From Chthoniobacterales bacterium (lineage in GTDB: Bacteria; Verrucomicrobiota; Verrucomicrobiia; Chthoniobacterales; UBA10450): a DNA stretch of 7,211 nt. Positions 1 to 7,211 of this stretch are shown one piece after another; the first letter of the stretch is position 1; each line of letters begins with the position of its first letter. The translations under genes were made by a program, and so were the position numbers. The stretch is from positions 1 to 7,211 of the forward strand of contig JACCZQ010000336.1 in assembly GCA_013695905.1 (NCBI GenBank), in the 5' to 3' direction. The notes beneath the pieces were generated by a model that was given only the letters and a program-made list of their open reading frames with translations, made no database searches and was not told the origin of the DNA.

Positions 1-72
1 GTGCAGCACCGGGCGGTCTGCGACGGCACGTCGCGCCGCGAAAACACGGGCCCAACCGGGAGCGGCGGCAGC
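1..72 (-). other. region downstream of ctaC; no terminator seen, possible start of another gene
   Basis: No hairpin followed by a T-run is visible after the ctaC stop, so the transcript may continue. On the minus strand, a GTG at 47-45 opens a frame (V-F-S-R-R-D-V-P-S-Q-T-A-R) that runs off the window. It has no Shine-Dalgarno and is too short to identify. A heme A synthase or similar oxidase assembly gene would fit the context, but the sequence does not show it. A short GC-rich inverted repeat lies at 21-33. Confidence 0.15.
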
Positions 73-996
73 TTACGGCGGCGGTTGATTTTGAGGAACT
101 GGCGTGCCTGCTCCGGTGGGGTCGGCCACCTTGGGCGCGCCAGGCGGCAGGACTGTTCCCTGAATTTCACCCGGAGGCGGCTCGCCCTCGGGCCGATCTG
201 CAACGCGCTCCTCGGTGGGCGGCTGAACCGGGCCGCCGCCAAGTTCGATGCGTTCCTTCAGCCACTCCTGATATTCCTCCTGCGTGTCCACCACGAGCAT
301 GCCTTTCATGCTGTAGTGGCCGAGGCCGCAGAGCTGTCCGCAGACAATCTCATAGCTGCCGGTTTTGATCGGCTTGAACCACATGGGGATGATCTGGCCG
401 GGGATCGCATCCTGTGCCGCGCGCATGCTCGGCACGGCGAAGTTGTGGATCACGTCCTTGGATGAAATGTCGATGATCACCGGCCGGTCCACCGGCACGT
501 GCAGCTCGTTCGCGACCACCAGATCGTCGTGACCTTCCGGGCTGTTCGGGTCGAGCCCGATGGGGTTGGTGTTGCTCACGAGCGCGAGCTCACGCCGTCC
601 GAATTGTCCGTCGGGCCCGGGAAGGTGGAAGTTCCAGCCGAACTGCTGCCCGATCGCGTGCACGAGAATGGCATCTTTGGTGTCCGGGAATTCATTGACG
701 AATTTCCCCCAGAGCGGGATGGCGAAGCCAATGAGCAGCACCGCTTCGATGAGCACGACGGCGAATTCGAGGTGCGTGGAGACGCCGTTTTTCACGCCTT
801 CATGATCAGCGACCGGATTGCGGCTCTTGCGGAAACGGATCAGCACATAAACGAAAAACGCGGACCAGCCGACGAAGAGCGCCCCCATGAACCAGTGGCT
901 GAACTCGATGATATGGTCGATCTGGTAGCCGTGCTCGGAGGCGTTCGGCGGTTGACCGAGGAACTCGTTAATCAACGCGAGTGGGGCGCTAATCAT
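73..996 (-). CDS. ctaC: cytochrome c oxidase subunit II with CuA domain and Pro-rich tail
   Basis: Subunit II accepts electrons from cytochrome c through its binuclear CuA centre and passes them to heme a of CtaD. The 307 residues contain two membrane helices (about 32-54 and 78-98) and a periplasmic cupredoxin domain. All main CuA ligands are present: H184 (DVIHNF), C219, C223, H227 and M230 in C-G-Q-L-C-G-L-G-H-Y-S-M. The usual Glu between the two Cys is Gln221. The Trp normally used for electron entry (first Trp of the QWYW motif) is Phe119, while the second Trp is kept (W121). No lipobox is visible at the N-terminus. The tail from about 253 to 307 is Pro/Gly/Glu-rich without CxxCH, so this is not a caa3-type fusion. 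The ATG overlaps the preceding stop by 8 bases. Finding subunit II last in the operon is unusual. Confidence 0.96.
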   Translation of the reverse strand: MISAPLALINEFLGQPPNASEHGYQIDHIIEFSHWFMGALFVGWSAFFVYVLIRFRKSRNPVADHEGVKNGVSTHLEFAVVLIEAVLLIGFAIPLWGKFVNEFPDTKDAILVHAIGQQFGWNFHLPGPDGQFGRRELALVSNTNPIGLDPNSPEGHDDLVVANELHVPVDRPVIIDISSKDVIHNFAVPSMRAAQDAIPGQIIPMWFKPIKTGSYEIVCGQLCGLGHYSMKGMLVVDTQEEYQEWLKERIELGGGPVQPPTEERVADRPEGEPPPGEIQGTVLPPGAPKVADPTGAGTPVPQNQPPP

Positions 997-1246
997 ACTT
1001 TTCTAAATCTTCTTCTGCTAATTCCTGGTGCGGTTCGAGCGGCATCCGCTCGTGGCGCCAGAGGTGGAAACCGAACGCACTTATCCCGGCGAGCACCGCC
1101 ATCACAGCGGCCAACAAAAACCAGATCGCGATCGCCATGCTCTCCGAGGACTTCGAGCCGCGTTCGCCGAAGCAGACGGCGCAGGCGAACACCTCACTCA
1201 ATGAAATGAGCAGGAGAAACGCGCAGAGGAAGAGCTTCGTCTTCAT
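989..1246 (-). CDS. small exported or anchored protein with CxxC motif, next to subunit II, unknown function
   Basis: The 85-residue product has an N-terminal hydrophobic signal-like segment (about 3-20), then A-C22-A-V-C25-F-G just after a plausible signal peptidase site. A short polar stretch, one membrane helix (about 38-62) and an acidic C-terminus follow. V-F-A-C resembles a loose lipobox, so C22 could alternatively be lipidated. If the first segment is cleaved, the CxxC lies outside the membrane, where it could bind copper or act in thiol-disulfide exchange. It is placed directly before ctaC, which needs two Cu ions in its CuA site, so a role in CuA assembly is an attractive inference but unproven. 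The start at 1246 was chosen because it overlaps the upstream stop as ATGA and gives a clean signal peptide. The open frame continues upstream to 1384 but would lie inside the previous gene. Its TAG overlaps ctaC by 8 bases. Confidence 0.8.
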   Translation of the reverse strand: MKTKLFLCAFLLLISLSEVFACAVCFGERGSKSSESMAIAIWFLLAAVMAVLAGISAFGFHLWRHERMPLEPHQELAEEDLEKYD

Positions 1247-1452
1247 GTGATGAGCCGGAGGCGTTTCATCTTCCGGTAGAACCAGACGCCATAGGTGAGG
1301 AGCCCGGCTGCGGCTGCAAAACAGAAGATCGCCCCAGTGAGGTAACCCGGCGCACCGGCACCGCGATTCACCGCAAGACACCACACGCCGAGACTCAGCG
1401 CCAGAAGCGTGGTGACGGTGATGAAGACGATGTGGAAACCTTTGAGCGACAT
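1243..1452 (-). CDS. small two-helix membrane protein of the oxidase operon, unknown function
   Basis: The 69-residue product begins M-S-L-K-G-F-H-I-V-F-I-T-V and has two predicted membrane helices, about 5-28 and 35-57, joined by a short Gly/Ala loop. It ends in a strongly basic tail (R-K-M-K-R-L-R), which by the positive-inside rule points to the cytoplasm. Two Cys (25 and 44) sit in or near the helices, not as a CxxC pair. I recognise no named family. It is real because it abuts the ctaF stop exactly, has a coherent membrane topology, and its own stop overlaps the next start as ATGA (1243-1246). Co-translation with subunits IV and II suggests a small accessory subunit or assembly factor of the oxidase; this is inference from position. 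Confidence 0.8.
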   Translation of the reverse strand: MSLKGFHIVFITVTTLLALSLGVWCLAVNRGAGAPGYLTGAIFCFAAAAGLLTYGVWFYRKMKRLRLIT

Positions 1453-1809
1453 TTAACGGACAACGGGATCGTACCAGGCCAGGTAGGTGAGCCAGAAAAG
1501 AACGAGCACGAAAAACGTGGTGAAGATCAGAATCTGATAAACCAGGTGCCGCTCTGCGGAGAGGTGCATGAAAATCGCCGCGACGAGCCCGGCTTTGAAC
1601 GTCGCTACGAGCATGCCGACGGCGATGTTCGCCTTGTGGGAGCCGAAGTCGAAGTACGAGAGGGCGACCGTGATGATGGTGAAGATCATCAGCAGCCCAC
1701 CGACCATCAGATATTTCTTGATGTGCTTCGAGACGTCGTGGTGATCGTCATGTTCAGGATGAGCCTGCACGACAGACTCGGAAGCGGCGGGCGAGTTGGA
1801 TTCGTTCAT
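1453..1809 (-). CDS. ctaF: cytochrome c oxidase subunit IV, prokaryotic type
   Basis: This 118-residue protein has a hydrophilic His/Asp-rich N-terminus and three membrane helices at about 33-53, 60-83 and 91-112. The central helix reads F-K-A-G-L-V-A-A-I-F-M-H-L, which is the hallmark of the bacterial subunit IV (COX4-pro) family. The family is a non-catalytic accessory subunit of aa3 and bo3 oxidases, thought to aid assembly or stability. The start ATG lies 2 bases after the ctaE stop, and the TAA stop abuts the next ATG with no gap (TAAATG), which suggests translational coupling. No Shine-Dalgarno is visible. Five His at residues 17-29 echo the His-rich N-terminus of CtaD. Confidence 0.92.
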   Translation of the reverse strand: MNESNSPAASESVVQAHPEHDDHHDVSKHIKKYLMVGGLLMIFTIITVALSYFDFGSHKANIAVGMLVATFKAGLVAAIFMHLSAERHLVYQILIFTTFFVLVLFWLTYLAWYDPVVR

Positions 1810-1811
1810 GT

Positions 1812-2687
1812 CTAAAGCAGGTAGAACAGCGGGAAAACAAAGATCCAGACCAGGTCAACAAAGTGCCAGAAGAGACCGGCCACCTCAACTCGATTAGCAA
1901 GCTGCTCCGGGTTTCGTTTGTAGAGGCGGGCGCTGACCGGCAGCCACAGATAAATGAAGACAATCACGCCGCCGAGCACGTGCAGCCCGTGGAGTCCGGT
2001 GATCGTGAAGTAGGTCGCGAAAAATGTGCTGTGCTTCGGCACATACATCGACGCCAGCTGCACGTCGTCCTTGGAGACATGCGCGATCTTGTCGCTCATC
2101 GGCGCCGGCCAGAAGCGAGGTCGATCATTGTCGGGATTCAACGGCTCGGCGTTCGCCGCATCGAGCTTGATGTGGTATTCCCGGATGCTTTCATCGTGCA
2201 GCGCCTCGGGATTCTCGAGGTGGCCACTGATCTCCACCCGCGGCTCGTAGCCGCCCTCTCGAAGGTGGGCGTTCCCGAGATACGGCTCATATTTCTCGAG
2301 CGCCGCCGGCGTAATTTTAGCACCGAAGTGGTGGAATTTAATGGGCCACTCGTAGGCGAGCTTGACCACGAGGAAGACGATGCCGCAGAGGATCGTAATC
2401 CCCATATAGAACTTATACTTGGAGAACTGCCGCATCTTCAGCGCCGCCCAGGCGAGCACCACCGTCACGGAGGAGGCGATCAGGATCGCCGTGTTCATCG
2501 TCCCGACGGGGACATTCAGGAGCCCGCGTGGCCAGTGACCCGGCGCCGCATCGAGCCGAAGGAAGATGTAGGCGGAGAACAAGCCGCCAAAGAGCATCAC
2601 TTCAGAAGCGAGGAAGAGCCAGATGCCGATCTTCGCGTTCCAGAGACCCGTGTCCGGGCGGGCAGTCGTCGTGTAAGGAATTTCCAT
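1812..2687 (-). CDS. ctaE: cytochrome c oxidase subunit III with a large soluble insert
   Basis: Subunit III is a membrane subunit without metal centres that stabilises subunit I and helps keep proton uptake active. The 291 residues show five helices: about 20-42 (W-L-F-L-A-S-E-V-M-L-F, typical of the family), 63-83, 93-112, 222-248 (T-F-F-A-T-Y-F-T-I-T-G-L-H-G-L-H-V, the family signature) and 270-291 (G-L-F-W-H-F-V-D-L-V-W-I). Five-helix bacterial forms are usually about 190-210 residues. The excess is a hydrophilic block of about 100 residues (115-217) between helix 3 (ending KLAYEW) and helix 4. It is rich in His, Glu, Pro and Asn, has no Cys, and I recognise no domain in it. A GGAG sequence lies about 11 bases before the ATG, the best Shine-Dalgarno candidate in this operon. 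The TAG stop is 2 bases from the ctaF start. Confidence 0.95.
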   Translation of the reverse strand: MEIPYTTTARPDTGLWNAKIGIWLFLASEVMLFGGLFSAYIFLRLDAAPGHWPRGLLNVPVGTMNTAILIASSVTVVLAWAALKMRQFSKYKFYMGITILCGIVFLVVKLAYEWPIKFHHFGAKITPAALEKYEPYLGNAHLREGGYEPRVEISGHLENPEALHDESIREYHIKLDAANAEPLNPDNDRPRFWPAPMSDKIAHVSKDDVQLASMYVPKHSTFFATYFTITGLHGLHVLGGVIVFIYLWLPVSARLYKRNPEQLANRVEVAGLFWHFVDLVWIFVFPLFYLL

Positions 2688-2705
2688 CTGCGCAGCGTCT
2701 CCGGT

Positions 2706-4598
2706 TTAATCGTGCGCAGCAGCAGCCGCTTCGTAAGCACGCCGGTCGCTGTCCCGGATCGGCTCGTTTTGCATTGTGAAATCCCGCTCGCGGCCCGGCA
2801 GACTGTATTCGTATGGTCCACGATGGGCCGTCGGGACGACGGCGAAGTTTCCGTGTGGCGGTGGTGAAGGTGCAGCCCACTCCAGGGTGGTCGCTTCCCA
2901 CGGGTTGTCGTTCACTTTCTTCCCATATTTGATGCTCCAGAAGAAATTGATGATGAACGGGATCTGCGCCAAACCCATTACCCAGGCGGCGATGGAGATC
3001 GGCACGTTCCATTCGAAGCCGCTGAGGCCCCAGACTTTCTCATTGGAAAGCGCCCAGCCCTGCCCGCCATCATACCAGCGGCGGTGAATGCTCAGCATTC
3101 CCTGCAGGAACATCGGGAGAAAGATCACATTCATGCAGATGAGCGACGGCCAGAAATGCACTTTCCCCCAGAATTCGCTCATCATTCGGCCCGTCGCTTT
3201 CGGGAACCAGAAGTAAACCCCCGCGAACAGGGCGAAGATGGTGCCCGGCGCCACGATGTAGTGGAAGTGAGCGATCACGTAATAGGTGTCGTGCAGGTAA
3301 ATGTCGGCCGCATTGAACGCGAGCGGGATGCCCGTCAGACCACCGATGCCGAACATCGGCAGGAACGCCGTGGCGAACAGCATCGGGGTGTTGAAGCGGA
3401 TCGAGCCGCCCCAGAGCGAGATGAAGAACGCGCTCAGAATGATGACCGACGGAATCGAGATGATCAGCGTCGTCGTTTGGAAGAAGGCGCTCACCACCGT
3501 TCCCATGCCGGTGAGCCACATGTGATGCGCCCACACGATGAAGGAGAGGAAACCGAGGACCAGCGCCGCGAAGACGAGTGACTTGTAGCCCCAGAGCGGC
3601 TTGCGGGTGTTGTTGGCGAGAATCTCCGCCACGATGCCCATCGCGGGGAGAATGAGCACGTAGACCTCGGGGTGACCGAGGAACCAGAACAGATGCTGCC
3701 ACAGGATGGGACTGCCACCGCCGCTGATGTTCAGCGCGGCGCCACTCACCACCAGGCCAGTCGGCATGAAGAAGCTCGTTGCCGCCAGGCGATCCATCAG
3801 CTGCATCACGGCCGCGGCTTCGAGTGGCGGGAAAGCGAGCAGGAGCAGAAAGGCGGTGATGAACTGCGCCCAGACGAAAAACGGCAGCCGCATCCAGGTG
3901 AGCCCCTTCGCGCGCAGCTGGATGATGGTCGTGATAAAGTTCACCGCCCCAAGGAGCGAGGAGGTAATCAGGAAGACGAAGCCGATCAGCCAGAGCGTCT
4001 GCCCGTTCATGATTATATGGTGTCCCGGGCCGGAATCCGCGATCACCGAGAGCGGCGTGTAAGCTGTCCAGCCGCTCTTGGCCGCGCCCCCTGGCACGAA
4101 GAAACTGATCAGCATGATGATGCCACCGACGAAAAACGCCCAGTAGCTCGCCATGTTGATCTTCGGAAAGGTCATGTCCGGCGCGCCGATCTGCAGCGGC
4201 ACGACGTAATTTCCGAACGCGGCGAACGCCACCGGCACGACGCCGAGGAAGATCATGATCGTGCCGTGCATCGCGCCTAACGAGTTGTAGAAATCCGGCG
4301 CCATGATGCCTTCCGGCATGCTGCCGCGGCCGAAGAGCACGTTCAGCATCGGCCCGAGGACCGGCAGAGCCTTGCCCGGGTAGGCGAGCTGCCACCGCAT
4401 CAGCATCATCAGGGTGAAGCCGAGGAAGAGGAAAATCAGCCCGGTGATCAGGTACTGAATGCCGATGACCTTGTGATCGGTCGAGAAAACATACTTCCGC
4501 CACCAGCCGAGCTCGTGATGATCGTGCCCGTGCTCGTCGTGGTGGTGCGGATCGTGAGCCGCGGGAGCGTGCGAAGTAAGATCAGCAGATGGATCCAT
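2706..4598 (-). CDS. ctaD: aa3-type cytochrome c oxidase subunit I (A-family heme-copper oxidase)
   Basis: This 630-residue polytopic protein is the catalytic subunit that reduces O2 to water and pumps protons in the cytoplasmic membrane. Visible ligands are H111 (HGTIMIF) and H446 for low-spin heme a, H444 (VIAHFHY) for heme a3, and H309, H358 and H359 for CuB. Y313 in GHPEVY is placed for the His-Tyr crosslink. The D-channel is intact: N130, D141 (GAPDM), N148 and E311. H436-D437 and R506-R507 match the Mg/heme-propionate region. The K-channel lysine is missing: I387 occupies its place in IPSVIIL. The N-terminus has nine His in residues 10-28. About 15 residues (MPTGLVVSGAALNIS, about 278-292) are extra before the GHPEVY helix compared with mitochondrial-type enzymes. 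It is the first gene of the operon and ctaE follows after 18 bases. Class assignment is certain; the subfamily is from hand alignment. Confidence 0.97.
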   Translation of the reverse strand: MDPSADLTSHAPAAHDPHHHDEHGHDHHELGWWRKYVFSTDHKVIGIQYLITGLIFLFLGFTLMMLMRWQLAYPGKALPVLGPMLNVLFGRGSMPEGIMAPDFYNSLGAMHGTIMIFLGVVPVAFAAFGNYVVPLQIGAPDMTFPKINMASYWAFFVGGIIMLISFFVPGGAAKSGWTAYTPLSVIADSGPGHHIIMNGQTLWLIGFVFLITSSLLGAVNFITTIIQLRAKGLTWMRLPFFVWAQFITAFLLLLAFPPLEAAAVMQLMDRLAATSFFMPTGLVVSGAALNISGGGSPILWQHLFWFLGHPEVYVLILPAMGIVAEILANNTRKPLWGYKSLVFAALVLGFLSFIVWAHHMWLTGMGTVVSAFFQTTTLIISIPSVIILSAFFISLWGGSIRFNTPMLFATAFLPMFGIGGLTGIPLAFNAADIYLHDTYYVIAHFHYIVAPGTIFALFAGVYFWFPKATGRMMSEFWGKVHFWPSLICMNVIFLPMFLQGMLSIHRRWYDGGQGWALSNEKVWGLSGFEWNVPISIAAWVMGLAQIPFIINFFWSIKYGKKVNDNPWEATTLEWAAPSPPPHGNFAVVPTAHRGPYEYSLPGRERDFTMQNEPIRDSDRRAYEAAAAAHD

Positions 4599-4703
4599 AG
4601 TTTAGGAAAAGCTGAGCCGAATATCAGGGGAAACTTTGCGGAGGAAAAGCAGCAATTTCGTCTCTTCTCGTAATCGGATCGTGCCCCGCTGAACAGCGCG
4701 AAA
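4599..4703 (-). promoter_or_regulatory. intergenic leader before ctaD, likely holding the oxidase operon promoter
   Basis: This 105-base gap is the only sizeable noncoding space before the ctaD operon, so a promoter here is plausible. I could not find a convincing -35/-10 pair with 16-18 base spacing. Right after the flavoprotein stop is a short inverted repeat (arms 4687-4691 and 4694-4698) without a T-run, too weak to call a terminator. No Shine-Dalgarno is visible directly before the ctaD ATG. Read-through from the flavoprotein gene remains possible. Confidence 0.25.
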
Positions 4704-5699
4704 TCACGCGCCCTCGGGCACCGTTTCCTCCTCCCGCAGCTGGACTTCGCGGAAGCGCCGGAGGGAGTGATTCCGGAGGCTTTCTTCAAATAAATCGCGA
4801 TTGATCGCCTGGGCCGCCGCTGCGCCCTCACCAGCGGCGATGATCATCTGGCAATTCGCGGGTGTGACACACCCGGCCGCGTAAAGATTCGGCACCGTCG
4901 TGCGCATGCAATGGTCCACGACGATCTGTCCGTCCTGGTCCAGCTTCGCGCCGAGCTGCTCCGCGAGTTCCGTGTGGAAAATGTCGCCGCGCGTTGTGAA
5001 GATGTAGTCGATCTTCACTTCCTGATCATTCTCCAGGCGCAGCCCGAGGATCTGCCGCTCACGATGCCTCACATCCGCGATTCGGACAGTGTGCACGGGG
5101 ATTTCATATTCTTCGATCCAGGCCGCGTGCTGTTCGCTCCAGTGCGGCTGCTCGCCGTTGGTAGCGATCATCACGCACGGTGAATAGAGGAGCATACCCA
5201 GTGCATATTCGACTGCTTCGTCGTTCGCGCCGCAGATGGCGATCCGCTTCTCCTGCACGCGGTAGCCGTCGCAATCCTTGCAGAAAAACATGCTATGGCC
5301 GAGGCATTCCTTCACCCCGGGAATCTCCGGCGGACGGTGGAATATTCCGGTCGCGAGGAGGAGCCGTTTCGCGTGGTAACTTTTCTTCCCGTGCAGGACG
5401 AAGACACCGTCGTCGCCCTTCTCGATGCGCTCGATCTTGTCCTCGGTAAATCGCACTTCGTGCCGCTGCGCCTGCTGGCGTCCGAATTTCAGCAGCTCCT
5501 CGCCATGGACGCCCTCGGGGAAGCCAAGATAATTTTCCACCTTCGGCTCCCATTGCGCCATGGAGTGACCGGAGTCGATCACCAGCGTGTCCCGTTGGGC
5601 GCGGCCAAGATAGATCGCGGCTGATAATCCGGCCAGGCCGCCGCCCACGACGATCACCTCCCGCACCCGTGGGTCGTCCATGTCTTTGTGCTGAATCAT
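4704..5699 (-). CDS. thioredoxin-reductase-like FAD/NAD(P)-dependent oxidoreductase
   Basis: This 331-residue protein has the two-domain thioredoxin reductase layout. The FAD-binding Gly-rich loop is at 19-24 (GGGLAG after a VIVV strand), ATG at 116-118 closes the FAD domain, and a redox CxxC sits at C140-K-D-C143 followed by D-G. The NAD(P) domain starts at about 152, and the C-terminal FAD motif is at about 273-280. Departures from classical TrxB are clear. The second nucleotide loop is C-G-A-N-D-E-A (156-162) instead of GxGxxA/G. The HRRxxxR motif that binds the NADPH 2'-phosphate is absent, replaced by a T-N-G-E-Q-P segment. The Asp of the usual A-A-G-D motif is Cys277. There are eight Cys in all. 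It could reduce a thioredoxin-like or other thiol partner, but the substrate cannot be told. An in-frame ATG at 5681 is an alternative start; neither has a convincing Shine-Dalgarno. It lies alone between two oxidase operons, same strand. Confidence 0.85.
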   Translation of the reverse strand: MIQHKDMDDPRVREVIVVGGGLAGLSAAIYLGRAQRDTLVIDSGHSMAQWEPKVENYLGFPEGVHGEELLKFGRQQAQRHEVRFTEDKIERIEKGDDGVFVLHGKKSYHAKRLLLATGIFHRPPEIPGVKECLGHSMFFCKDCDGYRVQEKRIAICGANDEAVEYALGMLLYSPCVMIATNGEQPHWSEQHAAWIEEYEIPVHTVRIADVRHRERQILGLRLENDQEVKIDYIFTTRGDIFHTELAEQLGAKLDQDGQIVVDHCMRTTVPNLYAAGCVTPANCQMIIAAGEGAAAAQAINRDLFEESLRNHSLRRFREVQLREEETVPEGA

Positions 5700-5814
5700 G
5701 CAACGCAGTATCGCGAGTGGGAGCGGAGTTGTCTGTGTTGAGTTACGCGCAGCGCTTCGGTGCGGTTGTCCGCCGTCGTGTCCTCACGCTGCGGGGGGTT
5801 GGTTCACAAGAGCG

Positions 5815-5894
5815 AAAAAAACCTTGTTCCCCCGGGGCGGCGCCACACCACGCCGCCTCGGGAGACGCGGGCCTACCAGTCGGAGCCCGGCTCC
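5815..5894 (-). terminator. probable transcription terminator / GC-rich double-hairpin element
   Basis: Just after the cytochrome c stop, the minus strand has a small hairpin (5882-5894, GGAGC-CCG-GCTCC type). It is followed by a long one with 12-base arms at 5831-5842 and 5851-5862, an 8-base loop and a single mismatch on the minus strand (G-U on the plus strand). A run of seven T residues (5815-5821, minus strand) follows 9 bases after the long stem. That gap is longer than in a textbook intrinsic terminator, so efficiency is uncertain. The position after a gene end and before an unrelated gene supports termination. The element could instead be a dispersed palindromic repeat that also stops transcription. 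Confidence 0.55.
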
Positions 5895-5898
5895 TATT

Positions 5899-6651
5899 TT
5901 ACGGTGCGCCCGGCGGAGGAGCAGCGCCTTGGCCATCAGCCGGGGCAGGCTCCGGCAGATTGTCGTCGTCGGCGATCGCTTTCAATTCATCTTCGCGATA
6001 AAGCGCGGTGCGACCGGCTAATTCCTTGCGCAATGCAGCCACGCCCTCAGGCGCCACAGGACCACTGGTGTTCCCCCAGGCCTGCCGGATGTAGGTGAGC
6101 ACATCGGCGATGCGCTGGTCGTTCAGGGTCTTCTCCCACGGCTGCATCACGGCGGAGCCGTACTGCACACCTTTGGCAGTGTGCGGACCTTCAAACCCCT
6201 TCAAGAGAATCATGCCCAGCCGGCGCGTGCCGCTGTTTACCCACTCCGAGCCGGCGAGCGGCGGGTATTGTCCTGCGACACCGGTGCCGTTCGCCTGGTG
6301 GCAGGTGGCGCAGTTTGCGGAGTAAACCTTCTGGCCGCGTTCCACTGGACCGGCAACCCCTTGAGGTTGCTCCGGACCCGGCCCGTCTTTCTTCGCGCCG
6401 GCTCCGGCGTCGGTGGACCAGTCCAGCCCGTCGCCGGTGAAGTTCCCCGCGTAGCGCCCGAGATAGGCGCCGCCGAAAAACACCGCCAGGCCGTAAATGG
6501 CGATCAACCAAATCGAGAGCGGTTCCAAGCCGGCACGCGGTTCGTGTTTCTCCCGCTGAATGGCGGCGTGCACCTGCTGCACGTCTTTAGTTTCGCCGTA
6601 ATCCATTCCCTGGCGGCGACGCGGTTCCGGCGTGGGCGTTCCTTCGTTCAT
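5899..6651 (-). CDS. membrane-anchored monoheme class I cytochrome c (CcoP-like position)
   Basis: This 250-residue protein has a hydrophilic N-terminus, one membrane helix at about 45-64, a Gly/Pro-rich linker, and a class I cytochrome c domain. Heme attaches at C114-A-T-C117-H118, and M169 (in SAVMQPW) is the likely sixth ligand. The C-terminus (about 231-250) is a Pro/Ala tail. The anchor places the heme domain outside the cytoplasmic membrane, where it should carry electrons to or within the oxidase encoded upstream. Canonical CcoP is a diheme protein; this one has a single CxxCH, so it would replace rather than match CcoP. The start was chosen because its ATG overlaps the upstream stop (ATGA at 6648-6651). 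The frame is open further upstream to an ATG-like codon at 6807, but that would overlap ccoO and adds sequence without family character. Noncoding DNA with hairpins follows the stop, so it is probably the last gene of its operon. Confidence 0.9.
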   Translation of the reverse strand: MNEGTPTPEPRRRQGMDYGETKDVQQVHAAIQREKHEPRAGLEPLSIWLIAIYGLAVFFGGAYLGRYAGNFTGDGLDWSTDAGAGAKKDGPGPEQPQGVAGPVERGQKVYSANCATCHQANGTGVAGQYPPLAGSEWVNSGTRRLGMILLKGFEGPHTAKGVQYGSAVMQPWEKTLNDQRIADVLTYIRQAWGNTSGPVAPEGVAALRKELAGRTALYREDELKAIADDDNLPEPAPADGQGAAPPPGAP

Positions 6652-7211
6652 TGCCCTGCCCCCGTGCCCGCAGCCGGAGCTGCACCTGCCACTGGTGCGG
6701 CGGGCGCTGCACCCGGTGGTTTCACTTCGTTCAAGGGATGCGATTGATCCAGCGACATAAGATACGCCACAAGATCCTTCGCATCCTGCGTCGGCACAAT
6801 CTCCCAACCCGGAGGCGGTCCGCCGCCGCCGGCAAAGCGGACGGCATCAGCCGACGGTGCCGAGCCGATGCGCTGCTTCTTATAAAGGTAGCGGAAGGAA
6901 GGCATCGTCGAGTTCAAGCTGATGCTGCGCGGATCGTAGAGATGGCGGTGATGCCAGGCGGCGGAATACTGGAGCGGCTCCTCCAGGTTCGGTGCGCCTG
7001 CTGCTGCGGGGGGCGCCATCGGTGCGGTCGCGACGGCAGTTTCAGCGCGCGTCGCGGGCGCGGGAGAAGGAGCGCCCTGCCCGGCCGCGATCTGCTCTGC
7101 AGGCGTGCCGGCTGGAGTCGGCGGGGTGGTGTTCTCGCGCTCGCCCGGTTTCGGATCTGCTGCGGGTGAAGAGGCAACGGCGGGGCTCGCGGCAGGTGCT
7201 GCACCTCCTGG
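6648..7211 (-). CDS. ccoO: cbb3-type cytochrome c oxidase subunit II (CcoO-like), C-terminal part, runs off the window edge
   Basis: The frame is open to the window edge, so only the last 187 residues are visible and the start lies outside. Visible residues 82-103 contain Y-S-A-A-W-H-H-R-H-L-Y-D-P-R-S followed by S-T-M-P. This is the C-terminal CcoO signature, in which the Met (visible residue 103) is the expected axial heme ligand. The CxxCH heme motif is not in the visible part and should lie upstream. CcoO is the membrane-anchored monoheme cytochrome of cbb3 oxidase and passes electrons to CcoN. Two things are odd. Visible residues 1-75 are an Ala/Pro-rich low-complexity stretch directly before the signature, where family members usually have a short Gly-Pro-Asp-Leu region. 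A second Ala/Pro/Gly-rich tail ends the protein. The stop overlaps the next start as ATGA. Identity rests on the motif block; a CcoN-CcoO fusion cannot be excluded. Confidence 0.75.
   Translation of the reverse strand, partial: PGGAAPAASPAVASSPAADPKPGERENTTPPTPAGTPAEQIAAGQGAPSPAPATRAETAVATAPMAPPAAAGAPNLEEPLQYSAAWHHRHLYDPRSISLNSTMPSFRYLYKKQRIGSAPSADAVRFAGGGGPPPGWEIVPTQDAKDLVAYLMSLDQSHPLNEVKPPGAAPAAPVAGAAPAAGTGAGQ

Follow-up and report, generated by a model that had tools for sequence, protein, structure and literature searches.

The window analysed here, a stretch of 7,211 nucleotides, raises the question of how an oxidase that resembles the A family can work when the lysine of its K channel is missing. 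Active-site reduction stops when this lysine is mutated, and for this reason it is regarded as indispensable in A-family oxidases, among them mitochondrial complex IV. The ctaD gene of the window (Table 1), which occupies 4598 to 2706 of the minus strand, encodes a subunit I of 630 amino acids without that lysine, and a reading of the letters alone (the sequence-only reading) had concluded that the enzyme must use another route or a modified mechanism. The comparisons reported below favour a modified mechanism; another route appears less likely than the same route rebuilt, given the conserved Glu84 of subunit II.

Table 1. Coordinates of the features discussed, numbered from the first letter of the window.
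Feature	Position	Strand	Basis
ctaC, subunit II, two membrane helices (model: 23-55, 72-100) and CuA domain	73..996	-	
CuA ligand motif CxxxCxxxHxxM (Cys219 to Met230)	307..342	-	invariant in 30 clade sequences
Glu84 of subunit II, in mid-helix, proposed substitute for the Lys	745..747	-	clade counts
Glu77 of subunit II, K-channel entry Glu (R. sphaeroides E101)	766..768	-	47/52 clade rows; 41/41 Lys-bearing rows
Predicted membrane protein, 85 residues, CAVCFG motif, between ctaF and ctaC	989-1246	-	
Subunit IV (ctaF-like)	1453..1809	-	PF03626; TIGR02229 above cut-off
Subunit III (ctaE-like), long inserted loop	1812..2687	-	PF00510 in two pieces
ctaD, cytochrome c oxidase subunit I, A-family by homology, without K-channel Lys	2706..4598	-	PF00115, TIGR02891, PDB alignments
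Ile387, site of K-channel Lys (R. sphaeroides K362, P. denitrificans K354)	3438..3440	-	ungapped alignment
Ser384, site of K-channel Thr (Thr359 R. sphaeroides, Thr351 P. denitrificans)	3447..3449	-	Ser in 64/64 clade rows
Ala324, site of K-channel Ser (Ser299 R. sphaeroides, Ser291 P. denitrificans)	3627..3629	-	alignment and clade counts
Glu311-Val312-Tyr313, D-channel Glu and active-site Tyr	3660..3668	-	E311, Y313 each 64/64
D-channel Asn130, Asp141, Asn148	4155..4211	-	each 61/64; remainder 2 gaps and 1 row with other letters
Thioredoxin-reductase-like FAD enzyme directly upstream of ctaD	4704-5699	-	
CcoP-like and FixO-like cytochrome genes, right end of the window	5899-7211	-	

CtaD matches PF00115 with 435 bits. 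Against TIGR02891, the NCBIfam CtaD_CoxA equivalog, it scores 573.2 bits, which is below the curated cut-off of 670.75 and places it outside the equivalog; this may be a further hint of a distinct type. The COX1 fold is present, and the histidine ligands of heme and CuB (H111, H309, H358, H359, H444 and H446) are invariant in 26 aligned sequences. The active-site tyrosine, Y313, lies in helix VI (HPEVY), and the D-channel set, which in the A1 type includes Glu278, is found as N130, D141, N148 and E311, so that the sequence-only reading, which had listed these four, is confirmed by the alignment and the clade counts. The CuA subunit II of an A-type enzyme is there as well, with H184, C219, C223, H227 and M230 invariant in 30 sequences. 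It is the K channel that departs from the type: the A-type set given in Table 2 of PMC3084760, Lys354, Thr351, Ser291 and Tyr280, reads Ile387, Ser384, Ala324 and Tyr313 here.

The closest of the known systems considered are the aa3 oxidases of R. sphaeroides and P. denitrificans (A1), with which 568 residues of subunit I could be aligned (E ~1e-117) and which have the same metal ligands, active-site Tyr, D-channel residues and CuA subunit II. Unlike them, the window enzyme has Ile for K362, Ala for S299 and, in subunit II, Glu for the Pro seven residues beyond E101. The ba3 oxidase of Thermus thermophilus (B type) resembles it in having a K path without the Lys (PMC3084760, Table 2), but the similarity is much weaker (E ~1e-5), and B types, with their alternative K channel, lack the D-channel whose residues the window enzyme keeps.

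In HMMER alignments with subunit I of 1m56 (R. sphaeroides) and of 1ar1 (P. denitrificans), the segment from Pro383 to Gly397-Gly398 runs without a gap, just as had been argued from the spacing, and Ile387 falls on K362/K354; its codon, AAT on the plus strand at 3438-3440, is ATT on the minus strand. The placing of Ser384 at the neighbouring Thr site (359/351) also holds, while the loss of the K-channel Ser at Ala324 goes beyond what had been noticed before. Residue 387 is I in 58, V in 3 and L in 3 of the 64 usable rows of the window clade (duplicates of one gene were kept, and 6 rows of the whole set were dropped as incomplete or as the wrong piece), and it is Ile in all 119 database homologs, the window itself excluded, among the best 120 of 7998 matches. 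Because clade rows and listed homologs conserve the site, Ile387 is neither a sequencing error nor chance, and these homologs together with the ungapped alignment rule out a misalignment too. Residue 324 is more variable in the window clade (A 41, G 9, T 8, S 4, I 1 and V 1 in 64 rows); the corresponding site in Lys-bearing rows is S in 38 and N in 1 of 39.

A tree of 85 rows was built after the removal of 13 others (L072 and twelve rows that were close kin or near copies), and in it the window-type Lys-less rows, 40 in number, form one clade with 99% SH-aLRT support. The clade records name eight phyla (Verrucomicrobiota, Omnitrophota, Fidelibacterota (Marinimicrobia), Acidobacteriota, Planctomycetota, Myxococcota, Bacteroidota and Hydrogenedentota), as taken from the titles of records that are nearly all metagenome bins, where single assignments may be wrong. 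Judged from these sequences, a large clade as a whole has lost the Lys, which is absent from further A-family lineages too.

A search for substitute protonatable residues near helix VIII and subunit II had been suggested as a check on the original observation; the candidate found is Glu84, in the second of the two subunit II membrane helices. This site holds Glu in 49 and Asp in 1 of 52 rows of the window clade, the remaining 2 having Glu under a shifted gap; in Lys-bearing rows it holds Pro (28), Thr (12) or Val (1). The single Asp, in L134, is a conservative swap. Counted over distinct members of the clade with a readable subunit II, an acid mid-way in the second helix is present in 62 of 62, all Glu with that one exception. 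In four of the 52 rows (L053, L060, L069 and L071) the entry Glu77 is missing, yet the deeper acid is kept. It should be noted that the idea of the acid was formed on a first set of loci, and that much of the supporting data comes from samples gathered afterwards: 16 later-sampled relatives agree with it, one of them with Asp, and ten further members of the window clade with Glu came from 46 genomes sampled in the phylum to which L072 belongs. The first membrane helix of subunit II also has residues typical of the Lys-less clade, namely His34 and Met37 (49/52 each) and Trp44 (52/52).

The same 46-genome sample contains a second Lys-less type, with Met as the usual residue at the Lys site. Its members (Puniceicoccaceae K14, L108, and sequences bearing Myxococcales, Nannocystaceae, Bdellovibrionales and SAR324 names) resemble the window enzyme in lacking the Lys, in keeping S381 and the D-channel, and in having an acid in the second helix of subunit II. 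They differ from it in this acid, which is Asp instead of Glu (20 of 20 read), and around the Lys site: among 120 listed database relatives of L108 the site itself is Met in 99, Ile in 10, Leu in 10 and Val in 1, and the adjoining residue 386 is Glu in 96, which it is not in the window clade. In all 120, residue 384 is I, V or L and residue 389 is F. A third type, sampled from Acidobacteriota and Planctomycetota, replaces the Lys by Val, Phe, Tyr, Ile or Leu and has a Glu in subunit II in 17 of 17 cases, and a fourth (L229 and L235) has the Glu in both of its members. Two genomes have both a Met-type and a window-type Lys-less ctaD, separated by about 5 kb of the same contig (L189/L199 on G317:C32 and L190/L200 on G316:C255).

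Several other residues were considered as the trait common to Lys-less enzymes. The hydroxyls of helix VIII at 384 and 389 were rejected since they are absent from the Met type, and so was the Glu at site 386, which is frequent in the Met type but missing from the window clade. Many Met-type subunits II carry a Glu in TM1; some Lys-bearing subunits II carry one too. Glu260 in helix V of subunit I (3819-3821, minus strand) is Glu in 59 of 64 rows of the window clade and is not found in the Lys-bearing or Met-type sets compared. It was not adopted as a replacement, being specific to the clade, missing from the Met type and, by the usual topology, probably on the periplasmic half.

Over all distinct subunit pairs, the core of the second helix holds an acid in 101 of 103 Lys-less pairs versus 1 of 119 Lys-bearing pairs. 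The acid is lacking from two Lys-less pairs: L302, where the second helix seems short, and L256, with Gln for the Lys and changed D-channel residues. The sole Lys-bearing pair counted with an acid is L308, where Lys and Glu occur together, a combination that may, on its sequence, represent an intermediate. A ctaD paralog of Binatota, L239, has Gln for a CuB His and Glu for the Lys, and its subunit II helix carries no acid; its sequence suggests that it is likely degenerate and not an O2 reductase. It was set aside as such, and keeping it would make the Lys-less total 101/104, one more case against the rule.

These totals combine an automatic count with inspection by eye. Where the outer Trp could serve as an anchor, the acid mostly precedes it by 11-13 residues. 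The Trp-anchored count covered 113 Lys-bearing rows, of which 109 were clean and 4 were flagged (by eye, only the flag of L308 was real), and 96 Lys-less rows, of which 90 had an acid preceding the anchor by 9-13 residues (in L256 this was due to a wrong anchor). Segments of flagged, unanchored (6 Lys-bearing) and empty rows were judged by eye. Other automatic pickers often took TM1, the entry Glu or the CuA domain, and one of them scored the entry Glu in 14 Lys-bearing rows. Left uncounted were L072/L201 (subunit II cut off or not found), loci with no subunit II (L230-L232, L238, L296 and L301, Lys-less; L251 and L252, Lys-bearing) and duplicates, e.g. L254 and L316.

How often Lys and acid changed together was read from two trees. 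In the first, of 105 rows, the starred branches force three Lys changes, the acid goes with the Lys in all three independent pairs, and Lys-bearing enzymes surround both the third and the fourth type. A single loss of the Lys may underlie the window type and the Met type together, on a grouping that has 82% support and is not starred. The tree preceding this one used 25 of the 62 window-type rows and omitted six Lys-bearing rows; the 105-row tree also omitted L032 and L169 (long branches). The second tree, of 159 rows, includes added samples of Planctomycetota, Bacteroidota and Binatota and omits sixteen Lys-bearing near copies, with traits set by hand from the segments. In its best version the Lys changes five times, of which starred branches force four, and the third type, with 17 rows, is a single clade. 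The acid changes too at three of the five, not at the single rows L302 and L256, without which three Lys changes remain; in all, the acid changes four times, or three without L308. In the starred pairings of this tree the acid differs in the same way as the Lys in 2-3 of 4, in the opposite way never, and shows no difference in 1-2. A sign test cannot reach 0.05 because the independent events are too few, and at the level of sequence the case for a link between acid and Lys is one of strict conservation within clades and repeated coincidence, not of a significant test.

The explanation that we consider probable, with real room for doubt, is that this A-family-like oxidase has a rebuilt K channel, with Glu84 of the second subunit II helix at its centre. 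Entering near Glu77 of subunit II, protons would move on to Glu84 and from there, through water and Ser384, reach the active-site Tyr313; the D-channel would work as usual, conducting the pumped protons and the remaining substrate protons. We infer that Glu84 faces the old K path roughly at the height of the lost Lys, an estimate made from general helix geometry. In simulations of the R. sphaeroides oxidase described in PMC9687966, the position along the channel is -13 to -12 A for E101, -7 A for S365 and -2 A for a point just below K362. Seven residues up a straight helix correspond to about 10.5 A, on nearly the same face; with the helices registered on the Trp, Glu84 would instead come about 15 A above the entry Glu. 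From either register, Glu84 would come to the height of the missing Lys within a few angstroms, provided that the helix runs along the channel. Counted from the entry Glu, the window type has its acid at +7 and the Met type at about +15, so that the two types agree only in the Trp register.

The acid could, within each clade, have been inherited for another reason. The K path might be gone, the D-channel carrying all protons, those for active-site reduction included, and Glu84 serving structure, assembly or subunit contact. The conserved D-channel residues fit such an arrangement, as do L302 and L256, which have neither Lys nor acid, and use of a single path is described in PMC12901375 for B- and C-family enzymes, where it is the K path. 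The same source, however, reports that the equivalent of bovine K319M in the classical enzyme blocks heme a3 reduction. The recurrence of the acid in three Lys-less lineages that are separate on the tree, the conservative nature of the Asp in L134 and the invariance of Ser384 on the old path also speak against this reading, and we regard a D-channel-only enzyme as possible but rather doubtful.

A lysine-free K path of hydroxyls and water, like that of the B-family ba3 enzyme, with the subunit II acid merely tuning it, would find its elements in helix VIII, where Thr376, Ser381 and Ser384 are each found in 64 of 64 rows of the window clade and residue 389 is Ser or Thr in all of them; B-type K paths do put hydroxyl residues in place of the Lys (PMC3084760, Table 2). 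The Met type, however, has no hydroxyls at 384 and 389 in any of its 120 listed sequences, which makes the acid, and not the hydroxyls, the feature common to Lys-less enzymes, and such a path appears unlikely. It is very improbable, finally, that the protein is not a working O2 reductase at all, being a degenerate paralog or having some other activity. Nothing speaks for this directly, apart from the existence in the family of a degenerate paralog such as L239, but the ligands of heme, CuB and CuA and the active-site Tyr are conserved, and in the window's own assembly (76.7% complete) no COX1 gene was found beyond ctaD and a CcoN-like gene, which leaves CtaD as the sole A-family-like subunit I.

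A broader reading, to which we give about an even chance, is that the A-family K channel is modular and that in bacteria the protonatable residue at its centre shifted, on at least three occasions, from the Lys of subunit I to a Glu or Asp of subunit II. Were this true, the channel would need an ionisable group at that depth, but this group would have to be neither a Lys nor part of the catalytic subunit; an enzyme such as L308, with both residues, would be the intermediate. A widespread natural Lys-less class with an acid in the partner subunit would thus separate the requirement of the channel from the usual picture of it. Loss of the canonical K channel within family A is already reported for archaeal oxidases, for which PMC8239418 counts seven independent losses under one hypothesis; its section on these losses is silent on an acid in subunit II, and the likeness drawn here is to that description. 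To the extent that the open literature shows, the recurring acid of subunit II is the new part: no account of such an acid replacing the K-channel Lys was found there, and the subscription papers, which lay mostly outside the search, may hold one.

ctaD probably belongs to a larger array of genes. The right end of the window begins inside the FixO-like gene. Upstream stretches were sampled for ten relatives. In L172, L178, L179 (same contig as L034) and L045, alternative complex III is followed by a CcoN-like gene, FixO-like and CcoP-like cytochromes and then ctaD; the FAD enzyme lies in between in L172 and L179 and had no match in L178 and L045. Parts of the array stand at contig ends in L170, L171 and L173, none of its genes occurs within the stretch examined in L174, L176 and L177, and L175 has only a CcoP-like gene. 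L138 (G000:C75), a contig of the window's own assembly, has at its end alternative complex III (ActD, 191.8 bits against PF11821) together with a CcoN-like gene, which scores 177.5 bits against TIGR00780, below the cut-off of 583.15. The window and L138 probably carry parts of one array split between contigs, comprising alternative complex III, a C-family-like oxidase and the A-family-like oxidase. The 85-residue protein with the CAVCFG motif had no family match in the profile searches, and genes like it occupy the same place in several relatives. The insert of subunit III, between the two pieces matched by PF00510, is long and polar.
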